Positions 1 to 64,000 of a stretch of DNA of 64,000 nt are shown here, piece by piece. This DNA is from Pseudochrobactrum saccharolyticum (GTDB taxonomy: Bacteria; Pseudomonadota; Alphaproteobacteria; Rhizobiales; Rhizobiaceae), in contig NZ_VZPG01000001.1 of assembly GCF_008801715.1 (NCBI RefSeq), positions 1,302,001 through 1,366,000 on the forward strand. Reading direction: 5' to 3'. The position numbers and the translations under genes are program-made. The notes below the pieces were generated by a model. That model saw nothing but the letters and a program-made list of their open reading frames with translations. It searched no databases and was not told where the DNA came from. The first letter of the stretch is position 1; the number at the start of each line of letters is the position of its first letter.

Positions 1-324
1 TATCCCGATCAGCTGATGCGCGCATCCGTAGAGCTGGCTAAAGACTGGCGTACAGACCGCTATCTGCGCAAGCTGGAAGCCATGATGCTTGTTGCCGACA
101 AGAATATCACGCTGGCCATTACCGGTCTCGGCGATGTTCTGGAGCCGGAAAACGGCGTGATGGCCATCGGTTCCGGTGGTAATTATGCGCTATCGGCAGC
201 CCGTGCATTGATCGACACAGACATGGATGCGGAAACAATTGCCCGCAAAGCAATGACCATTGCAGCGGAAATCTGCGTTTACACAAACAGCAATTTCACT
301 GTCGAAAGTCTTGATTGCGCGTAA
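1..324 (+). CDS. hslV: ATP-dependent protease subunit HslV (3' part)
   Basis: This is the C-terminal part of the HslV (ClpQ) peptidase, open from the window edge and ending in TAA. HslV forms the double-ring threonine-protease core of the HslVU cytoplasmic protease. The visible 107 residues carry the family's [18 protein letters not shown] and [15 protein letters not shown] segments; the catalytic N-terminal threonine lies outside the window. The gene is followed by a DUF2585 gene and then hslU, the arrangement known from Brucella and relatives. Identification is from remembered family sequence and the hslU neighbour. Confidence 0.95.
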
Positions 325-381
325 GAACTTGCCAATTATGCGGTATCGTTATTTAGTTTTGTAAAACACTAAAGGTTTATC

Positions 382-981
382 GTGACCGCATCATCACTTC
401 CGCCTGCCGCGTCAAAGCCACATTGGCAGTGGGATAAAATCCTGCTCATCATTGCAATCACAGCAGCCATTCAGGCGGTTATTTTGTACATGATGGGGCG
501 CGTTCCGGTCTGCGAATGCGGAACAATCCGTTTCTTCGTCAATGAAGTGAACAGCAATGAAAATTCCCAGCAATTCTTTGACTGGTACACGCTGTCTCAC
601 ATCATTCACGGTTTTATTTTCTACGGATTGTTCTGGCTGATTGCACCAAAAGCACCGCTGCATGTGCGGTTGCTGCTGGCGCTCGGACTGGAAATCGGCT
701 GGGAGCTGGTTGAGAATTCGAATTTCATTATTGAGCGCTACAGGGCCAATACATCCTCCGTGGATTATTTCGGCGACAGTATTCTCAATTCCGTATTCGA
801 TACGCTCTCCATGGTGCTGGGCTTTTTTCTCGCAGCCCGGCTTCCTATATGGGTGATTATCGTCACGGCAGTGTTTTTCGAAATTCTTGCCCTTATCGTT
901 ATTCGAGACAACCTTATTCTCAATGTTATCATGCTGCTGCATCCGGTTGACTTTATCCGGCAGTGGCAAAGCGGATCCTGA
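382..981 (+). CDS. DUF2585 (UPF0314) family membrane protein
   Basis: A 199-residue protein starting at GTG 382, between hslV and hslU. It has a hydrophobic segment at about residues 20-39, another at about 71-90, and a long hydrophobic C-terminal half, so it is an inner-membrane protein. The [15 protein letters not shown] stretch followed by [10 protein letters not shown] is typical of the DUF2585/UPF0314 family found in Hyphomicrobiales. The biochemical role is unknown. It ends 5 bases before the hslU start, suggesting co-transcription with the protease genes; a link to HslVU function is only inferred from position. Confidence 0.8.
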
Positions 982-986
982 TAAAT

Positions 987-2294
987 ATGACCACATTTTC
1001 TCCACGTGAAATCGTCTCTGAGCTTGATCGCTTCATTATCGGTCAGAAAGCTGCCAAGCGCGCTGTTGCTATTGCCCTGCGCAATCGCTGGCGCCGTCAG
1101 CAGCTGGAAGGCAATATGCGCGAAGAAGTGATGCCGAAAAATATTCTGATGATCGGACCAACCGGCGTCGGTAAAACGGAGATTTCACGCCGTCTTGCCA
1201 AGCTGGCCGGTGCGCCTTTCATCAAGGTTGAAGCAACAAAATTCACTGAAGTCGGCTATGTCGGCCGCGATGTGGAACAGATCATCCGTGATCTGGTGGA
1301 AATCGCCATTGGCCTCGTTCGCGAGAAAAAGCGCGAAGAGGTGAAAGCCAAAGCCCATATCAATGCGGAAGAACGCGTATTGGACGCACTAGTCGGCAAA
1401 ACTGCCAGCCCTGCGACCCGTGACAGTTTCCGCAAGAAACTGCGTGAAGGCGATCTTGATGATAAAGAAATCGAGATTGAACTGGCAGATAACAGCTCCG
1501 GTATGCCCGGTTTTGAAATTCCGGGGATGCCAGGTGCCAATATCGGGATGATCAATTTAAGCGATATGCTGGGCAAAGCCATGGGCGGGCGGACAAAACC
1601 GCGCAAAACCACGGTTAAAGAATCCTATGCGTTGCTGATCAATGATGAATCCGACAAGCTGCTTGATCAGGATCAGGTGACACAGGAAGCACTGGAAGTC
1701 ACCCAGAATGACGGTATCGTTTTCCTTGACGAGATCGACAAGATCGCATCCCGTGAAGGCGGTATGGGGGCAGGGGTTTCCCGCGAAGGCGTGCAGCGCG
1801 ATCTATTGCCGCTTGTCGAAGGTACCACCGTTGCGACCAAATACGGGCCGGTTAAAACCGACCATATCCTGTTTATCGCTTCGGGCGCTTTCCATGTTTC
1901 CAAGCCATCAGATTTGCTGCCGGAATTACAGGGACGTCTGCCGATCCGTGTTGAACTGAATGCTCTGACACGCGAAGATTTCCGCTCGATTCTGACGGAA
2001 ACCGAAGTCAGCCTGCTTAAACAATATGTGGCGCTGATGGCCACAGAAGAAGTGACGCTGGAAATTACAGACGATGCCATTGATGCGCTTGCGGATATTG
2101 CTGTTGATCTCAATTCAACCATTGAGAATATCGGTGCACGCCGTCTGCAAACGGTAATGGAAAAAGTATTGGATGATATTTCATTCAATGCGCCGGATAA
2201 AAGCGGCTCCACTTTCACCGTGGATGCAGCTTATGTGCGTAGCAGCATCGGTGATCTGGCCAAGAATATCGACCTGTCACGCTTCATCCTTTAA
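987..2294 (+). CDS. hslU: ATP-dependent protease ATPase subunit HslU
   Basis: HslU (ClpY) is the AAA+ unfoldase that feeds substrates to HslV. The start at 987 ([10 protein letters not shown]) matches the family; an in-frame upstream start at 963 would overlap the preceding gene and adds an atypical extension. The protein has 435 residues. Walker A GPTGVGKT is at residues 57-64, Walker B VFLDEIDK near 248, and the sensor/arginine segment [18 protein letters not shown] follows. The C-terminus SRFIL is the tail that docks into HslV. A hairpin terminator follows at 2358. Confidence 0.97.
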
Positions 2295-2357
2295 TACGGA
2301 TATAAGCCGACTATAAGCATTGTGTGACATTCACACATCATATGCAGTTAAGTTTTT

Positions 2358-2396
2358 GAAACCCTCTCGACTTGTGCGCGAGGGTTTCATATTTTC
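2358..2396 (+). terminator. Probable rho-independent terminator after hslU
   Basis: A 9-bp perfect stem (GAAACCCTC at 2358-2366 with GAGGGTTTC at 2380-2388) is followed by CATATTTT. It lies 63 bases after the hslU stop. The T-tract is short, so termination strength is uncertain. Confidence 0.6.
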
Positions 2397-2475
2397 TGCG
2401 CGAAGTTAAAATGCCGTGCTTTCCTGAAATTCCCATTCAGCAGGACAAGCAAATGCGAACGGAGCAAAAATACCT

Positions 2476-3444
2476 ATGAACCTCGGCAACAATTTTAAAC
2501 GGATAGCAATTGCTGCCGGAACAGGTTTTTTTGCACTGACACTCGTCTCAAATGCCCAGGCTACAACTGTTGTGCCGGCCGGTAACCGCAATGCCGAACA
2601 GCCGACTATTCCCGGCGCTTCTGCCAATCGCACCAAAAAAATGCGCACGACTTATGAAGCCAAATATCAGAAAATCTACGGATTGCTGAAATCGGATCGT
2701 GGCTTGCGCACCAAAATCAAATCGGCGGCCGCAGCCTATAATATTGATCCCGTGCATATTGCCGGTGCGATTATCGGCGAGCACACCTATAATGTTGATG
2801 CCTATGACCAGCTGCAAACCTATTATGTCAAAGCTATTTCCTATGTGAAACAAGGCGTCAGCTTCAGCTATAAAGGTGAATCTGTCAGCGATTTCATCAA
2901 ACGCCCTGAATTTGAGAAATGTGCCGGTCTGTCAGATAGTTATTCCCTCTGGACCTGCCGTGAAAATATCTGGGACAGCAAATTCCGCGGCAAAAAAGTT
3001 GACGGTAACGCCTATCCGAATAACCGCTTTGCTGCCGTATTTTTCCAACCTTTCTATGCAGGTCAGACCTTTGGTCTCGGTCAGATAAGTCCGCTGACGG
3101 CTTTGCAAATGTCAGATATGGTCAATCGCGTCTCCGGCCTGCCGAAGCTCAGTGCTGATGATGGTGCACAGGTTTATAAAACCATTATGGACCCTGATCT
3201 GAGCCTGCACTATATGGCGGCGACCATCAAACATTCCATTACCGCCTATAATAAATATGCCGATTTCGATATTTCGAAAAATCCGGGTATTACCGCAACC
3301 CTGTATAATACCGGCGGGGCAGACAGCCGCGCCCGCGCTCTGGCGGCTATCAATGCAGGCAAACAAAATAAACAGCTGCCGCAGGAAAATTACTATGGCT
3401 GGCTGGTCAATTCCAAAATCGATGATCTGAAATCATTATTTTAA
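2476..3444 (+). CDS. Secreted DUF1402-like protein with lysozyme-like motifs
   Basis: A 322-residue exported protein. Residues 1-29 form a signal peptide (basic start, hydrophobic core, cleavage after NAQA). The mature part contains a GEH segment with Glu102 and later FGLGQISP at 199-206, which resembles the GLMQ-x-P motif of soluble lytic transglycosylases, followed by ALQMSD. I recall this protein type as DUF1402 in Hyphomicrobiales. A periplasmic peptidoglycan-cleaving role is an inference from those motifs. A repeat-rich intergenic region follows. Confidence 0.65.
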   Translation: MNLGNNFKRIAIAAGTGFFALTLVSNAQATTVVPAGNRNAEQPTIPGASANRTKKMRTTYEAKYQKIYGLLKSDRGLRTKIKSAAAAYNIDPVHIAGAIIGEHTYNVDAYDQLQTYYVKAISYVKQGVSFSYKGESVSDFIKRPEFEKCAGLSDSYSLWTCRENIWDSKFRGKKVDGNAYPNNRFAAVFFQPFYAGQTFGLGQISPLTALQMSDMVNRVSGLPKLSADDGAQVYKTIMDPDLSLHYMAATIKHSITAYNKYADFDISKNPGITATLYNTGGADSRARALAAINAGKQNKQLPQENYYGWLVNSKIDDLKSLF

Positions 3445-3455
3445 ATTGAGGTTTC

Positions 3456-3664
3456 AGAGTGCGTCGCGTTTAATTGTATCCGCTGCACGCGCTCTGTTAC
3501 CTTGTTTTTCCGCATGTCGTTATCGGAAAACCGGTGTCCACTTTTCCGCGACATGCTCTAGAGCGTTTACGTCCAGATTAGATCACAGCGCTCGCTCTAG
3601 ATTCTTTATTTGCTCGCATTATCACGGGCGTCAAGTTGATCCAACTTGACTGTGAAATGCTCTA
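3456..3664. repeat. Composite RIME-like intergenic repeat (modules A and B)
   Basis: Three abutting palindromic modules fill the gap between the DUF1402-like and XRE genes. First, an AGAG...CTCT-bounded segment (3456-3495). Second, module A (3501-3561), a hairpin with arms GCATGTCG/CGACATGC (3512-3519, 3549-3556) and inner arms CGGAAAA/TTTTCCG. Third, module B (3559-3664), containing the hairpin TCAAGTTGATCCAACTTGA and ending in GCTCTA. Related copies of A occur near 6765 and 62685, and of B at 15935 and 33758. They resemble the Rhizobium intergenic mosaic elements known from this order. Confidence 0.85.
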
Positions 3665-4039
3665 ACGTAGGCTGCGGTGTTTTTTATGAGCCAGCCGCAG
3701 CGTTGTGCTAAGGCTTTCAATCATATTCCTGTCCAGAATACGGATATGATTGGCCAAGAGATTAGCTAATTCTGTAGCCTCCGGTGACAAGCCAGAAGTG
3801 TCGATCGTTACACGCGGATGAGAGATCATTGCCAGATTTTGCAATTCCTCTGCCTCATCCCAGATAATATTGAAATAGCCGATAATTCTTTGCAGCAAAT
3901 CCCATGTCGGCTGACCACGGCGCCCGTGCTCCAGTGCTGAAAGATAGGCGGCCGACACGCGGATAGCTGTCGCCATTTCCTTCTGGCTGACACCGCGTTC
4001 CTCACGCAATTTCCGTAAACGCTGACCAAATGGTGTCAT
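3662..4039 (-). CDS. XRE-family helix-turn-helix regulator
   Basis: A 125-residue DNA-binding protein. Residues 5-62 form a Cro/C1-type helix-turn-helix domain (FGQRLRKLREERGVSQKEMA, then SAAYLSALEHGRRGQPT, the recognition helix region). The C-terminal half is a helical tail without a recognised domain. Its start overlaps the smr-type gene by 4 bases (ATGA), so the two are translationally coupled. The stop codon TAG is formed by the terminal bases of the adjacent intergenic repeat. Target genes cannot be read from the sequence. Confidence 0.88.
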   Translation of the reverse strand: MTPFGQRLRKLREERGVSQKEMATAIRVSAAYLSALEHGRRGQPTWDLLQRIIGYFNIIWDEAEELQNLAMISHPRVTIDTSGLSPEATELANLLANHIRILDRNMIESLSTTLRLAHKKHRSLR

Positions 4040-4779
4040 GATAATGGCCGCTTTCCTGACGGGAAGGACTGGCGCTCTGCGAGCTTCTCAGCCGGTGTCT
4101 TGCGCAGCCTGACATAGAGCGCTCCTTGCCCGCCGTGATGGCGCACGGCATCCTCATAGGCGCTCACATAGAGGCGGAAGAGGGGCGTGGAGAACCAATG
4201 CGGCACAGCCTGTTTTAACACGCCGTCACTGCCCATAGATGTACCTTTACCGGTAATCACCAAGACAAAGCGTAGACCTCTGTGCCAGGCATCTGAGAGG
4301 AAACCATATAGCAGATCATGCGCTTCATGCTGGCGCATACCATGCAGATCAATCCGCGCCTGAATTTCAACGCGCCCCTTGGCAATCTTACGGATTGTCG
4401 GCCGGTCGATATCGTGAAGCGGATTGGTGACCACATCTTGTTTCTTACGGCTTTGCAGAGATGTTTCACCGGCTGCTTTGGCAACAGACGCTTTGACCGG
4501 CTCGGCCTCCACACGCTGCGGAATATTGATGCCATTCTCAATATCCCACAGATGCATATCCTCGATCACAAAGGCCTGTCGTGGCTTAACAGGACGCAAA
4601 GGACGGGTTGTGCGTGCAAATGTTTCCCAGAGAATACGATCCTCATTTTTGAGAAAGCCAGAATTCTGTTTTGATAAAACCTCAGCCGGATCGGGTTCCA
4701 CTTTCGGATTTTTTGGTATTTTCATTATATTTTTATCCGAAATGCGCGTGGCAGGGCGCTTATTCTTTTTGTGTTTCAT
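4036..4779 (-). CDS. Smr-domain protein
   Basis: A 247-residue protein with a Lys/Arg-rich, probably disordered N-terminus and a C-terminal Smr domain. The domain shows DLHG at 144-147, TGKG at 176-179 and a HHGGQGALYVRLR end, all family hallmarks. Smr domains are nucleases or nucleic-acid binding modules; the stand-alone proteobacterial proteins have no firmly assigned role that I can cite. It lies 4 bases downstream of the mltA stop and overlaps the XRE gene, forming a leftward operon mltA-smr-xre that is common in Hyphomicrobiales. Confidence 0.9.
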   Translation of the reverse strand: MKHKKNKRPATRISDKNIMKIPKNPKVEPDPAEVLSKQNSGFLKNEDRILWETFARTTRPLRPVKPRQAFVIEDMHLWDIENGINIPQRVEAEPVKASVAKAAGETSLQSRKKQDVVTNPLHDIDRPTIRKIAKGRVEIQARIDLHGMRQHEAHDLLYGFLSDAWHRGLRFVLVITGKGTSMGSDGVLKQAVPHWFSTPLFRLYVSAYEDAVRHHGGQGALYVRLRKTPAEKLAERQSFPSGKRPLS

Positions 4780-4783
4780 AATG

Positions 4784-5899
4784 CTAATCCGCCACAGTTT
4801 TTCTGGGAACCAGCATTATAAAATCAGCATCATGGCGTATTCCGCCGGCAAGCTCGCCAGCTGCATCGCCGGAACCGAAAAACAGATCGCCGCGGGCAGG
4901 GCCAAGAATGGCTGATCCGGTATCCTGAGCAATCATCAAATGACGAAAAACCTCGCCATTTTCTAAATTCTTATGTGTGTTTATGAAAAACGGCGTGCCA
5001 AAGCAATGATATTTACGATCCACCGCCAGCGATCTTTGTGCAGACAGAGGTACTTTGGCAGCCGCCACCGGCCCTGACAAAGGATCATCCACCGGAGCTT
5101 CACGGAAGAAAATATAAGACCGGTTATGCCACAGAATTTCATCAATACGGGCAGGGCGCTCTGCCAGCCATTGCCGGATCGACTGCATAGTGACCTTTGC
5201 AGGTTCCAGCTCGCCTTTATCAATCAGAACCCGTCCTGCACCGGTAAAGCCATGGCCTGACTTAGCCGCATAGGTCAGGCGCATCTGCGTGCCATCGTCA
5301 AAATTCAGACGCACAGCGCCTTGTACATGAGCGAAATAAACATCCACTCTATTGTCTACATAGGCAATTTCCAGCCCCTGATCTGCCAGCGCACCCTGAT
5401 CAATTGCTTGCCGGTCAAAATATTCTGTCACCTGCCCATTATGATAACGGCCAAAAACCATATCTTCGGGCAAATTTTTCGGACGGTTATCCGCATCCAG
5501 CTTGATGAGATCTGGCGGCTTTCGATAAAACGGCACTGAATATTGTGCAGTTTTTACACGGGAAGCAGCAATTTCCGGTTCGTAAAAACCGGTTACAAAA
5601 CCGGTTTTCCGGTCATGGGGAATGATTTTAACGGGATAAAAGCAGCGCTCAAAGAATGCACGCGTTGTCTGCCGGTCAATTTGTTGTCCCGCCGCCAATG
5701 AACGGGCTTGCGCAAAAACAGGCACAAGGTCTTCAAATTGCGGGCCGAGACTGCCGCTCTTGTAAAGATGTGTTTCGGCATAGATGGCGGATTTCAAAAA
5801 AGCATAAAAGGCTGCCGCGTGATCATCTTCTGCCCAGCCCGCACAATCTTTGAAATTGAGAAGCTCAGTGGAGCAGTGCGCAGCAGACAGATCTGACAT
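4784..5899 (-). CDS. mltA: Lytic murein transglycosylase A (MltA family)
   Basis: A 371-residue member of the MltA family, which cleaves the MurNAc-GlcNAc bond with formation of the 1,6-anhydro product. The core GFVTGFYEPEI marks the MltA domain, and the C-terminal 3D domain has the catalytic-Asp segment AQDTGSAILGPARGDLFFG. The start at 5899 is chosen because GAGGAG (complement of 5907-5912) lies 7 bases upstream; the ATG at 5914 sits on that ribosome site. With either start no signal peptide or lipobox is visible, unlike the Escherichia coli enzyme. First gene of the leftward mltA-smr-xre group. Confidence 0.9.
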   Translation of the reverse strand: MSDLSAAHCSTELLNFKDCAGWAEDDHAAAFYAFLKSAIYAETHLYKSGSLGPQFEDLVPVFAQARSLAAGQQIDRQTTRAFFERCFYPVKIIPHDRKTGFVTGFYEPEIAASRVKTAQYSVPFYRKPPDLIKLDADNRPKNLPEDMVFGRYHNGQVTEYFDRQAIDQGALADQGLEIAYVDNRVDVYFAHVQGAVRLNFDDGTQMRLTYAAKSGHGFTGAGRVLIDKGELEPAKVTMQSIRQWLAERPARIDEILWHNRSYIFFREAPVDDPLSGPVAAAKVPLSAQRSLAVDRKYHCFGTPFFINTHKNLENGEVFRHLMIAQDTGSAILGPARGDLFFGSGDAAGELAGGIRHDADFIMLVPRKTVAD

Positions 5900-5960
5900 A
5901 ACACTGCTCCTCAAATATTTTTAAGCTCGACAATTACCGATGCTGACCCAGTAACAGAGA

Positions 5961-6665
5961 TTAATCTTCCGCTTCGGTTGCCACCAGTTTCCAGTTCGGA
6001 TCGCGGTTTGCAGTGTTACGGGCAAAAGTCCAGACATCGCGGATTTCCGCAACTGTTTCCAGATCGCCGTCGATAATATTGCCTTGCTTGTCCTGTGTCG
6101 CAGAGATCATCTCGCTGACAATACGCACTGTAACCTGTGCATCTTTGCCTTTCATATCAGCCGCAATGATTTTTGCCTGATTGATACCAACAAAGGTGGA
6201 ATTCACTTTTTCACCACGGGTTTCGCGCTCTTTAATCGCAGCATCAAAACCTTCGTAAACATCTTTGGAAAGCAGGTTTTTCAAAGTTTTACGATCGCCA
6301 TCGGCAAAGGACAGCACAATCATCTCATAGGCCATTTTGGCACCGTTGAGGAATTCTTTCGGATCAAAACCGGCATCCTGTGCGCGAATATTGCGCAGGC
6401 CGTTGTTCAGCTCCGAGCCTTCCGGTGCCATTGCATCAATTGTTGTAAAATCTTTTGCCTGATTTTCAATTGTCTGGCGTTGCGGCAGCGAAACAACATT
6501 GTCTTTCTGCTGCGACAGAGCGGCAGTATCATCCTGACGCGTTGTATAAGGATCAAAAGGCGGCCGCTCATTGCCTGTGCGTTTGCCCAATACACTGCGC
6601 AGTTGCAGGAAAATAATCACTGCAACAATGAAGAAAAAGAATGTGCCAAAACTGAAAAAATTCAT
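5961..6665 (-). CDS. Tim44/TimA-like membrane-anchored protein
   Basis: A 234-residue protein with a single N-terminal membrane anchor (residues 2-24, ending LQLRSVLGKRTG) followed by the ERPPFDPY stretch and a C-terminal Tim44-like domain (about 85-230; NGAKMAYEMIVLSFADGDRKTLK and WTFARN). The family resembles mitochondrial Tim44, and alphaproteobacterial TimA is thought to act at the membrane. The start MNFFSF at 6665 matches relatives; a TTG at 6677 with CGGAG upstream is an alternative. It precedes mltA with a 61-base gap. Confidence 0.85.
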   Translation of the reverse strand: MNFFSFGTFFFFIVAVIIFLQLRSVLGKRTGNERPPFDPYTTRQDDTAALSQQKDNVVSLPQRQTIENQAKDFTTIDAMAPEGSELNNGLRNIRAQDAGFDPKEFLNGAKMAYEMIVLSFADGDRKTLKNLLSKDVYEGFDAAIKERETRGEKVNSTFVGINQAKIIAADMKGKDAQVTVRIVSEMISATQDKQGNIIDGDLETVAEIRDVWTFARNTANRDPNWKLVATEAED

Positions 6666-6715
6666 ACCGCTCGCCAATTATCTCCGCAGTGATCTGCCGG
6701 AACTCACAATGAACT

Positions 6716-6823
6716 TCTAGAGCATTTCCAGTTTAAATTGAATCATTATAAATGCTCTAGTCTTTTGTTTTTATGCGTATCTTGTTCCGAAAACCGGTTC
6801 CCACTTTTCGGGATGCACTCTAG
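6716..6823. repeat. RIME-like repeat (AGAGC module plus module A)
   Basis: A first palindromic unit runs from CTAGAGCATTT at 6717 to AAATGCTCTAG ending at 6760. It is followed by module A (6765-6822) with inner arms CCGAAAA/TTTTCGG around the conserved CCGGTTCCCAC loop, ending in CTCTAG. It lies upstream of timA and fxsA, which diverge from this region. Confidence 0.85.
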
Positions 6824-6840
6824 CTATTCAGTTTCAGGTT

Positions 6841-6938
6841 TTGCCTGTACTGAAGAATTATACAATATCTTTTTTACAGAACATATTCTGAATATGCTGT
6901 ACCAGACCGGATATTGTATAATTCTTCAGTACGGGCAA
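6841..6938. repeat. Long 29-bp inverted repeat with nested hairpin
   Basis: The arms 6841-6869 and 6910-6938 match at 28 of 29 positions as reverse complements (TTGCCTGTACTGAAG... and the complementary strand). The 40-base centre contains a second inverted repeat (ACAG..CATATTC / GAATATG.CTGT). Together with the adjacent RIME-like unit it accounts for most of the 480 bases between timA and fxsA. It is unlike the other repeats in the window; a small non-autonomous mobile element or a large regulatory hairpin are both possible. Confidence 0.85.
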
Positions 6939-7145
6939 TCTCCCAGATGTGCTGCAACCAGTTATTAAGACGGCTCAAAGATACCATAAAAACGCTATGT
7001 TTTGAAAAAATATATAGTTCACCGCATTCCGGCATTCAAATGCCAAACCGGAATTCTTATCTGTATATCCTGTTTAAAATCATAATCCGGCATATTTACG
7101 GTAAAATCCGTCCGTGCCGCTCCACTATCAAGAGGTTCATCACCC

Positions 7146-7697
7146 GTGACAAAAATGCTTGGTCCGATCAGCCTGCTGCTGTTTTTAGCCCTGCCATTTA
7201 TAGAGATCGCCGGTTTTGTCATTGTCGGTTCGGAAATCGGTGTGCTGGCAACACTTGGTCTGATTATCCTCAGTGCGGTTCTGGGTTTTGCATTATTGCG
7301 TCGTCAGGGTCTGAGCCTGCTTAACCAGATGAAAGCAGAAACCGCCGCAGGACGTGCACCGCAACGTGAAATCATTCACGGAACCTTGCTGATTTTTGCC
7401 GGTATTTTGCTGATTATTCCGGGATTTCTGACCGATATTATCGGGCTTTTGCTGTTTATCCCGTTTGTCCGCGACCTGATCTGGAACCGTTTTTTACGTA
7501 ACCGTGTTGTGATGGCGACTGATTTTCAGGCAGGCAGCGCCAGCTATCAGCATTACGGACAAAGACATACGCCACAGGATGACGATATTATTGATCTCGA
7601 CCCTGAGGATTATTCCAGTTCATCGGATGAGGACAAAAAGAGTAAGAACTCTCCCTGGGGCACAGATCCGAAAGAGATTGAAGACAACAGAAAATGA
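7146..7697 (+). CDS. fxsA: FxsA-family membrane protein
   Basis: A 183-residue inner-membrane protein starting at GTG 7146, with AAGAGG about 11 bases upstream. Three hydrophobic segments are visible: residues 5-30, 31-50 and 76-105. The FIEIAGFVIVG, LRRQGLSLL and LIFAGILLIIPGFLTDIIGLLLFIP patterns define the FxsA family, named for suppression of phage T7 exclusion by F plasmid. The C-terminal 60 residues are acidic and probably disordered. It lies upstream of secB, a common Hyphomicrobiales pairing. Confidence 0.9.
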   Translation: MTKMLGPISLLLFLALPFIEIAGFVIVGSEIGVLATLGLIILSAVLGFALLRRQGLSLLNQMKAETAAGRAPQREIIHGTLLIFAGILLIIPGFLTDIIGLLLFIPFVRDLIWNRFLRNRVVMATDFQAGSASYQHYGQRHTPQDDDIIDLDPEDYSSSSDEDKKSKNSPWGTDPKEIEDNRK

Positions 7698-8021
7698 ATA
7701 AGCGGCGTGAAAACCGCAGAACAGCATAATTTATTGCCGGTACTGCGTTTTTACGCCTGTCTTTTTAGTATTATCAAATAATGCGCCGCGTTATTGCCTG
7801 TAAAAGGTACATATGCTAGCCAAAAGACACATGTTTCGGATTGCTTTTGCAACAGCCATTGTTTTCTGAAATCAGGGGTTCAATTTTATGGTTCAATTGC
7901 TTCTTGCGAAGTTTGTTTTACAATAAAATTGTATAAGCTTTCAAAGTGTTACAGCACAAATCATGTGTTGTCATACTGTTCGACGGTCTGTCGATCATCG
8001 TTAACAAAAAGGTATATGATA
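7698..8021. other. Intergenic region fxsA-secB (no gene seen)
   Basis: This AT-rich 324-base gap has no convincing coding frame. I see only a small hairpin TACAAT-AAA-ATTGTA at 7919-7933 and an AAAAAGG ribosome site just before secB. A promoter for secB is expected here but I cannot assign -35/-10 boxes with confidence. Confidence 0.5.
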
Positions 8022-8507
8022 ATGGCAGAGACGCCAAACGAAGCACAGAACGGTAACGGTAGTGCACAGCCATCCCTCAACATTCTGGCTCAGTATATCA
8101 AGGATTTTTCCTTTGAAAGCCCGAATGCACCGCTTTCCCTGCGTCCGCGTGAAAATGCGCCAAACATCAGCATCAATGTTAATGTGAACGCAAATCCGAT
8201 CGCTGAAGGTGATTTTGACGTTGTTCTGACCCTGACCGCACAGGCCGGTGAAGGCAAAGAAGTTCTGTTCAGCACAGAGCTGGTTTATGGCGGCGTTTTC
8301 CGCATTCAGAACATTCCACAGGAACATATGCTGCCGATCCTGTTCATCGAATGCCCGCGTCTGCTGTTCCCGTTTGCCCGTCAGATCATTGCTGATGCAA
8401 CACGCAATGGTGGCTTCCCGCCGCTGATGATCGACCCGATCGATTTCGCCACCATGTTCCAGCAGCGTATGGCTGAAGAACAGGCAAAAGCTCAGGTTAA
8501 AAACTAA
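8022..8507 (+). CDS. secB: Protein-export chaperone SecB
   Basis: SecB is a cytoplasmic tetrameric chaperone that keeps preproteins unfolded and delivers them to SecA. The 161-residue product has the family core [10 protein letters not shown], the [14 protein letters not shown] strand and [32 protein letters not shown]. The start at 8022 (MAETPN) fits family length and has AAAAAGG about 9 bases upstream; an ATG two codons earlier is possible. A strong terminator follows at once. Confidence 0.96.
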
Positions 8508-8525
8508 GCTTTCTGAAGATTTTAC

Positions 8526-8566
8526 AAAAAAGCCGCTGCGTCTCAGACACAGCGGCTTTTTTATTT
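8526..8566 (+). terminator. Rho-independent terminator after secB
   Basis: An 8-bp perfect stem, AGCCGCTG (8531-8538) with CAGCGGCT (8550-8557), is followed by TTTTTTATTTT and preceded by an A-run, so it may work in both directions. It separates convergent secB and dnaQ. Confidence 0.9.
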
Positions 8567-8578
8567 TCTAAGCAATAA

Positions 8579-9280
8579 TCAGTTCAGATATTTTTTCCAG
8601 ATTGCCTTATCACCCATTTTATCAATGAGCTTCTGATGCGCAGCAAGGTCATCAGCAGTCAGGCGTGAGGGCAGGGGCTGAGGACGCGCTTTCAGAACAA
8701 TCTCTGCAATAGGTTCATTGCCGTTCTTGTCTTCATTGGCAGATTGTACGCTTAGACCCAAAGATGTCTGGCGGCCGCCGAGCAGCTCAATATAAACTTC
8801 TGCCAACAATTCCGTATCAAGCAATGCACCGTGCAATTTACGATGCGCATTATCGACGCCATAACGCTTACACAGTGCATCCAGCGTGTTTGGCCCCATC
8901 GGATGCTTGCGACGCGCCAAAGCCAGCGTATCGATCACCACGTCAGTAGAAATCGGTGTCCGGTCAATCCGCTCCAGTTCGGCATTCAGAAAGCCGATAT
9001 CGAACATCGCATTATGCGCGACCAGCTTAGCGCCTTCGATAAAGGTCAGAAACTCGTCCGCAATTTCAGGAAAGGTCGGCTTATCCAGCAGGCTTTCATC
9101 GGTAATACCATGAACAGCCAATGCGTCCGGATGAACCTTTTTGCCCTGCGGATTGATATAGATATGAAATGTTTTGCCGGTGATGAATTTATTCACCATC
9201 TCGATACAGCCGATTTCAATCACCCGGTCTTCATTTTTTTCAAGGCCGGTGGTTTCCGTATCGAAAACAATCTCGCGCAT
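8579..9280 (-). CDS. dnaQ: DNA polymerase III subunit epsilon
   Basis: The 233-residue proofreading 3'-5' exonuclease of the replicative polymerase. All three exonuclease motifs are present: FDTETTG near the N-terminus, HNAMFDIGF in the middle, and HRKLHGALLDTELLAEVY. The C-terminal extension after about residue 175 is the polymerase-binding tail. It is the last gene of the leftward maf-aroE-coaE-dnaQ operon, with 19 bases to coaE. Confidence 0.96.
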   Translation of the reverse strand: MREIVFDTETTGLEKNEDRVIEIGCIEMVNKFITGKTFHIYINPQGKKVHPDALAVHGITDESLLDKPTFPEIADEFLTFIEGAKLVAHNAMFDIGFLNAELERIDRTPISTDVVIDTLALARRKHPMGPNTLDALCKRYGVDNAHRKLHGALLDTELLAEVYIELLGGRQTSLGLSVQSANEDKNGNEPIAEIVLKARPQPLPSRLTADDLAAHQKLIDKMGDKAIWKKYLN

Positions 9281-9299
9281 AGTTCGTCCTGTAAATTGC

Positions 9300-9890
9300 T
9301 TATGCAGCTGTGTTTAACAGCTTTTCTAAAATCTCTGAAACTTGCTGACGGGCAAATTCTTTGTCCTGCCCCGTATCAACAATAAAATCGGCTTTTGCGC
9401 GTTTTTCAGCATCCGGCATCTGACGTGCCAGAATAGACTGAAATTTCTCTTCCGTCATATTCTCACGGGAAAGCACCCGTTCCCGTTGCATTTCATAAGG
9501 TGCACTGACCACAAGAATTTTATCCACACGACCTGTTCCCCCGGTTTCAAACAGCAGCGGAATATCCAGAACCACAAGTTTGGCACCTTTGACCTCAGCA
9601 TCGCGCAAAAACTGCTGTTCTTTAGCATGGACGAGCGGATGAACAATATTCTCAAGCTTTTTAAGCTCATCCGGCTTGCCCAGAACACTGGCCGACAGGA
9701 TTTTACGATCAACTTGCCCGCCAATAACAGCTTCAGGAAAGGCTTCCGCAATCAGCGGCACGGCTTCAGACTGATAAAGCTGATGGACGACCGCATCGGC
9801 ATCATAAACCGGCACACCTCTATCCGCAAAAATCTGTGCGGTTGTGGATTTCCCCATGCCGATTGAGCCTGTCAGTCCAAGCTTTATCAT
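9300..9890 (-). CDS. coaE: Dephospho-CoA kinase
   Basis: Catalyses the last step of coenzyme A synthesis, phosphorylating dephospho-CoA on the ribose 3'-OH. The P-loop [13 protein letters not shown] is at residues 4-16, followed by [11 protein letters not shown], the DIPLLFETG segment and the [19 protein letters not shown] end. The start at ATG 9890 matches relatives (MIKLGLTG); a TTG at 9905 overlapping the aroE stop is possible. The gene overlaps or abuts aroE. Confidence 0.95.
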
Positions 9891-9901
9891 AAGTCTGCCT
9901 A

Positions 9902-10753
9902 TCAAGATTTTTGAACATCATTCAATATGATCTGACGCAGTTCATCTGTCACCTCAGGACGCACGCCGAACCAGTGTTCAAAGCCCGGCACTGCCTGATG
10001 CAGCAACATGCCAAGACCATCAACACAACGCAAACCGGCCTGACGCGCCTGAGCCAAAAACGGTGTTTCCAAAGGAATATAGACAATATCCGTTGCAACC
10101 GCACCGGTTTTGGCTTCAGAGAAATCAAGCGGAAAAGCTTCTACCTCGCCGTGACCGCTCATACCCAGTGAGGTTGTATTCACAATCACATCGGCTGAAC
10201 GCACAAAGCCCTGTGCCTGATCCCAGCCTGCGGCTAAGATTTTTGAACCAAAATGATCGGCCAGAGCCTGCGCCCGCTCCACAGTGCGGTTCACTACAAT
10301 AATTTTCTCAAAACCACGGTTCAGCAAAGCATAAAGCACTGCGCGGCTGGCACCGCCTGCGCCCAGAACCAAAGCCGTTTTGCCGCCTTTGTCCCAATCC
10401 GGCAATTGCGCATCGAGATTTGCGGCAAAACCATAGGCGTCCGTATTGCCGCCATTGAGCTTGAATTCCGCATCTATCCACAGGGTATTCACAGCCCCGA
10501 TGGCCTCCGCTGCCGCATCACGTTTTTCACATAATGCAAAGGCAGTTTCCTTATGCGGAATGGTCACATTCCCGCCGCTTAAGCCTTGTTCTGCAAGGGT
10601 TTTAGCAAAGTACGGAAAGTTGTCAGGACTGTTTTCAATTGCCTTGTAAGAACCGCTTAAACCGTAGCGTTGCAGCCAGTAATTATGAATTAAAGGCGAG
10701 CGCGAATGTTTAATCGGAAAGCCGGTTACAAAGGCCTGTTTCATCTCAGCCAT
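9902..10753 (-). CDS. aroE: Shikimate dehydrogenase
   Basis: NADP-dependent reduction of 3-dehydroshikimate in aromatic amino-acid synthesis. The N-terminal substrate site [22 protein letters not shown] and NTDAYGF are present, then the Rossmann glycine motif [15 protein letters not shown] and the NADP-selecting [10 protein letters not shown]. The start at 10753 is supported by AGAGGA about 7 bases upstream and overlaps the end of maf by 8 bases. About 283 residues, the usual family length. Confidence 0.95.
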
Positions 10754-11345
10754 CAATAATTCCTCTGGCACGCAATTCTTTCAGCAAAGGCAGTAATGGC
10801 AGGCCGACAATGGTGAAATAATCACCGTCTATTTTGTCGAAAAGCTGAATGCCTTCACCCTCAACCTGATAAGCACCGACACTGGAAAGCGCAATATCGC
10901 CGACCCGCGCCAGATGACGGCCAATAAAGCCCGGCTCCAGATGACGCATTGTCATATTGGCAACTGAAACATGACGCCATACGGTCTGGCCGTTTTGCAC
11001 CAGCACCACCGCGCTGTTCAGCTGATGGGTTTTACCGGACAAAGCCAGCAAATGACGGCGCGCACCGTCCATATCCGCAGGCTTGTGAAAAATTTCATTG
11101 CCGAGTGATAATGTCTGATCGCAGCCGATAATCAGTGCATGCGGAAAACGTTCACTCACTTCTTCCGCTTTGGTTTCTGCAAGGATCAGCGCCACGTCTT
11201 CCGGCGTTGCACCGGTTTCATAAAGCGGTGCCTCCACCGCGCGCTCATCAATATTGGCTTTCTGCGATGTAAACTGAATGCCCGCATTTTTTAAAAGTGC
11301 TGCACGAAAAGGGCTTTGAGAAGCAAGAATCAAAGGCAGTGCCAT
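10746..11345 (-). CDS. Maf-like nucleotide pyrophosphatase
   Basis: A 199-residue Maf-family enzyme, which hydrolyses nucleoside triphosphates, often modified or non-canonical ones. The signature [19 protein letters not shown] opens the protein, and [10 protein letters not shown] and [30 protein letters not shown] follow. The start MALPLIL at 11345 has GGAG about 9 bases upstream. First gene of the maf-aroE-coaE-dnaQ operon. Substrate class (YceF-type m7GTP or dTTP/UTP type) is not determined here. Confidence 0.92.
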
Positions 11346-11433
11346 ATTGAAAACTCCGTTCAAATATCAAAAAACTCACTGCCATATACGCAGCACAAAA
11401 TACTTCTCTGAAGAATATCAGATATTTCACTAC

Positions 11434-11540
11434 ACTACAGCATAATTCATTAAACTGGAATCATTTTAGGTAAAATTATGCTGTAAATATAATGAGTTAG
11501 AGCAACCTTTGTGCGCCCAAGAGGGCGCACGGCGCTCTAA
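11434..11540. repeat. RIME-like repeat, module C
   Basis: A hairpin ACAGCATAATT...AATTATGCTGT (11436-11493 region) is followed by GAGTTAGAGC and a second hairpin with arms GTGCGCCC/GGGCGCAC ending in GGCGCTCTA. The copy at 27133-27240 has the same plan with different but still complementary arm sequences. It lies between the divergent-terminating PPSR gene and the maf promoter region. Confidence 0.85.
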
Positions 11541-11558
11541 ACAGTGAAAAAATACCTA

Positions 11559-12389
11559 TCAATCATCCGTTCTGACGCGCGGGCGCAGAGCCAGAATAGC
11601 TGCGGCTGTCTCTTCAATAGAACGACGCGTCACATCAATCACCGGCCAGTTGTTGCGCTCACAAATATTGCGCGCATAGGCCAGTTCCTGCGCAATATTG
11701 ATACGATCCGTATAGCTCTCCGTATCCAGCCCCGGAGATGTGCCGAGCAAACGGTTCTGACGGATGTGAGAAATACGCTCGGCGCTGGCAATCAGCCCGA
11801 CAACAAGCGGCTTTTTCACATGAAGCAGCGCTTCCGGCAGCGGTATGCCTAAAACCAACGGAATATTAGCCGTTTTGATCCCGCGATTGGCCAGATAAAT
11901 ACTGGTCGGTGTTTTGGATGTGCGGGAAATACCGATCAGAATAATATCGGCTTCTTCCAGATCCGGCGGCAATTGCCCGTCATCATGTTCCATCGTGAAA
12001 TTCAGCGCATCAATCCGGCGGAAATAATCGGCATCCAGCACATGCTGCGCACTGGCACGGCGATGGGCAGGCGCACCGAGATAGGATTGAAAAGTTGCCA
12101 GCACCGGTTCCAGCACCGAGACGCTTGGAATACCCATCTGCGAACAGGCTTCATCAATTTTCAAAGCCAGTTTCTGATCCACCACGGTGTAGAGAACAAT
12201 GCCCGGTTCGGCATCAATATTCTCCAGAATTTTAGCCAGCTGTTTCTCGGTGCGGATCAGCGGATACATGTGCTCAATCGCCCGCGCATGACTGTATTGA
12301 GCCGCCGCCGCACGGCCTGCTGCAAGGAGAGTCTCTCCTGTTGCATCTGAAATCAGATGAAGATGAAAGTAAGAAAGAGTCTTTGTCAC
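11559..12389 (-). CDS. Pyruvate, phosphate dikinase / PEP synthase regulatory protein (DUF299)
   Basis: A 276-residue bifunctional kinase/pyrophosphorylase of the DUF299/PPSR family, which regulates PPDK or PEP synthase by ADP-dependent phosphorylation. The start [12 protein letters not shown], the mid [21 protein letters not shown] and the P-loop-like [18 protein letters not shown] are diagnostic. I place the start at GTG 12389 ([15 protein letters not shown]), as in relatives; the open frame extends to 12482 but that part contains DnaA-box-like sequence of the putative origin. Divergent from hemE. Confidence 0.9.
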
Positions 12390-12812
12390 AGATTTCTCAC
12401 ATCCCTGTTGATGGCTGTGTGTAAAAAGTACCGGCTCAGAGACGTTTTTCTTTGCCTGTTGATTTAAACAGGATTCATCCACAGCGCGCCGGACTGTATA
12501 TTCGTGACAATAAACACTGTGGGTAACAGGAGCAATTCAAAGTTGCACGGAATTCATTCAATGGTTTTCCACAGGATGGGTTTAGTGGTATTTCCAATAA
12601 GTATTGGTTTTTATTGATAAATTTTTAGTCGCATTGCTTTTTCCCGTTTGATGGGCAATTTATCCACATCAGCCGGTTTTCATGATCGTCCTGTGGGAAA
12701 ACTCAGGGAAACATTTAATCCCCGTTATCAACAGACTCTAAGAATCATAAGAATCCAAAAATCATCACTTTCTTTATGGGATAACCGGGGAAAACCGGTG
12801 TGGGTAAATCGC
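12390..12812. other. oriC: Putative chromosome replication origin (oriC)
   Basis: The PPSR-hemE gap contains one exact DnaA box TTATCCACA (12660-12668) and six near matches: 12475-12483, 12519-12527 (complement), 12565-12573, 12692-12700 (complement), 12725-12733 and 12799-12807 (complement). An AT-rich stretch lies at 12581-12635. Three GANTC (CcrM) sites fall within 22 bases at 12734-12755, plus one at 12473. In Caulobacter and in Sinorhizobium the origin is next to hemE. Genes on the left side of this gap run left and those on the right run right, as expected for divergent replication. No replication data are available here. Confidence 0.75.
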
Positions 12813-13838
12813 ATGACACGTAAAGTTCTGAACGTTCTCAAAGGTGAAACCGTCTTTCCACCACCAATCTGGATGATGAGACAAGCAGGACGTTATCTGC
12901 CGGAATATCGCCAGACACGGCAGCAGGCAGGAAGCTTTCTTGATCTGTGCTATAATCCTGAACTGGCAACGGAAGTGACACTTCAGCCTATCCGCCGTTA
13001 TGGCTTTGATGCAGCCATTCTCTTTTCAGATATTCTTGTCATCCCCCATGTTCTTGGACGTGACCTTCGCTTTGAAGAAGGAAGGGGACCTTTAATGACA
13101 CCTGTGACAGTTGATGAAATCAAAGATCTCGACATTACAGGTAAAGCAGCCAAATTAAGCGCTGTTTATGAAACCGTCAGCCGTTTGCGCGAGCAATTGC
13201 CGAATGAAACCACGCTGCTCGGATTTTGCGGTGCTCCGTGGACTGTTGCCACCTATATGATTGCCGGCCACGGCACGCCGGATCAGGCACCGGCACGTCT
13301 GTTTGCCTATCAGCACCGCGATGTTTTCATCAAGCTGCTGACTGATCTTGCAGATATTTCTGCGGAATATCTGATTGAGCAGCTTAATTGCGGTGCCGAT
13401 GCGGTTCAGATCTTCGATTCATGGTCCGGCGTACTGGACGAAGATTGCTTTGAAGATTTCTGCATCAAGCCGGTTGCCCGCATTGTTAAAAAAGTCCGCG
13501 AAACCCATCCTGATGCTGTGATTATCGGTTTTCCGAAAGGGGCAGGGATGCTCTATCGGGATTACCGCGCCAAAACCGGCGTAAATGCTCTTGGGCTGGA
13601 CTGGTCTGTTCCTTTGACCTTCGCACAAGAACTACAGCAGCAAGGCGCTGTACAGGGCAATCTGGACCCGTTGCGTGTGGTTGCCGGTGGCAAAGCTCTG
13701 GATGAAGGCATTGATGTTATTCTTGAGAAGCTGGGGCAGGGACCGCTGATCTTTAATCTTGGTCACGGCATCACACCGCAGGCACCGCTCGAAAATGTCG
13801 CTCAAATGGTCAACCGTATCCGTCAGGCAGGTGCATAA
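12813..13838 (+). CDS. hemE: Uroporphyrinogen decarboxylase
   Basis: Decarboxylates uroporphyrinogen III to coproporphyrinogen III in haem synthesis. The 341-residue product starts at 12813 ([12 protein letters not shown]), as in relatives; upstream in-frame ATGs lie inside the putative origin. The motifs [42 protein letters not shown] and FPKGAG are family signatures. Its stop codon shares one base with the hemJ start (TAATG), so the two are coupled. Confidence 0.96.
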
Positions 13839-14368
13839 TGGATAAATCCGGCACAAATACAGGCAATCCTGCTGTGAGAGCAGTGGTTGCTGTCGCTATA
13901 ACTGCCATTGCTGCCTATGCGCTGTTTTTTGCAGCGACAGATGCAGCCTATCTCTGGATCAAAGCATTTCATATTATTGCTGTGATCGCATGGATGGCGG
14001 GCATGTTATATCTGCCGCGGCTTTTTGTGTATCACAGTCAGGAAAAGACCGGATCTGAAGCCTCCGAAACTTTTAAAATCATGGAACGCCGGTTGCTGCG
14101 CTATATCATCAATCCGGCGATGATTGTGACCTGGGTTTTGGGCCTGTGGCTGGCGTGGAAAATCTTTGAATTCCGCGGCGGCTGGCTGCATGGCAAGATT
14201 TTGCTGGTTGTTTTGCTGTCCGGCCTGCACGGCTATCTTTCCAAAAGCGTGCGGATGTTTGCTCAGGATAAAAATACCAAATCAACCAAGCATTGGCGCA
14301 TTGTGAATGAAATTCCGACAGTTCTGATGATTTTGATCGTCATTCTGGTTGTCGTAAAGCCGTTCTGA
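13838..14368 (+). CDS. hemJ: Protoporphyrinogen oxidase HemJ
   Basis: A 176-residue membrane protein of the HemJ family, which oxidises protoporphyrinogen IX in many proteobacteria that lack HemG/HemY. Four hydrophobic segments are visible, with the conserved KAFHIIAVIAWMAGMLYLPRLFVYH core, MERRLLRYIINPAM and KSVRMFA..HWRIVNEIP. It overlaps hemE by one base, which supports a haem role. Confidence 0.92.
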   Translation: MDKSGTNTGNPAVRAVVAVAITAIAAYALFFAATDAAYLWIKAFHIIAVIAWMAGMLYLPRLFVYHSQEKTGSEASETFKIMERRLLRYIINPAMIVTWVLGLWLAWKIFEFRGGWLHGKILLVVLLSGLHGYLSKSVRMFAQDKNTKSTKHWRIVNEIPTVLMILIVILVVVKPF

Positions 14369-14385
14369 TCCCTATATAAGAATAA

Positions 14386-14422
14386 GAAATTACGCTTTGA
14401 GCGTTGTTCAGAGCGTAATTTC
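14386..14422 (+). terminator. Hairpin after hemJ / in rho leader
   Basis: Arms GAAATTACGCTTTG (14386-14399) and CAGAGCGTAATTTC (14409-14422) pair with one G-U. There is no T-run, so it may be an mRNA-end stabiliser, a weak terminator for hemEJ, or part of the rho leader. Confidence 0.5.
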
Positions 14423-14612
14423 ATCTTCTGAGACGATTTTATAGAGCTGCAAAGCAGCTTGGCTCTTGCTCAAATCACCGGAACCGGTTAAGGAAAGACA
14501 CCTTCCTTCAAGAATAGCAGGTTTCCGATGCCGGTCATGCCCCTCATGACCATTATGAGCGCTCAACTGCATTTTTCTTTTTTCAATCTTTTATAATATG
14601 AGTTCCGCACCC

Positions 14613-15878
14613 ATGCAGGAAATGAAACTACAAGATCTTAAGAACAAGACACCTGTCGATTTGCTCGCTCTCGCTGAAGAGCTGCAGGTTGAAAACGCCA
14701 GTGTTATGCGTAAACAAGAACTGATGTTCGCTATTCTGAAGAGCCTTGCCTCTCAGGAAGTCGAAATCATCGGTGAAGGTGTCGTCGAATTATTGCCGGA
14801 TGGCTTTGGCTTTTTGCGTTCGGCAAATGCCAATTATCTGCCAGGTCCGGATGATATTTACATTTCTCCTTCGCAGATCCGCCGTTTTTCGCTGAAAACC
14901 GGTGATACAGTTGAAGGGCCGATCCGCAGCCCGAAAGAAGGCGAACGCTATTTCGCACTTCTCAAAGTGAATACGATCAATTTTGAGGATCCGGAAAAGA
15001 TTCGTCATAAAATCCATTTTGATAATCTGACACCGCTCTATCCGAATGAGCGTTTCAAAATGGAACTGGATGTTCCGACCAATAAAGACAATTCAGCCCG
15101 TGTGATCGATCTGGTTGCACCGCTTGGTAAAGGCCAGCGTGGTCTGATCGTGGCGCCGCCACGTACCGGTAAAACGGTTCTGCTGCAGAATATTGCGCAT
15201 TCGATTACCGCCAATCATCCGGAATGCTATCTGATCGTCTTGCTGATTGACGAACGTCCTGAAGAAGTGACCGATATGCAGCGCTCGGTAAAGGGCGAAG
15301 TTGTATCTTCGACCTTTGATGAGCCGGCATCCCGTCACGTTCAGGTTGCCGAAATGGTGATTGAAAAGGCAAAACGCCTTGTTGAGCATGGCCGTGATGT
15401 GGTCATTCTGCTTGACTCGATCACCCGTCTCGGCCGCGCTTATAACACCGTAATTCCTTCATCCGGTAAGGTTTTGACCGGTGGTGTGGATGCGAATGCG
15501 TTGCAGCGTCCGAAACGCTTCTTCGGTGCCGCCCGTAATATCGAAGAAGGCGGCTCGCTGACTATTATCGCAACCGCGTTGATCGATACCGGTTCGCGTA
15601 TGGATGAAGTTATCTTTGAAGAATTCAAGGGTACCGGTAACTCGGAAATCGTGCTTGACCGCAAAGTTGCTGATAAGCGCATCTTCCCTGCGATGGATAT
15701 TCTCAAGTCCGGTACACGTAAGGAAGATCTGCTGGTACCGCGTCAGGATCTGCAGAAAATATTTGTTCTGCGTCGTATTCTTTCGCCAATGGGCACAACC
15801 GATGCGATTGAATTCCTGATCGATAAGCTGAAACAGACAAAGAATAATGCTGAATTCTTCGATTCAATGAATACGTAA
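14613..15878 (+). CDS. rho: Transcription termination factor Rho
   Basis: The hexameric RNA-DNA helicase that terminates transcription. The N-terminal helical domain ([21 protein letters not shown]) is followed by the RNA-binding cold-shock domain ([29 protein letters not shown]), Walker [13 protein letters not shown] and Walker [18 protein letters not shown]. The start MQEMKLQ at 14613 matches relatives; an ATG at 14598 would add five residues. A leader of about 240 bases with several small inverted repeats separates it from hemJ. Confidence 0.96.
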
Positions 15879-15900
15879 TTTGTTTCACTATGCAGATATT

Positions 15901-15935
15901 AAAAACGCCGCCTCAAAAGGGCGGCGTTTTTGTTT
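15901..15935 (+). terminator. Rho-independent terminator after rho
   Basis: A 12-bp stem AAAAACGCCGCC (15901-15912) with GGCGGCGTTTTT (15920-15931) followed by GTTT. A classical terminator 23 bases past the rho stop. Confidence 0.9.
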
Positions 15936-16042
15936 AGAGCATTTCACAGTCAAGTTGGATCAACTTGACGGCTGTGATAATGCGACCAAATAAAGAATCT
16001 AGAGCATGCGCTGTGTTTCAATCTGGAAATAAATCGCTCTAG
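15935..16042. repeat. RIME-like repeat, module B (inverted orientation)
   Basis: This is a reverse-oriented copy of the module at 3559-3664 and 33758-33866, sharing the TCAAGTTGGATCAACTTGA hairpin, the AATAAAGAATCTAGAGC segment and TAGAGC/GCTCTAG ends. It directly abuts the rho terminator and its right end supplies the stop codon of the next leftward gene. Confidence 0.85.
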
Positions 16043-18063
16043 AGCAGCTTCTCAAGATCAGCGGCATCATAGACCGGCGGTAAACAGACCTGATTGCGGC
16101 ACAGAATGGCACAGGAGCGTTCGCCAGCCAGAGACAGGAAAGAAGCCCATTGCGGCTGCTGGGAGGCTTGACTACGGCTTAGAATGATATCTGTGCGGCA
16201 AGGATCGGCATGACGTGATGCACAGCGATATAATTCATCATCTTTATTCTCAATAATCAGCACAAGCTTAACCGGATCAAGCAGTTGCACTGAGGCATTG
16301 AGAATTCCTGCCTGCCCATAGGCCATGTGCTGGCCACGCCCCAAAGCACGCTCTGCAAGCCTGTTGGCCTTCACTAAAAGCTCTTCATCCTCAGTGATCA
16401 GTGCCAGTCTTGTACAAGCTTCGATAATCTGGCTGGTGCTACTTGGAATAGCTTCATCCTGATCGCCAAAAAGATAGAAAATCACATCATCATTATCCAA
16501 AGCTGTTAGCCGGTAATCACCATTCTGGTCGAGATGATGCTGATTAAGTGAGATTAACAATGCTTTGGCATCATCAATATAGTTTTGCTGCGGATCAGCC
16601 TGATAAAGCGACAAGGCTGCATTAATGAGTGCTGCATAATCAGAGGACAGGGCAGGGAGCTTTGATGCAGTCTTTGACCAGACATGTCTGATAGCTGCGC
16701 CTTGCTGAGGATATAATGTGCGATAGGTTGTTTTTGCGAGTTCCAGCCAGTCGGTACGTTCAAAAACACGGGCAGCTTCAGCTAATGCGCGGATAAAATA
16801 AGCATTCCAGTCTGTCAGACATTTTTCATCGCGGCCGGGTCTGGTTCTCTGATTTCTGATGCCAAGCAGTTTTTCCCGCAGTGGTTTAAATATTTTATCA
16901 TCTTCTTCGCTGAAATTCAGCATATCCAGCCGGTGAAGAATATTGCTGCCTTCCCAGTTTCCAGCAGGACTGACATTGTATTTTGTGATGAACTCAGGAG
17001 CATCTTTGCCGAGAATGCTCTCTATTTCTGACTGATCCCAGATATAAAATTTGCCTTCAACACCTTCGCTGTCCGCATCAAGTCCGGAGGCAAAACCACC
17101 ATCCGGCAAAGCCATTTCATATGACAACCATTGAATAATTTCTTCGATTCGAACCCGAAACAATGGATTATGCGTGCTGCTCCATGCCCATAAGCATTGC
17201 CTGATCGTCTGCGCATTATCATAAAGCATCTTTTCAAAATGCGGCACGAGCCAGAATGCATCGGTGCTATAGCGCGCCAGACCACCGGCAAGATGATCAT
17301 AAATACCGCCATTGAGCATTTTCTCCGTGCTGAGAACAAACAGATCATAATGCTGTTGCTGCTGGCTGATTTTCCATGATGTCCAGAGCATCGACATGAA
17401 CGGAAAATTCGGAAATTTAGGTTGTCCGCTGAGACCGCCATATGTCGTATCAATACGTCTGGCTATTGTATCAGCATAGCGTTGGAAAGCGTTTTCATCA
17501 TTCTCAGCAGGTTTAGCATCCGGTGTTAAAACAGTCTGCAAATGTGTTTTAAGCGCTGTCACATTGCCATTAATTCGCTCGCGGTCATTTTTCCATAAAG
17601 TGCCGAGGCTTTGAAGAATATCCATAAAGCCGGGCAAACGACCATTGGCATGTTTTGGAAAATATGTGCCACCCCAAAAAGCATCGCCTTGCGGTGTCAG
17701 AAAAATTGTGAGCGGCCAGCCACCTTGCTCTCCCATGGCTGTGAGGGCTGACATATAAATCTGGTCAATATCCGGTCGTTCTTCCCGATCCACCTTAATA
17801 TTGATAAAATGCTCATTCATCAGTTGAGCAACTTGCTCATCCTCAAAACATTCATGCGCCATGACATGGCACCAGTGACAGGCGGAATAGCCGATCGAAA
17901 GCAAAATCGGCTTGTCATGAAAACGGGCGAGTTCGAGCGCTTCATTGTCCCAGAGCTGCCAGTTGACCGGATTTGCACTGTGCTGTTTCAAATATGTGCT
18001 GTTCGCTGTATGAAGGCGATTAGAGCTGGCATTGTTTTGTGTCGGGCTTTGCGTCGGGTTCAT
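16039..18063 (-). CDS. DUF255 thioredoxin-domain protein (YyaL/SSP411 family)
   Basis: A 674-residue protein. Residues about 15-180 form a DUF255 thioredoxin-like domain with the ACHWCHVM site (Cys62 and Cys65) and GGWPLTIFLTP; the rest is an alpha/alpha-toroid like those of glycoside hydrolases (GGIYDHLAGGLARYSTDAFWLVPHFEKMLYDNA). The physiological substrate is unknown to me. The start has AAAGGCAAAGCC upstream. The TAG stop lies in the terminal CTCTAG of the adjacent repeat. It is the only leftward gene between the origin and holA. Confidence 0.9.
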   Translation of the reverse strand: MNPTQSPTQNNASSNRLHTANSTYLKQHSANPVNWQLWDNEALELARFHDKPILLSIGYSACHWCHVMAHECFEDEQVAQLMNEHFINIKVDREERPDIDQIYMSALTAMGEQGGWPLTIFLTPQGDAFWGGTYFPKHANGRLPGFMDILQSLGTLWKNDRERINGNVTALKTHLQTVLTPDAKPAENDENAFQRYADTIARRIDTTYGGLSGQPKFPNFPFMSMLWTSWKISQQQQHYDLFVLSTEKMLNGGIYDHLAGGLARYSTDAFWLVPHFEKMLYDNAQTIRQCLWAWSSTHNPLFRVRIEEIIQWLSYEMALPDGGFASGLDADSEGVEGKFYIWDQSEIESILGKDAPEFITKYNVSPAGNWEGSNILHRLDMLNFSEEDDKIFKPLREKLLGIRNQRTRPGRDEKCLTDWNAYFIRALAEAARVFERTDWLELAKTTYRTLYPQQGAAIRHVWSKTASKLPALSSDYAALINAALSLYQADPQQNYIDDAKALLISLNQHHLDQNGDYRLTALDNDDVIFYLFGDQDEAIPSSTSQIIEACTRLALITEDEELLVKANRLAERALGRGQHMAYGQAGILNASVQLLDPVKLVLIIENKDDELYRCASRHADPCRTDIILSRSQASQQPQWASFLSLAGERSCAILCRNQVCLPPVYDAADLEKLL

Positions 18064-18154
18064 GGCTTTGCCTTTCCGATTTTCAAGCCGATACAGTAGT
18101 GCTTCAGGCAGCTAAAGAACGGCAATCATTCTCTTAACTTGTAACGGATTTTCG

Positions 18155-19483
18155 ATGTCAGTGCAGTCTTTTCATCACGATACTATTTTTGCGCTTTCAA
18201 GCGGGCGTTTGCCTTCAGGCGTGGCAATTATCAGATTATCAGGCCCAAAAACTCGATTCATTACCGAAACTATCATTGGAAAATTGCCAGAAGCGCGAAA
18301 AGCCGTATTCAGTAATCTTAAAAATAAAACAGGCGAAGTTTTGGACAGCGGTCTGACACTTTTTTTTGAGGGACCTAAAAGCTTTACTGGAGAAGATTGT
18401 GCGGAATTTCATATTCACGGCGGTATTGCTGTGGTTGAAAAATTTCTGGAAAGCCTGTCAGAATTTGAAAAATGCCGTTTAGCCGAAGCCGGAGAATTTA
18501 CGCGTCGCGCATTTGCGAATGGCAAGATGGATTTGACGATGGCCGAAGGGCTGGCCGATCTGATTTCCGCTGAAACAGAAACGCAAAGACGTTTAGCGCA
18601 GCAAGTTGCTTCCGGCGCGCAACGCAATCTTTACATGGACTGGCGACAAAAACTCATTCAAGCGCGTGCATTTATCGAGGCGGAACTTGATTTTGCCGAT
18701 GAAGGCGATGTACCGGGATCAGTATCGGATCGCGTCTGGAGTGAGATGCAGGATCTTAGTGTAAAGATTGAAAAACATATTGAAGACGGAAAACGCGGGT
18801 CAATGCTGCGTGACGGTTTTCATATTGTGATTATTGGCGCACCGAATGCCGGAAAATCCAGTCTGATGAATTTACTGGCAGCACGTGATGTGGCTATTAT
18901 TTCTGATGAGGCCGGTACAACGCGCGATCTGCTTGAAGTGAAGTTAAATTTGAATGGCGTTGCAACTTATGTAACAGACACAGCAGGCATTCGGGAAACA
19001 ACAGGTAAAGTTGAGCAAATTGGCATTCAGCGAGCGATAGACAAAGCTGCGGAAGCAGATTTGATTTTATACATAGAGGATATTTCCAACCCTATCACGG
19101 TAGACATTTCTGAGTTCCAGACAGATATTTGGACGATTGGCAACAAAGCCGACCTTAAATCTGAAACCATACCAAACTATGACTATTTGATCTCGACCAA
19201 AAATAATGAAGGCATCAACAACCTTCTGGATAGATTAAGTACCTACATTTCAGAGAAAACAAAACTTCAAAACGATGTCGTTCCGACGCGCCGCAGACAT
19301 ATTGATTTATTAAATCAATGCAAATCTGAAATTGAGAAAGCCGTTAATTCGAAAACCCTACCACTGGAATTAAGAGCTGAAAATTTACGCATTGCCTCTC
19401 AGCACCTTGGAAAAATTACCGGTGACGTAGACGTAGAGGATATTCTCGATCTCGTATTCTCTCAATTCTGTATCGGAAAATGA
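18155..19483 (+). CDS. mnmE: tRNA modification GTPase MnmE
   Basis: With MnmG it installs the cmnm5 group on U34 of certain tRNAs. The 442-residue protein has the N-terminal folate-binding domain (TIFALSSGRLPSGVAIIRLSGP), a central G domain with GAPNAGKSS, GTTRD, DTAG and NKADLKS, and the C-terminal FCIGK with the conserved cysteine. The stop codon TGA is the first three bases of a parS-like site. First gene of the mnmE-mnmG-rsmG-parA-parB group. Confidence 0.97.
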   Translation: MSVQSFHHDTIFALSSGRLPSGVAIIRLSGPKTRFITETIIGKLPEARKAVFSNLKNKTGEVLDSGLTLFFEGPKSFTGEDCAEFHIHGGIAVVEKFLESLSEFEKCRLAEAGEFTRRAFANGKMDLTMAEGLADLISAETETQRRLAQQVASGAQRNLYMDWRQKLIQARAFIEAELDFADEGDVPGSVSDRVWSEMQDLSVKIEKHIEDGKRGSMLRDGFHIVIIGAPNAGKSSLMNLLAARDVAIISDEAGTTRDLLEVKLNLNGVATYVTDTAGIRETTGKVEQIGIQRAIDKAAEADLILYIEDISNPITVDISEFQTDIWTIGNKADLKSETIPNYDYLISTKNNEGINNLLDRLSTYISEKTKLQNDVVPTRRRHIDLLNQCKSEIEKAVNSKTLPLELRAENLRIASQHLGKITGDVDVEDILDLVFSQFCIGK

Positions 19484-19496
19484 TTCACGTGAAACA
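19481..19496. promoter_or_regulatory. parS: parS-like site (variant TGATTCACGTGAAACA)
   Basis: Differs from the parS consensus TGTTTCACGTGAAACA only at position 3 (T to A). The change creates a GATTC (GANTC) methylation target. It overlaps the mnmE stop codon and lies 3.6 kb from parB. Confidence 0.85.
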
Positions 19497-19530
19497 AATT
19501 TCATGATATAGGCTGATTAACAATCAGAGA

Positions 19531-19546
19531 TGTTTCACGTGAAACA
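19531..19546. promoter_or_regulatory. parS: parS site, perfect palindrome
   Basis: The sequence TGTTTCACGTGAAACA is identical to the consensus ParB-binding centromere site. It lies between mnmE and mnmG. Confidence 0.95.
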
Positions 19547-19671
19547 TTCTGTGGAATCTAAAAACACAATTTGACTCGACTGAATTATTCTGAGTCGACA
19601 GATTCCCACTTCTGAAATTCTTGTACACTCTTGAGTTATGTGTTCCCTTTTCAGAGAGAACATGAGAATGA

Positions 19672-19687
19672 TGATTCACGTGAAACC
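19672..19687. promoter_or_regulatory. parS: parS-like site (variant TGATTCACGTGAAACC)
   Basis: Two differences from consensus: A at position 3 (giving a GATTC site) and C at position 16. It lies 22 bases before the mnmG start, in the 5' untranslated region. Confidence 0.8.
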
Positions 19688-19708
19688 AAACAAGTTTTGG
19701 ATATGATT

Positions 19709-21598
19709 ATGACAGGTTTTTACGACGTCATTGTTATTGGTGGTGGTCATGCCGGGACAGAAGCTGCCGCAGCATCAGCAAGAACCGGCGCTAAAACTGC
19801 TTTAGTAACGCATCATTTTGATACGATCGGTGTTATGTCCTGTAATCCAGCTATTGGCGGATTAGGAAAGGGACAGCTCGTCCGTGAAATTGATGCGCTT
19901 GATGGTTTAATGGGTAAAGCTGCCGATCAGGCAGGTATTCAGTTTCGTCTATTGAATCGTCGTAAAGGTCCTGCTGTTCGTGGCCCGCGCACTCAGGCGG
20001 ATCGCAAATTATACCGTCTGGCTATTCAAAACTTCATCAGAGAACAGCAAAACCTGACGGTCATTGAAGGTGGTGCAGCAGATATTCTCGTTGAAAATGG
20101 TGTAGTCAAAGCTGTTCAACTCATGGATGGTACAATTATCAATTGTGCATCTGTTGTGCTGACAAGCGGAACATTCTTGAATGGCCTTATTCATATTGGT
20201 GAGAAAACTATCCCTGCTGGACGCATGGGTGAAAAACCGGCACTGGGACTATCTGAACGTTTGATTGGTCTTGGCTTTGCTTTAGGTCGTTTGAAAACCG
20301 GTACGCCTTGCCGTATTGATGGCAAGACGATTGACTGGGCAAGTCTGGATAAACAATCAGCAGATGAAGATCCGGTTCCGTTTTCAATGATGACGGATAA
20401 GATCACAGTACCACAAATTGATTGCGGAATTACACGGACAACGGATGCGACGCATCAATTGATCCGCGATAACATCCATCGCTCGGCAATGTATTCAGGG
20501 AATATTGAAGGCATTGGCCCTCGGTATTGTCCGTCGATTGAGGATAAAATCGTCAAATTTGGCGACCGTGACGGGCATCAGATTTTTCTTGAGCCGGAAG
20601 GTCTTGATGATGATACTGTTTATCCTAATGGTATTTCGACCAGCCTGCCGGAAGATGTGCAGCTTGATATTTTGAAAACCATACCCGGATTGGAGCATGC
20701 GAAAATGCTGCAGCCAGGCTATGCTATTGAATATGACTTTATTGATCCGCGCGAATTGCAGCGCAGCCTTGAAACTCGTCGGGTTAAAGGTCTGTTCTTA
20801 GCTGGCCAGATTAATGGTACAACCGGTTATGAAGAGGCCGGAGCACAAGGCTTACTTGCTGGTTTGAACGCTTCCAGACATGCCGGTGGCAGTGAGCCGG
20901 TTATTCTTCAGCGTACAGAAGCCTATATCGGTGTGATGATTGATGATCTGACAGCGCGTGGTGTTAGTGAACCATATCGCATGTTTACATCGCGTGCAGA
21001 ATTCAGACTTTCACTTCGTGCAGATAATGCCGACAGTCGTTTGACGCCTTTGGGTGAAAACTGGGGACTTATTGGTTCAGCGCGGCAAACACGCTTTAAT
21101 GAGAGAAAACAAGAGCTGGATCAGGCGAGGGAGCTTGCTCAATCCTTATCCATTACACCAAATGCTGCGGCTGGTTTTGGATTGAATCTCAACAAAGATG
21201 GGATTCGCCGCACGCTTTATGATCTGCTTTCCTATCCGGATATTAATCTCGAGCGTCTCACAGAAGTCTGGCCGGAGCTTTCTGGTTTGTCTTCTGCTAC
21301 AAAAGAAGCTCTGGAAATTGAAGCGCAATATTCTGTTTATCTGGATCGTCAGACAGCGGATATTGCCGTGATGGAACGTGAAGAGCAGTTGATTATACCA
21401 CGATCAATCCAATTCTCGACAATTTCTGGCCTTTCCCTTGAATTGAAGCAAAAGCTTGAGAAGCGTCAGCCTTCAAATATTGCAGAAGCGCAAAGAATTG
21501 AGGGGATGACGCCTGCTGCGATCGCATTATTGATAACACATATCCGTAGACATGGTATTGCACAGGATATTTCGGGTGATTTGGCAAAACCAGCATGA
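19709..21598 (+). CDS. mnmG: tRNA uridine 5-carboxymethylaminomethyl modification enzyme MnmG (GidA)
   Basis: FAD enzyme that partners MnmE in U34 modification. The start [20 protein letters not shown] at 19709 fits the family; the open frame extends to 19631 but that part contains a parS-like site. FAD-binding [44 protein letters not shown] and the C-terminal ARRHG-type helical domain are present, 629 residues in all. Its last codon overlaps the rsmG start (ATGA). Confidence 0.96.
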
Positions 21599-22227
21599 CA
21601 AAAGATAAATATTTTGATTCACTGAAACAAATATACCCATCTGTTTCACGTGAAACAGCCGATGATTTGATTGGTTTTGAAACACTGTTCAAAAAATGGT
21701 CCAAAGCAATCAATCTGGCTTCGCCAAATACACTGGAAACTCTGTGGGAACGTCACATTCTTGATAGTGTTCAGCTTTTTAAATTGGCACCTCAAGCAAA
21801 ACAGTGGCTGGATTTAGGATCAGGCGGCGGTTTCCCAGGTGTTGTTTTGGCAATACTGCTGAAAGAAACCGGCGGTTCAATAAGACTGGTTGAGAGTAAT
21901 AGTAAGAAATCAGCGTTTTTGAGAAATGCATTGGCTCAATTCCAAACGCACGGACAGGTTGTGAATGCCAGAATTGAAAGCTGTTATCAGCAAATTCAGG
22001 TTCCGGAAATCATCACTGCCAGAGCCTTGGCTTCGCTGGACAAGCTGTTTGAACTGACAGAACCGTGGATGACAAAAGGTGCTAAGGCTTTGTTTCAAAA
22101 AGGGCGGGACTATCAGCGTGAAATTGATGAAAGTCTGCTGAACTGGAAATTTGATCTTGTACGACATGGAAGCGCAATAGAAGCGGATTCAGTCATTCTG
22201 GAAATCAGTAATTTACAACGCCGTTGA
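21595..22227 (+). CDS. rsmG: 16S rRNA (guanine(527)-N7)-methyltransferase RsmG (GidB)
   Basis: SAM-dependent methyltransferase acting on G527 of 16S rRNA. The 210-residue product contains the SAM motif [30 protein letters not shown] and [10 protein letters not shown]. It overlaps mnmG by four bases, the classical gid operon. A perfect parS site is embedded in its coding sequence (21642-21657), encoding SVSRETA. Confidence 0.95.
21642..21657. promoter_or_regulatory. parS: parS site inside rsmG, perfect palindrome
   Basis: TGTTTCACGTGAAACA, identical to the 16-bp consensus and located in codons 16-21 of rsmG, 1.5 kb before parB. Confidence 0.95.
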
Positions 22228-22281
22228 ATGGCAATGACATTGAATGAGCATTGAAAACGGAAGTTATTCGGGACAATTATT

Positions 22282-23082
22282 ATGAATAACAGAACACGGA
22301 TTATAACGATCGCGAACCAGAAAGGCGGCGTGGGAAAAACCACAACTGCTATTAATCTGGCGACTGCTTTGGCTGCAATCGGTGAAAATGTATTGATTGT
22401 TGATCTCGATCCGCAGGGCAATGCCAGTACCGGACTTGGAGTTGACCGTAAAAATCGTCCATTGTCATCTTATGATGTGCTGACGCAGAATGCTTCTGTG
22501 CCGGATGCAGCAATTGCGACTGATGTACCAAATCTTTATCTGGTTGCATCGACGCTGGATTTGCTCGGTATTGAAATGGAAATTTCCCATGCGCCGGACA
22601 GAACCAGACGTTTGCGTGATGCGCTGCGCTTTGATTCAGGTATTGCCGATCATTTCAGCTATATTCTGATTGATTGCCCGCCGTCACTCAATCTTCTGAC
22701 ATTGAATGCAATGGCTGCCGCAGACTCTGTTCTGGTGCCGTTGCAGTGTGAGTTTTTTGCTCTGGAGGGTCTCAGCCAGCTGCTCGAAACTGTCAATCAG
22801 GTGCGCAATTCGCTTAATCCTGAATTGTCGATTCAGGGCGTTGTGCTGACCATGTATGACAGCCGAAACAATCTGGCCAATCAGGTTGTTGATGATGTGC
22901 GCGCCTTTATGGGCGAGAAGGTTTACCGGACTGTTATTCCGCGCAACGTGCGGGTATCGGAAGCACCGTCTCATGGTAAACCGGCCATTCTTTATGATCT
23001 GAAATGCGCAGGAAGTCAGGCCTATCTTCAGCTGGCATCCGAAGTGATCCAGCGGGAACGCCAGCTTCGTACCGCAGCATGA
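22282..23082 (+). CDS. parA: Chromosome partitioning ATPase ParA
   Basis: A 266-residue ParA/Soj-type ATPase that moves ParB-parS complexes. The deviant Walker A KGGVGKTTTAINLA, the DLDPQGNASTGLG motif and IDCPPSLNLLTLNAM (Walker B) are all present. There is no long N-terminal helix-turn-helix extension, so it is a chromosomal type. 51 bases separate it from parB; both follow rsmG, the usual origin-proximal arrangement. Confidence 0.97.
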   Translation: MNNRTRIITIANQKGGVGKTTTAINLATALAAIGENVLIVDLDPQGNASTGLGVDRKNRPLSSYDVLTQNASVPDAAIATDVPNLYLVASTLDLLGIEMEISHAPDRTRRLRDALRFDSGIADHFSYILIDCPPSLNLLTLNAMAAADSVLVPLQCEFFALEGLSQLLETVNQVRNSLNPELSIQGVVLTMYDSRNNLANQVVDDVRAFMGEKVYRTVIPRNVRVSEAPSHGKPAILYDLKCAGSQAYLQLASEVIQRERQLRTAA

Positions 23083-23133
23083 AACTGACTATTCGATTCG
23101 ACTACGTAACAATTTGCAGAAAGCATTCAACTG

Positions 23134-24012
23134 ATGAACGATGATCCTTCAAAAAAGCGTCTTGGTCGCGGTCTGGCAGCTCTGATTGGGGATATCGACC
23201 GGCCTGTGGAAGAACGCAAGGCACCGGTTCCGCTTGAACGTTATGTGCCTATTGAATTTGTAAGCCGTAATCCGCGCAATCCGCGTCGCATTTTTACGGA
23301 AGCTGAGCTGGAAGATCTGGCACAGTCCATTCGTGAGCATGGCATTGTACAGCCGATTGTCGTGCGTCCGGCACCAGAAAATCGTGAGCATTTTGAGCTG
23401 ATTGCCGGTGAGCGTCGTTGGCGTGCGGCACAGCGTGCCGGTTTAACCGAAATTCCGGTTATTATGCGCGATGTGGATGATCGCGTTGCTCTTGAGCTGG
23501 CAATTATCGAAAACGTTCAGCGTGCTGATCTGAACCCTGTTGAAGAAGCAATGGGTTATCAGTTGCTGATTGATGAGCATGATTATACGCAAGCTGATCT
23601 GGCACAGGTTATCGGTAAGAGCCGCAGTCATGTTGCAAATACGCTGCGTCTTCTTAAACTGCCGACAGAAGTACAGGGGCTGATCAATGATGGTGCTTTG
23701 ACTGCCGGTCATGCGCGCACACTGATTACAATGGAAAATCCTCAGGCTGTTGCAGAACGCATCGTCAAAGAAGGTCTGTCAGTCCGTCAGGTTGAGGCTC
23801 TGTCTCAGGCTGAGAGCAAGGGTATTCCGGCGGTTAAGCCGGAACGTGCACCGGTTGAAAAAGATGCTGATACACGGGCATTAGAAAAGCTGCTTTCTGA
23901 TGTAACCGGTATGAAAGTTGAAATTAATCATCGTGATCGTGGTGGCGAAGTTCGCATCCGTTATAGTTCTCTTGAACAATTGGATGAAATTTGCCGCCGC
24001 TTGCAAAGCTAA
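23134..24012 (+). CDS. parB: Chromosome partitioning protein ParB
   Basis: The 292-residue CTPase/DNA-binding partner of ParA that loads at parS. It has the RLGRGLAALIGD N-terminal ParA-interaction motif, the IRSLPRNPRxF-like segment (SRNPRNPRRIF), the CTP-binding GERRWRAAQRAG and ENVQRADLNPVEEA motifs, a helix-turn-helix (TQADLAQVIGKSRSHVANTLRLLKLP) and a C-terminal dimerisation domain. Several parS sites lie 1.5-3.7 kb upstream. Confidence 0.97.
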   Translation: MNDDPSKKRLGRGLAALIGDIDRPVEERKAPVPLERYVPIEFVSRNPRNPRRIFTEAELEDLAQSIREHGIVQPIVVRPAPENREHFELIAGERRWRAAQRAGLTEIPVIMRDVDDRVALELAIIENVQRADLNPVEEAMGYQLLIDEHDYTQADLAQVIGKSRSHVANTLRLLKLPTEVQGLINDGALTAGHARTLITMENPQAVAERIVKEGLSVRQVEALSQAESKGIPAVKPERAPVEKDADTRALEKLLSDVTGMKVEINHRDRGGEVRIRYSSLEQLDEICRRLQS

Positions 24013-24029
24013 TTTACTAAAAAATAAAA

Positions 24030-24062
24030 GAAAAGCCGGTCTGAGTACCGGCTTTTTTATTA
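24030..24062 (+). terminator. Terminator after parB
   Basis: AAAGCCGGT (24032-24040) and ACCGGCTTT (24047-24055) form a 9-bp stem followed by a T-run TTTTATT. It sits between convergent parB and holA. Confidence 0.9.
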
Positions 24063-24070
24063 TGATGAAA

Positions 24071-25117
24071 TCAACGTCTTTGTTTATTTCTTATTGCTTC
24101 TACTGTCAGAGCAATAAAAGCCTGTCTGATGATTGCTGTTGACAGGGTCGCATTCTGTCGGCTTTCAAGAACTGTGCGCTGAAGCCTGTCTGTCACCTTG
24201 TTGAGCGCTGCAACGCTCCAAAGTCCTAAAGCCGTCTCAACCAGCTTTTTACGGGCGAAGAAAATCGGTGGTTTTGCAGAATTGACAACAAGTCCTGCCG
24301 GTACATTTCCTGTTTCCATAGCATAGCGCAATGTCTGTAATTGGCTGAACTGGCGGATAGCTGAATTGACGAGCAGGAAAGGGTGGGTGCCGGTATTGAC
24401 TACGCGGTCAAAGGCAATGTTGAACTTTGGCAGATCACCAATCAGAACAGCGTCGATCACCTCATCCTGAGAAAGAGCGGCGACATCGCCGACAGATTCC
24501 CGCACATCTTCAAGTTCAATACGCTGCTGGCCGCGCGCATAAAGGCAAAGCTTTTCAAGTTCACCGCGTGTGGCCAGACGGTCACCGCCAAGGCTCAGGC
24601 GCAGAAACTGACGGGCATCATTGGAAATTTGCAAATGATTGGCTTGCAACACATCGTCGATTAAACCGTCAATGCCGCGCGCATCATCGCTATAGCAGGG
24701 CAGAGCCATGGCTGTGGAGCCGTTTTCCACATTGGTGCGCAGTGCTGCACCTTTTTTCAGATCACCAGCCTCAACCAGAATATAGGTGTCCTGAGGTGGT
24801 TCTGAAATCAGGTTTTTAACGGCCTCAGCCAGATTTTTTTGTGCCGAAGCATTTTTAATCCAGATCAGACGATCTCCGCCGAACATGGAAATTGTTCTGG
24901 CTTCATCGATCAGGCGGGCAGGGTCTTTGTCTATTTCATCCGCTTCAATCCGTAAAACCGCAAACGGATCATCGAGAGGCAGGCCGGTCAATTTGGCGAA
25001 TTTTGCGCCGCGCTCACTAACAAGACCTTTGTCGGGACCATAGAGCAAGACTACCGTTCCGGTTTGAGCCGGACGCGCGAGAAACCCATCAACTTCATGT
25101 GCTTTTTTCTGTGCCAT
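24071..25117 (-). CDS. holA: DNA polymerase III subunit delta
   Basis: The clamp-loader delta subunit, which opens the sliding clamp. The 348-residue protein has the family N-terminus VLLYGPDKGLVSERGAKFAKL, LIWIKNAS, and SLGGDRLATRGELEKLCLYA. In many relatives holA follows leuS and lptE; here an ABC transporter cluster lies upstream instead, separated by a terminator. Identification is by overall family pattern. Confidence 0.92.
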   Translation of the reverse strand: MAQKKAHEVDGFLARPAQTGTVVLLYGPDKGLVSERGAKFAKLTGLPLDDPFAVLRIEADEIDKDPARLIDEARTISMFGGDRLIWIKNASAQKNLAEAVKNLISEPPQDTYILVEAGDLKKGAALRTNVENGSTAMALPCYSDDARGIDGLIDDVLQANHLQISNDARQFLRLSLGGDRLATRGELEKLCLYARGQQRIELEDVRESVGDVAALSQDEVIDAVLIGDLPKFNIAFDRVVNTGTHPFLLVNSAIRQFSQLQTLRYAMETGNVPAGLVVNSAKPPIFFARKKLVETALGLWSVAALNKVTDRLQRTVLESRQNATLSTAIIRQAFIALTVEAIRNKQRR

Positions 25118-25170
25118 ATGTCTGCTTACAACAAAGGCAGCTAAAGTGAAATCCGTGTTTCAGCTTTCAA

Positions 25171-25206
25171 ATAAAAATGCCGCGGGATGAGCGCGGCATT
25201 TTTTGA
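25171..25206 (-). terminator. Terminator after the ABC transporter ATPase gene
   Basis: AAAATGCCGCG (25174-25184) with CGCGGCATTTT (25192-25202). Read leftward, a TTTTTATTTG tract follows the stem, fitting an end for the ABC genes before holA. Confidence 0.8.
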
Positions 25207-25226
25207 ACTTCAGATGACAGTCCTAT

Positions 25227-26021
25227 TTATTGGATCAGCAATGCATCATCATCCAGTGTTTCACCGCGTACTTTTTTGAACATATCAATCAGGTCTTTAA
25301 CGGTAAGGTTCTTACGCTCATCTCCGGAAACATCGAGGATGATATTACCGCCATGCAGCATGATTGTACGGGTCCCGTAATCAAGTGCCTGCTGCATGGA
25401 GTGCGTTACCATCATCGTCGTCAGCTTGTTTTCACTGACTAACTTGGCTGTGAGTTTCATGATGAAATCTGCCATGCCCGGATCAAGCGCAGCCGTATGT
25501 TCATCAAGCAGCAAGACTTCTGATTTTGTCAGGGTGGCCATGATGAGAGACAGTGCTTGACGCTGACCACCGGAGAGCAGATCCATACGATCCTGCACAC
25601 GGTTTTCCAGACCGAGATTAAGCCCTGCAATGCGTTCGCGGAACAGTTCACGACGCTTATGATTAAGCGCATGGGACAGGCCACGCTTTTGACCGCGCAT
25701 GGCTGCGAGGGCAAGGTTCTCTTCAATCGATAATGCTCCACAGCTGCCGGTCAGCGGGTCCTGAAACACGCGTGCTACCATGGAGGCACGGTCAGCGGTC
25801 GATTGTTTGGTGACATCTTTATTGCCGATCAGGATTTTTCCTTCAGAGGCCTGAACATCACCGGCGAGGGCACCGAGCAGGGTTGATTTACCCGCACCAT
25901 TGGAACCGATTACAGTAACAAATGTGCCTTCTTCAATCTTCAGATTGATGCCGGAAAGTGCCTGTTTCTGCAGAGGTGTACCACGACCGAACACAACACC
26001 AAGATTTGAGACTTCAATCAT
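25227..26021 (-). CDS. ABC transporter ATP-binding protein (TrpZ/branched-chain type)
   Basis: A 264-residue cytoplasmic ATPase. Walker A IGSNGAGKSTLL is at about residues 38-49, the Q-loop at RVFQDPLTGSCG, signature LLSGGQRQALSL, Walker B VLLLDEHTAALDPG and the H-loop THSMQQAL. It overlaps the permease gene by four bases (ATGA). With the permease and the downstream-facing binding-protein gene at 27248 it makes a three-part importer of the type annotated as TrpXYZ in streptococci; substrate is unproven. Confidence 0.9.
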   Translation of the reverse strand: MIEVSNLGVVFGRGTPLQKQALSGINLKIEEGTFVTVIGSNGAGKSTLLGALAGDVQASEGKILIGNKDVTKQSTADRASMVARVFQDPLTGSCGALSIEENLALAAMRGQKRGLSHALNHKRRELFRERIAGLNLGLENRVQDRMDLLSGGQRQALSLIMATLTKSEVLLLDEHTAALDPGMADFIMKLTAKLVSENKLTTMMVTHSMQQALDYGTRTIMLHGGNIILDVSGDERKNLTVKDLIDMFKKVRGETLDDDALLIQ

Positions 26022-26899
26022 TTGGAAGCTCCTCCGCGACGAAGGCGTGGCAGAATGAGTGCCAGTGTGACCAGTACGGCTGTTGCCAGATTAAGGTCAG
26101 ACGCTTTGAGCCCGATGAAATCACTGCTCAGCGCCAGCTGGATGGCGATACGATAAAGTATGGAACCAATGATACAGCCGATCAGCGCCCAAAGCAAAAA
26201 GCGCGTGCGGAATAATGTTTCACCGATAATCACTGCGGCAAGACCGACAACAATTGTGCCGACACCGGAGGTGACATCTGCAAAGCCGTTTGTCTGGGCA
26301 AATAATGCGCCGCCAAGAGCCACCAGAGCATTGGACATAGCCATGCCGAGATAAATCTGACGATCGGTTTTCACGCCCTGTGCGCGTGCCATACGCGCAT
26401 TGGTACCGGTTGCACGCATGGCAAGACCGATATTGCTCTCCAGAAAACGCCAGATGAGCAGGGCGGCGATGATAACAAGAACACCAACAAAAAGCGGACG
26501 CACATAATATTCAGGAACACCTAACCCATAAAAAGGTGAGATCATTGTATCCTGATTAATCAGAGCGACGTTCGGCTTGCCCATCACACGCAGATTGACT
26601 GAGAAAAGCGCAGTCATGGTAAGGATGGAGGCCAGAAGATTAAGGATGCCGAAGCGGATATTCAATGTTGCGGTTACAAGTCCGGCAACAGCGCCTGCCA
26701 TCATGGCAATCAGCGCGGCAAGCCACGGATTAACACCGGCAATAATTAAAACAGCAGTAACAGCGGCGCCGAGTGGAAAGGAACCATCCACAGTCAGATC
26801 TGGAAAATCAAGCACACGAAACGACAGATATACGCCGAGGGCTACAAATGAAAAGACCAGACCTAATTCGACCGCACCCCAAAAAGCGATCAGACTCAC
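26018..26899 (-). CDS. ABC transporter permease (branched-chain/ribose superfamily)
   Basis: A 293-residue integral membrane protein with about eight hydrophobic segments. The start is GTG 26899 (VSLIAFWGAVELGLVFSFVALG), supported by AAGGA 8 bases upstream; an ATG-like extension to 26950 is not conserved in my memory of the family. The DLTVDGSFPLGAAV and MRATGTNARMARAQGVKT segments are characteristic of the permease paired with ABC_sub_bind-type binding proteins. Operon partner of the ATPase gene. Confidence 0.9.
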   Translation of the reverse strand: MSLIAFWGAVELGLVFSFVALGVYLSFRVLDFPDLTVDGSFPLGAAVTAVLIIAGVNPWLAALIAMMAGAVAGLVTATLNIRFGILNLLASILTMTALFSVNLRVMGKPNVALINQDTMISPFYGLGVPEYYVRPLFVGVLVIIAALLIWRFLESNIGLAMRATGTNARMARAQGVKTDRQIYLGMAMSNALVALGGALFAQTNGFADVTSGVGTIVVGLAAVIIGETLFRTRFLLWALIGCIIGSILYRIAIQLALSSDFIGLKASDLNLATAVLVTLALILPRLRRGGASK

Positions 26900-27247
26900 A
26901 ATAATGTTCCTTCGGCTTGTGCAGACGGCCGGCACTCTCAAACGGGTCAATCACAGTTCTGTTTTGACCGTCTGATAATACGGGGCAGCCTGCCTGTTGA
27001 AATCTGAGTATCTTTTGTTTTGCGGTCTGTGCCGGATTTAAAAGATACAAAGGAGATGATCCGGATATTGAGGTCTTAAAAATTGAACCCGAATATCCGG
27101 ATGATGAAAAACCGGTAAAGCAACTTTACCGGCTAGAGCATAATTCCTTAAACTTGAATCAGTTTAAGGTAAAATTATGCTCTAATTTTAAAGTGTTAGA
27201 GCGAGTTTTGTGTGCCAAGTCTGGCACACGGCGCTCTAGAATATAGA
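26900..27247. other. Intergenic region between permease and binding-protein genes
   Basis: 348 bases without a supported gene. The half nearer the binding-protein gene (27133-27240) is a RIME-like module C repeat. The remainder contains no clear hairpin terminator, so whether all three transporter genes share one transcript is open. Confidence 0.6.
27133..27240. repeat. RIME-like repeat, module C
   Basis: CTAGAGCATAATT at 27133 pairs with AATTATGCTCTA ending near 27184, enclosing the inner arms TTAAAC/GTTTAA. Then TTAGAGC and a hairpin TGTGCC/GGCACA, ending in GGCGCTCTAG. The plan is the same as at 11434-11540 but arm sequences differ in a compensated way. Confidence 0.85.
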
Positions 27248-28216
27248 TTATTCTTTGATGACTTTGCTTGCGCGGTCGACCACAGCCTGCGGGATTTCAA
27301 TACCCATTTTCTTTGCTGCAACCAGATTGACAACCAGATCTGTACCGGCGGCAACTTTCACCGGAATATCACCAGGCTTTTCGCCCTTCAGAATACGGAC
27401 AACAACTTCACCGGTCTGCTTGCCAACATCATAATAGTTGAAACCGAGAGCGATGAAAGCACCGCGGCTGACGGAATCTGTATCGGCAGTCATCAGAGGA
27501 ATCTTGGCTTCTTCCGCAACACTGACCGCACCTTCAAGGGCAGAAATAATAGTGTTGTCAGTCGGGATATAAATCAGGTCTGCTTTACCGATCAAAGCGC
27601 GGGCTGCGCCCTGAACTTCAGCCGATTTGGTTGCAGCTGATTCAACCACTTCCAGACCACCTTCTTTGGCCGCAACTTTCAGGCCTTCGAGAAGCGAAAT
27701 CGAATTGGCCTCACCGGAATTATAAAGGAAGCCGATGGTCTTTACATTCGGAGCTACTTCTTTGATCAGTTTGATGTGATCAGCAACCGGTGAAAGATCG
27801 GACAGACCGGTGACATTGCCGCCAGGCTTTTCCATGCTTTTAACAAGCTGTGCGCCAACCGGATCAGACACGGCAGTAAACACAACCGGAATATCACGGG
27901 TGCCGGAAACCACGGCCTGCGCAGATGGTGTGGAGATCGGTACAATTACATCCGGTGCTTCACCGATGAACTGACGGGCGATCTGTGCTGCTGTTGCAGG
28001 ATTGCCCTGAGCAGACTGATAGGTGAATTTCAGATTTTCACCTTCTTTAAAACCGGCTGCGGCCAGTGCATCTTTTACACCGTCGCGGGCAGCATCAAGA
28101 GCCGGATGTTCAACAATTGCTGTGACAGCAACACTGACATCTTTGGCATTTGCCGGTGCAGCAATCATTGTTGTGGCCATAGCTGTCGACAGCAAAGCCA
28201 GGAAAAGTGTACGCAT
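27248..28216 (-). CDS. ABC transporter substrate-binding protein (ABC_sub_bind family)
   Basis: A 322-residue periplasmic binding protein. The start MRTLFLALL at 28216 has GAGGGAGA upstream and begins a signal peptide cleaved after about residue 25 (APANA). The mature protein has the family segments VTAIVEHPALDAARDGVKDAL, PVVFTAVSDPVGAQLV, GNVTGLSDLSP and TIGFLYNSGEANS. This family includes the streptococcal tryptophan-binding protein TrpX, but the ligand here is not known. It is upstream of the permease and ATPase genes on the same strand. Confidence 0.92.
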   Translation of the reverse strand: MRTLFLALLSTAMATTMIAAPANAKDVSVAVTAIVEHPALDAARDGVKDALAAAGFKEGENLKFTYQSAQGNPATAAQIARQFIGEAPDVIVPISTPSAQAVVSGTRDIPVVFTAVSDPVGAQLVKSMEKPGGNVTGLSDLSPVADHIKLIKEVAPNVKTIGFLYNSGEANSISLLEGLKVAAKEGGLEVVESAATKSAEVQGAARALIGKADLIYIPTDNTIISALEGAVSVAEEAKIPLMTADTDSVSRGAFIALGFNYYDVGKQTGEVVVRILKGEKPGDIPVKVAAGTDLVVNLVAAKKMGIEIPQAVVDRASKVIKE

Positions 28217-28357
28217 GAAAATCTCCCTCTGTTCCGCGTCCCGATCAAAACGAATAATCAGTTCTCGGAGAGAGGTCAACGCGCATCATATGGGATAGTC
28301 AAGAGGCGGACACTTTAGCGCTATTCTTACCGGCAGGCGTGGCGGTAAAAGCATAGT

Positions 28358-28373
28358 TGTTTCACGTGAATCA
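28358..28373. promoter_or_regulatory. parS: parS-like site (reverse complement of the 19481 variant)
   Basis: TGTTTCACGTGAATCA; its complement is exactly TGATTCACGTGAAACA, the variant seen at 19481. It contains a GAATC (GANTC) target. It lies between the binding-protein gene and the flavoprotein gene, 4.3 kb past parB. Confidence 0.7.
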
Positions 28374-28437
28374 TCGTGGTTAGCAAAAACTTAACGACAT
28401 TTTTTATGATTTACAGGTTTCACGAAATCAAAATCCG

Positions 28438-29565
28438 TTATGCATATTGTTTATGCAGCTCAAGATATTCGCTCAGTTCTTTAGCTGCTGCAGCGCCTGC
28501 GCGATTGGCTCCGATGGTTGATGCCGATGGTCCATACCCAACCAGATGAATGCGCGGATCTTTGACAACTTCAGTAGCCAGTCTGCCGCCCATGATAATA
28601 CCGCCATTGGCTTCGCGGATTTGTAATGGCGCTAGATGATCGAGGGAGCTGCGGAAGCCGGTACACCATAAGATGACATCGGCACGTTGTTCTGTGCCGT
28701 CTGCCCAACGGATACCTGTTTCTGTTATCTCGTTGAACATTGGCAGGCGGTTTAATGCACCACGTTCACGGGCAGCATGCAAAGCAGGGGTGAGGGGAAT
28801 ACCGGTTACAGAAACAACAGAGCCGGGTATCAAACCGCGGCGGACACGATCTTCGACAATAGCCACAGCTGCGCGGCCATCTTCTTCTGTAAATGGTGTT
28901 TCACGAAATTGCGGTTCGCTGCGGGTTACCCATGTTGTTGTGGTGACCTGTGAAATTTCATCAAGCAGCTGCAGAGCGGAAATACCACCGCCGACAATGA
29001 CAACATGTTTACCGATGAATGCTTCAGCTGTCTGATAATCGCGGGTATGAAGCTGCTGTCCTTTGAAAAGTTCAGCACCGGTATAATGCGGTATGACCGG
29101 TGTCTCCCATGTGCCGGTGGCATTGATTAATCCGCGGGCAGTGAAAGTTTCCCTATCGGTTTCAATACGAAAACGCTCATTGCGCTCACAAACAACATTG
29201 ACGCTCACCGGTCTGTAAACCGGCAAATGAAACTTCTTTTCATAGGCCGCATAATATCGGGGAACAGCAATGGATGCTTTGACCTCTGATACTTCGGGCT
29301 CCAGAACATCTGCGAAAGACATACCCGGAAGGTCATGAATCCGGTTTACTGTGCTGAGTGTGAGGGAAGGCCAGCGATATTGCCATGCGCCGCCGGCATC
29401 GGGCGATTTATCGAGAATGATAAAATTGCGGCCTGCTTTCAGACCCAGTTTTTGCAGATGATAAGCAGATGATAAACCGGCCTGTCCGGCACCAATAATC
29501 AGAATATCGGTTTTAAAGGCCATATGCAGTGCCGGTTTTGTTACAGTCTCTTGATTATCACTCAT
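28438..29565 (-). CDS. FAD-dependent oxidoreductase (flavin monooxygenase-like)
   Basis: A 375-residue two-dinucleotide-fold flavoprotein. FAD-binding GAGQAGLSSAYHLQKLG lies near residue 25, the NADPH-binding VIVGGGISALQLLDEI in the middle, and INATGTWETP and ILWCTGFRSSLDHLAPL in the monooxygenase/Trk-type pattern. Substrate is unknown. It stands alone between the transporter genes and a tRNA gene. A start 14 codons further in (Met15) is possible, since no good ribosome site precedes 29565. Confidence 0.8.
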   Translation of the reverse strand: MSDNQETVTKPALHMAFKTDILIIGAGQAGLSSAYHLQKLGLKAGRNFIILDKSPDAGGAWQYRWPSLTLSTVNRIHDLPGMSFADVLEPEVSEVKASIAVPRYYAAYEKKFHLPVYRPVSVNVVCERNERFRIETDRETFTARGLINATGTWETPVIPHYTGAELFKGQQLHTRDYQTAEAFIGKHVVIVGGGISALQLLDEISQVTTTTWVTRSEPQFRETPFTEEDGRAAVAIVEDRVRRGLIPGSVVSVTGIPLTPALHAARERGALNRLPMFNEITETGIRWADGTEQRADVILWCTGFRSSLDHLAPLQIREANGGIIMGGRLATEVVKDPRIHLVGYGPSASTIGANRAGAAAAKELSEYLELHKQYA

Positions 29566-29650
29566 GGCCAGAATCCGCTTTATCGAACAACTAAACCTTA
29601 CTTAGGTTTTTGTTCCGTTCATACAAGCGGTTGGTAGGGGAAGAGAGAAG

Positions 29651-29727
29651 TGGTGATCCCGACTGGATTCGAACCAGTGGCCTACAGATTAGGAATCTGT
29701 CGCTCTATCCTACTGAGCTACGGGACC
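29651..29727 (-). tRNA. tRNA-Arg (anticodon CCT)
   Basis: A complete cloverleaf is readable on the minus strand: acceptor GGTCCCG/CGGGATC, D arm GCTCAGTAGGATAGAGC, anticodon stem ACAGA/TCTGT with loop TTCCTAA (anticodon CCT), T arm ACTGG-TTCGAAT-CCAGT, and an encoded CCA end. It reads AGG codons. Confidence 0.97.
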
Positions 29728-29742
29728 GGATAGTATGGTGCA

Positions 29743-29771
29743 CACATACTGATTTTTTGACCGTAAGCCAA
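29743..29771 (-). promoter_or_regulatory. Possible promoter of tRNA-Arg
   Basis: Read leftward: TTGGCT, 17-base spacer, TATGTG, ending 15 bases before the tRNA gene. Spacing is ideal and the boxes are moderately good. Inferred from sequence only. Confidence 0.4.
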
Positions 29772-29814
29772 GGGCAGGCAGGGCAGAAAATACCGGAATA
29801 GTCTGATGAGAAAT

Positions 29815-29848
29815 AAAAAAGCGAAGAGGGGATTATGCCTCTTCGCTG
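29815..29848 (-). terminator. Terminator after M20 amidohydrolase gene
   Basis: Stem GCGAAGAGG (29821-29829) with CCTCTTCGC (29838-29846); leftward it is followed by TTTTTTATTT. Confidence 0.9.
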
Positions 29849-29879
29849 AACAGAAACCTGTTTAATTTGCAGTCTGAGA

Positions 29880-31076
29880 TCAGGCTGCGATTTTCTCAGC
29901 CGGCGCTAGCTGCGCGTCTTTGAGACGATATTGTGCAAGCTCAACCCAATAGCTCATGCCATAGGGCAGGGCATCATCATTAAAGTCATAGGCCGGATGA
30001 TGCAGGTTTGCGCTCTCGCCATTGCCGAGGAAAATATAGCAACCCGGACGCGCTTCGAGCATATAGGAGAAATCTTCGCCACCCATCATCGGTTCAACTT
30101 CACGGGTGATCGGGCCATTGATGCTGACCTTGTCAGCAACATTGGCGGCGATTTCTGTCTGGCCGGAATGGTTGAATGTCACCGGATAGTTGTTTTTAAA
30201 ATCAAGATCGATCTTGATATTGTTGAGCAGACCAAAGGCTTCACAATGGGCACGCATACGCTGTTCGGCAAAAGCACGATTGTGCTTTGTGAGGCTGCGT
30301 ACTGTGCCCGCGAGCACGGCTTTTTCCGGAATAATATTATAAGCTTCACCGGCATTAAATTTGGTCACTGAGATTACCAATGAATCCAGCGGGTTTGATC
30401 CACGTGAAACAATGCTCTGTAATGCGGTGACCAGTTGGGAGCCGATAACGATCGGATCAATATTGCGATGCGGCTGTGCGGCATGGCCGCCTTTGCCGTT
30501 GATGGTGATGGTAAATTCATCAGTCGCGGCCATGATCGGGCCTTTGCAAACGGCCAGTTCACCGACAGGAATGCCCGGCATATTATGCATGCCGTAAACT
30601 TCAACAATATTGAAGCGCTCCATCATACCGTCTTTGACCATAGCCAGACCACCGGCACCGCCTTCTTCGGCAGGCTGGAAAATGACGATGACTTCGCCGT
30701 AGAAATCACGGGTCTCGCAGAGAATTTTTGCAGCACCGAGCAGCATGGAGGTGTGGCCGTCATGGCCGCAGGAATGTGCCTTGCCCGGATTTTGCGAAAC
30801 CCATTCCGGTGTGCCGGTTTCAGTCAGCGGTAATGCATCCATATCCGCACGCAGACCGATTGCCTGACCTGCACCTTTTTTGCCTTTAATGACGCCGACA
30901 ACACCGGTGCGTCCGATACCGGTCACAACTTCATCACAGCCGAATTCACGCAGTTTTTGTTCTACAAATGCCGCAGTTTCATGCACGTCATAGAGTAATT
31001 CCGGTTTGCTGTGTAAATGTCTGCGCCACAGGCTGACTTCCTGTTTTAATTGTGCGGCGCGATCTAAAAGCGGCAT
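29880..31076 (-). CDS. M20 family amidohydrolase (hippurate hydrolase-like)
   Basis: A 398-residue metallopeptidase-fold amidohydrolase. The start MPLLDRAAQLKQEV at 31076 has GGAGAACAGAA upstream. RRHLHSKPELLYDVHETAAFV, ADMDALPLTE, HSCGHDGHTSMLLGAAKIL, FQPAEEGGAGG and MMGGEDFSYMLEARPG carry the metal ligands of the IAA-amino-acid/hippurate hydrolase branch. The true substrate is unknown; several such paralogues occur in Hyphomicrobiales. A parS-like sequence lies inside the gene at 30396. Confidence 0.92.
   Translation of the reverse strand: MPLLDRAAQLKQEVSLWRRHLHSKPELLYDVHETAAFVEQKLREFGCDEVVTGIGRTGVVGVIKGKKGAGQAIGLRADMDALPLTETGTPEWVSQNPGKAHSCGHDGHTSMLLGAAKILCETRDFYGEVIVIFQPAEEGGAGGLAMVKDGMMERFNIVEVYGMHNMPGIPVGELAVCKGPIMAATDEFTITINGKGGHAAQPHRNIDPIVIGSQLVTALQSIVSRGSNPLDSLVISVTKFNAGEAYNIIPEKAVLAGTVRSLTKHNRAFAEQRMRAHCEAFGLLNNIKIDLDFKNNYPVTFNHSGQTEIAANVADKVSINGPITREVEPMMGGEDFSYMLEARPGCYIFLGNGESANLHHPAYDFNDDALPYGMSYWVELAQYRLKDAQLAPAEKIAA
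30396..30411. promoter_or_regulatory. Weak parS-like site inside the M20 amidohydrolase gene
   Basis: TGATCCACGTGAAACA differs from consensus at positions 3 (A) and 5 (C). Position 3 carries the same substitution as the other variant sites. It could be a chance match in coding sequence. Confidence 0.45.
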
Positions 31077-31465
31077 TTCTGTTCTCCGAACCTGTGTGCC
31101 TCTCCTCCGAGGCATTATGAGCGAGGCGGTATGTGGACTGCATAAAACTGAAATCACTCGTCACAGTAATGATGCAATAAAATTATACACACTATGAGCG
31201 GGTGTGGGTAAAACACAACGCTCTCAGATAACATAGTGTGTTTTATAAAATTTCGCCAATCGGTCTTTGCCTTTTATACGGTGTCTGAGGTAGAAAAGTT
31301 TACTTAAGAAAAATGTGCAGGCATTTTTTCTGATGACCGGATTTTTGCCGCTTTATACCGCTTGAAGACCTGACGAAACAAATGCAGGTTCTGATCTGCG
31401 GTGAAGCAGGATATAGTTCCGGATATCTGAATACCGAATATTACGCCTTGAAAGGTGGTCATCCC
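31077..31465. other. Divergent promoter region of the amidohydrolase and carboxypeptidase genes
   Basis: 389 bases without a supported gene. It contains a nested palindrome: CACACTATG (31188-31196) with CATAGTGTG (31232-31240), inside which GAGCG/CGCTC also pair. A DnaA-box-like TTACCCACA (complement of 31203-31211) lies in the loop. A regulator site is plausible; no promoter boxes are assigned. Confidence 0.55.
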
Positions 31466-32584
31466 ATGATCCCGAATATTTTAAAACAATCTGTTCTGGC
31501 AATGACTGTCTCATGCCTTGCAATTTCGCAGGCTGTTTCAGTGGCGCAAGCCAATCCTTATATGGCTGTTGATGTGTCGACCGGTAAGGTACTGGCGCAT
31601 AATGATGCTTTTAAGCGCTGGTATCCGGCATCGCTGACCAAAATGATGTCAGCCTATGTGGTGTTCCGCGCTTTGCGCTCCGGTCAGAAAACACTAGAAT
31701 CGCCGGTGCGTATGTCTGTTGCAGCGACAAAAGAACCGCCGAGCAAAATGGGCTATAAGGCCGGTTCGGTGATGACACTGGACAGTGCTTTGAAAATCAT
31801 GATGGTGAAATCCGCCAATGACGTGTCCGTTGCAGTGGCTGAATCCGTTGGCGGCAGTAAAGCCGGATTTGCAAAAATGATGAATGCCGAAGCAAGACGC
31901 ATTGGCATGTTCGGTTCAAACTTTACCAATCCGCATGGTCTGCCTGATCCGAACAATTATTCGACTGCGCGCGATATGGCCTTGCTTGCTGCGCAGCTGC
32001 GTCGTGAATTTCCTGAATATGCCCATTACTTTAATACGGAAGCGATTGATCCGGGTGAGGGCAAAAAAGTTCAGGCCAATTACAATATTCTGCTCGGCCG
32101 GTTTAATGGCGCTGACGGTATGAAAACCGGCTTCATTTGCGCTTCCGGATTTAACCTCGCCGGCTCTGCAACCCGAAACGGCCGTACAATTGTTGCTGTT
32201 GTGCTGGGTGCTGCCAAACAGGAAGACCGTGCCGTGCAGGCTGCGGAATTGCTGCAAAATGGTTTTGCTACCCGTGGCGGCGGCGGTGCAACGCTTGCCA
32301 GCCTTGTGCCTTATGGCAGCAATAATAATCAGGCCACAGATTTGCGAGCGCAGATTTGCAGCCAGCAGGCTATGTCTGACCGCTGGGACGGTCGTGATGT
32401 GGAAGGCCGTTTGAAAATCAATTCGCCTTATATTACGGCGATGACCCGTGAACCGGTTGCGGTTCCTGTCGGACTGGTTGCCAAAGCACCGGAAGTGCAG
32501 GCCGGCGGCGTGCTGCATATTTCACAAGTGCCGATTCCACTACAGCGTCCTATGCGCGGTAATCTGACAACAGCAGTGAATTAA
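31466..32584 (+). CDS. D-alanyl-D-alanine carboxypeptidase (penicillin-binding protein 5/6 family)
   Basis: A 372-residue exported serine D,D-carboxypeptidase that trims peptidoglycan pentapeptides. The start MIPNILKQ at 31466 has AAAGGTGG upstream and opens a signal peptide ending near AQA-NPYMAVDV. The catalytic motifs are SLTK, SAN and KTG (GMKTGFICASG). After about residue 260 comes a C-terminal region without a clear PBP5 beta domain. The stop is followed after one base by the CobW gene, so the two are co-transcribed. Confidence 0.93.
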   Translation: MIPNILKQSVLAMTVSCLAISQAVSVAQANPYMAVDVSTGKVLAHNDAFKRWYPASLTKMMSAYVVFRALRSGQKTLESPVRMSVAATKEPPSKMGYKAGSVMTLDSALKIMMVKSANDVSVAVAESVGGSKAGFAKMMNAEARRIGMFGSNFTNPHGLPDPNNYSTARDMALLAAQLRREFPEYAHYFNTEAIDPGEGKKVQANYNILLGRFNGADGMKTGFICASGFNLAGSATRNGRTIVAVVLGAAKQEDRAVQAAELLQNGFATRGGGGATLASLVPYGSNNNQATDLRAQICSQQAMSDRWDGRDVEGRLKINSPYITAMTREPVAVPVGLVAKAPEVQAGGVLHISQVPIPLQRPMRGNLTTAVN

Positions 32585-32585
32585 C

Positions 32586-33752
32586 ATGTCCTTCAAACCG
32601 ATCAGCGTTTCTGTGCTCACAGGTTTTCTGGGAGCAGGAAAAACCACATTGCTCAACCGGCTGCTGAAAGATCCTGCCTTGCAGGATACGGCGGTTATCA
32701 TCAATGAATTTGGTGATGTCAGTATAGATCATCTGCTTGTTGAGCAGACGGCTGACGGGGTTATCCAGCTTGCTGATGGTTGCCTGTGCTGCACCGTTCG
32801 CGGTGAGCTGGTGGACACACTGGCGGATCTGATTGAGCGGGTGCAGATGGGCAAGATCAATGCCTTGCAGCGCATTGTGATCGAGACAACCGGTCTGGCT
32901 GATCCGGTGCCTGTATTGCAGGCGCTGATGGGGCATCCGGTTTTAATGCAGGTTCTGAAACTGGATGGTGTGATTACAGCAGTTGACGCTGTGAATGGTA
33001 TGGCGACATTGGATGCCCATATTGAGGCGGTGAAACAGGTAGCAGTTGCCGACCGGATTGTTCTGACCAAATCTGATCTTGCCGATACAGCACAGCTTGC
33101 AGCTTTAAAGACGCGGATCAGAAACCTTAATCCGGCAGCCGAAATCTATGACAATGTTGCAGACGATATCGGTTATGCAGCTTTGTTTGATTGCGGCCTG
33201 TACAATCCGGCAGGCAAGACACCGGACGTGCAGAACTGGCTGAAAGCAAACAGTTATGACGACCATCATGACCATCACGACCACGTTTGTGAAATACATG
33301 GTACAGGCTGTTCCGGCCATCATCACGGTGAGCATGGACATCATCATCACCACCATCACGATGAGACAATCCGTTCATTCTCGCTGAAACATGATGCGCC
33401 GGTACCTTTTGCAGCCATTGAAATGTTTCTGGATTTGCTGCGCTCTACCCACGGCGACAAATTACTGCGCATGAAAGGGATTATCGCTGTTGCTGAAGAT
33501 GCTGAACGACCGCTGGTTATCCATGGTGTGCAGCAGATTTTGCATCCGCCTGTGCGCCTGAAAAGCTGGCCGCAGGAATTACAGGACAGCAAATATCAGA
33601 CACGTCTGGTTCTGATTACCAAAGATCTGGATGAGACCTATATACGTGATCTGTTTGATGCGTTTTTAGGCAAGCCGCGTATTGATCAGGCTGATGCACA
33701 GGCGCTGACTGATAATCCGCTGGCAATTCCCGGTTTTTCCATGAAGGGCTAA
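32586..33752 (+). CDS. CobW/G3E family GTPase metallochaperone
   Basis: A 388-residue GTPase. G1 is GFLGAGKTTLLNRLL near the N-terminus, the metal-binding GCLCCT motif follows, then ETTGLADP and TKSDL. A histidine-rich linker at about residues 222-258 (HHDHHDH..., then HHHHHHH) precedes the CobW C-terminal domain. Such proteins deliver zinc or cobalt to client proteins. No corrin operon adjoins, so a zinc role is as likely as a cobalt one. It follows the carboxypeptidase gene by one base. Confidence 0.92.
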   Translation: MSFKPISVSVLTGFLGAGKTTLLNRLLKDPALQDTAVIINEFGDVSIDHLLVEQTADGVIQLADGCLCCTVRGELVDTLADLIERVQMGKINALQRIVIETTGLADPVPVLQALMGHPVLMQVLKLDGVITAVDAVNGMATLDAHIEAVKQVAVADRIVLTKSDLADTAQLAALKTRIRNLNPAAEIYDNVADDIGYAALFDCGLYNPAGKTPDVQNWLKANSYDDHHDHHDHVCEIHGTGCSGHHHGEHGHHHHHHHDETIRSFSLKHDAPVPFAAIEMFLDLLRSTHGDKLLRMKGIIAVAEDAERPLVIHGVQQILHPPVRLKSWPQELQDSKYQTRLVLITKDLDETYIRDLFDAFLGKPRIDQADAQALTDNPLAIPGFSMKG

Positions 33753-33757
33753 AAGTC

Positions 33758-33866
33758 TTAGAGCGGTTTACGTCCAGATTGGATCATAGTGCTCACTCTA
33801 GATTCTTTATTTGGTCGCATTATCACGGGCGTCAAGTTGATCCAACTTGACTGTGAAATGCTCTAG
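33758..33866. repeat. RIME-like repeat, module B
   Basis: A copy nearly identical to 3559-3664 (TTTACGTCCAGATT..., GATTCTTTATTT.GTCGCATT, TCAAGTTGATCCAACTTGA, GTGAAATGCTCTAG). It fills the gap between the convergent cobW-like and tusA-like genes and supplies the latter's TAG stop. Confidence 0.9.
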
Positions 33867-34096
33867 CCCTTTTGTATCAGAAAATGAAAAACCCGACCCT
33901 CATTCTGCTGTTCCAGCAGAATATGCCCTTCTGACTGGCAGAAATGGGCAATATCAAGCGGGGAAAGCGGATCAGTGGTTTCAATCCTGATCCGGTCACC
34001 GGCAGACAGGTCTTGTAATTTTTTACGGGTTTTCAAAACAGGTAAGGGGCATTGCAGCCCCTTAAAATCATAAAAAACTTCAGCTTCAGCGGTCAT
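33863..34096 (-). CDS. TusA/SirA-like sulfur-carrier protein
   Basis: A 77-residue protein with the hallmark CPLP motif at residues 16-19 (DFKGLQCPLPVLKTRKKL). In TusA the cysteine carries persulfide sulfur for tRNA thiolation and other pathways. The DPLSPLDIAHFCQSEGH segment fits the family. Its start lies one base after the stop of the preceding L,D-transpeptidase gene region, in the same direction, and its stop codon is formed by the adjacent repeat. Confidence 0.88.
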   Translation of the reverse strand: MTAEAEVFYDFKGLQCPLPVLKTRKKLQDLSAGDRIRIETTDPLSPLDIAHFCQSEGHILLEQQNEGRVFHFLIQKG

Positions 34097-34097
34097 T

Positions 34098-35327
34098 TTA
34101 TTGGCCGGTCAGCCGGTTCCAGAGAGATTTCTTCTCAGCTGTTACCGCCGGCATATCCGGTGTTACCTGAGGGGCAACAACGGCTGCTGCTGCCGGATTA
34201 TTGTTCGGCACAGGAACAGAAGCGGTTGCGTTCTGATCCAGAACAGGCTGGGTTGCCGGTACATTAGCTGCAACCGAGGTTGCAGCAGGTGCTGTTACAG
34301 GTGTCTGAGCGATCGCTGTCGGTGCTGCAGTATCCGGTGCGCCTGGTGTCTCGGAAGAGGCAGGGCTTAAAGATGGCGGCGTGCGGGATACTTTCTCACC
34401 ACGTGCGCGACGTGCACTCCAGTCAGATACCAGTTTTGCTTCCTGAACGCCCATGATTGAAGGCGCAGGCTGTTTTTTCGATGATTTATTCAGCGCGCTC
34501 GAAAAAGCTGCATCATAGGTTTTCTGGTAGCTGGAATAAGCAGACTGGATTGAATCCGGCTGCGACATTGGCGGACAGGCGGCAGAAGCCGAAAGTCCCT
34601 GCTGTCCCGGGAAATTCTGATTAAAGACGTAACGCTTGCCGCAAACATCGACTTTCGGCGGTACTTTTGTAATTTCGAACTGGTCATAGCCTTCCTTAAG
34701 CATGGTCCAGAACTGATAATTCGGATCATTCTTATAGCGCGCCATATTGGCGGCTGTCATACGGAACGGATAGGCCTGAACCTGAAAATCGCGTTGACCG
34801 CCCTTAAAGGCATCGCGTCCGAAAGCATAAATTTCGGACATGCTTTCGTCAGTCATGGAATAGCAACCGGCAGAAGAACAGGCACCATGCACCATCAGAT
34901 GCTGACCAGTACGGCCATTGGCACGGTCATAGGCATTCGGAAAGCCGAGATTGAACGACAGGTAATATTGGGAGTTCGGGTTCATCTGCGCAGCAGAAAC
35001 CGAATAGAAACCTTCCGGTGCCTGACGGTCACCCTCTACATATTTAGGACCGAGCTTGCCTGACCATTTGCAGATCTCATAGGACGCAACCATGTCATAG
35101 CGGCCGTTGGTTTTCTGTTTCCAGACTTCCAGAACGCCTTCTTCCTTGAAGATACGCGCCATAACCGGCGATGTCTTGTTCATGCCCTTGGCTTTGATTT
35201 TAGCCAGAACTTTGGAAGGCAGCTCACGCTCTGCTTTGGCGCCGACACCATCAAAGACTGAACCCTGACAACCGGCAAGTGCTACGGTTGCGATCAGTGA
35301 AGCAAAAATTGCAGTTCTGAGTTTCAT
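34098..35327 (-). CDS. Lipoprotein L,D-transpeptidase (YkuD/YafK type)
   Basis: A 409-residue envelope protein. The start MKLRTAIF at 35327 opens a lipoprotein signal with lipobox LAGC at residues 17-20. The catalytic YkuD motif is HGACSSAGCYSM, with the nucleophile cysteine after SAG. The last 120 residues are Pro/Ala/Thr-rich, probably a flexible wall-spanning linker, ending KKSLWNRLTGQ. Family members form 3-3 cross-links or attach proteins to peptidoglycan. It precedes the tusA-like gene closely. Confidence 0.88.
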   Translation of the reverse strand: MKLRTAIFASLIATVALAGCQGSVFDGVGAKAERELPSKVLAKIKAKGMNKTSPVMARIFKEEGVLEVWKQKTNGRYDMVASYEICKWSGKLGPKYVEGDRQAPEGFYSVSAAQMNPNSQYYLSFNLGFPNAYDRANGRTGQHLMVHGACSSAGCYSMTDESMSEIYAFGRDAFKGGQRDFQVQAYPFRMTAANMARYKNDPNYQFWTMLKEGYDQFEITKVPPKVDVCGKRYVFNQNFPGQQGLSASAACPPMSQPDSIQSAYSSYQKTYDAAFSSALNKSSKKQPAPSIMGVQEAKLVSDWSARRARGEKVSRTPPSLSPASSETPGAPDTAAPTAIAQTPVTAPAATSVAANVPATQPVLDQNATASVPVPNNNPAAAAVVAPQVTPDMPAVTAEKKSLWNRLTGQ

Positions 35328-35503
35328 GAGTGTCACCGGCAATATTAGGCAAGAGTTGGAACAAAATATCCTGAAATAGCAAAAAGGCAAATTTTCAGCC
35401 GCGATCAGTTTGTCCCGTAGTATCGGTCAGTATGATTGATAAAGTGTTATTAACTTAGCATCGGGCAATATTTACAGCAAATGACCCGTATTGACCATAT
35501 GTC

Positions 35504-35609
35504 TTAGAGCAGTTCCTGTGACGGCTGAATTGCCGGAAATGCTCTCTCTTTTTGTTAAGCACATTGTCCAACGTAAAACGGCTTAGCACTTTTGCCGGAA
35601 ATGCTCTTA
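35504..35609. repeat. RIME-like repeat, divergent module
   Basis: Bounded by TAGAGC and GCTCTTA, with GCCGGAAATGCTCT repeated directly at 35531-35544 and 35594-35607. It shares the AGAGC/GCTCT ends with the other repeats but has a different interior. Confidence 0.75.
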
Positions 35610-35648
35610 AAACATAAAGGCCGCGCTGGTTGCGCGGCCTTTATGTGG
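35610..35648 (-). terminator. Terminator after accA
   Basis: A 15-bp stem ACATAAAGGCCGCGC (35612-35626) with GCGCGGCCTTTATGT (35632-35646); leftward it runs into TTTTAAG. The stem is unusually long. Confidence 0.8.
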
Positions 35649-35669
35649 AACAAGTGGTTGAAATCGCAA

Positions 35670-36623
35670 TCAGAGATTACGACCCATGGCCAGATATTTC
35701 TGACGACGTTCCTGTTTCAGTGTTTCGCCGTCCACGCCTTCAAGAGATTTCAGCGCTGTTGCAATCACTTCGCCTGCAGCATCGATAATCGCATTTTTAC
35801 CGCGATGTGCGCCGCCGAGAGGCTCAGGAATAATATTATCAATGATTTTCAGCTCAAGCAGATCCTGCGCTGTGATGCGCATATTGGTGGCTGCATCTTT
35901 GGCACGGGTCGAATCACGCCACAGAATAGAAGCAGCACCTTCCGGTGAGATCACCGAATAGATTGCATGTTCGAGCATGTAAACGCGGTTGGCGACAGCA
36001 ATCGCAATCGCACCACCGGAACCGCCTTCACCGATCACAACCGTGATAACCGGTACACGCAGTTTCAGGCTCATTTCCAGCGAGCGGGCAATGGCTTCTG
36101 CCTGACCGCGCTCTTCCGCACTAACACCCGGATAGGCACCGGCAGTATCAATGAATGTGATTACCGGCAGTTTGAAACGGTCAGCCAATTCCATGATACG
36201 GATGGCTTTACGATAGCCTTCGGGACGCGGGGAACCGAAATTATGTTTCAGGCGGGTCTTGGTGTCATTGCCTTTTTCCTGACCGAGCACCGCAACAGCC
36301 TGACCATTAAAACGCGCAAAACCGGCCTGAATGGCCTGATCTTCGGCAAAGTTACGGTCACCGGCCAGCGGCGTGAATTCTGTAAACAGGCGGTTCACAT
36401 AATCCAGACAATGCGGACGGTCCGGATGACGGGCGATCTGCACTTTCTGCCAAGGGGTGAGTTTGCGGTAAATATCTTTCAGCGCGTCGCTAGAGCGCTT
36501 TTCAAGGCGCCGTATCTCATCACTCATCTCGACACTGCCGCTTTCCTGCGCCAGCTTTTTCAGTTCGAGGATCTGACCATCGAGATCTGCGACGGGTTTT
36601 TCGAAATCAAGGTAATTATACAT
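35670..36623 (-). CDS. accA: Acetyl-CoA carboxylase carboxyltransferase subunit alpha
   Basis: Transfers the carboxyl group from biotin to acetyl-CoA in fatty-acid synthesis, with AccD. The 317-residue product shows NYLDFEKPVADLDGQI at the start, ARHPDRPHCLDYVNRLF, and the oxyanion/CoA-site segments PVITFIDTAGAYPGVSAEERGQAEAIA and GEGGSGGAIAIAVANRV. It is downstream of xerD on the same strand with a 134-base gap. Confidence 0.97.
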   Translation of the reverse strand: MYNYLDFEKPVADLDGQILELKKLAQESGSVEMSDEIRRLEKRSSDALKDIYRKLTPWQKVQIARHPDRPHCLDYVNRLFTEFTPLAGDRNFAEDQAIQAGFARFNGQAVAVLGQEKGNDTKTRLKHNFGSPRPEGYRKAIRIMELADRFKLPVITFIDTAGAYPGVSAEERGQAEAIARSLEMSLKLRVPVITVVIGEGGSGGAIAIAVANRVYMLEHAIYSVISPEGAASILWRDSTRAKDAATNMRITAQDLLELKIIDNIIPEPLGGAHRGKNAIIDAAGEVIATALKSLEGVDGETLKQERRQKYLAMGRNL

Positions 36624-36757
36624 ATGACCTGACTATTACGCTCCGGAGACTAAAACCATCAGACATTAAGGTCTGAGAGAGGGTTTCATCTGTCCTATAT
36701 AGATTGTCTGACAGAAAAATCTATCTGCCGAATATGTTTCTCTTAAACTTCATAGCG

Positions 36758-37693
36758 TCAATCGGCAAGCGGATGATGCGTTGCAACGAGCTGATGCAGT
36801 CTTTCTTCCAGCACATGGGTATAAATTTGTGTCGTAGAAATGTCCGAATGACCTAATAATTGCTGAACTGCACGTAAATCTGCACCATTTTGCAAAAGAT
36901 GGCTGGCAAAGGCGTGACGCAGCACATGGGGAGAAACCGCAGCGGCTGCAATACCGGCACGCGCTGCCAGTGCTTTCAGATCACGGGCAAAGACCTGCCG
37001 TGCCAGATAACCGCTTTCCGAGCGGGCAGGAAACAGCCAGGGACTGTCCTGCCATTCCGGTACTCTGTCACGCAGACCCACATAAAGCTGCAGGACATTC
37101 TGCGCTTTGACCGAGAGCGGCACCATACGTTCTTTGGCACCTTTACCGCGCACCAGCAGAAAACGCTGATTGCTGCGGATAGTTTTCTCCGGCAGGCCGA
37201 CAAGCTCGCTGACACGCATACCGGTGGCATAGAGCAGTTCCAGCAACGCATGCAGACGCACGGCGTTGAAGTAGCCGCTCATATCTTCCTGAGGCTGCGC
37301 TTCTGTTTCAGCCTGCGCCAGCAGCTTTGAAACTGTATCTTCGCTCATGATTTTAGGCAGTGCCTGATTTTTCTTCGGCGCATCGATAATGCCCGTCGGA
37401 TCGTCGCTGCGCATACCTTCAGTATAGAGAAAGCGGAAAAATTGCCGCAAAGAGGAGAGGCGGCGTGCCTGTGAAGTGGAAGCGAAGCCCTGAATATTCA
37501 TCTCATCAAGGCAGGCTTTAATATCGACGGAATTGGCTGAAACCAGTCCGGTTTTGCGGCCTGCCATAAATTCCGCAGCGGTTTCCAGATCGCGGCGATA
37601 GGATTCCAGCGTATTCTCGGCGGCACCCCGTTCCGCACTCATCATTTCCAGAAACGAGTCGATTGCAGCATCTGATGAGAGATTATTCTGCAT
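36758..37693 (-). CDS. xerD: Site-specific tyrosine recombinase XerD
   Basis: Resolves chromosome dimers at dif together with XerC. The 311-residue product starts at 37693 with GGAGG 8 bases upstream. The N-terminal SAM-like core-binding domain is followed by catalytic residues: Arg in [28 protein letters not shown] and [15 protein letters not shown] with the nucleophile Tyr. XerD rather than XerC is assigned by the neighbouring accA, a usual pairing in this order. It overlaps the small upstream membrane-protein gene by 11 bases. Confidence 0.93.
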
Positions 37694-37910
37694 CTTCAGC
37701 CTCCGGTTCACCCTCTGTATAGGGCGATGGCACAGGGGCAGGGCTGACAGGTGCTGTATCGCGCGGTTGCTGCACCATTTTATGTGCCGGTACGCGCACA
37801 ACAATCTCTGATGTCACCGGACTGACCGTTTTCACGAGCACCAGCATCAGCCCGTAAATACAGGCAGAAATCAGAGCCAGAATGATAATCAGGCGGGTGA
37901 GGGTTGGCAT
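37683..37910 (-). CDS. Small single-pass membrane protein upstream of xerD
   Basis: A 75-residue protein with one membrane segment (about residues 6-28, [20 protein letters not shown]) followed by the [12 protein letters not shown] segment and a Pro/Glu-rich acidic tail. It is judged real because the xerD ribosome site lies within its end and relatives carry a similar short gene here. Function unknown. An 18-bp perfect inverted repeat lies just upstream. Confidence 0.75.
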
Positions 37911-37928
37911 AGAGGCAGCAGTGCTTTC

Positions 37929-37989
37929 ATTTGGTTAGGCTTTATTTAGTGCATTGTGCCCTGATAATCTCAATAAAGCCTAACCAAAT
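37929..37989. repeat. 18-bp perfect inverted repeat
   Basis: ATTTGGTTAGGCTTTATT (37929-37946) and its exact complement (37972-37989) flank a 25-base centre. It lies 18 bases upstream of the small membrane protein's ATG and close to the lpdA terminator. It could be an operator, an untranslated-leader hairpin or a second terminator. Confidence 0.8.
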
Positions 37990-37999
37990 TCGACATGAA

Positions 38000-38030
38000 A
38001 AAGAAAAGGCCCGGTAAAAACCGGGCCTCG
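38000..38030 (-). terminator. Terminator after lpdA
   Basis: AGGCCCGG (38007-38014) with CCGGGCCT (38021-38028); leftward it is followed by TTTCTTTTTC. Confidence 0.85.
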
Positions 38031-38064
38031 CATTCTGAATAATCCGCAGATTATATCAAACCAA

Positions 38065-39471
38065 TTACATATGAATTGGCTTGTCATAAGTGGCCATTGC
38101 CGATTCACGAACAGCTTCCGACATGGTCGGATGTGCGTGGCAGGTACGGGCCAGATCTTCAGAAGAACCGCCAAATTCCATCAGAACGGTCAGTTCGTGG
38201 ATCATTTCACCGGCATTGTAGCCGAGGATATGCGCACCGAGAACTTTGTCTGTAGCTTTGTCAGCCAGAATTTTCACAAAACCGTCTGTGTGCTGCATAG
38301 CACGAGCACGGCCATTGGCTGTGAACGGGAATTTGCCGACTTTATATTCAATACCGGCAGCTTTCAGTTCTTCTTCGGTTTTGCCGACAGAAGCAACTTC
38401 CGGCTGGGTGTAAACAACGCTCGGGATCACATCAAAATTGACGTGGCCTTTCTGACCGGCGATGATTTCTGCAACTGCAACACCTTCATCTTCGGCTTTG
38501 TGCGCCAGCATCGGGCCTTTAACCACGTCGCCGATCGCATAAATGCCGGCAACATTGGTCTGCCAATGATCGTTGATCGCAACGCGGCCGCGTTCATCAA
38601 CAGCAACACCGGCTTCGGCCAGACCCAGACCATCTGTGTAAGGACGACGGCCGGTCGAGATCAGAACGGCTTCAGCTTCAAGGGTCACTGCATCGCCGCC
38701 TTTAACAGGCTCGAAAGTCACCTTGGCACCATTGCCGGATTTTTCAACTGCAGTCACTTTGGCGCTGAGTTTGAAATCAATGCCCTGTTTGGCCAGCATG
38801 CGCTGGAACTGCTTGGAAACTTCACCATCCATGCCGCCGAGAATCTTGTCAAGATATTCAACAACAGTCACTTTGGCACCCAGACGCGACCATACGGAAC
38901 CGAGTTCCAGACCGATCACGCCGCCGCCGACAACAACCAGAGTTTCAGGCACTTTGGTGAATTCCAGCGCGCCGGTTGAAGAAACAATGACTTTTTCGTC
39001 AATATCAACATTAACGCCCGGAATACCGGCAACATCAGAACCGGTGGCGATGATGATGTTTTTGGTTTCGAGTTCTTTGACAGAACCGTCTTCAGCAGTC
39101 ACAGAAACTTTGCCTGCAGCAACAACTTTACCAAAACCGGTGAAAGCTTCGATCTTGTTCTTCTTGAACAGGAATTCAACGCCGCTGGTGTTGGCTTTAA
39201 CAGTTGTTACTTTGTGCGCCAGCATTTTTTCGAGGTTCAGTTTTGGCGCGCTCACTTCAACGCCGAGCGCGTCGAAAGAATGACCGGCTTCAGCAAAAAC
39301 TTCAGAAGCGTGCAGCAATGCCTTTGAAGGGATACAGCCGACATTGAGGCAGGTGCCGCCGAAAGTGCTGCGTTTTTCAACAACGGCAACTTTCAGGCCG
39401 AGCTGGGCAGCTTTGATAGCTGCAACATAACCGCCAGGGCCGGTACCGATAACAACGACATCATAAGACAT
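38065..39471 (-). CDS. lpdA: Dihydrolipoyl dehydrogenase (E3)
   Basis: FAD enzyme that re-oxidises dihydrolipoamide in 2-oxo acid dehydrogenase complexes. The 468-residue protein has GTGPGGYVAAIKAAQLG, the redox disulfide GGTCLNVGCIPSKALL, the NAD-binding VVGGGVIGLELGSVW, and the C-terminal active-site HAHPTMSEAV. AAGGATTAAGCA precedes the start. It lies downstream of sucA-sucB on the same strand, separated by two other genes, so it is likely the E3 of the 2-oxoglutarate complex. Confidence 0.97.
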   Translation of the reverse strand: MSYDVVVIGTGPGGYVAAIKAAQLGLKVAVVEKRSTFGGTCLNVGCIPSKALLHASEVFAEAGHSFDALGVEVSAPKLNLEKMLAHKVTTVKANTSGVEFLFKKNKIEAFTGFGKVVAAGKVSVTAEDGSVKELETKNIIIATGSDVAGIPGVNVDIDEKVIVSSTGALEFTKVPETLVVVGGGVIGLELGSVWSRLGAKVTVVEYLDKILGGMDGEVSKQFQRMLAKQGIDFKLSAKVTAVEKSGNGAKVTFEPVKGGDAVTLEAEAVLISTGRRPYTDGLGLAEAGVAVDERGRVAINDHWQTNVAGIYAIGDVVKGPMLAHKAEDEGVAVAEIIAGQKGHVNFDVIPSVVYTQPEVASVGKTEEELKAAGIEYKVGKFPFTANGRARAMQHTDGFVKILADKATDKVLGAHILGYNAGEMIHELTVLMEFGGSSEDLARTCHAHPTMSEAVRESAMATYDKPIHM

Positions 39472-39543
39472 TGCTTAATCCTTTTAACTCTTTTTAAGTC
39501 CGTTCAGGCAGGGGATTTCTGCATGAAGACAAGGGTCGATCTT

Positions 39544-40077
39544 TTATTCTTCGGGTGTGCAGGCTTTAAAGCGAAACACTTCCCAGTTCAGCGGCTCGGC
39601 CGGTTTGGCCGTTCCAAAATCATAACTGTCCAGCATACTGACAAAATCCGGCAGGAGGATTGCTGCGGCAGCCGGTTCATCATTGCGGGGCAGAAACTCT
39701 GCATCTGCACCATCTTTAAGCGCATATACTACGCCCTGCCAGATTGTGCAGTCATCAATTTCATCTTCAGCATTATCGTCACCCGCACAATTATAGGTGA
39801 TCATGGCTGTCGGGCGGGCTGCACCGTCTGTCCATTGCACAGTGCCCTGTAATTTGAATTCAGGTTTGTCATTGGCAATGATGGTGAAACTGTTGCCTGA
39901 CTGCTCATCATCTTTTTGAACAGGGCTGAAAGTCAGTGTGTAATTCTGGTCTTTGTCGGAATAGGCGGCGCGGTTCTGCATACAGGCGGCTGAGGCAACG
40001 GCTGTGGCGGTCAGCAGAATCGTACAGCTTGCGAGACAGGCAATAGTCTTTTTGAAAATGGCTGATTTGATAGGCAT
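39544..40077 (-). CDS. Secreted protein of unknown function
   Basis: A 177-residue exported protein. Residues 1-31 are a signal peptide (KKTIACLASCTILLTATAVASA, cleavage before ACMQN). The mature part is acidic with three cysteines (Cys32, one in MITYNCAGDD and one in DDCTIW) and another near the C-terminus (FKACTPEE), so disulfides are likely. GAGGGAACA precedes the start. No domain is recognised. It lies between lysE-type and lpdA genes in the TCA block without evident functional connection. Confidence 0.7.
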   Translation of the reverse strand: MPIKSAIFKKTIACLASCTILLTATAVASAACMQNRAAYSDKDQNYTLTFSPVQKDDEQSGNSFTIIANDKPEFKLQGTVQWTDGAARPTAMITYNCAGDDNAEDEIDDCTIWQGVVYALKDGADAEFLPRNDEPAAAAILLPDFVSMLDSYDFGTAKPAEPLNWEVFRFKACTPEE

Positions 40078-40140
40078 TGTTCCCTCACCGGGCTTGTCAA
40101 TTCTGATTTACAGCATCGGCCTGAAGCACGATCCGTAGTT

Positions 40141-40800
40141 CTAATGGGCTTGCTGACTGGCCAGCTTAATTCCTAATCCGATAAATACCATACCGGTCAC
40201 GCGATTAAACCATGCACCCAGAGCGAAAAAGCGTTTACGCACGGGTTCCAGCGTAAAGAACAAAGTCACAATTGCAAACCAGCCGATGACGACGATTGCG
40301 ATCAGAATCCCGTAAATACCCTGAATTGCAGCCGGTGTTTCATGGCTGACAAGGGATGAGAACAAGGAGAGGAAAAACAACACGGCTTTCGGGTTCAGCG
40401 CATTGGTGATGAAACCCATAGTAAAGCAGCGCTTGGCCGAAATTGCCTTTTGTTGTGGTTGAGCAGCTTCGCCGTCTGTCTGAAGAATTTTATCTGCATC
40501 GGCTGCATTGAGCGGTTTTTCCCGCAGCGCCTTGATGCCGAGATAAAACAAATAGGCAGCACCCGCCCATTTAATCAGCGAAAACAGAAACAGAGACTGG
40601 GATACGATCAGGCCGATACCGAGGATCGTATAGGAGATGTGGAACATCAGCGATGCGCCGATGCCAAGACTGGTGATGAAGGCTGCACGGCGGCCATGCA
40701 CAATGCTCTGACGCACAATCAGCGCGAAATCCGCACCGGGTGCAACGAGCAGGATCACGAATACCGCCATCAGACCGGTGAATTCGATCACATACTGCAT
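40141..40800 (-). CDS. LysE/RhtB family exporter
   Basis: A 219-residue inner-membrane protein with about six hydrophobic segments. The N-terminal FVILLVAPGADFALIVRQSIVHGRRAAFITSLGIGASLMFH and the later FTMGFITNALNPKAVLFFLSLF are typical of LysE/RhtB amino-acid exporters. Substrate cannot be told. GGAGCCTCTC precedes the start. It follows sucB after a strong hairpin. Confidence 0.9.
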   Translation of the reverse strand: MQYVIEFTGLMAVFVILLVAPGADFALIVRQSIVHGRRAAFITSLGIGASLMFHISYTILGIGLIVSQSLFLFSLIKWAGAAYLFYLGIKALREKPLNAADADKILQTDGEAAQPQQKAISAKRCFTMGFITNALNPKAVLFFLSLFSSLVSHETPAAIQGIYGILIAIVVIGWFAIVTLFFTLEPVRKRFFALGAWFNRVTGMVFIGLGIKLASQQAH

Positions 40801-40859
40801 GAGAGGCTCCGTGAGATCAGAAAAAGAAAGAGCCGCAGGGCTCAGAAAAGATGCAGTTG

Positions 40860-40891
40860 AAAAGAGCGCTGTCGTGAGACAGCGCTCTTAG
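40860..40891 (-). terminator. Hairpin after sucB
   Basis: A perfect 12-bp stem, AAGAGCGCTGTC (40862-40873) and GACAGCGCTCTT (40878-40889), with a GTGA loop. Leftward it continues TTTCAACTG, a weak T-tract, so termination may be partial. Confidence 0.7.
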
Positions 40892-40899
40892 TCAGTTTA

Positions 40900-42120
40900 T
40901 TACAGATCGAGAACCAGACGTTCCGGATCTTCCAGGCTGTCCTTAACGCGAACGAGGAAGGTCACAGCTTCTTTGCCGTCTACGATACGGTGATCGTAGG
41001 ACAGAGCCAGATACATCATCGGACGGATAACGATCTGACCGCCGACAACAACCGGACGTTCCTGAATTTTGTGCATGCCGAGAATACCGGACTGCGGTGC
41101 GTTCAGGATCGGGGAAGACATCAGGGAACCATATACACCACCATTGGAGATGGTGAATGTGCCGCCCTGCATATCAGCCATGGAAAGCTGACCGTCACGG
41201 GCTGCACGGCCGAGACGACCGATTTCTTTTTCGATTTCAGCAATCGACATCTGGTCGGCATCGCGAACAACAGGAACCACGAGACCCTTGTCTGTACCGA
41301 CTGCAACGCCGACGTGAGCAAAGTTCTTGTAGATGATGTCTGTACCGTCGATTTCGGCATTAACAGCAGGGATTTCTTTCAGAGCATGGGTCACAGCTTT
41401 GGTGAAGAAACCCATGAAGCCGAGCTTAACGCCGTGCTTCTTCTCGAAGATATCTTTGTAGCGTGAACGCAGATCCATAACTGCGCTCATATCCACTTCG
41501 TTATAAGTGGTGAGCATGGCTGCGGTGTTCTGAGCATCTTTCAGACGACGCGCAATGGTCTGACGCAGACGGGTCATTTTCACGCGTTCTTCGCGTGGTG
41601 CATCACCGGCAGGGGACGCAGGACGTGCAGCAACTGGAGCTGCGGCTGCTGCAGGTGCAGTGCCTTTTGCAAGCGCTGCAAGAACATCGCCTTTGAGAAC
41701 CTGACCACGTTTGCCGGAACCGTCAACCTGATCACTGTTCAGGCCGGCTTCAGCCATCAGCTTGGCAGCTGCCGGTGCCGCAGGCATGGAAGAAGAAGCG
41801 GTTGCAGCAGGAGCAGCAGCGGCTACAGGTGCAGCGGCTGGTGCCGGAGCAGCAGGTTTGGCTTGAGGAGCAGCAGCTGCGCCCGATGCATCAATCTGGC
41901 CGAGCAGGGCATCGAGACCAACATTGTCACCTTCCTGAGCGGTGATTTCTGTCAGAACGCCGGAAACAGGCGCAGGAACTTCAATAGAAACCTTGTCGGT
42001 TTCCAGTTCAACCAATGGTTCATCAGCAACGATAGCGTCGCCGACTTTTTTGAGCCATTTGCCGATAGTTGCCTCTGTGACGGATTCCCCGAGGGTGGGA
42101 ACGCGGATTTCGGTTGCCAT
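40900..42120 (-). CDS. sucB: Dihydrolipoyllysine succinyltransferase (E2 of 2-oxoglutarate dehydrogenase)
   Basis: A 406-residue acyltransferase. The N-terminal lipoyl domain carries the lipoylated lysine in [15 protein letters not shown] (residues 39-53). An Ala/Pro-rich linker, a peripheral-subunit-binding domain ([34 protein letters not shown]) and the catalytic domain ending [13 protein letters not shown] follow. It is immediately downstream of sucA. Only one lipoyl domain is present, as usual for SucB. Confidence 0.97.
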
Positions 42121-42159
42121 GGTTTTATCTTCCCTGGATCTTTAATCTGAATGATAGGC

Positions 42160-42186
42160 GACCCGCTGAGGATAAATCAGCGGGTC
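42160..42186 (-). repeat. sucA-sucB intergenic hairpin
   Basis: GACCCGCTGA (42160-42169) and TCAGCGGGTC (42177-42186) form a perfect 10-bp stem in the 79-base gap. There is no T-tract; it probably protects or punctuates the mRNA. Confidence 0.75.
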
Positions 42187-42199
42187 AGAAATTTAAATT

Positions 42200-45100
42200 T
42201 TAAGAACCGAGCGCATCTTCAAGGAAGGCTGCGAGCTGTTCAAGATGCTTGGACATCAGACCTGTTGCAGGCGATGCGGCAGCCGGACGGCCTGCATAGC
42301 GGGCACGCGGATATTTCGCATCAATATGCGCCAGAACCCATTCCAGATAAGGCTCAATGAACGACCATGCGCCCATATTCTTCGGCTCTTCCTGACACCA
42401 GACGATTTCTGCACCGCGGAAGCGGGACAGTTCGTTGATGAGGGCTTTTGCCGGGAACGGATAAAGCTGTTCAACGCGCAGCAGGTAGATATCGTCGATA
42501 CCGCGTTTTTCACGCTCTTCGTAAAGATCGTAATAGACTTTACCGGAGCAGAGAACCACGCGACGGATCTTGGCATCTTTCTGCAGCTTGATCGGCTGAT
42601 CCTTGAGATATTGCGCATCATCCCACAGCAGACGGTGGAACGTGCTGTCTCCGGACAGTTCGCTCAAGGAAGAAATCGCACGCTTGTGACGCAGCAGAGA
42701 TTTCGGTGTCATCATGATCAGCGGCTTGCGGAAGTCGCGTTTCATCTGACGACGCAGAATGTGGAAGTAGTTTGCCGGTGTCGTAACATTGGCAACCTGC
42801 ATATTATCTTCCGCGCAAAGCTGCAGATAACGTTCCAGACGTGCTGACGAATGTTCAGGACCCTGACCTTCATAGCCGTGCGGCAGAAGGCAGACGAGAC
42901 CGGACATACGCAGCCATTTGCGCTCACCAGAAGAGATGAACTGGTCGAAAACAACCTGAGCACCGTTGGCGAAGTCACCGAACTGGGCTTCCCACAGCAC
43001 GAGTGCGCGCGGATCTGTCAGCGAGTAGCCATATTCGTAACCGAGCACAGCTTCTTCCGAAAGCATCGAGTTGATGGCTTCGTAGATCGCCTGACCCTTC
43101 TGAAGATTATTCAGCGGGATATAGCGGCTCTGATTTTCCTGATCGTAAAGAACAGTGTGGCGCTGCGAGAATGTACCGCGTTCCACGTCCTGACCGGAGA
43201 AACGGATCGGGTGGCCTTCGAGAGACAGCGAACCGAATGCCAGCGATTCAGCTGTTGCCCAGTCAATGCCTTCACCGCTGTCGATCATCTTCGAGCGATT
43301 GTCGAGGAAGCGCTGAATGGTGCGGTGTACGTTGAAGCCTTCAGGGGTTTCGGAAAGTTTCTTACCGATTTCCTTGAGGGTCTTCGCCGGTACGCCGGTT
43401 TTACCGCGACGCTGTTCATCGGCATTGTCAGCTGTGCGCAGGCCTGCCCATGCACCGTCAAGCCAGTCGGCTTTATTCGGCTTGTAGTTCTGGCCGGCTT
43501 CGAATTCTGTTTCCAGCTTGTCGCGCCAGTCAGCTTTCATCTGGTCGATGTCAGCCTGTGTCAGAAGACCTTCGCCGATCAGCTTTTCACTGTAGAGCTG
43601 TACAGTGGTTTTGTGCTTGCGAATTTCTTTGTACATCAAAGGCTGTGTGAACGCGGGCTCGTCGCCTTCGTTGTGACCGAAGCGGCGGTAGCAGAACATG
43701 TCCACAACAACCGGCTTATGGAAGGTCTGGCGGAATTCGGTTGCAACTTTTGCAGCGAAGACAACAGCTTCCGGATCATCACCATTGACGTGGAAAATCG
43801 GGGCTTCAATCATTTTCGCTACATCCGAAGGATATGGCGAAGAACGGGAGAAGGCCGGATTGGTGGTGAAACCGATCTGGTTATTGATGATGAAATGAAC
43901 TGTACCGGCAACGCGGTGGCCGCGCAGGCCCGACAGACCAAGGCATTCTGCAACAACGCCCTGACCGGCAAATGCCGCATCACCATGCAGCAGCAGCGGC
44001 ATGACTTTAGCGCGTTCAGTCAATGGCACGATTTCATCACGGGTGCGGCCGGCCAGCAGATCCTGCTTGGCGCGGGCTTTACCCATAACAACCGGATTGA
44101 CGATTTCGAGATGTGAAGGGTTGGCAGTCAGCGACAGGTGAACGGAGTTACCGTCAAATTCGCGATCCGAAGACGCACCCAGATGGTATTTAACGTCGCC
44201 TGAACCTTCCACATCATCCGGCGCATAGGAGCCGCCTTTAAATTCGTGGAAAATAGCGCGGTGCGGTTTGCCCATAACCTGAGAAAGCACATTCAGACGG
44301 CCACGGTGAGCCATACCGAAAATGATTTCTTTAACGCCCATGGAGCCGCCGCGCTTGACGATCTGTTCAAGGGCAGGGATCAGGGATTCACCGCCATCGA
44401 GACCAAAGCGCTTGGTGCCTTTGTATTTCACGTCGATAAACTGTTCAAAGCCTTCAGCTTCGATCAGTTTGGACATGATGGCTTTCTTACCTTCCGGTGT
44501 GAAAGCAATGCTCTTATTGGCGCCTTCGATGCGCTCCTGAAGCCAGGCCTTTTCAGCCGGATCAGAAATGTGCATGAATTCAAAGCCGATTGTCGAGCAA
44601 TAGGTGCGCTTCAGGATATCGAGCATTTCGCGAACGGTCGCATATTCGAGGCCGAGCACGTTGTCGATGAAGATTTTGCGGTCAAAATCAGCCGGTGTGA
44701 AACCGTAATTTTCCGGAGCCAGTTCATTGTGATCATTCGGCTTTTCGGAAAGACCGAGCGGATCGAGATTGGCATGCAGGTGGCCGCGCATACGGTAAGC
44801 GCGGATCATCATGATCGCGCGAACACTGTCACGTGCTGCCTGTGTAATTTCTGCTTCAGACAGAGCTGGTGCAGCAGCAACAGCTTTGCCGCCTTTGCCT
44901 TTCAGCTTGTCTGTCATATGTTTTTCAACATCTGCCCAGTTGCCGTCGAGAGCATTGGTCAGCTCATCTTTCGGCGTCACAGGCCAGCTGCTTTTTTCCC
45001 AGGATGCACCGCGGGCATTTTCAATCACATCTTTCGGATTGTCACCGAGATTTGCGAAAAAATCGCGCCATTCTGCATTGACCGAATTCGGATCGGTTTC

Positions 45101-45217
45101 ATATGCAGCATAGAGCTCCTCAATATAGTCGGCATTGCCGCCATAGAGAAACGAGGTCAGGGCGAAAACGTCATTGGCTTCTTCTTGCCGTGCCATTGTC
45201 CTTGCCGGAGTATCCAC
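42200..45217 (-). CDS. sucA: 2-oxoglutarate dehydrogenase E1 component
   Basis: Thiamine-diphosphate enzyme that decarboxylates 2-oxoglutarate in the TCA cycle. About 1005 residues, the family length. NDVFALTSFLYGGNADYIEELY opens the protein; HRGRLNVL, HLSLTANPSHLE, HGDAAFAGQGVVAE and the Mg-diphosphate segment follow, with the C-terminal CQEEPKNMGAW. The GTG at 45217 has AAGGAG 5 bases upstream; an ATG at 45196 (MARQEEAND) better matches the start of relatives, so the true start is one of these two. Confidence 0.97.
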   Translation of the reverse strand: MDTPARTMARQEEANDVFALTSFLYGGNADYIEELYAAYETDPNSVNAEWRDFFANLGDNPKDVIENARGASWEKSSWPVTPKDELTNALDGNWADVEKHMTDKLKGKGGKAVAAAPALSEAEITQAARDSVRAIMMIRAYRMRGHLHANLDPLGLSEKPNDHNELAPENYGFTPADFDRKIFIDNVLGLEYATVREMLDILKRTYCSTIGFEFMHISDPAEKAWLQERIEGANKSIAFTPEGKKAIMSKLIEAEGFEQFIDVKYKGTKRFGLDGGESLIPALEQIVKRGGSMGVKEIIFGMAHRGRLNVLSQVMGKPHRAIFHEFKGGSYAPDDVEGSGDVKYHLGASSDREFDGNSVHLSLTANPSHLEIVNPVVMGKARAKQDLLAGRTRDEIVPLTERAKVMPLLLHGDAAFAGQGVVAECLGLSGLRGHRVAGTVHFIINNQIGFTTNPAFSRSSPYPSDVAKMIEAPIFHVNGDDPEAVVFAAKVATEFRQTFHKPVVVDMFCYRRFGHNEGDEPAFTQPLMYKEIRKHKTTVQLYSEKLIGEGLLTQADIDQMKADWRDKLETEFEAGQNYKPNKADWLDGAWAGLRTADNADEQRRGKTGVPAKTLKEIGKKLSETPEGFNVHRTIQRFLDNRSKMIDSGEGIDWATAESLAFGSLSLEGHPIRFSGQDVERGTFSQRHTVLYDQENQSRYIPLNNLQKGQAIYEAINSMLSEEAVLGYEYGYSLTDPRALVLWEAQFGDFANGAQVVFDQFISSGERKWLRMSGLVCLLPHGYEGQGPEHSSARLERYLQLCAEDNMQVANVTTPANYFHILRRQMKRDFRKPLIMMTPKSLLRHKRAISSLSELSGDSTFHRLLWDDAQYLKDQPIKLQKDAKIRRVVLCSGKVYYDLYEEREKRGIDDIYLLRVEQLYPFPAKALINELSRFRGAEIVWCQEEPKNMGAWSFIEPYLEWVLAHIDAKYPRARYAGRPAAASPATGLMSKHLEQLAAFLEDALGS

Positions 45218-45351
45218 TCCGTCTCCTTATACCGGCCATACCGGAAAATCTTCCGGTCCCGTTTTAAGTTGCTGGTCTGTTGTCTCTGTTCTGAGAAATA
45301 GTGCGTTTGTACTGATTTCCAACAGAAACGGGCATAAGTTTTAGTCTAGTG

Positions 45352-45427
45352 AACCCGGTTCGGGGCTTGAGGCGTGCCATGGGCCACGAACCGGGCTTTT
45401 TAGAGGCAGTCACGCAGTGCGACTGCC
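45352..45427 (-). repeat. sucD-sucA intergenic hairpins
   Basis: Two hairpins lie in the 263-base gap: CCCGGTTCG (45354-45362) with CGAACCGGG (45387-45395), and GGCAGTC (45405-45411) with GACTGCC (45421-45427). The long loop of the first and the lack of a leftward T-tract argue for a processing or attenuation structure rather than a simple terminator. Confidence 0.65.
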
Positions 45428-45480
45428 AATATTCTTTTTAGTTCAAAGGGATTACCCCTGAGAGCTTCAACCCAAAGGTT

Positions 45481-46383
45481 TTAGCCCTTGAGAACTTCAA
45501 CAAGAGTCTTGCCGAGCTGTGCAGGCGATGGGGAAACGCGGATACCGGCTTCTTCCATAGCTGCAATCTTGTCTTCAGCGCCGCCCTTACCGCCGGAGAT
45601 AACAGCACCGGCATGACCCATGGTGCGGCCTTCCGGAGCAGTACGACCGGCGATAAAGCCAACCATTGGCTTCTTACGGCCGCGCTTGGCTTCGTCTTTG
45701 AGGAACTGAGCTGCTTCTTCTTCAGCCGAACCACCGATTTCACCGATCATAACGATCGATTTGGTGTTGTCGTCTGCGAGGAACATTTCCAGCACGTCGA
45801 TGAATTCTGTGCCTTTAACCGGATCGCCGCCGATACCGACAGCAGTGGTCTGGCCGAGACCTTCATTGGAGGTCTGGAACACAGCTTCGTAAGTCAGTGT
45901 ACCGGAACGGGAAACAACGCCGACCGAACCTTTTTTGAAGATGTTGCCCGGCATAATGCCGATTTTGCATTCTTCAGGGGTCAGGATGCCCGGGCAGTTA
46001 GGGCCGAGCAGGCGTGATTTTGAACGTTCCAGACGTTCTTTCACGCGTACCATGTCCATAACCGGAATACCTTCGGTGATGCAGACGATGAAGCCGACTT
46101 CAGCTTCAATTGCTTCGATGATGGCATCGGCTGCACCTGCAGGCGGAACGTAGATTACGGATGCATCTGCACCGGTACGTTCTTTAGCTTCAGCAACAGT
46201 TGCAAAAATCGGCAGGTTTTCGCCCTTGGAACCGGTCCAAGTTTCGCCACCCTTTTTAGGGTGGATACCGCCGACCATCTGGGTGCCGTAATAGGCAAGA
46301 GCCTGTTCAGTGTGGAAAGTACCTGTCTTACCGGTCAGACCCTGAACGAGAATCTTGGTGTCCTTGTTTACAAGAATAGACAT
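45481..46383 (-). CDS. sucD: Succinyl-CoA synthetase subunit alpha
   Basis: Interconverts succinyl-CoA and succinate with substrate-level phosphorylation, together with SucC. The 300-residue protein has the CoA-binding [20 protein letters not shown]-like start, [12 protein letters not shown] and the active-site histidine in [12 protein letters not shown]. It starts 3 bases after sucC; AAGGGAAATTGATCC is the ribosome site. Confidence 0.97.
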
Positions 46384-46386
46384 GGA

Positions 46387-47583
46387 TCAATTTCCCTTCA
46401 CTGCAGCAACGATTTTCTGCGCTGCATCGTCGAGATCGTCAGCTGAAATAACATTCAGGCCGCTCTCGTTGATGATTTTCTTGCCGAGCTCAACATTGGT
46501 GCCTTCGAGACGAACGACCAGAGGAACTTTAAGGCCAACTTCTTTAACAGCAGCGATCACGCCTTCAGCGATAACGTCGCATTTCATGATGCCGCCGAAG
46601 ATGTTCACGAGAATACCTTCAACAGCCGGATCAGCAGTGATGATCTTGAATGCAGCTGTTACTTTTTCTTTGGTAGCGCCGCCGCCAACATCGAGGAAGT
46701 TTGCCGGTTCTGCGCCGTAAAGCTTGATGATGTCCATGGTTGCCATAGCAAGACCGGCACCATTGACCATGCAGCCGATATTACCGTCGAGGGCAACATA
46801 GGCCAGATCATGCTTGGAAGCTTCGATTTCTTTTTCGTCTTCTTCCGACAGATCGCGCAGTTCCTGAATGTCAGGATGACGGAACAGAGCATTGCCGTCG
46901 AAGGATACTTTGGCATCCAGCACGCGTACACGACCATTGGTCATGACGATCAGCGGGTTGATCTCCAGAAGGCTCATGTCTTTTTCAACAAAAGCTTTGT
47001 AGAGGATCGGGAACAGCTTCAGAGCGTCTTCACGGGCTTCGCCTTCGAGCTTAAGAGCATCGGCAAGCTTGGCATTGTCTTCATCGGTCACGCCTTTGGC
47101 AGGATCGATTGCAACATTGATGATCTTTTCCGGTGTTTCTTCCGCAACAGCTTCGATGTCCATACCGCCTTCGGTGGAAACAACGAAAGCCGGACGGCCG
47201 ACGGAGCGGTCGATCAGCAGGGAGAGATACAGTTCGCGGTCGATGTCCGCACCATCTTCGATGTAAAGACGGTTTACCTGCTTACCGGCAGGACCGGTCT
47301 GCTTGGTCACCAGAGTGTTGCCGAGCATTTCTTTAACGTTGGCAACAACTTCTTCGATGGATTTGGCAAGACGCACGCCGCCTTTAGCATCGGCTGGCAG
47401 TTCTTTGAACTTACCTTTACCGCGGCCACCGGCATGGATCTGGCTCTTGACCACATAAAGCGGGCCAGGAAGGGTCTTTGCCCATTCTTCAGCCTGTTCA
47501 GCGGAGTAAACAGCCACGCCGTTGGCAATCGGTGCGCCGTAGGAGTGGAGCAGGCGCTTAGCCTGATATTCGTGAATATTCAT
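46387..47583 (-). CDS. sucC: Succinyl-CoA synthetase subunit beta
   Basis: The nucleotide- and succinate-binding beta subunit (ATP-grasp fold). The 398-residue protein begins [16 protein letters not shown] and contains [24 protein letters not shown], and [17 protein letters not shown]. It lies between mdh and sucD on the same strand. AAAAGGACAACCAG precedes the start. Confidence 0.97.
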
Positions 47584-47678
47584 CTGGTTGTCCTTTTAAG
47601 GGCGCTCCTGAAACCTGTTGTTTCAACTTGTGTTGATAGACAGGCTTCGTGATTTTTATATGAAGTTCCAGAGACCAG

Positions 47679-47709
47679 TTCGGGGCCACTTTGGGAAAAG
47701 CGCCCCGAA
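47679..47709 (-). repeat. mdh-sucC intergenic hairpin
   Basis: TTCGGGGC (47679-47686) and GCCCCGAA (47702-47709) form an 8-bp stem around 15 bases. A further inverted repeat AATAAG/CTTATT at 47724-47739 covers the mdh stop. Confidence 0.65.
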
Positions 47710-47735
47710 ACATCCCAGAACTTGAATAAGGGAGC

Positions 47736-49137
<1,402 letters not shown>

Positions 49138-50322
49138 TCAGGCTGTTGCCCGTATTGCAGCTGATTCATTTGTCTCAAATGCTTCAAGATATTCCGCACT
49201 CTGCATCTCAAAAAGACGCGATGCGGTACGGTCAAATTCAAAAGCTTCTGTGCCGCTGGAGGCACTATAGAGTTTGTCGGGTGTCGCTGCGGCAGAGATG
49301 ATAACACGGGCGCGCTGGTCGTAAAGTGTATCCACCAGCAGAATGAAACGTTTGGCTTCATTTCTCTTGGCAAGATCCAGCACCGGCACATGATCGATAA
49401 ACATAGTGCGGAAACGCGCCATGATCGCCAGATAGTCTGCAGCAGCCAGCGGTTTGGCGCAAAGTTCATCAAAAGTCACACGCACGGCTTTGCCGACAGT
49501 GCGGTTCAGATGAATGCTGCGGCCTTTAACCTTGATAACCTCTGCCGTCTCAAGCCCGCCTTCCGTCAGAACATGCCATGCCTCATCCATTCTGGCATCT
49601 GTTTTAAGCCCGAGCGGGGTGAGATAGACTGGCTGGCGATCGAGCTTTTCAAGCCGGTAATCCGTGCGCGAATCCAGATTGATCACATCAACACGGGTTT
49701 TGAGAATGCTGACAAAAGGCAGGAACAGCTGACGGTTGAGACCATTCGGATAGAGATTATCCGGTGCCACATTGGATGTGGCAACCAGCACCACGCCACG
49801 CTCGAACAGCGCCGAGAATAAACGCGACAGGATCATCGCATCGGCAATATCTGTGACAGTAAATTCATCAAAGCACAGAATCCATGCCTGTTTTTCCAGT
49901 GCTTCAGCAACCGGCGGGATCGGGTCTTCCTGTTTGGTTTCACCTTTTTTGAAAGCCTGACGGTGAGCATGAATACGCTCATGAACATCAGCCATGAAAT
50001 CATTGAAATGTGCGCGGCGTTTGCGTTCAACCGGCAGCAATTCAAAGAACATATCCATCAGCATGGTTTTGCCGCGGCCGACTTCACCATGAATATATAA
50101 GCCCTTGATCGGCTCAGCCACTTTTTTGGATTTGCCGAACAGCCAGCCCAGTGCGCTGGATTTGCGCGAAAGGCGTTTGCTGCAAATCGCATCGATCAAA
50201 GCATCAAAGCGCTTTGCCAGAATCTGCTGCTGCGGGTCTGCTTCAATATCTCCGGCCATGGCCAGAGAGTCGTAGCGTTCTGATACGGACGGATAGGCTT
50301 TCAGCGTTTCATTGAAAGACAT
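49138..50322 (-). CDS. zapE: Cell division protein ZapE (AFG1-like ATPase)
   Basis: A 394-residue AAA-type ATPase of the AFG1/ZapE family, which associates with FtsZ in Escherichia coli. Walker A is GLYIHGEVGRGKTMLMDMFF, Walker B ILCFDEFTVTDIADAMILSRLF, followed by ATSNVAPDNLYPNGLNR. The start MSFNETL at 50322 has GAGGTTGTC upstream; an ATG at 50343 is less favoured. Commonly located next to mdh in alphaproteobacteria. Confidence 0.93.
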   Translation of the reverse strand: MSFNETLKAYPSVSERYDSLAMAGDIEADPQQQILAKRFDALIDAICSKRLSRKSSALGWLFGKSKKVAEPIKGLYIHGEVGRGKTMLMDMFFELLPVERKRRAHFNDFMADVHERIHAHRQAFKKGETKQEDPIPPVAEALEKQAWILCFDEFTVTDIADAMILSRLFSALFERGVVLVATSNVAPDNLYPNGLNRQLFLPFVSILKTRVDVINLDSRTDYRLEKLDRQPVYLTPLGLKTDARMDEAWHVLTEGGLETAEVIKVKGRSIHLNRTVGKAVRVTFDELCAKPLAAADYLAIMARFRTMFIDHVPVLDLAKRNEAKRFILLVDTLYDQRARVIISAAATPDKLYSASSGTEAFEFDRTASRLFEMQSAEYLEAFETNESAAIRATA

Positions 50323-50361
50323 GACAACCTCATTCGGGCTCATTCAGGCGCTGTTCTATAA

Positions 50362-50400
50362 ATGAAAAGCCGCAGATTGTGTCTGCAGCTTTTATAATTC
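50362..50400 (-). terminator. Terminator after omp19
   Basis: AAAAGCCGCAGA (50365-50376) and TCTGCAGCTTTT (50382-50393) pair with one mismatch. Read leftward, the stem is followed by CTTTTCATTT. Confidence 0.7.
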
Positions 50401-50418
50401 TATAATGTCAGCAAGTTT

Positions 50419-50961
50419 TTAGCGGGACAGGCTGATCGGCTGGCCGCCGGAAGTCTGACCGTCAAAGCGGCCGTCAGCAGATGAATAGAGCGAAGCTACA
50501 GTGCCGCCATTTGCATCATAGAGAACCAGCTGCTTGCCGTTGACCGACCATGAGGACAGGTTGGCGAGTTCACCCGGGCAACGCAGCGGACCCGCGCGGT
50601 AACCCTGACCGAATTTGGTCTGCGGGGTGGCAACTTTACAGCTCTGACCGGCAAGTGATGCATTCCACACACCAGCAACTTTGCCCGGTGTCAGGTCTAC
50701 GGACGATGCAGGCGGCAGGCTGGCAACCTGTGTATTGCCCTGCGGCTGTGAATTCATATCATTCGGATTGGCTGGAAACTGCGATGCATTCACATCATTC
50801 AGCGATCCGGACTGAACCGATGTCGTCGGAGCAGGGCGCAAAGGAGCAGGCTGTGCCTGCGGGGGAGTGTTGCTGGCCATATTGTCAAAACGCGAACTCT
50901 GGCAACCGGCGAGAATGGTGGCAGCTGCAAGTCCGAGCAGGCCAATCTTAGAAACTCCCAT
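50419..50961 (-). CDS. omp19: Outer-membrane lipoprotein Omp19 (AprI/Inh-type protease inhibitor)
   Basis: A 180-residue lipoprotein with lipobox LAGC (Cys20 within GLAAATILAGCQSS), a Pro/Ala/Ser-rich linker and a C-terminal AprI/Inh-like beta-barrel domain: VAGVWNASLAGQSCKVATPQTK, AGPLRCPGELANLSSW, KQLVLYDANGGTVASLYSS. This closely matches Brucella Omp19, a surface-exposed protease inhibitor. The two cysteines probably form a disulfide. The start at 50961 has AAGGAG 6 bases upstream; the ATG at 50967 abuts that site. Confidence 0.92.
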   Translation of the reverse strand: MGVSKIGLLGLAAATILAGCQSSRFDNMASNTPPQAQPAPLRPAPTTSVQSGSLNDVNASQFPANPNDMNSQPQGNTQVASLPPASSVDLTPGKVAGVWNASLAGQSCKVATPQTKFGQGYRAGPLRCPGELANLSSWSVNGKQLVLYDANGGTVASLYSSADGRFDGQTSGGQPISLSR

Positions 50962-51517
50962 ACCCATCTCCTTGATAGTGTGGTTTCCGAAGCGGAATCT
51001 TTGAAACAGTTCCGTCCTCAGGTCAATATTGAGGCAAAATCCGCTGCACTTTAGACCATTTTGTAATCAAAAGGAATCATTGAACAAAAGGGAAATAAGT
51101 AGGATTGCACGATTTTACGGCTTCAGCCTTGTTTTAATCTGACAGGTTATGGCCTGACAATGTGAAAGCCTGTCTGGCAGCAAAATTTGAGCAGATTATG
51201 TTTTAAAGATAAACATATTTTACCGGCAGGCCAAGGCACGATCTGCCTCCAAGGCAGATTTCAGGCAAAAACGCATCACTGCTTTTCGAATCATTGGCAC
51301 ATATACTGGCAATTTGAGAGAAGTTCCGCCATATAGGCCTGTAAATGTATATCCGGAGTGCCTTGCGCAAAGTGTGAAGCGCTTTCAGGATGAGTTTTCA
51401 GGCAAAATCTTCGGATGCTGCCTGTTTTTCGTATCTCTGCGAACCGAATTTTGTCGATGTTCCGCATTAAGGCTGCTGATATGCCGTAACCGGAATATAT
51501 CTTATAATTGTGAAACT
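50962..51517. other. omp19-dapF divergent intergenic region
   Basis: 556 bases between divergent omp19 and dapF. No coding frame is convincing. I see a weak candidate omp19 promoter (leftward TTGACC, 17-base spacer, poor -10) at 50998-51026 and a small hairpin TCTGCCTCCAAGGCAGA at 51241-51257. Otherwise nothing is recognised in this fairly long gap. Confidence 0.5.
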
Positions 51518-52414
51518 ATGTCTGTAGCTATGTCAGTTGATGCTGCTTTTGCCAAAATGAATGGCCTTGGCAATAAAATTATTGTGGCGGATATGCGCGG
51601 CCGGAGTGACCGGATCACGCCTGATGCTGCGCGCGCACTGAATGCTGATGCTGCGACCGGTTTTGACCAGATCATGGCGATCCATGATCCGAAAACGGCG
51701 GGTACGGATTATTATATCCGCATTATTAATTGCGATGGCAGTGAAGCGCAGGCTTGCGGCAATGGCACACGCTGTGTGGTGCAGGCACTTGCGGCGGAAA
51801 CCGGCAAATCACAATTTACCTTTGAGACACTGGCAGGTTTGTTGCTGGCCGAGGAACTGCCGGATGGCCAGATCCGTGTGGATATGGGCAAGCCGCGTTT
51901 CGAATGGCAGGCTATTCCGCTTGCAGAAGAATTTCGTGATACCCGCATGATCGAATTGCAGATCGGGCCGATTGATGCACCGGTGCTGCATTCGCCGTCT
52001 GTGGCGTCGATGGGCAATCCTCATGCGATTTTCTGGGTGGATCAGGATGTCTGGTCCTATGAGCTGGATAAGTTCGGGCCATTGCTGGAAAATCATCCGA
52101 TCTTTCCGGAAAAAGCAAATATTTCTATCGCGCAGGTTACAGGCAAAGACGAGCTGACCATCCGCACCTGGGAGCGTGGTGTTGGTCTGACACGGGCTTG
52201 TGGTTCTGCTGCCTGTGCCGCTGGTGTGTCGGCGGCACGCACACGCCGTACGGGGCGCAATGTAAAAGTCATTGTGCCGGGCGGGCCATTGCAGATCGAC
52301 TGGCGCGATGATGATCATGTTTTAATGACAGGACCGGCTGAATGGGAGTTTTCGGGGCAGTTTGATCCGGCAACAGGTCTTTGGGCAAAAGACACAACAG
52401 CGGAAGGTGCCTGA
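51518..52414 (+). CDS. dapF: Diaminopimelate epimerase
   Basis: Converts LL- to meso-diaminopimelate for lysine and peptidoglycan. The 298-residue product (start 51518; 51530 also possible) has [16 protein letters not shown], and the two catalytic cysteines in [15 protein letters not shown] and [16 protein letters not shown]. The open frame continues upstream to 51314 but that part has no family resemblance. Two bases separate it from mtaB. Confidence 0.96.
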
Positions 52415-52416
52415 TT

Positions 52417-53697
52417 ATGGCGGTTGAGGTTGTAACATTCGGCTGCCGGCTGAATACTTATGAATCCGAAGTGATGAAACGCGAAGCTGATGAGGCCGGT
52501 CTCGGTACATTGGAAAACGGCGCGATTATTTTCAACACCTGTGCGGTAACGGCGGAAGCGGTGCGTCAGGCACGCCAAGCCATTCGTAAAGCACGTCGGG
52601 ATAATCCGGAAGCCCGTATTATTGTGACCGGTTGTGCAGCGCAGACCGGTGCTGATGATTTTGCGGCGATGGACGAGGTTGATCTGGTTCTCGGCAACGA
52701 AGAAAAACTGAAATCCAATTCTTATCGCATGTTGCCGGACTTTGGTGTGAACCAGTTCGAGAAGGTGCGCGTCAACGATATTATGGAAGTGCGCGAAACC
52801 GCCAGCCATATGGTGGATGCGATTGAAGGCCGTGCCCGTGCTTTTGTACAGGTGCAGAATGGCTGTGATCATCGCTGCACTTTCTGCATTATTCCCTATG
52901 GCCGTGGTAATTCCCGCTCTGTCCCGATGGGCGGTGTGGTTGAGCAGGTCAAGAGACTGGTCGGCAACGGCTATGCCGAAGTGGTGCTGACTGGCGTGGA
53001 CATGACCTCCTACGGGCCTGATCTGCCGGGCAATTTACGTCTCGGCAAACTTGTGAAAACCGTTTTGGCGCAGGTACCGGATTTGCAGCGTCTGCGTTTA
53101 TCTTCCATCGATTCGATTGAGGCGGATGAAGACCTGATGGAAGCGCTGGCTAATGAAAAACGCCTGATGCCGCATCTGCATCTCTCATTGCAGTCCGGGG
53201 ATAATATGATCCTCAAGCGGATGAAGCGTCGTCATTTACGCGATGACTCCATCCGTTTCTGCGAAGATGTGCGCAAGCTGCGTCCTGATGCCGTATTTGG
53301 TGCGGATATTATCGCCGGTTTCCCGACCGAGACGGAAGAGATGTTCCAGAATTCTATCCGTATTGTCGAAGAATGCGGCCTCAGCCATTTGCATGTTTTC
53401 CCTTACAGTCCGCGTGAAGGCACGCCTGCCGCACGCATGCCGCAATTGCGTCGTGAGGTGATTAAGGAACGCGCTGCCCGTCTGCGTGTTGCCGGTGATG
53501 CGGCTTATCGCCTGCATCTGGAAAGTCTCAAAGGCACCGTGCAGAATATTCTGGTAGAACGTGGTGGCTTAGGTCGGACTGAAGGCTTTACACTGACTGG
53601 GCTGGATACACAGGATCTGACAGCAGGACAGATTGTCAGCCGCGTGATCTCCGGTCATGATGGGGACAAGCTGCTGGCTGTTCCGCAAAATATCTGA
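52417..53697 (+). CDS. mtaB: tRNA t6A37 methylthiotransferase MtaB
   Basis: A radical-SAM enzyme that converts t6A37 to ms2t6A in tRNA. The 426-residue protein has the N-terminal MTTase domain with GCRLNTYESE and CAVTAEAVRQARQ, the radical-SAM cluster site CDHRCTFCIIPYGRG, and a C-terminal TRAM-like end. The start at 52417 is just after the dapF stop. Order dapF-mtaB-ftsY is usual in Hyphomicrobiales. Confidence 0.95.
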   Translation: MAVEVVTFGCRLNTYESEVMKREADEAGLGTLENGAIIFNTCAVTAEAVRQARQAIRKARRDNPEARIIVTGCAAQTGADDFAAMDEVDLVLGNEEKLKSNSYRMLPDFGVNQFEKVRVNDIMEVRETASHMVDAIEGRARAFVQVQNGCDHRCTFCIIPYGRGNSRSVPMGGVVEQVKRLVGNGYAEVVLTGVDMTSYGPDLPGNLRLGKLVKTVLAQVPDLQRLRLSSIDSIEADEDLMEALANEKRLMPHLHLSLQSGDNMILKRMKRRHLRDDSIRFCEDVRKLRPDAVFGADIIAGFPTETEEMFQNSIRIVEECGLSHLHVFPYSPREGTPAARMPQLRREVIKERAARLRVAGDAAYRLHLESLKGTVQNILVERGGLGRTEGFTLTGLDTQDLTAGQIVSRVISGHDGDKLLAVPQNI

Positions 53698-53728
53698 TTA
53701 TCATTCGAAAATAAGAAGCGCTGTATTC

Positions 53729-55156
53729 ATGGCTATGGGTTTTATAAAAAAGATTTTTTCTTTCGGCAAAAAGGAAGAGGTATCTTCCGCTCCGTCAGAG
53801 GAAGTCCTGTCGCCTTTAGCGGAAGAGGGCGCACCGGTTGCAGCAGAACACACGCCTGTTGAACCGCATCATGAGACTGTGCTGGAAAAGATCGAAGACC
53901 TGCTTTCCCAGCCTGTCATCGCTGATCCGGCGACGATTGAACTGAAACCGGTTTATGATACGCCGGAGCCGGATGAGACCGACCTTGAAGAGAAGCTGCA
54001 GGCGGAAGAGCCGCCTCACGAGACTTTTCTGGAAAAGGTTGAGGAACTGCTTTCCCAACCGGTGATTGCTGATCCGGCAACCATTGAGCTGACACCGGTC
54101 TATCCTGAAGCCGAGCCTGAAATTACCGATGCTGATGCGGAAGTGGTTCCTGCGCCAAAACCGGTAAAGGTGACAGTCAGCAAGTCGGTTGAGGCAAAAC
54201 AGGAACCAGTAGTCGTTGAAGCCGAACCGGAAAAGAAACTGTCATGGTTTGAGCGGCTGCGCAGCGGTTTGTCGCGCTCTTCACAGCAGTTGGGCGACTC
54301 CATCGGCGGCATTTTCACCAAGCGCAAACTGGATGAAGACACACTTCAGGAACTGGAAGATGTGCTGATTCAGGCTGATCTTGGTCTGGAAACCGCGATG
54401 CGTATCACAGACAGCCTGTCTTCGGGTCGTTATGGCAAAGATATTTCGACCGATGAAGTGCGCCGCATTATGCGCTCCGAGATCGAAAAAGTTCTGGTGC
54501 CCGTGGCGAAGCCTCTGGAACTTGACCTGTCGCACAAGCCGCATGTCATTCTTGTGGTTGGTGTGAATGGTACCGGTAAAACCACAACAATCGGCAAGCT
54601 GGCGGCAAAACTGACCGCAGGCGGATTGAAAGTGATGCTGGCAGCAGGCGATACATTCCGCGCCGCAGCGATTGAGCAATTGCATATCTGGGGCGAGCGT
54701 ACCGGTTCACCGGTTGTGTCATCCAAGCTTGGTGCCGATGCTGCCGGTCTGGCATATGACGCATGGCAGCAGGCCAAAGATGCCGGCAGCGACGTGCTGA
54801 TTATTGATACGGCAGGGCGCTTGCAGAACAAAGCCGAGCTGATGGATGAGTTGGCTAAAATTGTGCGCGTGCTTGGTAAACATGATCCGGAAGCGCCGCA
54901 TACAGTGTTGCAGACGCTGGATGCTACCACCGGTCAGAATGCGCTTAATCAGGTTGAAATTTTCAAAAATATTGCCGGTGTGAACGGCTTGGTCATGACC
55001 AAGCTCGACGGTTCCGCACGCGGCGGTATTCTAGTGGCGATTGCCGCCAAACATAAATTGCCGGTCTATTTTGTCGGTGTCGGTGAACAGATTGATGATC
55101 TTGAGCCGTTTACGGCACAGGATTTTGCCGGAGCGATTGCAGGAGAAGCACGATGA
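53729..55156 (+). CDS. ftsY: Signal recognition particle receptor FtsY
   Basis: GTPase that docks SRP-ribosome complexes at the membrane. The 475-residue protein has an acidic N-terminal region (about 1-165) and the NG domain with [48 protein letters not shown] and [10 protein letters not shown]. The N-terminal region contains two tandem copies of a 30-residue unit (around residues 47-77 and 96-126; [16 protein letters not shown] and [16 protein letters not shown]), 49 residues apart. It overlaps the next gene by four bases. Confidence 0.97.
53864..54106 (+). repeat. Tandem 147-base duplication within ftsY
   Basis: The segments beginning at 53870 and 54017 encode near-identical 30-residue blocks with the same 147-base offset. 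Nucleotide identity is high but with many third-position changes, so the duplication is not recent. Confidence 0.85.
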
Positions 55157-55827
55157 ACGATCATATTTTTGAGCGCGATCCGTCTGACCCGCAACGCAAG
55201 GAAGTGCCGCCGCTGTTAAAACTGGCACTGGAACTCGGGCCTTTGCTGGTGTTCTTTTTTGCCAATTCGCGCGGTGAGTGGCTGGTTGAGCGTTTTCCGG
55301 TTCTGGCACAGATCGGTCAGCCGATTTTTATTGCAACGGCCTTGTTTATGGCCGCCACTGTGATTGCGCTGGTTGTATCATGGATCATGACACGCAGCCT
55401 GCCGATCATGCCGCTGGTTTCGGGTATTGTGGTGCTGGTTTTCGGCGCGCTGACGCTGTGGCTGCACAATGATACTTTCATAAAAATGAAACCAACCATT
55501 GTTAACAGCCTGTTCGGTGCGATTCTGCTGGGCGGTCTGCTGTTTGGCAAAGCTTTGCTCGGCTATGTCTTCGATCAGGCTTTCAAGCTGGATGCGGAAG
55601 GCTGGCGTAAGCTGACATTGCGCTGGGGTTTGTTTTTCTTCGTGCTGGCTGTGATTAATGAAGTTGTATGGCGGAATTTTCCGACCGATACATGGGTCAC
55701 ATTCAAAGTGTGGGGCGTCATGCCGCTGACCATTGCTTTTACAATGTTCCAGCTGCCATTGATAAAAAAACATTCTCTGGTGCCATGGGGCACAGAGGAT
55801 GACGCAGCATCGGCGGATAAAAAATAA
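55153..55827 (+). CDS. yciB: Inner membrane septation protein YciB/IspA family
   Basis: A 224-residue membrane protein with five to six hydrophobic segments. [52 protein letters not shown] and the [20 protein letters not shown] segment are diagnostic of the YciB (septation protein A) family. It overlaps ftsY (ATGA), a common alphaproteobacterial arrangement. The C-terminal tail is charged. Confidence 0.93.
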
Positions 55828-55842
55828 TCGGGAGCGAAACGG

Positions 55843-56607
55843 ATGGCTCGTCTTGAAATTGAACAGTTCTATTGTCGCGAAGATAATTTCGGTGTTCTGA
55901 TTCATGATCCGGAAACGGGACTGACAGCATCAATTGATGCGCCGGAAGAACTGGCAATCCGTTCGGCTTTGGCGCGTCGCGGCTGGAAGCTCGATTATAT
56001 TTTTACGACCCATCATCATCTCGATCATGTCGATGCGAATGAAGCATTGAAACGCATCTATGGTGCACAGATCACAGGACCCGCAGCGGAAAAGATTCCG
56101 GGTGCGGATCGCGGCGTGAAAGACAGTGACAGGTTTCAATTCGGCTCGTTTGAAGTGCAGGTGATTTCTACACCCGGTCATACGGCCGGAGAGGTGAGCT
56201 ATTATCTGCCGCAGGCAAAAGTTGCTTTTACGGGCGATACATTATTCGCGCTGGGTTGCGGACGCCTGTTTGAAGGCACACCGGCAGATATGTATGCATC
56301 GCTGCAAAAGCTGGCTTTGCTGCCGGTTGATACAAAAGTCTATTGCGGGCACGAATATACGCTGAATAATCTGCGTTTCGCGCTCGATGTTGACGGTACC
56401 AATCCGGCATTGAAAGAGCGCGGTCGTGAGATTGAGCGGCTGCGGGCGGAAGGTCTGCCGACCCTGCCAACCAGTATCGGGCTGGAAATGGCCACCAATC
56501 CGTTCTTGCGCGTGCATGACAGTGCAGTGCGCAAACAGCTTGGGATGGAAGATGCCAGCGAGTTGCAGGTTTTTGCGGAACTGCGTAAACGCAAAGATCA
56601 TTTTTGA
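55843..56607 (+). CDS. gloB: Hydroxyacylglutathione hydrolase (glyoxalase II)
   Basis: Hydrolyses S-lactoylglutathione in methylglyoxal detoxification. The 254-residue metallo-beta-lactamase-fold enzyme has the metal motif TTHHHLDHVDAN, STPGHTAGEVSYY, FTGDTLFALGCGRLFEG and YCGHEYTLNNLRFA, and the C-terminal glutathione-site residues FLRVHD and LRKRKDHF. Confidence 0.95.
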   Translation: MARLEIEQFYCREDNFGVLIHDPETGLTASIDAPEELAIRSALARRGWKLDYIFTTHHHLDHVDANEALKRIYGAQITGPAAEKIPGADRGVKDSDRFQFGSFEVQVISTPGHTAGEVSYYLPQAKVAFTGDTLFALGCGRLFEGTPADMYASLQKLALLPVDTKVYCGHEYTLNNLRFALDVDGTNPALKERGREIERLRAEGLPTLPTSIGLEMATNPFLRVHDSAVRKQLGMEDASELQVFAELRKRKDHF

Positions 56608-56635
56608 CAAAAGCCGTTTGAGGCAAAGGTATAGT

Positions 56636-57139
56636 ATGGTTTGTCTGTTCCGCCGTCCGGCTGTTACAATTATCGCCGGTTCTTTTCTCGCAGCGGGTTT
56701 TTTCGCTGTTATGCCTTTGACCGGTCATGCGGCATTTGCGCAGAGCTTTTCGGAAGTGGCCAAACCGGAAGTGCCGGCGGAAGTGAATAATTATCCGCTT
56801 GATGAGAAGTTTCTGACCAAGATGGAAGCCGCACAGGCCGAGCTCAACACCATGGATATGTCCGGCAGCGGTGATGATGAGGCCGGAACCGGCGATCATT
56901 CACCAAAGGCGCTGGCTGCCCGTATTGAAAAGCAGCCGAAAGTGATGGCTGTGCTCGAAAAACACGGCCTGACCGCGCAGGATTATATTTACGGCTATTT
57001 CGCTCTGGTCAGCAGTGTAAGCGCTGTGGAATCTGAAAATGAAGAACAGCTTGTTGATGAATTAAAGGGCATCAATCCGGCGCATATCACTTTCGGCAAA
57101 CAATATATTGACCGTATCCATAAGCTTCTTGGCGAATAA
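56636..57139 (+). CDS. Secreted protein of unknown function downstream of gloB
   Basis: A 167-residue protein starting at 56636, with AAAGG 6 bases upstream. Residues 1-36 form a signal peptide (VTIIAGSFLAAGFFAVMPLTGHAAFA). The mature part is acidic and mostly helical, with KALAARIEKQPKVMAVLEKHGLTAQDYIYGYFALVSSV as the most domain-like stretch. I do not recognise a family. It is 28 bases after gloB and probably in the same operon. Confidence 0.75.
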   Translation: MVCLFRRPAVTIIAGSFLAAGFFAVMPLTGHAAFAQSFSEVAKPEVPAEVNNYPLDEKFLTKMEAAQAELNTMDMSGSGDDEAGTGDHSPKALAARIEKQPKVMAVLEKHGLTAQDYIYGYFALVSSVSAVESENEEQLVDELKGINPAHITFGKQYIDRIHKLLGE

Positions 57140-57163
57140 TTGACGCTCTGGGCATATTGCTAA

Positions 57164-58012
57164 TCATTTCGTCTGCTCGAAACGTGTTGCGCGGACTTTA
57201 ACCGTGCCGATCTGTGTGCCGACACTGGCGGCCACAGGGGCGTAAATTCCCGCACCCTGTTTATCCGTATTCAGCGAGGCAAAGCTGATAGTGATTTTGC
57301 TTTTGTCCGCCAGATAGCGCACGGATTTCTTGTCTTTTTCATAGCCGGAGACAGGGACAAATTTAGCATTGCAGGTGATTGCAGTGCCGTCGAAATCTTT
57401 GATCGAAAAGGCCTCAGTTCCTGCCGGACTTAACCGGATCTGCGCGCGTGTCTGCCCGTCAAAGATCTGTAATGTCCGGTTACAGACTGCTGCGGAAGTG
57501 GGGCTGGTAATCATCATCGCGCTGATCGGATCAAAGACTGCTTTCAGATCATCGGGGCGGGTTTCCACCCACGGATCATTTTTCCGGATCGGCGGCTGAT
57601 TGTCGAAAGCGCTGACAGAACCGTTTTTGAAGCTGATAGCTGTACGCTTGTGTTTTTTACCGCTGCGATAGGTGGTGAGATAAGAAACGGGCTGAACAGC
57701 GGCGGCAGTGCCTTGCTTGCGCATATTGCCATTAATGGCGATGGAGCCTTTGGTACTGTCAAAAATACGGGCAACACCGGAGCTGTGAAAACTTCCGTCG
57801 AGTGCGTAGGCATTATTCGTGATTCTGGTGTTCAGTTCGGAACGCGCGATTGTTATGCCGAAAACGGAAATACCATATTCCGTGCGGTAGCCGGAATCAG
57901 CGGCAAAAGCGGTAGCGGGCATTACGGAGAGGGCAGTGAGAATTGCTGCTGCAAATATCCGGTTCTGATCGGTTGCGGTATGGATTCTTGCAGCCTTGTC
58001 CGTAAACATCAT
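57164..58012 (-). CDS. DUF3108 family exported protein
   Basis: A 282-residue protein with an N-terminal signal segment (about residues 18-38, ending ATAFAADSG) and a beta-rich body: YRTEYGISVFGITIARSELN, GVARIFDSTKGSIAINGNM and YLTTYRSGKKHKRTAISF fit DUF3108, an outer-membrane or periplasmic family of unknown function. GGGAGATCTGA precedes the start. It is divergent from rpmB, as usual in this order. Confidence 0.82.
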   Translation of the reverse strand: MMFTDKAARIHTATDQNRIFAAAILTALSVMPATAFAADSGYRTEYGISVFGITIARSELNTRITNNAYALDGSFHSSGVARIFDSTKGSIAINGNMRKQGTAAAVQPVSYLTTYRSGKKHKRTAISFKNGSVSAFDNQPPIRKNDPWVETRPDDLKAVFDPISAMMITSPTSAAVCNRTLQIFDGQTRAQIRLSPAGTEAFSIKDFDGTAITCNAKFVPVSGYEKDKKSVRYLADKSKITISFASLNTDKQGAGIYAPVAASVGTQIGTVKVRATRFEQTK

Positions 58013-58184
58013 TCAGATCTCCCTGAGACTCACCTGAGCGGATAATGTGCAGCACCCAGTCTGAAAATGCAGAACTGGTGACTTTTGTGCCCGCTATTTG
58101 TATGATAAAAGCGGCAAAATGCAGTCAATGACAGTCAATTCCTTGTCATTCCTGCAATTGAACCCGTAATCAGCTTGAAACGGC

Positions 58185-58213
58185 TTGACGGGAAGGGCTG
58201 CTTTCACTATAGA
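58185..58213 (+). promoter_or_regulatory. Probable promoter of rpmB
   Basis: CTTGACG with -35 TTGACG at 58185-58190, a 17-base spacer, and -10 TATAGA at 58208-58213. This matches the alphaproteobacterial housekeeping consensus (CTTGAC-N17-CTATAT) well. A leader of about 130 bases would precede rpmB. The remainder of the 337-base gap shows nothing else. Confidence 0.7.
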
Positions 58214-58349
58214 AACCCGACTTTCCCAATGGGCCGCTGTCCGATATTGCGCGCCGCGACATATCAATCACGGATTGATTATGATAGTAGCGAAGACGGT
58301 ATCGGATATTTGTGCCGGGGCCTGAAACAGAATTTTGAAGGTGAGACCA

Positions 58350-58643
58350 ATGTCCCGCGCTTGTGAACTGACCGGTAAAGCGGTCCTCTACGGCAACAAT
58401 GTAAGCCATGCGAACAACAAGTCGCGTCGCCGTTATTTGCCAAATCTTTGCAATGTAACCCTGATGTCCGATGCAATGGGCCAGAGCTACCGTCTGCGCG
58501 TTACTGCGCATGCGCTGCGTACTGTTGAGCATCGCGGTGGTCTGGATGCATTCCTTGCGAAAGCTTCTGACAATGAACTGTCACAGCGCGCACGTCTGCT
58601 GAAGCGTCAGGTTGCCAAGAAACTGGCCGAAGCTGCTGCTTAA
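58350..58643 (+). CDS. rpmB: 50S ribosomal protein L28
   Basis: A 97-residue ribosomal protein. [33 protein letters not shown] is the family start; 58350 is preceded by AAGGTGAGACCA. The C-terminal extension [13 protein letters not shown] is typical of alphaproteobacteria. A terminator follows. Confidence 0.97.
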
Positions 58644-58669
58644 TAGCTTTTACGGCTGAATTTAGTTTT

Positions 58670-58700
58670 GCTAAAGGCCGGTTCGTCCGGCCTTTTTGCT
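58670..58700 (+). terminator. Terminator after rpmB
   Basis: AAAGGCCGG (58673-58681) with CCGGCCTTT (58687-58695), loop TTCGT, then TTG. It lies between rpmB and the transporter gene start at 58725. Confidence 0.85.
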
Positions 58701-58724
58701 GGTTCCATTACCCAGGATAAAAAA

Positions 58725-59393
58725 ATGCCTCTACAGCATAATTCCGCTATTAAAGCGTTGATTTTTCCCGTTCTGGCCATGTGTGCGGCCGTCGCCGCCT
58801 CCAATATCCTTGTGCAATATCCGGTTCATTATTTCGGTTTGCAGGATATTCTTACCTATGGCGCATTCACTTATCCGTTTGCCTTTCTGGTCAATGATCT
58901 GACCAACCGCCGCTTTGGCCCGCAGCGCGCCCGTCAGGTCGTTTATGCCGGTTTTGCGCTGGGTGTTATCATGTCGATCTGGCTTGCAAGCCCGCGCCTT
59001 GCTGTGGCCTCAGGAAGTGCGTTCCTGTTCGCACAATTGCTGGATATCAGTGTGTTCAGCCGTTTGCGTCGTTTGCGCTGGTGGAAAGCACCGCTGGCGG
59101 CAGCACTTTGCGGTTCTGTGCTGGATACAATCCTGTTCTTCTCGCTGGCTTTTGCCGCACCGTTCAGCATGCTTGATACGGCTTTCGGGCTGGCTGACAG
59201 CTCTATGACCGATCAGGTGCAGTGGTTTGGCCTTGCAATGCCGCTGTGGCTGTCTCTGGCGCTTGGTGACTTTGGTATCAAGGTTCTGATGAGTGTGGTG
59301 ATGCTGGTGCCTTACGGAGCGATTCTGGCACTGTTTGCCCCGTCAATCTATGGCGCCGGCAAATCTGACGCTGCTAAACCGGCTATCCGGTAA
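58725..59393 (+). CDS. Queuosine precursor transporter (YhhQ/DUF165 family)
   Basis: A 222-residue membrane protein starting at 58725, preceded by AGGA 8 bases upstream. It has about six hydrophobic segments; the motifs ASNILVQYPVHYFG, LTYGAFTYPFAFLVNDLTNRRFGPQRARQVVYAGF and LDISVFSRLRRLRWWKAPL are typical of the VUT/DUF165 family. Members import the queuosine precursor preQ0 or preQ1. The alternative start at 58668 would lie in the rpmB terminator. Confidence 0.88.
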   Translation: MPLQHNSAIKALIFPVLAMCAAVAASNILVQYPVHYFGLQDILTYGAFTYPFAFLVNDLTNRRFGPQRARQVVYAGFALGVIMSIWLASPRLAVASGSAFLFAQLLDISVFSRLRRLRWWKAPLAAALCGSVLDTILFFSLAFAAPFSMLDTAFGLADSSMTDQVQWFGLAMPLWLSLALGDFGIKVLMSVVMLVPYGAILALFAPSIYGAGKSDAAKPAIR

Positions 59394-59414
59394 GCACCTG
59401 CAGAGCAAGCCCAT

Positions 59415-59458
59415 TAAAAAAGCCTCCCGAAGAGATCATCCTCGGGAGGCTTTTTTAT
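59415..59458. terminator. Bidirectional terminator between the transporter gene and cobT
   Basis: GCCTCCCGA (59422-59430) and TCGGGAGGC (59442-59450) with A-run before and T-run after. It serves convergent genes on both sides. Confidence 0.9.
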
Positions 59459-59471
59459 TCAGCTTTGCAAA

Positions 59472-61358
59472 TCAGCGCCGTGCTGTCCGGGCTTTGGGCT
59501 GATCCTGATCGTCAAACAGCGAGGCGAGCTGCTCGGTCATTGCGCCGGCCAGTTCTTCCGCGTCAACAATGGTCACCGCACGCTGGTAGTAGCGGGTCAC
59601 ATCGTGGCCGATACCAATCGCAATCAGCTCAATCGGTGAGCGGTTTTCGATTTCATCAATCACTGCACGCAAATGACGTTCCAGATAATTGCCCGGATTA
59701 ACCGACAGGGTCGAATCATCAACCGGCGCACCATCGGAAATCACCATCAGGATTTTGCGCTGTTCAGGACGGCCGAGCAGACGGTTATGCGCCCACATCA
59801 GCGCTTCACCGTCGATATTCTCTTTCAGCAGGCCTTCACGCATCATCAGGCCGAGATTGCGTCGTGCGCGACGCCAAGGGGCATCAGCGCCTTTATAAAC
59901 GATATGGCGCAGATCATTGAGGCGGCCCGGCTGGGCAGGTTTGCCGCGATCGAGCCATGCTTCACGGGACTGGCCGCCTTTCCATGCTTTGGTGGTAAAG
60001 CCGAGAATCTCAACCTTTACACCGCAGCGTTCCAGCGTGCGTGCCAGAATATCGGCGCAGGTGGCAGCCACAGTAATCGGGCGTCCGCGCATCGAGCCGG
60101 AATTGTCGATAATCAGGCTCACAACCGTATCGCGGAAATTGGTATCGCGTTCGGTTTTGAAAGACAGCGGCTGAGTCGGGTCAATCACCACACGCACCAG
60201 CTTGGCGCTGTCGAGATGACCTTCTTCCAGATCAAACAGCCATGAGCGGTTTTGCTGCGCCATCAGACGGCGCTGCAGACGGTTGGCGAGACGTCCGACA
60301 ACGCCTTGCAAATTCGCCAGCTGCTTGTCGAGGAAACCACGCAGACGATCCAGTTCCGCATCATCGCAGAGATCGGTTGCTTCTACGATCTCGTCAAATT
60401 CACGGGTGAAAACTTTATAGTCATGATGCTTGTCGAAATCGGAAAACGGCTGGTTAGACCGGCGCGCTTCGCCCGGTGTTTCCGCATCTTCCTCTTCACC
60501 GTCATCAGCATCTTCATAGGCGGCATCTTCAGCTTCCAGATCACCGCGCTCACGGTCATCATTGGTGTCTTCAGAACTGTCGCCGTCGCCGGACTGGTTT
60601 TCTGCATCTTCTTCCGATGCACCTTCCTGCGATTCTTCCGGATCAGCCTGTTCTTCCTGCTGGCTTTCCTCGTCATCACTCTCGGATGGTTCGGCCAGTT
60701 CTTCAGCCATATCCAGTGCAACCAGCATTTCACGCACCAGACGGGCATAATCCTGCTGGCTGTTCAGACGGTCGCCGAGTGTTTCGAGGCGGTCGCCGAT
60801 TTTGTCTTCAATCCAGTCGCGCCACAGCTCAACAACATTGCCTGCCTGTACAGGCGGACGGTAGCCGGTGAGTTTTTCACGAACCAGAAGGGAGATGGCT
60901 TCTTCAATCGGCGCATCATCGCGCGAGGTAATCGCGGAATAATTGGCGCGGCTATATTTGTCAGCCAGCATGGCCGACAGATTACTGGCCACGCCTTCCA
61001 TAGCCAGAGCGCCGATCGCTTCAACACGAGCCTGTTCTACGGCGTCATAAATAGCGCGGGCTTGGCTCCCCTGCGGTGCAAGCTGCGCATGAATGCGCGG
61101 ATCATGGCGCGCATGACGCAGCGCCATCGAGTCACCAAGACCACGGATTATGGAAATATCTTCTGCAGTCGGGCGCTTTGGCAGATCCGGCAGACGGGCA
61201 TGATTGCCGGTCAGTGCCGGACGGTCATGGCTGAAGCCGACCTCAAATTCATTGCTGCCGGCGATTGCACGCACACAGGCTGTGACCGCGCGTTTGAAAG
61301 GTTCGGAATCGACCGGACCTTTAGGACGTTCGCGTGTGTTATCGCCGGGGCCTGCCAT
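59472..61358 (-). CDS. cobT: Cobaltochelatase subunit CobT
   Basis: With CobN and CobS it inserts cobalt into hydrogenobyrinic acid a,c-diamide in aerobic cobalamin synthesis. The 628-residue protein has a helical N-terminal domain, a very acidic central linker (about 215-300, Glu/Asp/Ser-rich), and a C-terminal VWA domain with MIDAS residues [10 protein letters not shown] and [10 protein letters not shown]. It is downstream of cobS with a 94-base gap, the usual pairing; no other cobalamin genes are in the window. Confidence 0.95.
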
Positions 61359-61452
61359 GATGAAACTGCCTTATATCAGAAGAACTTAACCTTGTTTCGC
61401 TGTCTTAATGAAGCGAGAGCGCCCCTGTGATGACAGGGACGCTTTGTGCGTT

Positions 61453-62439
61453 TTATGCAAGCACGACATTAACTGCGGATTCAGGCAGTTCCTGTCCGAA
61501 AGCACGCTGGTAGAACTCAGCAACAATCGGGCGCTCCAGCTCGTCGCATTTGTTCAGGAAGGTTAAGCGGAATGCAAAGCCGACATCGGTGAAAATATTG
61601 GCATTTTCGGACCATGTAATCACAGTACGCGGGCTCATAACGGTCGACAGATCGCCATTGATGAAAGCCTGACGGGTCATATCGGCAACGCGAACCATTT
61701 TCGAGACGATCTCACGGCCTTCCGCATTCTGGTAATGCTTGGACTTGGCGAGAATGATCTCAACTTCATTGTCATGCGGCAGATAGTTCAGCGTGGTGAC
61801 GATCGACCAACGGTCCATCTGCGCCTGATTGATCTGCTGGGTGCCGTGGTAAAGACCGGTGGTGTCACCGAGACCGACAGTGTTCGCGGTTGCAAACATG
61901 CGGAATGCCGGATGCGGGTTGATAACGCGGCTCTGATCGAGCAGGGTCAGACGGCCGGACGATTCCAGAACACGCTGGATAACGAACATCACGTCCGGAC
62001 GACCGGCATCATATTCGTCGAACACCAGAGCAACATTGTTCTGATAGGCCCATGGCAGAATACCGTCTTTGAATTCGGTAACCTGCATACCGTCTTTGAC
62101 GACGATGGCATCTTTACCGATCAGATCAATACGGCTGACATGGCTGTCGAGGTTAACGCGAACACATGGCCAGTTCAGACGGGCTGCAACCTGTTCAATA
62201 TGGGTGGATTTACCGGTGCCGTGATAGCCGGAGACCATAACGCGGCGGTTATAGGCAAAGCCGGCGAGAATCGCCAAGGTTGTCTGGCGGTCAAAAATGT
62301 AATCCGGATCTGCATCCGGTACATGCGGATCTTTTTTGCTGTAAGCGGGCACGATCATATCGGAATCAATCCCGAACACGTCACGCACCGATACAGTTGT
62401 GTCCGGCATATTGTTTATGTCGAGATCAACCTTGCTCAT
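61453..62439 (-). CDS. cobS: Cobaltochelatase subunit CobS
   Basis: The AAA+ subunit of cobaltochelatase. Of 328 residues, the Walker A is [21 protein letters not shown], Walker [23 protein letters not shown], with the sensor [21 protein letters not shown] 62439 and ATG 62442 are adjacent; AGGAGG precedes both, and 62439 has the better spacing. Upstream is a 318-base gap with a repeat, then the J-domain gene; order bolA-dnaJ-cobS-cobT-rpmB is characteristic of the order. Confidence 0.95.
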
Positions 62440-62757
62440 CATGCCTCCTGAGCGGCGCCTGCATGCCGCTGTATCATCATATGTTCAGAGAGCCTTTCCC
62501 TTTTCCTGCAGCGGAAAACCCCTCTATCGCTTTCTGTTCGTCTTGGCTCAGTTCTTCCGGCACAAACAGTTCCGGTTTTTGCTGAAACTGTCTGAAGTGC
62601 TGTGCCGGTGTAGTTGTTTCGGCAGGTTAACAGGGAACGAAAGTTTTTTGCTTCCGTAATTTCCCTTTGTTCCCTGCAAATAATCTTTGTTTTACCGCAT
62701 GTCTTTCACCCAAAACCGGTATCCGTTTTCGGGCGGCATGCTTTAGTCTTTGCCTGT
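62440..62757. other. Intergenic region cobS to J-domain gene
   Basis: 318 bases. It holds an inverted repeat CAGGGAAC (62631-62638) / GTTCCCTG (62670-62677) and a RIME-like module A at 62685. A 48-codon minus-strand open frame just upstream of cobS has plausible codon composition but no usable start codon (see rejected items). Confidence 0.55.
62685..62746. repeat. RIME-like repeat, module A
   Basis: TTGTTTTACCGCATG ... CCCAAAACCGGTATCCGTTTTCGGG ... CATGCTTTAG: same plan as the copies at 3501 and 6765, with changed but complementary inner arms. It lies downstream of the J-domain gene. Confidence 0.8.
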
Positions 62758-63381
62758 TTAGCAAAAACCTGCGGTCTTTAGCAATTGATAAGCTTGCACA
62801 ACTTCGCGGAAACGTTCTTCCGAACCGCGATCGCCGCCATTGGCGTCCGGATGATGCTGCTTTACCAGCTCTTTATAGCGCGATTTGATCGCGTCGCTGG
62901 TCGAATTTGCCGCAATGCCCAGGGTTGCAAAAGCCTTGGATTCGAGCGGACGCGGGCGTCTGGTCGGGGTTGCAGCTTCCGCACGGGCGCGTGTTTGTTC
63001 AAAGAGGTTCAGCGGATCACGGATCTTATTGTGATAGGCTGCCGTGCCTGAACGCATACGGGCAAATTGCGGGGCTGACTGGCGCGAAGTGGAGTTTTTG
63101 GTAGTTGTCCATGTCGGACGGTCACCAACGGCCGCATTCTTCTGGAACTTGGCGATTTCCTCATCGCTAAGACCGGAGAAAGCATTGAAGTTTTTATTAT
63201 ATTCGCGGACGTGATCCAGACAGAAGTGCAGATAAAGGCCTTCACGCGCACCGCCCGCAGGCGCTTTGTGTGTTCCGGTTTCTTCGCATCCTTCCCACTG
63301 GCACTGCGGGCCAGCCGGTTTTTTGTCTTCCTTGCGGGAACGGATACGGATGCTGTCAAAAAATTTTGAATTCGTTGCCAT
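62758..63381 (-). CDS. J-domain protein (DnaJ-like)
   Basis: A 207-residue protein. The N-terminal half has a cysteine pattern CQWEGCEETGTHKAP ... YLHFCLDHVREYN that suggests a zinc site. The C-terminal J domain (about 145-205) has KSRYKELVKQHHPDANGGDRGSEERF, with HPD intact. It therefore can stimulate DnaK ATPase. Genes of this type stand between cobS and bolA in Hyphomicrobiales. Partner or client proteins are unknown. Confidence 0.92.
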   Translation of the reverse strand: MATNSKFFDSIRIRSRKEDKKPAGPQCQWEGCEETGTHKAPAGGAREGLYLHFCLDHVREYNKNFNAFSGLSDEEIAKFQKNAAVGDRPTWTTTKNSTSRQSAPQFARMRSGTAAYHNKIRDPLNLFEQTRARAEAATPTRRPRPLESKAFATLGIAANSTSDAIKSRYKELVKQHHPDANGGDRGSEERFREVVQAYQLLKTAGFC

Positions 63382-63561
63382 GATATCAATATTACGGGGT
63401 CAGATCTGATGATACAAGAATTGACATTTCACGACGCATGACCGAACCCTGCGGGGCCGAGAGTCGAAGCAGACGTGAAATCGGGATTTAGCTGCATTAT
63501 GTATACCGGAATGGTAACGCATGCACATAACATAGTCCCTATATGGGGGCAGGAGATCAGA

Positions 63562-63891
63562 ATGTCTATTCCTTTGACGCGTCAAGAACGGATTACCGCA
63601 AAACTATCTGAGGCTTTTCAGCCTGTGTTGCTTGATGTCATCAATGAAAGTCATCTTCATGCCGGTCATCATCACACAGACGGCGGTCATGAGGAAGTGT
63701 TCGACGGTACCGGTGAAACACATTACCGCGTTATAATTGTGGCAGAGGCTTTTACAGGTTTGAGCCGCGTTGACCGTCATCGTGCGATCAATGCGCAGCT
63801 GGATGAAGAATTGCAGAGCGGTCTGCATGCGATTGCGCTGGAACCGAGCGCACCGGGGGAGCCGACCCGCCGTACCCGCAAACCGGCCTGA
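63562..63891 (+). CDS. bolA: BolA family protein
   Basis: A 109-residue BolA-type protein, starting at 63562 with AGGAG about 9 bases upstream. The core NESHLHAGHHHTDGGHEEVFDGTGETHYRVIIVAEAFTGLSRVDRHRAINAQL includes conserved histidines that ligate a [2Fe-2S] cluster with monothiol glutaredoxins in studied homologues. The C-terminus is basic. Divergent from the J-domain gene. Confidence 0.93.
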   Translation: MSIPLTRQERITAKLSEAFQPVLLDVINESHLHAGHHHTDGGHEEVFDGTGETHYRVIIVAEAFTGLSRVDRHRAINAQLDEELQSGLHAIALEPSAPGEPTRRTRKPA

Positions 63892-63900
63892 TTATTCAAA

Positions 63901-63938
63901 ACAAGTAACCGCAGACTTCCGGTTACTTGTTTCCTTTG
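63901..63938 (+). terminator. Terminator after bolA
   Basis: ACAAGTAACCG (63901-63911) and CGGTTACTTGT (63920-63930) form an 11-bp stem followed by TTCCTTTG. The last 60 bases of the window show no gene. Confidence 0.8.
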
Positions 63939-64000
63939 TCATCTGCTGTTATGAGGCAGCAGTGAGCTTTTGGCTCTTCCGTAAGCGTTTAACGTTAAGC

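Follow-up and report, generated by a model that had tools for sequence, protein, structure and literature searches.

Analysis of a 64,000-nucleotide stretch of the Pseudochrobactrum saccharolyticum genome (the window) uncovered six parS-like sites near the predicted origin, three of which carry a CcrM methylase target (GANTC) inside the parS sequence. Such composite parS/CcrM sites recur across Hyphomicrobiales, and from the sequences we see an even chance that these elements have been selected for GANTC and act, alongside canonical parS, as a second kind of putative ParB-loading site.

Six parS-like sites in the origin region

The window contains seven sites within three mismatches of TGTTTCACGTGAAACA, against a mean of 0.34 across 100 dinucleotide shuffles, none of which (0/100) gave seven. 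One of them, at 11812, has three mismatches, while the remaining six lie zero to two mismatches from TGTTTCACGTGAAACA and so resemble chromosomal parS. Two are the perfect palindrome, as proposed in a first-pass annotation of this DNA, with zero mismatches and no strand assigned: the canonical site at 19531..19546 lies between mnmE and mnmG, and that at 21642..21657 lies inside rsmG, where it encodes VSRET. Both are kept in the genus. The same annotation held that the four other sites share an A at position 3, and each does so in one half-site (19481, 19672, 28358, and 30396).

Three of these four contain GANTC, again as annotated. The composite site at 19481..19496 (+ strand; TGATTCACGTGAAACA, one mismatch) includes GATTC at 19482-19486, and its TGA serves as the stop codon of mnmE, a mundane cause that the annotation did not mention. 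The site at 19672..19687 (+ strand; TGATTCACGTGAAACC, two mismatches) includes GATTC at 19673-19677 and is separated by 21 bp from the likely ATG of mnmG (19709). The intergenic site at 28358..28373 (− strand, one mismatch) is the reverse complement of TGATTCACGTGAAACA, which bears out the reported identity with 19481; it includes GAATC at 28368-28372 and lies in the upstream region of a gene for a TrpX-like ABC substrate-binding protein (the TrpX model scored below its cut-off). The fourth site, at 30396..30411 (+ strand; TGATCCACGTGAAACA, two mismatches), is inside an amidohydrolase gene (TIGR01891); despite its A3 it reads GATCC, contains no GANTC, and is not a CcrM site. Second changes at 19672 (C16) and 30396 (C5) went unremarked in the annotation. 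GANTC is depleted across the window (103 vs. 267 expected). Four further GANTC at 19554..19605 (no strand assigned), between 19531 and 19672, are present in all four aligned sequences (the window and three genus relatives).

The sites accompany mnmE (18155..19483, +; NF003661), whose TGA stop is shared with the first composite site, mnmG (gidA; 19709..21598, +; TIGR00136), rsmG (gidB; 21595..22227, +; TIGR00138), parA (22282..23082, +), and parB (23134..24012, +). The parA assignment comes from the open reading frame and gene context, with NCBIfam ParA/MinD-type matches below their own cut-offs, while ParB matches TIGR00180 and has as its closest solved chain the chromosome-partitioning protein ParB 6t1f (E 2.4e-73). 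The predicted oriC region (12329..12755, no strand assigned) spans 427 bp with six GANTC at the beginning of hemE and coincides with the cumulative GC skew minimum; its placement draws in part on hemE-oriC synteny, which we take to apply here. The genome also encodes CcrM: the RAMA model scores above cut-off, and NF050803 matches over nearly the full length, but its 640 bits fall short of the curated cut-off (830).

A genome-wide scan and measurement of distance to oriC, both suggested by the first-pass annotation, placed the six sites 7–18 kb from the predicted origin. Across the whole 3.76-Mb genome, sites with at most one mismatch are found only near the origin, namely the two perfect and two T3A sites. 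Two-mismatch sites comprise 19672, 30396, and three elsewhere, with about one expected by hand estimate, and one further copy of the 14-mer core GATTCACGTGAAAC occurs at C1:1116997. The non-origin sites inspected in this genome (C1:1005187, C1:1116139, C1:1116997, and C8:207) were not clearly above chance. Since close matches concentrate in the origin region, near predicted oriC and parAB, and are rare elsewhere, the distribution of the variant is not random. Comparison with relatives, also proposed in that annotation, found all six sites kept in 5/5 genus members with the region fetched, at spacings between kept sites that vary (141 or 239–243 bp, and 2012–2870 bp).

Composite sites across Hyphomicrobiales

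In order to survey the order, parS cores were counted at up to two mismatches in 80 Hyphomicrobiales parA loci. These loci contain 332 cores, of which 171 are perfect, 125 carry GANTC (99 GATTC and 26 GACTC), and 36 are other variants; base-shuffled loci gave means of 0.6 cores at one mismatch and 4.4 at two. All 125 composite cores carry GANTC in exactly one half, and cores with GANTC in both halves were absent from these 80 and from 20 further loci. Among 664 half-sites, position 3 is T in 538, A in 125, G in one, and C in none, and T3A accounts for 99/129 single-mismatch half-sites. A second mismatch falls at position 4, the N of GANTC, in 26/26 half-sites with A3 vs. 1/30 with T3 (Fisher 4e-15, loci counted without regard to phylogeny; because the loci are related, raw counts overstate independence).

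Composites are evolutionarily widespread in the order, with at least one in 58/80 loci, all 58 of which also keep a site lacking GANTC. None was found in the other 22 of the 80, including those of Bradyrhizobium, Microvirga, and Chelatococcus. They fill 48 genus × 400-bp position bins (genus labels assigned by hand) vs. 26 for all other variants combined. In coding contexts, they encode DSRET, VSRES, FHVN, or THVK, reflecting several reading frames. The altered half is the left one in 79 cores, 37 of them at the mnmE stop, and the right one in 46, with no single orientation rule seen among the 125 composites.

In a survey of 150 genomes of the order, GVNTCACGTGAAAC matched in 84, and the CcrM marker was present in 146, in 145 of them above cut-off. 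By hand count, GANTC occurs in at least 131 of the 150 matches listed. Some observations speak against selection for GANTC: among the matches listed, T and C account for nearly every N (GAATC seen once, GAGTC never), and C3 sites recur in at least 12 rows from six families, with at least two genomes each of f187, f190, f212, and f231; within the window, 30396 has A3 without GANTC.

Composite sites outside the order

The CcrM marker was detected in 31/31 genomes tested from other alphaproteobacterial orders, yet GANTC occurs in only 1/82 of their parS cores. GANTC-bearing parS is thus not found wherever ParABS and CcrM coexist, and CcrM presence alone neither predicts nor suffices for the composite pattern. 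Matches in 149 non-alphaproteobacterial genomes comprised seven GATTC and three GCTTC rows. Among 30 non-alphaproteobacterial loci, eight GATTC sites occur in seven loci and none in the other 23, although this set is not unbiased, as the seven come from genomes added because they were already known to hold GATTC. Of the 27 genomes from which these loci come, 17 were checked for RAMA (18 genomes in all; one match below cut-off), and A3 sites occur in genomes of families f25, f26, and f30 that have no RAMA match. The commonest variant outside Hyphomicrobiales is the C5 form GTTCCAC (11/164 half-sites in other alphaproteobacteria, 14/150 in non-alphaproteobacteria), which is nearly absent from the order itself (1/664, plus two GTCCCAC).

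Proposed selection for GANTC and alternative explanations

If the composites are selected as CcrM-responsive ParB-loading sites, one half-site would have changed from TGTTTCAC to TGANTCAC, creating the CcrM target, with the other half staying canonical. Assuming, as we infer, that GANTC itself is under selection, CcrM would methylate the position-3 adenine and the other-strand adenine opposite position 5, both of which would sit inside the groove read by ParB. The likeliest consequence would be mutual interference, in which methylation state tunes ParB nucleation at composites, which bound ParB may in turn protect from CcrM. A response of ParB loading to CcrM methylation at some sites had also been suggested in the first-pass annotation, whose interpretation is supported in part. 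Lying close to the origin, composites are proposed to become hemimethylated early after initiation and to remain so until CcrM reappears; the centromere would then have two functional states per cycle, with canonical sites usable throughout. We suggest only tentatively that the Hyphomicrobiales centromere is epigenetically switched in this way, CcrM methylation of composites raising or lowering ParB nucleation as the fork passes. If so, fully methylated origins and newly replicated ones would differ in how many parS sites are usable and, as a consequence, in segregation and SMC loading.

Because A3 sites are also present in genomes lacking a CcrM match (f25, f26, and f30), the main rival is an intrinsic tolerance of ParB: Hyphomicrobiales ParB would accept A, or in rare cases C, at the third position of one half, giving a weaker parS and graded loading, with GANTC as a by-product. 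This explanation is possible, if somewhat doubtful. The C3 sites in six families among the matches listed agree with it, as do the scarcity of GTTCCAC in Hyphomicrobiales, as if specificity had shifted, and a single conserved half, GTGAAA, common to Caulobacter parS sites in the available part of that study (PMC5815017). Tyr151 of ParB is present in 58/58 composite loci vs. 13/22 and 6/31 of the others, a correlation that could reflect a change in ParB specificity. However, no recognition-helix change was seen between loci with and without composites: the helix is nearly identical, and residues 163, 164, 169, 172, and 173 are invariant across the 58 loci with composites and the 22 without. Additive tolerance also fails to predict that C4 accompanies A3 26 times, but T3 only once alone and twice with C5.

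Alternatively, GANTC could serve as a GcrA/CcrM promoter element for transcription of mnmG-rsmG-parAB and neighbouring genes, with ParB at the same bases coupling it to centromere occupancy. The density of non-parS GANTC between mnmE and mnmG (5.4 per kb, vs. 2.5 per kb over the loci), the four extra GANTC conserved in that interval in the window, and the position of 28358 within a likely promoter region are consistent with this role. It is unlikely, however, given that 46/125 composites fall in predicted coding sequence (crude ORF caller), for example, judging by the translation, in Mesorhizobium hemE, where no promoter is expected.

A parS site that slid onto the mnmE end would have been forced from TGT to TGA, with other copies as its duplications, and the TGA of the composite does double as the stop codon at 37/78 mnmE ends and at 19481. 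This account is very improbable: 88/125 composites lie away from that stop, composites also occur in further frames and genes, and A3 is retained a few bases downstream of TAA stops in five Bartonella loci and of TAG stops in two MAGs. Stop-codon or amino-acid constraint explains part of the pattern and was rejected as its full cause; the stop-codon account already falls short and could at most explain how a single site arose.

Chance decay of old parS sites, to which only the imperfect sequence points, is scarcely credible and was rejected, in line with the first-pass annotation, given six sites identical genus-wide, the dominance of one substitution type (T3A, 99/129), second mismatches that fall on the N and leave GANTC intact, origin clustering, and recurrence across Hyphomicrobiales.

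Comparison with known systems

Under selection for GANTC, a centromere site holding a cell-cycle methylase target would couple ParB loading directly and physically to the state of replication, and would bear on the timing of origin segregation with respect to replication in alphaproteobacteria. Recurrence of the GANTC-in-parS arrangement at many positions across the order points to a possible mutual influence of segregation and methylation at these sites. In the RctB mechanism of Vibrio cholerae, adenine methylation falls within the DNA site bound by a protein that maintains the replicon. The likeness is one of working only, as the proteins, methylase, and process differ and the system is not a relative; initiation there is described as Dam-dependent in the portion of the source consulted (PMC2865523).

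Among alphaproteobacteria, MucR of C. crescentus and S. meliloti shields GANTC by competing with CcrM for the same sequence, according to the accessible text of one study, in which methylation of the GANTCs at the Caulobacter parS locus is also unchanged by extra methylase (PMC5172544). A DNA-binding protein and CcrM thus meet on one GANTC, as proposed for the composites, but here GANTC lies inside the recognition sequence of a centromere protein, an overlap not described in that text (PMC5172544). GANTC-rich repABC modules beside parS have been suggested, in the parts available, to regulate secondary-replicon replication or partition (PMC9040568; PMC11514494). These likewise place GANTC near partition sites; there, as far as those parts go, it is adjacent and the RepB/parS plasmid-type, whereas here it overlaps a chromosomal ParB/parS (PMC9040568; PMC11514494). 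In the literature searched (parS/ParB with GANTC, CcrM, or hemimethylation; most subscription papers outside it, and sources in part), no description of GANTC within parS was found, nor, with most subscription papers likewise outside the search, any match to GATTCACGTGAAAC. ParB1 ChIP-seq exists for A. tumefaciens, as the available section of its report indicates (PMC9239152).

The closest parallels are the chromosomal ParABS systems of Caulobacter crescentus and Bacillus subtilis, which share the 16-bp palindrome and the adjoining parAB; the ParB encoded here is also nearest to a solved chromosomal ParB. One half-site is conserved in Caulobacter, as here, in the part of that study available (PMC5815017). 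What differs is that a large share of the sites described here have a CcrM target built into the opposite half, whereas 81/82 parS cores in CcrM-marked genomes of other alphaproteobacterial orders lack GANTC.

Six parS-like sites near the likely origin

The window (G000:C1:1302001-1366000, in a 3.76-Mb genome of 12 contigs) is depleted in GANTC, the CcrM target, with 103 occurrences vs. 267 expected. Its cumulative GC-skew minimum falls at ~12-13 kb, adjoining hemE (12648). hemE and oriC are syntenic. Because the skew minimum coincides with hemE and with a cluster of six GANTC in 427 bp at the start of this gene (12329-12755), oriC likely lies at the cluster. Six parS-like sites (19481, 19531, 19672, 21642, 28358, and 30396) are found in and around mnmE-mnmG-rsmG-parA-parB. 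As the first-pass annotation correctly gave in coordinates and letters, two are perfect, and in each of the other four one half-site has A as its third base (A3), three of these with a GANTC. Sites in which one half carries A3 and GANTC while the other is canonical are referred to as composites. Four GANTC outside parS also occur in the mnmE-mnmG gap (19554-19605), in 4/4 aligned sequences of the genus, and could be a GcrA/CcrM promoter.

Conservation within the genus

In the whole genome the variant is not scattered at random: sites with no more than one mismatch number four, all within the window cluster, and three sites with two mismatches lie outside it. Two parS-like sites at C1:1116139 and C1:1116997 (locus L006), 858 bp apart in one reading frame and ~205 kb from the cluster, are probably due to chance. 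Each of the six genus genomes at least 90% complete, including this one, contains two perfect and two T3A sites in matching arrangement; G002 and G006 each contain one extra one-mismatch site elsewhere. Regions from five relatives retain all six sites (5/5), among them 19672 and 30396, each a double variant, despite spacings of 141 or 239-243 bp (19531-19672) and of 2012-2870 bp (28358-30396). This conservation in relatives agrees with the earlier suggestion that the variant is unlikely to be random decay. In a sixth relative, 61% complete, the region is covered only by a 7-kb contig, which in reverse orientation shows the 28358 and 30396 forms at a distance of 2036 bp, against 2038 bp in the window.

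Composite sites recur across Hyphomicrobiales

Eighty loci (the best 80 of 578) from Hyphomicrobiales and a few unplaced MAGs were recruited via ParA, and parS was scored on a 14-bp core with up to two mismatches. Among the named loci, Brucella/Ochrobactrum ParA is closest to that of the window (86-89% identity). The loci contain 332 cores (171 perfect, 99 GATTCAC, 26 GACTCAC, and 36 others), vs. ~5 after base shuffling. At position 3, 538 of the 664 half-sites have T, 125 have A, 1 has G, and 0 have C, and T3A accounts for 99/129 single-mismatch half-sites. The most informative contrast concerns extra mismatches: in A3 half-sites 26/26 of them hit the N of GANTC (position 4; all C), vs. 1/30 in T3 half-sites (Fisher 4e-15, with counts from related loci taken as independent); two further T3 half-sites with C4 and C5 together lie outside the latter count. 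GANTC occurs in both halves of a site in 0/332 cores, vs. ~7 expected by hand estimate if halves were independent. Composites occur in 58/80 loci, all of which retain at least one site without GANTC, and are absent from 22; they occupy 48 genus-by-position bins vs. 26 for all other variants. Across 150 genomes sampled from the order, 84 match GVNTCACGTGAAAC, with at least ten matches in one (G367); by hand count, the 150 matches listed comprise 119 GATTC, 11 GACTC, 1 GAATC, 12 GCTTC, and 7 others. The earlier observation is confirmed and was understated: it is a conserved parS/GANTC overlap that recurs across the order.

Among the matches listed, some Hyphomicrobiales genomes carry 4-10 composites (L098, L103, and contig C3 of G367), which at L098 and L103 outnumber other parS sites. 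Because GCTTC recurs among these matches in related genomes of families f187, f190, f212, and f231, certain lineages may tolerate C at position 3 as well. The C5 variant GTTCCAC, common elsewhere, is almost missing from the Hyphomicrobiales loci (1/664 half-sites).

Whether or not a locus bears composites, its ParB recognition helix (G-K-S-R-S-H-V-A-N) is nearly the same. Tyr151 of ParB (window 23134-24009), in contrast, correlates with composites: it is present in 58/58 composite-bearing loci vs. 13/22 and 6/31 others, a table that leaves out 13 further composite-bearing loci, and is a candidate permissive residue.

Comparison outside the order and alternative explanations

The RAMA domain, used as a CcrM marker, matches 146/150 genomes of the order (145 above cut-off). 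It is also present in 31/31 alphaproteobacterial genomes outside the order, yet these have GANTC in only 1/82 parS cores, the main variant being C5; the composite therefore looks like a Hyphomicrobiales innovation rather than a rule of all CcrM bearers. A scan of 170 non-Hyphomicrobiales alphaproteobacterial genomes gave 7 hits to GANTCACGTGAAAC, near or below chance by hand estimate. C5 is again the main variant in non-alphaproteobacterial loci.

We put at about even the probability that composites are elements whose GANTC is under selection and at which ParB and CcrM interfere. The main rival, less probable than this, is that ParB simply tolerates A3 and GANTC is a by-product. A3 occurs in 7/149 non-alphaproteobacterial genomes; these belong to families f25, f26, and f30 and lack a RAMA match, RAMA being above cut-off in 0/18 non-alphaproteobacterial genomes, so ParB apparently copes with A3 in the absence of CcrM. 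GATTC-type sites are seen at six such loci of f25 and f30 (L132-L134, L142, L144, and L146), and at L132-L134 a distance of 4.8-8.9 kb separates them from a perfect site.

At 19481 the TGA of the site doubles as the mnmE stop codon, as does that of composites at 37/78 mnmE ends of relatives; TGT at this place would read through. Stop codon and amino acid both fail as a general cause, because 88/125 composites lie away from this stop, A3 is retained a few bases past a TAA or TAG stop in five Bartonella loci and two MAGs, and composites occur in aroE, hemE, a CopD-like gene, mnmE, and rsmG (names read off translations from a crude ORF caller) in differing frames (DSRET, FHVN, and VSRES).

Possible interplay of ParB and CcrM

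In TGATTC, CcrM would methylate two adenines: that of position 3 and, in the complementary strand, the one opposite position 5. The recognition helix inserts in the parS major groove in the crystal structure of Caulobacter ParB with parS (PMC7383237). Because both adenines would face this groove, ParB and CcrM would be expected on physical grounds to interfere with each other. A bolder form, in which methylation switches ParB loading at composites, is plausible but tentative, with odds similar to those of mere A3 tolerance; methylation might raise or lower loading, or ParB might merely shield the site, and sequence alone is compatible with each.

In Caulobacter, one study reports that methylation of GANTCs at the parS locus is unchanged by extra methylase (PMC5172544), which in our reading could fit shielding by ParB. 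Another reports that in a mixed wild-type Caulobacter culture ~80% of cells have hemimethylated origin-proximal GANTCs (PMC3973325); composites could therefore differ from canonical sites through much of S phase.
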